A DNA stretch of 6,076 bases from an uncultured Eubacterium sp. (GTDB lineage: Bacteria > Bacillota > Clostridia > Oscillospirales > Acutalibacteraceae), in NCBI GenBank assembly GCA_934512155.1, contig CAKSWS010000057.1:1-6076 (forward strand), written 5' to 3'. Every line of letters begins with the position of its first letter. Within the stretch, counting starts at the first letter, position 1. Below are positions 1-6,076 of this stretch, in pieces. A program made the position numbers and the translations under genes. The notes beneath the pieces are model-generated. The model saw only the letters and a list, made by a program, of their open reading frames with translations. It ran no database searches and was not told where the DNA came from.

Positions 1-592
1 TAACAAGCGGAATTAATTTTTCCGGAAAATGATACGGTCCATAATTATTTGAACATCTTGTTACAGTTACAGGCAAACCAAATGTTCTGTAATATGCCAA
101 AACAAGTAAATCCGCACCGGCTTTTGAAGCAGAATAAGGCGATGATGTGTGAATAGGCGTATTCTCTGTAAAAAACAAATCGGTTCTGTCAAGAGGCAAA
201 TCGCCGTAAACCTCATCGGTAGAAACCTGATGATAGCGCTTTATGCCGTACTTTCTGCAAGCATCCATAAGCACCTGTGTTCCAATAACATTTGTTTGAA
301 GAAAAATTTGAGGATTTTCAATAGACCTGTCAACATGAGATTCTGCAGCAAAATTCACCACAATATCCGGCTTTTCCGTTTCAAAAACATTGTCTATTGC
401 CGATTTATCTGCAATATCACACTTAATAAATTTAAAATTTTTATTATTCATAACCGGCTCAAGAGTAGAAAGATTACCTGCATAAGTTAATTTATCAATA
501 CAAACAATTTTATCTTCCGGGTGTTTTTCAAGTTCATAAAATACAAAATTAGAGCCGATAAATCCGGCACCGCCGGTAACTATTATTGTCAT
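1..592 (-). CDS. rfbB: dTDP-glucose 4,6-dehydratase, N-terminal 197 residues (cut by left window edge)
   Basis: Converts dTDP-glucose to dTDP-4-keto-6-deoxyglucose, the second step of dTDP-L-rhamnose synthesis, in the cytoplasm. I translated it by hand from ATG at 592. It opens [15 protein letters not shown], the glycine-rich NAD-binding turn of extended short-chain dehydrogenases (residues 6-13). D33-KLTYAGN (33-40) matches the adenosine-ribose site. AAESHVDRS (82-90) is the usual core motif. The catalytic triplet T125-D126-E127 lies in STDEVYG, and the active-site pair Y153-xxx-K157 in [21 protein letters not shown] (180-195) is diagnostic of RmlB. Family members run to about 330-360 residues, so roughly 40% lies outside the window. 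The ATG overlaps the rfbA stop codon as ATGA (589-592), which implies translational coupling. No frame disruption is seen. Confidence 0.96.
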
Positions 593-1485
593 TCCATGCC
601 CTCCAAAAAGTCGTTTTCTGCTATTGATTTAAGATATTTGCCGTAATTTGATTTACCGTAATCCTCTGCCACTGCGGCAAGCTGAGATTTACTTATCCAG
701 CCTTTACGGTACGCTATTTCTTCAATAGCAGAAATGCAAATTCCCTGTTGATTTTGAATAGTTTTAACAAATGAGCCGGCTTCAATGAGGCTGTCTGCCG
801 TGCCGGTATCAAGCCAAGAGAACCCCCTGCCCAAAAGTTTAACATCAAGGCAATTATTTTCAAGAAACAACCTGTTTAAATCTGTAATTTCAAGTTCTCC
901 ACGCAAGGAAGGCTTTAGTTTTTTTGCGTATTTAACACAATCGTTGTTATAAAAATACAATCCCGTAACAGCCCAAGATGATTTTGGATTTTCAGGCTTT
1001 TCTTCTAAAGAAAGAACTTTACCGTTTTTATCAAATTCCGCAACACCAAATCTTTCCGGGTCGTCAACATGATAACAAAAAACAGTTGAACGGTTGTTTT
1101 TTTCGGAATTTTCTGCGGCAGACTGTAAAATTTTGCCAAGGCCTGCGCCGTAAAAAACATTGTCCCCCAAAATCATGGCGCAACAATCGTTGCCTATAAA
1201 TTCTTCACCCAAAATAAACGCCTGTGCCAATCCGTCAGGAGACGGTTGTTCCTTATATGTAAGCTTTACACCGAAGCGGCTGCCATTTCCCAAAAGATTT
1301 TGGAAATTAGGCAAATCACGAGGGGTTGAAATAATCATAATATCATTAATTCCGGCAAGCATAAGAGTGCTTAACGGATAATAAATCATAGGCTTATCAT
1401 AAACAGGCAAAAGCTGCTTTGAAGTTACGGTTGTAAGCGGATAAAGACGTGTGCCGGAGCCACCTGCCAATATTATGCCTTTCAT
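589..1485 (-). CDS. rfbA: Glucose-1-phosphate thymidylyltransferase
   Basis: Joins dTTP and glucose-1-phosphate to give dTDP-glucose, the first step of the dTDP-rhamnose pathway. The product is 298 residues, close to the usual 290 or so. [13 protein letters not shown] (6-18) is the nucleotide-binding signature with R13. K23 lies in [21 protein letters not shown] (107-109) supplies one metal-binding aspartate and WLDTGT (224-229) the other at D226. [15 protein letters not shown] (138-152), EEKP (161-164) and GELEITDLN (196-204) are typical. I chose ATG at 1485. An in-frame GTG at 1494 would add three residues, but it sits one base from the only Shine-Dalgarno-like AGGA (about 1495-1498), whereas ATG is 10 bases from it and gives the canonical MKGIILAGG start. 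This is the first gene of an operon running into rfbB, with a promoter at 1523-1551. Confidence 0.97.
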
Positions 1486-1522
1486 AAAAAACACATCCTA
1501 AATGTTTTAATTTATTAAACTA

Positions 1523-1551
1523 ATTATATAACAAGCGGCAAATATCGTCAA
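1523..1551 (-). promoter_or_regulatory. Sigma-A-type promoter of the rfbA-rfbB operon
   Basis: On the minus strand, TTGACG (1551-1546) and TATAAT (1528-1523) are separated by exactly 17 bases. The predicted start is near 1516, giving a leader of about 30 nt before the rfbA ATG. This is near-consensus and the best match in the spacer. No operator is evident. Confidence 0.8.
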
Positions 1552-1740
1552 TTAAAATTAACAAAAGAAAAATTTTTAATACATAATTAAAAAAGTTAAT
1601 TATAAAAACTGCACAAAAATCGGCATAAATTTGCTTGTTACAAAATGACGAAAAGCATAAAATTGCCAAAAATAATCGAGTTTTAAAACTATACAATAAA
1701 ATATTTTTTGTAAATATTGCACAAAATTATTTATTACATA
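1552..1740. other. AT-rich divergent spacer without a gene
   Basis: The gap between the divergent rfbA and gdhA start codons is 343 bases. The outer parts hold the two promoters. This central stretch is very AT-rich, has stops in all frames and codes for nothing convincing. It holds A- and T-tracts, a weak inverted repeat (AATTAA/TTAATT around 1586-1602) and TGCACAAAA twice (near 1611 and 1717). Curved DNA or an upstream activating region is possible, but nothing specific is supported. Confidence 0.6.
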
Positions 1741-1768
1741 TTGAAATCGTTGTTTAAAGTGTTATATT
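1741..1768 (+). promoter_or_regulatory. Probable promoter of gdhA
   Basis: TTGAAA (1741-1746) is followed after 16 bases by TATATT (1763-1768). An alternative -10, TATTAA (1765-1770), gives an 18-base spacer. The predicted start near 1775 leaves about 54 nt of untranslated leader, which contains the inverted repeat at 1784-1799. Confidence 0.6.
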
Positions 1769-1783
1769 AATATTGTAAAAAGA

Positions 1784-1799
1784 GTGAGCGGTTACTCAC
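1784..1799. repeat. Inverted repeat in the gdhA leader, operator or mRNA hairpin
   Basis: GTGAG (1784-1788) and CTCAC (1795-1799) are perfect inverted arms around CGGTTA. The repeat lies just after the predicted transcription start and 30 bases before the gdhA ATG, so it could be a repressor operator or a short 5' hairpin. It is GC-richer than the surrounding sequence. Function is inference; a 5-bp stem can arise by chance. Confidence 0.4.
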
Positions 1800-1828
1800 C
1801 TGATTATAAAACATAAGGGGGAACATTT

Positions 1829-3178
1829 ATGAACGAATACATAGAAAGCGTTATTAAAACAGTTGAAAGAAGAGATAACGCAAAGCCGGAATACATTCAG
1901 TGTGTTAAAGAAGTTTTTCGTTCGCTTGAAAAAGTAATTGAAGAACATCCGGAATATGTTGAAGACGACCTGCTTACAAGAATGGCAGAACCTGACAGAT
2001 TGATTACATTTCGTGTTGCTTGGGTTGACGATGCAGGCAAAACACAAATTAACCGTGGATACAGAGTTCAGTTTAACTCAAGCATAGGTCCTTATAAAGG
2101 CGGACTTCGTTTTCATCCCAGTGTAAACTCATCAATTATGTATTTCTTGGGATTTGAGCAAACGTTTAAAAATTCTCTTACAGGATTACCGATGGGCGGT
2201 GCAAAAGGCGGCTCGGACTTTGACCCAAGAGGTAAAAGCAAAGGCGAAGTTATGCGTTTTTGCCAAGCATTTATGACAGAACTTTACCGTCATATCGGTC
2301 CTAATGTTGACGTTCCTGCCGGTGATATAGGCGTAGGTGCACGTGAAATAGGCTTTCTTTTCGGCCAATACAAACGAATTGCCGATGCTTTTGAAAACGG
2401 CGTTATTACAGGCAAAGGTTTGTCTTACGGCGGTTCACTAATCAGACCGGAAGCAACAGGCTATGGCGCCATTTATTACACCTGCGAAGTTTTCAAGCAC
2501 GAACATGATGATATTAAAGGCAAAACATTTGCAATTTCAGGATTTGGTAATGTTGCTTGGGGTGCCTGCAAAAAAATTGCCGAACTAGGCGGTATTCCTG
2601 TTACAATTTCCGGACCTGACGGCTATGTTTACGATAAAGACGGTATTATTACTGAAGAAAAACTAAACTATCTTCTTGAAATGCGTGCTTCAGGCAGAGA
2701 CAGATGTGAAGATTATGCAGATAAATTCGGTGTTCCTTTCTTTAAGAGTGAAAAACCTTGGGGAGTTAAAGTCGACGTTGCACTCCCCTGCGCAACGCAA
2801 AATGAAATCGGCATAAAAGAGGCAAAGCAAATTATTGCAAACGGAACAAAATACTATATTGAAGTTGCAAATATGCCTACAACAGAAGAAGCTCTTAACC
2901 TGTTAATGGACACAGACGGAACAATTGTAGCACCGTCAAAAGCAGTTAATGCAGGCGGCGTTTGCGTTTCGGGACTTGAAATGAGCCAAAACAGCCAGCG
3001 TTTATCTTGGACGGCTAAAGAGGTTGACGAAAAACTTCACAACGCTATGATTGCAATACATAAAAACTCTGTTGAAGCCGCAGAAAAATATGGCTTGGGC
3101 TACAACCTTGTAGCCGGTGCAAACATCGCCGGCTTTGAAAAAGTTGCCGAAGCAATGATGGCGCAAGGTATTTATTAA
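1829..3178 (+). CDS. gdhA: Glutamate dehydrogenase, hexameric, probably NAD-dependent
   Basis: Interconverts glutamate and 2-oxoglutarate plus ammonia. The 449 residues match the hexameric 50-kDa class. Substrate-site lysines are K90 (GPYKGGLRF), K114 (FKNSLTGLP) and K126 (MGGAKGGSDFDP). The catalytic aspartate is D166 (PAGDIGVG) and S381 lies in VSGLEMSQN. These sit one residue on from the known Clostridium symbiosum positions K89, K113, K125, D165 and S380. The Rossmann turn is SGFGNVAW (237-244). F239 and the P263-D264 pair in SGPDGY correspond to residues that set NAD preference in the C. symbiosum enzyme, so I predict EC 1.4.1.2, usually catabolic. ATG at 1829 follows AGGGGG (1816-1821) by 7 bases. 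The gene appears monocistronic, with a promoter at 1741-1768 and a terminator at 3189-3229. Confidence 0.97.
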   Translation: MNEYIESVIKTVERRDNAKPEYIQCVKEVFRSLEKVIEEHPEYVEDDLLTRMAEPDRLITFRVAWVDDAGKTQINRGYRVQFNSSIGPYKGGLRFHPSVNSSIMYFLGFEQTFKNSLTGLPMGGAKGGSDFDPRGKSKGEVMRFCQAFMTELYRHIGPNVDVPAGDIGVGAREIGFLFGQYKRIADAFENGVITGKGLSYGGSLIRPEATGYGAIYYTCEVFKHEHDDIKGKTFAISGFGNVAWGACKKIAELGGIPVTISGPDGYVYDKDGIITEEKLNYLLEMRASGRDRCEDYADKFGVPFFKSEKPWGVKVDVALPCATQNEIGIKEAKQIIANGTKYYIEVANMPTTEEALNLLMDTDGTIVAPSKAVNAGGVCVSGLEMSQNSQRLSWTAKEVDEKLHNAMIAIHKNSVEAAEKYGLGYNLVAGANIAGFEKVAEAMMAQGIY

Positions 3179-3188
3179 TATAACAACA

Positions 3189-3229
3189 AAGCGGCAGCTC
3201 AAGACGAACTGTCGCTTCTTTAATTATTT
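3189..3229 (+). terminator. Intrinsic terminator after gdhA, possibly bidirectional
   Basis: The 9-bp stem AAGCGGCAG (3189-3197) with CTGTCGCTT (3209-3217) has one G-U pair and an 11-base loop. A T-rich tail, CTTTAATTATTT, follows. It lies 10 bases after the gdhA stop. On the minus strand the stem is followed by TGTTGTTATATT, so it may also end the convergent cupin transcript. Confidence 0.75.
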
Positions 3230-3252
3230 ATGGTATACTTTATAATTTTATA

Positions 3253-3576
3253 TTAAAAAGAAACAGTTAAAAGCATTTTAAACTGTTCTTCACCAAACAC
3301 TGCATGAGGAATTCCCTTTGGCATAACGATTGTTTCACCTTTTTCCAGGTAAAAAACTTCTCCGTCTATAGTGAATCTGCCTTTTCCGTCAAGCACTGTA
3401 ACCATAGCATCTCCTTCTGAAGCGTGAGTTGAAATTTCTTCATTTTTATCAAAGGAAAAAACGGTTACACTCATTAAATCATTTTGAACAAGAGTTTTAC
3501 TGACAACTTGACCGGATTGATACTGAACAAGATCTTCAAGCTTTAAAACTTCTTTTTTGTCAATATTTTTATACAT
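3253..3576 (-). CDS. Small single-domain cupin protein
   Basis: A 107-residue cytoplasmic protein with one cupin beta-barrel and no signal peptide or membrane segment. Motif 1 is seen at residues 46-66: H51 in STHASEGDAMVTVLDGKG, followed by FTIDGE. Motif 2 is GETIVMPKGIPHAVFG (80-95) with H91. The second histidine of the classical HxH pair is absent (H-A-S-E here), so the metal site, if any, is non-standard. Proteins of this compact type are common in Clostridia and other anaerobes; their substrate is generally unknown and I assign none. ATG at 3576 follows AGAAGG (3591-3586) by 9 bases. It has its own promoter at 3617-3645, is convergent with gdhA and divergent from the tRNA gene. Confidence 0.9.
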   Translation of the reverse strand: MYKNIDKKEVLKLEDLVQYQSGQVVSKTLVQNDLMSVTVFSFDKNEEISTHASEGDAMVTVLDGKGRFTIDGEVFYLEKGETIVMPKGIPHAVFGEEQFKMLLTVSF

Positions 3577-3616
3577 ATTTTAAATCCTTCTGCAACAATG
3601 CGTTAATTTACATTAT

Positions 3617-3645
3617 ATTATACAGCATATACGCACCTTTATCAA
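3617..3645 (-). promoter_or_regulatory. Promoter of the cupin gene
   Basis: On the minus strand, TTGATA (3645-3640) and a perfect TATAAT (3622-3617) are separated by 17 bases. The predicted start near 3610 gives a leader of about 34 nt. Confidence 0.8.
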
Positions 3646-3673
3646 CAAACAGATAAATATTTTAAATTATATA

Positions 3674-3701
3674 TTGACAAATAATAATTTTCTGCTATAA
3701 T
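3674..3701 (+). promoter_or_regulatory. Strong extended -10 promoter of tRNA-fMet
   Basis: TTGACA (3674-3679) is the consensus -35. TGC directly precedes TATAAT (3696-3701), which makes an extended -10. The spacer is 16 bases. Predicted transcription begins near 3708, about 19 bases before the mature tRNA, which fits a stable-RNA promoter. Confidence 0.85.
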
Positions 3702-3726
3702 TATATAGCAACGAGAAATCATATAT

Positions 3727-3802
3727 CGCGGGGTAGAGCAGTTGGAAGCTCGTCGGGCTCATAACCCGGAGGTCGCAAGTTCGAGTCTTGCCCCCGCAAC
3801 CA
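3727..3802 (+). tRNA. Initiator tRNA-fMet (anticodon CAT)
   Basis: The 76-base gene folds as a full cloverleaf with the CCA end encoded at 3800-3802. The acceptor strand CGCGGGG faces CCCCGCA, leaving C1 opposite A72, the unpaired first position that marks bacterial initiator tRNA. The anticodon stem TCGGG/CCCGG around loop CTCATAA has the three consecutive G-C pairs needed for P-site entry. The D stem is GAGC/GCTC with A11-T24, and the T arm is GCAAG-TTCGAGT-CTTGC. It is transcribed alone from the promoter at 3674-3701 and ends at the terminator 3-43 bases downstream. Elongator tRNA-Met and tRNA-Ile(CAT) are excluded by the C1/A72 mismatch. Confidence 0.97.
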
Positions 3803-3804
3803 CT

Positions 3805-3845
3805 ATAGTACACTTTAATTGATACATTAAAGTGTACTATTTTTT
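3805..3845 (+). terminator. Intrinsic terminator of tRNA-fMet with a perfect 15-bp stem
   Basis: ATAGTACACTTTAAT (3805-3819) and ATTAAAGTGTACTAT (3826-3840) are perfectly complementary around loop TGATAC. TTTTT follows at 3841-3845. The stem is unusually long and AT-rich for a terminator. Part of it is repeated at 3895-3916. Confidence 0.85.
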
Positions 3846-3894
3846 CATGCTTTTATAGACTGTTTAAGCGATTTGTTTCTGCTAAATGTACTGT

Positions 3895-3916
3895 TGTATC
3901 AAATATGGTGTACTAT
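3895..3916 (+). repeat. 22-nt imperfect inverted copy of the tRNA terminator left arm
   Basis: This copy reads TGTATCAA, then ATATG, then GTGTACTAT. The reverse complement of 3805-3826 reads TGTATCAA, TTAAA, GTGTACTAT, so 19 of 22 positions match in inverted orientation. An extra TGTACT lies at 3887-3892, 22 bases before the same hexamer at 3909. The surrounding 3846-3983 stretch holds no gene and separates the tRNA terminator from the end of the methyltransferase. A recombination-site remnant or a decayed small repeat are both possible. Confidence 0.5.
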
Positions 3917-3983
3917 CACCCTTTCGATTTACATATTCAGACACACACCGTGAAAACAGAATTTTTCGACTGCATTCTTTCAA

Positions 3984-4736
3984 TTATAATTTCTGTAAAC
4001 CAAACAAAGCCTGATTTTCAAATGGCATACGATATTTGAAGTGCATAGTATTCCAATAATCAACTCGCTCTTTCCGCTCCTGACTATTCGGTTTTTTGCG
4101 TAGTTTTTCAATATCTCTACGAACACTCCAAGTAAAATATCTATTCCAGTCATTTTCCGTGCCTGTTGCAAAATGCGTTATGTAATAACCTAAATCATTG
4201 AATATCCTATTTAACTTGGCTAATGGATACACACCACCATCAAATTCATCAAGCTCCTGCGGTACATCTTCGACAGTTGAAAAAACTTTTTGATAAAGCA
4301 ATGTTCCACCTTTTTTCAAAAATCTCTCACCAAGCTGAAATGTATTTTCAATAGATTCAATCGTTTCACTACAAATAACGACATCATATTTTGTATCGTC
4401 TTGGTATTTGGTAACATCTTTATGGATTAGCTTAACACGATTTACACCACTGCTTTTCAATCGCTTTTTGCCTGTGTGAATAAAATCCTTGCAGATATCA
4501 ACCCCGACACCTGATATGCCGAAGGCTTCACTCCATACTTTAAGGACTGTACCATAACCACAGCACAAATCCAAAATCCTGCTTTTTTCATTCAGACCAA
4601 GTTCATAGCCTATTCTCGAAATTTCATCTACAGGCACCATACTGATTAGATATTGATTATTCTCAATCTCTCCAAGTATATTTTTATATATGCTTACTTC
4701 AATATTTGTATTTTTTGATTTATTAATAAAACTCAA
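3984..4736 (-). CDS. Class I SAM-dependent methyltransferase under attenuator control
   Basis: The 250-residue protein starts at TTG 4736, placed by GGAGG (4749-4745) eight bases upstream. The frame stays open to 4865, but that extension runs through the terminator hairpin and lacks a ribosome site. ILDLCCGYG (54-62) is the SAM-binding loop, D80 in GVGVDI the ribose-binding acid, KDVT (106-109) the next acidic strand, DVVICSETIE (118-127) motif IV, and LKKGGTLLYQ (140-149) the following strand. The C-terminal third is rich in aromatic and basic residues. The NPPY/NxPY motif of Erm and base-N methyltransferases is absent, so the substrate (rRNA, drug or metabolite) is not determined. The leader at 4804-4989 strongly suggests induction by translation stress. 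I do not recognise a named gene. Confidence 0.85.
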   Translation of the reverse strand: MSFINKSKNTNIEVSIYKNILGEIENNQYLISMVPVDEISRIGYELGLNEKSRILDLCCGYGTVLKVWSEAFGISGVGVDICKDFIHTGKKRLKSSGVNRVKLIHKDVTKYQDDTKYDVVICSETIESIENTFQLGERFLKKGGTLLYQKVFSTVEDVPQELDEFDGGVYPLAKLNRIFNDLGYYITHFATGTENDWNRYFTWSVRRDIEKLRKKPNSQERKERVDYWNTMHFKYRMPFENQALFGLQKL

Positions 4737-4744
4737 TTTAAGTT

Positions 4745-4749
4745 CCTCC
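4745..4749 (-). promoter_or_regulatory. Ribosome binding site that sets the TTG start of the methyltransferase
   Basis: GGAGG on the minus strand (4749-4745), eight bases before TTG at 4736. No other in-frame ATG, GTG or TTG nearby has comparable spacing, and the site lies downstream of the attenuator terminator as expected. Confidence 0.85.
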
Positions 4750-4803
4750 AAAATATTATTAATTATAAAATATCCTATGGCGGCTATGCTTAAAAATGAG
4801 CAC

Positions 4804-4829
4804 AAAAAAGGACACGCCTTGCGTGTCCT
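4804..4829 (-). terminator. Attenuator terminator upstream of the methyltransferase
   Basis: On the minus strand AGGACACGC (4829-4821) and GCGTGTCCT (4817-4809) form a perfect 9-bp GC-rich stem with loop AAG. The T-run continues to 4804. It ends transcription about 68 bases before the methyltransferase start codon and follows no complete gene except the 10-codon leader, so it is a regulatory terminator. The plus strand has no T-tract after the stem, which fixes the direction. Confidence 0.88.
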
Positions 4830-4841
4830 AAAATTCAATTT

Positions 4842-4857
4842 CACGAAAGGTTTGATT
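4842..4857 (-). promoter_or_regulatory. Switching segment: anti-Shine-Dalgarno arm overlapping an antiterminator arm
   Basis: Minus-strand AATCAAACCTTTC (4857-4845) is complementary to the leader ribosome-site stretch GAAAGG-AG-TTTGATT (4961-4947): 13 pairs with a two-base bulge. The overlapping CCTTTCGTG (4850-4842) can instead pair with CACGCAAGG (4825-4817) at 8 of 9 positions, which would break the left arm and loop of the terminator. The shared CCTTTC makes the two pairings mutually exclusive. Confidence 0.65.
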
Positions 4858-4872
4858 GGTAACACAAATAAA

Positions 4873-4887
4873 CACAGTCAAACTGTG
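4873..4887 (-). repeat. Short hairpin between leader peptide stop and switching segment
   Basis: CACAGT (4887-4882) and ACTGTG (4878-4873) on the minus strand form a perfect 6-bp stem with a 3-base loop. It lies about 27 bases after the leader stop codon. It may act as a pause hairpin or simply bring the switching segment close to the leader ribosome site. Confidence 0.55.
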
Positions 4888-4913
4888 CATTTTTGCATTG
4901 ATGGTATTTATTT

Positions 4914-4946
4914 TTAAGCGATAGCCACCTCAAAAATAACTCCCAT
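4914..4946 (-). CDS. Ten-residue regulatory leader peptide MGVIFEVAIA
   Basis: ATG at 4946 is seven bases after AAAGGAG (4960-4954), an excellent ribosome site, and the ORF ends at TAA (4914-4916). The peptide is MGVIFEVAIA, hydrophobic and too short to fold, so its translation rather than its product is probably what matters. Macrolide-sensing leaders of erm genes stall ribosomes after eight or nine residues; ErmC leader begins MGIFSIFVI and ErmA leader contains IAVV at residues 5-8. Here isoleucine is also residue 9, preceded by V-A. The resemblance is suggestive only. The position between promoter and terminator supports a regulatory role. Confidence 0.75.
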   Translation of the reverse strand: MGVIFEVAIA

Positions 4947-4964
4947 AATCAAACTCCTTTCTTC

Positions 4965-4985
4965 AATCTTGATATAATCAAGATT
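4965..4985. repeat. Perfect inverted repeat at the 5' end of the methyltransferase leader
   Basis: Plus-strand arms AATCTTGAT (4965-4973) and ATCAAGATT (4977-4985) are perfectly complementary around ATA. It begins about four bases after the predicted transcription start, so it could be a 5' hairpin that protects the RNA or an operator for a dimeric repressor. The motif TTGATTAT also occurs in the -35 region and next to the leader ATG. Confidence 0.7.
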
Positions 4986-4995
4986 TATTAATTAA

Positions 4996-5024
4996 AGTAT
5001 AACATTGTTCAAACAAATAATCAA
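4996..5024 (-). promoter_or_regulatory. Promoter of the leader-methyltransferase unit
   Basis: Minus-strand TTGATT (5024-5019) and TATACT (5001-4996) are separated by 17 bases. The predicted start is near 4989, so the full mRNA carries about 250 nt of untranslated leader before the TTG start at 4736. Confidence 0.75.
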
Positions 5025-5088
5025 GTTATTTTATTGCTTTGAATAGTTATACAAAAGAATATCTTCTTCTAAACTCATACCATACGAT

Positions 5089-5438
5089 ATGTTTTTGTTT
5101 GAGGTATTAGACGGGTGGTACGAATTAATTTTTAATTTAAGCGAGAAAATTGAAGCATATTACACGGAGGCTAATGCAGTTGTTGATTTAAAAGTATTAC
5201 AAATCAAAGAAAAATTCGGAATACTTCAATTTTATTATGTGTTTACCGATTATACTAAAAATATAGAATTACATAAAAAATCGACCTCGCCATAGACGAA
5301 GCCGAAAACAAATTTTCTACAATATGTGAAATATGCGGCAGACAAGGTTCTTTAAGAGCTGATTTGCCTTGGATGGAAACTTTATGTGATGAACACTACA
5401 ATGGAAGAAAAATAAAGATATATGATATAAATATTTAA
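5089..5438 (+). pseudogene. Frameshifted small CxxC/CxxH protein, unknown function
   Basis: The first frame runs from ATG 5089 (MFLFEVLDGWYELIFN...) to a stop at 5295. After the A6 run at 5275-5280, the -1 frame continues sensibly as IDLAIDEAENKF to TAA at 5436-5438, with CEIC (5325-5336) and CDEH (5385-5396), a possible zinc site CxxC-x16-CxxH. One missing A in the run explains the break. The joined product resembles a family of small uncharacterised proteins I recall, with a GDGW[YF]xLI start, a VxQIKEKFGxLxFYY core and a C-terminal Cys pair; here GDGW has become LDGW. No ribosome site precedes 5089, and the same frame is open back to a stop at 5044 without another start, so the N-terminus is probably lost too. 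A sequencing error in the A-run could mimic the frameshift but not the missing start. Confidence 0.65.
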
Positions 5439-5440
5439 AC

Positions 5441-6076
5441 TTAATCGAAAGGATAAATTTTCATCGGAGCATCACCAAAAATATTTTTATAACCACCTTG
5501 TCTATTTATAAATCTTTGTAAAAGTGTTAAAGTTTCCTTATCACCAAATATATACCTATTAGCATATGATAATTGAATAGCATTATATGAAATCACGCTT
5601 TTGTCAGAAAGTTGAATAGTGTGACCTGTTGGCTTTTCTTTAGAAATAAGAGGTGCATTAGGTTTATTTACTTTAAAAACCATAGCGACATCACCATTTA
5701 GTGGTATGCAAATATCATTGAAACCTAATCTAACTCCTTGTGCAGGATCATCAGAAATGATAAATTTCATTTTTCCACATGCAACTCCTATATACCAATC
5801 GTAATTGTCAATTAACTGCATTGTTGTTCTTATTAAAGGAGAAAAAGCAAGTAGCCCGTAAAGTTGGCTATCTTTTGAGGCGTTATCCATACCTTCAACT
5901 CTGCTTGGATCGATGCCCATCTTTTCTAAATGTGAAAGTTCTTGCACTCTAACATTTTCTAATTGCATACGATATTTTTCAGAACGAACTGATAAATCAT
6001 GAAGAAAAATAATAATTTTTCGCATATTGGTTTCATCGTAAAAAGCCTCATAATCAGATGTCACCTCATCTAACAC
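5441..6076 (-). CDS. DUF4238-like protein, C-terminal 211 residues (cut by right window edge)
   Basis: The frame is open from the right edge to TAA at 5441-5443. The GTG at the edge is probably an internal valine codon, since DUF4238 proteins are usually near 300 residues and begin with a conserved His-rich N-terminus that is absent here. Visible features are a charged helical stretch (residues 20-60 of the fragment), then NYDWYIGVACGKMKFIISDDPA (91-112) and PLNGDVAMVFK (125-135), matching the F-I-x-S-D-x-P and following 'Pl' strand that I associate with DUF4238. Function is unknown; such genes often lie in accessory or mobile regions. It ends 2 bases from the convergent pseudogene. Family assignment is from memory of the motif and is moderate. 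Confidence 0.65.
   Translation of the reverse strand: MLDEVTSDYEAFYDETNMRKIIIFLHDLSVRSEKYRMQLENVRVQELSHLEKMGIDPSRVEGMDNASKDSQLYGLLAFSPLIRTTMQLIDNYDWYIGVACGKMKFIISDDPAQGVRLGFNDICIPLNGDVAMVFKVNKPNAPLISKEKPTGHTIQLSDKSVISYNAIQLSYANRYIFGDKETLTLLQRFINRQGGYKNIFGDAPMKIYPFD

Follow-up and report, generated by a model that had tools for sequence, protein, structure and literature searches.

A putative ribosome-mediated attenuator precedes a YjhP-like methyltransferase gene and recurs in Clostridia, mostly before a second RsgA

Upstream of a gene for a YjhP-like methyltransferase, the window (the whole stretch of DNA analysed here, 6,076 nucleotides) carries a leader with a 10-codon ORF, a complement of its ribosome site and an intrinsic terminator. 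Judged from its sequence, this leader is probably a ribosome-mediated transcription attenuator of the methyltransferase gene. The arrangement recurs in some Clostridia, mostly before a second RsgA, and is therefore likely to represent a switch that would activate genes once ribosomes are blocked. For the window leader itself we infer ribosome control and a response to antibiotics.

Under normal translation, ribosomes would clear the leader, the ribosome site would re-pair with AATCAAACCTTTC (P1, the anti-antiterminator) and the terminator would stop transcription. Ribosomes stalled or queued on the leader, most likely because of a ribosome-targeting antibiotic, would sit on the ribosome site and disrupt P1. 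Once freed, CCTTTCGTG could bind the terminator's 5' half, and a fraction of the transcripts would read through into the gene.

Results

Architecture of the leader in the window

The elements listed by a first-pass annotation of this DNA, i.e. promoter-like site, hairpin, ribosome site, 10-codon ORF, switch segment and terminator, are all present in this order in the letters of the minus strand (Table 1). It had also placed the structural gene just behind the leader. The methyltransferase is indeed the first gene after the terminator, while its start had to be corrected to the TTG at 4736, 72 nt past the terminator stem. Matches to the promoter-like pattern occur at chance level (14 found, 12.8 expected from shuffles), and five terminator-like sites lie in 3600-6076 where 1.2 are expected. 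Across the eleven leaders compared below, the 5' hairpin P0 reaches z <= -2 in four (window, L009, L006 and L040) and is weak or absent in the other seven, and the z value of the middle hairpin P3 is negative in every one (range -1.0 to -5.7).

Table 1. Coordinates of the leader elements and of the methyltransferase gene in the window
Feature	Position	Strand	Remarks
Promoter-like site TTGATT-17-TATACT, TG before -10	4996-5024	-	9/12 matches
5' hairpin P0, AATCTTGAT-TAT-ATCAAGATT, 9 bp	4965-4985	-	z -3.3 vs mononucleotide shuffles
Leader ribosome-binding site GAAAGGAG, 5' arm of P1	4954-4961	-	
Predicted leader ORF MGVIFEVAIA*, 10 codons, GAGGTG at codons 6-7	4914-4946	-	begins 7 nt after GAAAGGAG
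Leader-ORF hairpin P2	4901-4946	-	83% complementary, fold, consensus with L009 and L006
Middle hairpin P3	4861-4899	-	fold; z -3.0
Switch segment AATCAAACCTTTCGTG, anti-RBS and candidate antiterminator arm	4842-4857	-	
Intrinsic terminator, 9-bp stem 4829-4809, loop AAG, TTTTT run	4804-4829	-	
Post-terminator segment ATTTTTAAGCATAGCCGCC, complementary to 3' part of leader ORF	4779-4797	-	
Methyltransferase ribosome-binding site GGAGG	4745-4749	-	
YjhP-like class I SAM-dependent methyltransferase, 250 aa, TTG start	3984-4736	-	

Both pairings that the annotation had proposed for the switch segment can be traced in the sequence. Its part AATCAAACCTTTC (4857-4845) forms 13 pairs with GAAAGG(AG)TTTGATT around a 2-base bulge, and CCTTTCGTG (4850-4842) pairs at 8 of 9 positions with CACGCAAGG of the terminator. 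For the 283-nt stretch 5012-4730 the predicted folding energy is -75 kcal/mol (z = -5.1), a value that none of 200 shuffles equalled. The minimum-energy fold of this stretch uses a duplex between the leader and the segment behind the terminator and lacks the RBS pairing, which is present in the minimum fold of the leader up to the terminator and in that of 4990-4650. Taken alone, the RBS pairing exceeds shuffles modestly (P = 0.034 and 0.048 in two tests), and the antiterminator is weak, with -3.6 kcal/mol vs -14.2 kcal/mol for the terminator and P = 0.48; the shuffles in these tests, and in those of the duplex, P0 and P3, preserve base composition only. That the complete arrangement is found again in other genomes is stronger evidence than the RBS pairing alone.

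Recurrence of the leader in Clostridia

The main sample consisted of 391 genomes of the class Clostridia, to which G002, a Lachnospiraceae MAG carrying the methyltransferase locus L002, belongs. Using blastn with the window leader, 33 genomes were matched, 30 with loci were inspected and two (G168 and G285) were retained. The resulting loci L006 and L009 have the same order of parts and encode the peptide MSVVFEVAFL. From these two leaders and that of the window we built an RNA covariance model (R1, alignment A5), which gave ten matches; eight were judged real, and G030 and G196 were dropped because they comprise the terminator only. The 14-mer CCTTTCGTGAATAC gave 14 matches, of which eight were judged real and six (G015, G068, G129, G130, G279 and G322) were discarded for want of a leader; the reversed pattern, used as a control, matched five times. 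Together, model and 14-mer place the leader in 9 of the 391 genomes. It stands before RsgA in eight of them (G168, G285, G113, G018, G215, G323, G275 and G087) and before a GNAT acetyltransferase gene in one (G297), the leader preceding the GNAT gene being designated L041. A 15-mer search of 398 genomes of the phylum returned G168 again and a chance match without leader in G536, with one match for the reversed control, and order-level searches around G113 and G018 covered 7 genomes and 1 genome, respectively. The leader element is rare.

We then compared eleven leaders, namely those of the window, L001, L006, L009, L040, L041, L042, L044, L046, L047 and L056. Nine of them carry exact copies of GAAAGG as well as of CCTTTC; L001 has GAAGG, and L041 retains the RBS complement through a different sequence (P = 0.010 vs shuffles). 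The leader ORF is 10 codons long in eight and 11-12 codons long in the remaining three. Its predicted peptides are MGVIFEVAIA (window), MSVVFEVAFL (twice), MTVNEKVIVS, MTDLFEVIAS, MTALYEVIVS, MTAVYEVIVS, MTALYGVLMS, MSVKNVEVVFR, MEKVNMRSIIN and MSAYKIELVVVT. Codons 6-8 of the ORF contain a 6-8 nt complement of what we take to be the 16S rRNA 3'-end sequence in 8 of the 11 leaders, in the form of GAGGTG, AGGTGAT or GAGGTGAT (4931-4926 in the window), so that the conserved E-V may reflect the RNA as well as the peptide. An amino-acid attenuator was rejected, as codon runs are absent from all eleven peptides.

The leader of L001, from an Oscillospiraceae MAG, is followed on the same strand by genes for a GNAT-like protein, then an APH-family kinase and finally a YjhP-like methyltransferase (2752-5723 including the leader). 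This last enzyme is 58% identical to that of the window, and the cluster looks like a resistance-type cluster.

RsgA paralogues behind the leader

Each of the eight genomes with a leader-linked RsgA contains exactly two strong RsgA matches (at least 157 bits), all further matches scoring about 36 bits or less. The eight RsgAs behind the leader form a clade of their own apart from the eight other copies (support 1.000). Identity averages 65% within this clade and 28% (at most 32%) between it and the other copies. In the 1.6-1.7 kb around each of the eight other copies, which are presumably the housekeeping ones, the core CCTTTCGTGAA was not found. At L006 the RsgA GTPase behind the leader also has an RNHCP domain (1700-3037).

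Pairing and switching across the eleven leaders

In the unmasked fold, the switch is paired with the RBS arm at 0.48-0.99 of its positions in ten leaders and at 0.08 in L056. A ribosome mask over RBS and ORF abolishes this pairing in the fold model. Masking raises the pairing between the switch and the 5' half of the terminator in five leaders (window, from 0.25 to 0.51, L009, L040, L046 and L044); in the remaining six the rise is below 0.03. At equilibrium the completed terminator is the dominant structure of 10 of 11 leaders without the mask and of 9 of 11 with it, the exceptions being L001 and masked L046 (0.47). An antiterminator would therefore have to act while the RNA is still being transcribed, and pausing of the polymerase, or the ribosome itself, might assist it. 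The initial proposal of an on/off switch set by ribosome occupancy is upheld in part. The ORF, RBS complement and terminator recur together, whereas the on/off exchange is a putative one, with an antiterminator gain under the mask in 5 of 11 leaders and a terminator that still wins in 9 of 11.

Statistical support for the individual pairings varies. The RBS arm pairs with the stretch from stop codon to terminator better than shuffles (P < 0.05) in four leaders (window, L046, L056 and L041), with P values of 0.10-0.49 in the other seven. In P1, cognate arms form better pairings than swapped arms (P = 0.015 for the 11 leaders, 0.11 for 6 representatives); the same comparison is weak both in the extension of P1 (P = 0.10) and in the antiterminator (P = 0.14 for the 11 leaders, 0.046 for 6 representatives). 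Double changes that keep pairing occur at 6 of 54 consensus pairs in alignment A5, in which two of the three leaders (window, L009 and L006) are near-identical, and at 1 of 37 pairs among the five closest RsgA leaders. Covariation is thus modest. A second terminator-like hairpin with a T run lies right behind the first in eight leaders (L006, L009, L040, L042, L044, L046, L047 and L001) and is lacking in the window; one antiterminator would not explain this second terminator. The 3' strand of P3 was considered as antiterminator of the RsgA leaders and rejected, since by eye it is not consistent.

The dominance of the completed terminator with or without the mask would also fit a plain partial terminator, with expression by constitutive read-through and with leader ORF, hairpins and RBS complement being incidental. 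The chance-level promoter-like site and the modest RBS pairing, which misses P < 0.05 in seven leaders, point the same way. However, a 10-12-codon ORF, RBS complement, P3 and terminator recur jointly in eleven leaders, and the core is missing around the other RsgA copies of the same genomes. We therefore regard a plain terminator as unlikely.

A duplex between the leader ORF and the post-terminator segment

The 3' part of the leader ORF (4929-4910) pairs with 4797-4779 through 19 pairs and one bulge. The predicted energy of this duplex is -29.0 kcal/mol compared to a shuffle mean of -12.8 kcal/mol, and none of 2000 shuffles is as good. The duplex might add a layer of translational control in the window. 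It could even be the main one, if pairing of the 3' half of the leader ORF upstream of the methyltransferase ribosome site were prevented by ribosomes on the leader and the terminator served only to lower the basal level. The strength of the complement and its use in the minimum fold of 5012-4730 are consistent with such control, and the upstream extensions of the relatives P0002, P0013 and P0019, back-translated by eye, fit conservation of the segment. Both layers are combined in C. difficile cplR, according to the part of PMC10201436 available to us. However, the GGAGG of the methyltransferase lies outside the duplex, and its accessibility hardly responds to a ribosome extending from RBS to stop (0.23 to 0.22), reaching 0.50 when only the initiation region is occupied. 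The duplex has a probability of 0.05 in unmasked 4990-4650, and no comparable pairing excess was found in the other ten leaders. Mainly translational control of the window gene thus appears improbable.

It is hardly to be expected that, in place of a translating ribosome, a ligand, some protein or the 30S subunit itself (e.g. RsgA or the state of ribosome assembly) reads the leader RNA, with the strongly conserved CCTTTCGTGAATACTG as its binding site: conservation in the RsgA leaders does extend past what RBS pairing needs and the 16S complement is present in 8 of 11 leader ORFs, but the leaders keep an ORF of nearly constant length behind a good RBS, the window carries CCTTTCGTGAAATTG and an Rfam family match is absent.

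The methyltransferase

The window enzyme is closer to YjhP (1nkv), in sequence and fold, than to most other methyltransferases of known structure. A structure model built from 76 sequences (pLDDT 93.6; 51 with 16 sequences) predicts that it folds like E. coli YjhP. An NPPY-type motif is the signature of Erm rRNA methyltransferases. The first-pass annotation had noted its absence, and there is indeed no NPP in the 250 residues; the assignment can now be sharpened to a YjhP-like class I enzyme. No Erm enzyme appears among the 50 matches listed in the fold comparison, which is no measure of kinship with Erm.

Named close relatives of the protein come from Eubacterium sp. and Oscillospiraceae MAGs. 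Scanning genome contigs for relatives yielded five distant loci (L001-L005), and in four of these, L002-L005, the leader model had no match in about 5 kb of upstream DNA. A search with P0001 at E 1e-45 in the 398 phylum genomes matched G002 only, and no relatives of the methyltransferase were found in viral contigs.

Genomic neighbourhood and searches for known elements

A tRNA gene and, directly behind it, a 15-bp inverted repeat with a T run occupy 3727-3840 on the plus strand. The methyltransferase block adjoins them in the manner of insertions beside tRNA genes. At 5089-5438 on the plus strand a small ORF (5089-5295) seems by eye to run on in another frame with the cysteine-containing end CEICGRQG, and the region looks like a broken gene. 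The minus strand of 5441-6076 encodes a protein with a weak match to DUF4238, below the family cut-off.

A riboswitch, T-box or other known RNA was discarded as an explanation: in an Rfam 15 scan of the window only the tRNA reaches its gathering score, and the six sub-threshold matches in 4700-5100 each score less than half of theirs. A plasmid or phage module was likewise rejected, as the window leader gave nothing against plasmids and phages except one short plasmid match (E 0.2). The L009 leader had no matches in plasmids, nor had the L046 leader in plasmids and phages. In viral contigs one leader pattern gave two matches, both inside coding DNA, and two more patterns gave none. PADLOC returned partial generic matches only.

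Discussion

Stalled-ribosome attenuators often mark genes that aid survival of translation inhibitors. The leader family described here points to two candidate effectors of this kind, an additional RsgA GTPase and a methyltransferase of the YjhP type. We tentatively suggest that a conserved clostridial attenuator family controls a second RsgA ('RsgA-r', a small-subunit counterpart of HflXr) and YjhP-like methyltransferases, which would be two new kinds of inducible drug protection, with the YjhP type recruited independently in clostridia and E. coli; at present this is possible rather than probable. The kind of regulation is known, and the leader family and its two effectors are undescribed as far as our searches of papers and Rfam reach. 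Among open-licence articles in PubMed Central we found none on RsgA with leader peptides or attenuation, and none that assigns a role under stalled-ribosome attenuators to a second RsgA or a YjhP-like methyltransferase. A term search for rsgA in the accessible text of PMC8632094, on structured RNAs, was negative.

Among known systems, the erm leaders likewise place a short leader peptide ahead of a methyltransferase, and the hydrophobic peptide ends VIAS and VIVS found here presumably resemble the IFVIS of ErmCL. They differ in that the window methyltransferase is YjhP-like and, by motif, not Erm-like. Control of the ermC type is translational, as stated in the section of PMC6310831 at hand. 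The attenuators of the ABC-F genes cplR, vmlR and lsaA share a uORF within a 5' hairpin and a terminator, and there an antiterminator forms upon ribosome stalling; in contrast, their uORF consensuses have 3-4 residues (MR[I/M], MIN, MK[L/Q] and MAGN) and their targets are ABC-F proteins (PMC10201436, in the portion accessible).

HflX/HflXr provides a close precedent, as far as the available part of PMC6310831 describes it. Listeria hflXr/rli80 combines a short uORF and an intrinsic terminator with an anti-antiterminator that overlaps the ORF region, and the ribosome-associated GTPase under its control is one of two copies. Its 14-aa peptide contains an RLR motif, which is absent from the eleven peptides here, and its target is HflX, whereas ours is RsgA in most relatives and the methyltransferase in the window. 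For hflXr, induction by drugs has been proven, while the present leaders are known from sequence (same portion of PMC6310831).

The link to YjhP comes from E. coli, where the uORF toiL opens the topAI-yjhQ-yjhP operon with at least five classes of ribosome-targeting antibiotics (PMC12121999, as far as its available text goes). In both cases a uORF lies ahead of a gene of the YjhP family, to which the window methyltransferase belongs. According to the same text, however, toiL hides the topAI ribosome site and leads to Rho-dependent termination inside topAI, in contrast to the intrinsic terminator here, and topAI and yjhQ accompany yjhP, whereas no other gene stands between the window leader and that of the methyltransferase. 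That portion of PMC12121999 gives no substrate for yjhP, even though the operon is antibiotic-induced. As the E. coli operon is antibiotic-induced and a clostridial relative of yjhP stands under a different leader of the antibiotic type, both the methylation target of YjhP and its effect, whether protection of the ribosome or alteration of the drug, become directly testable.
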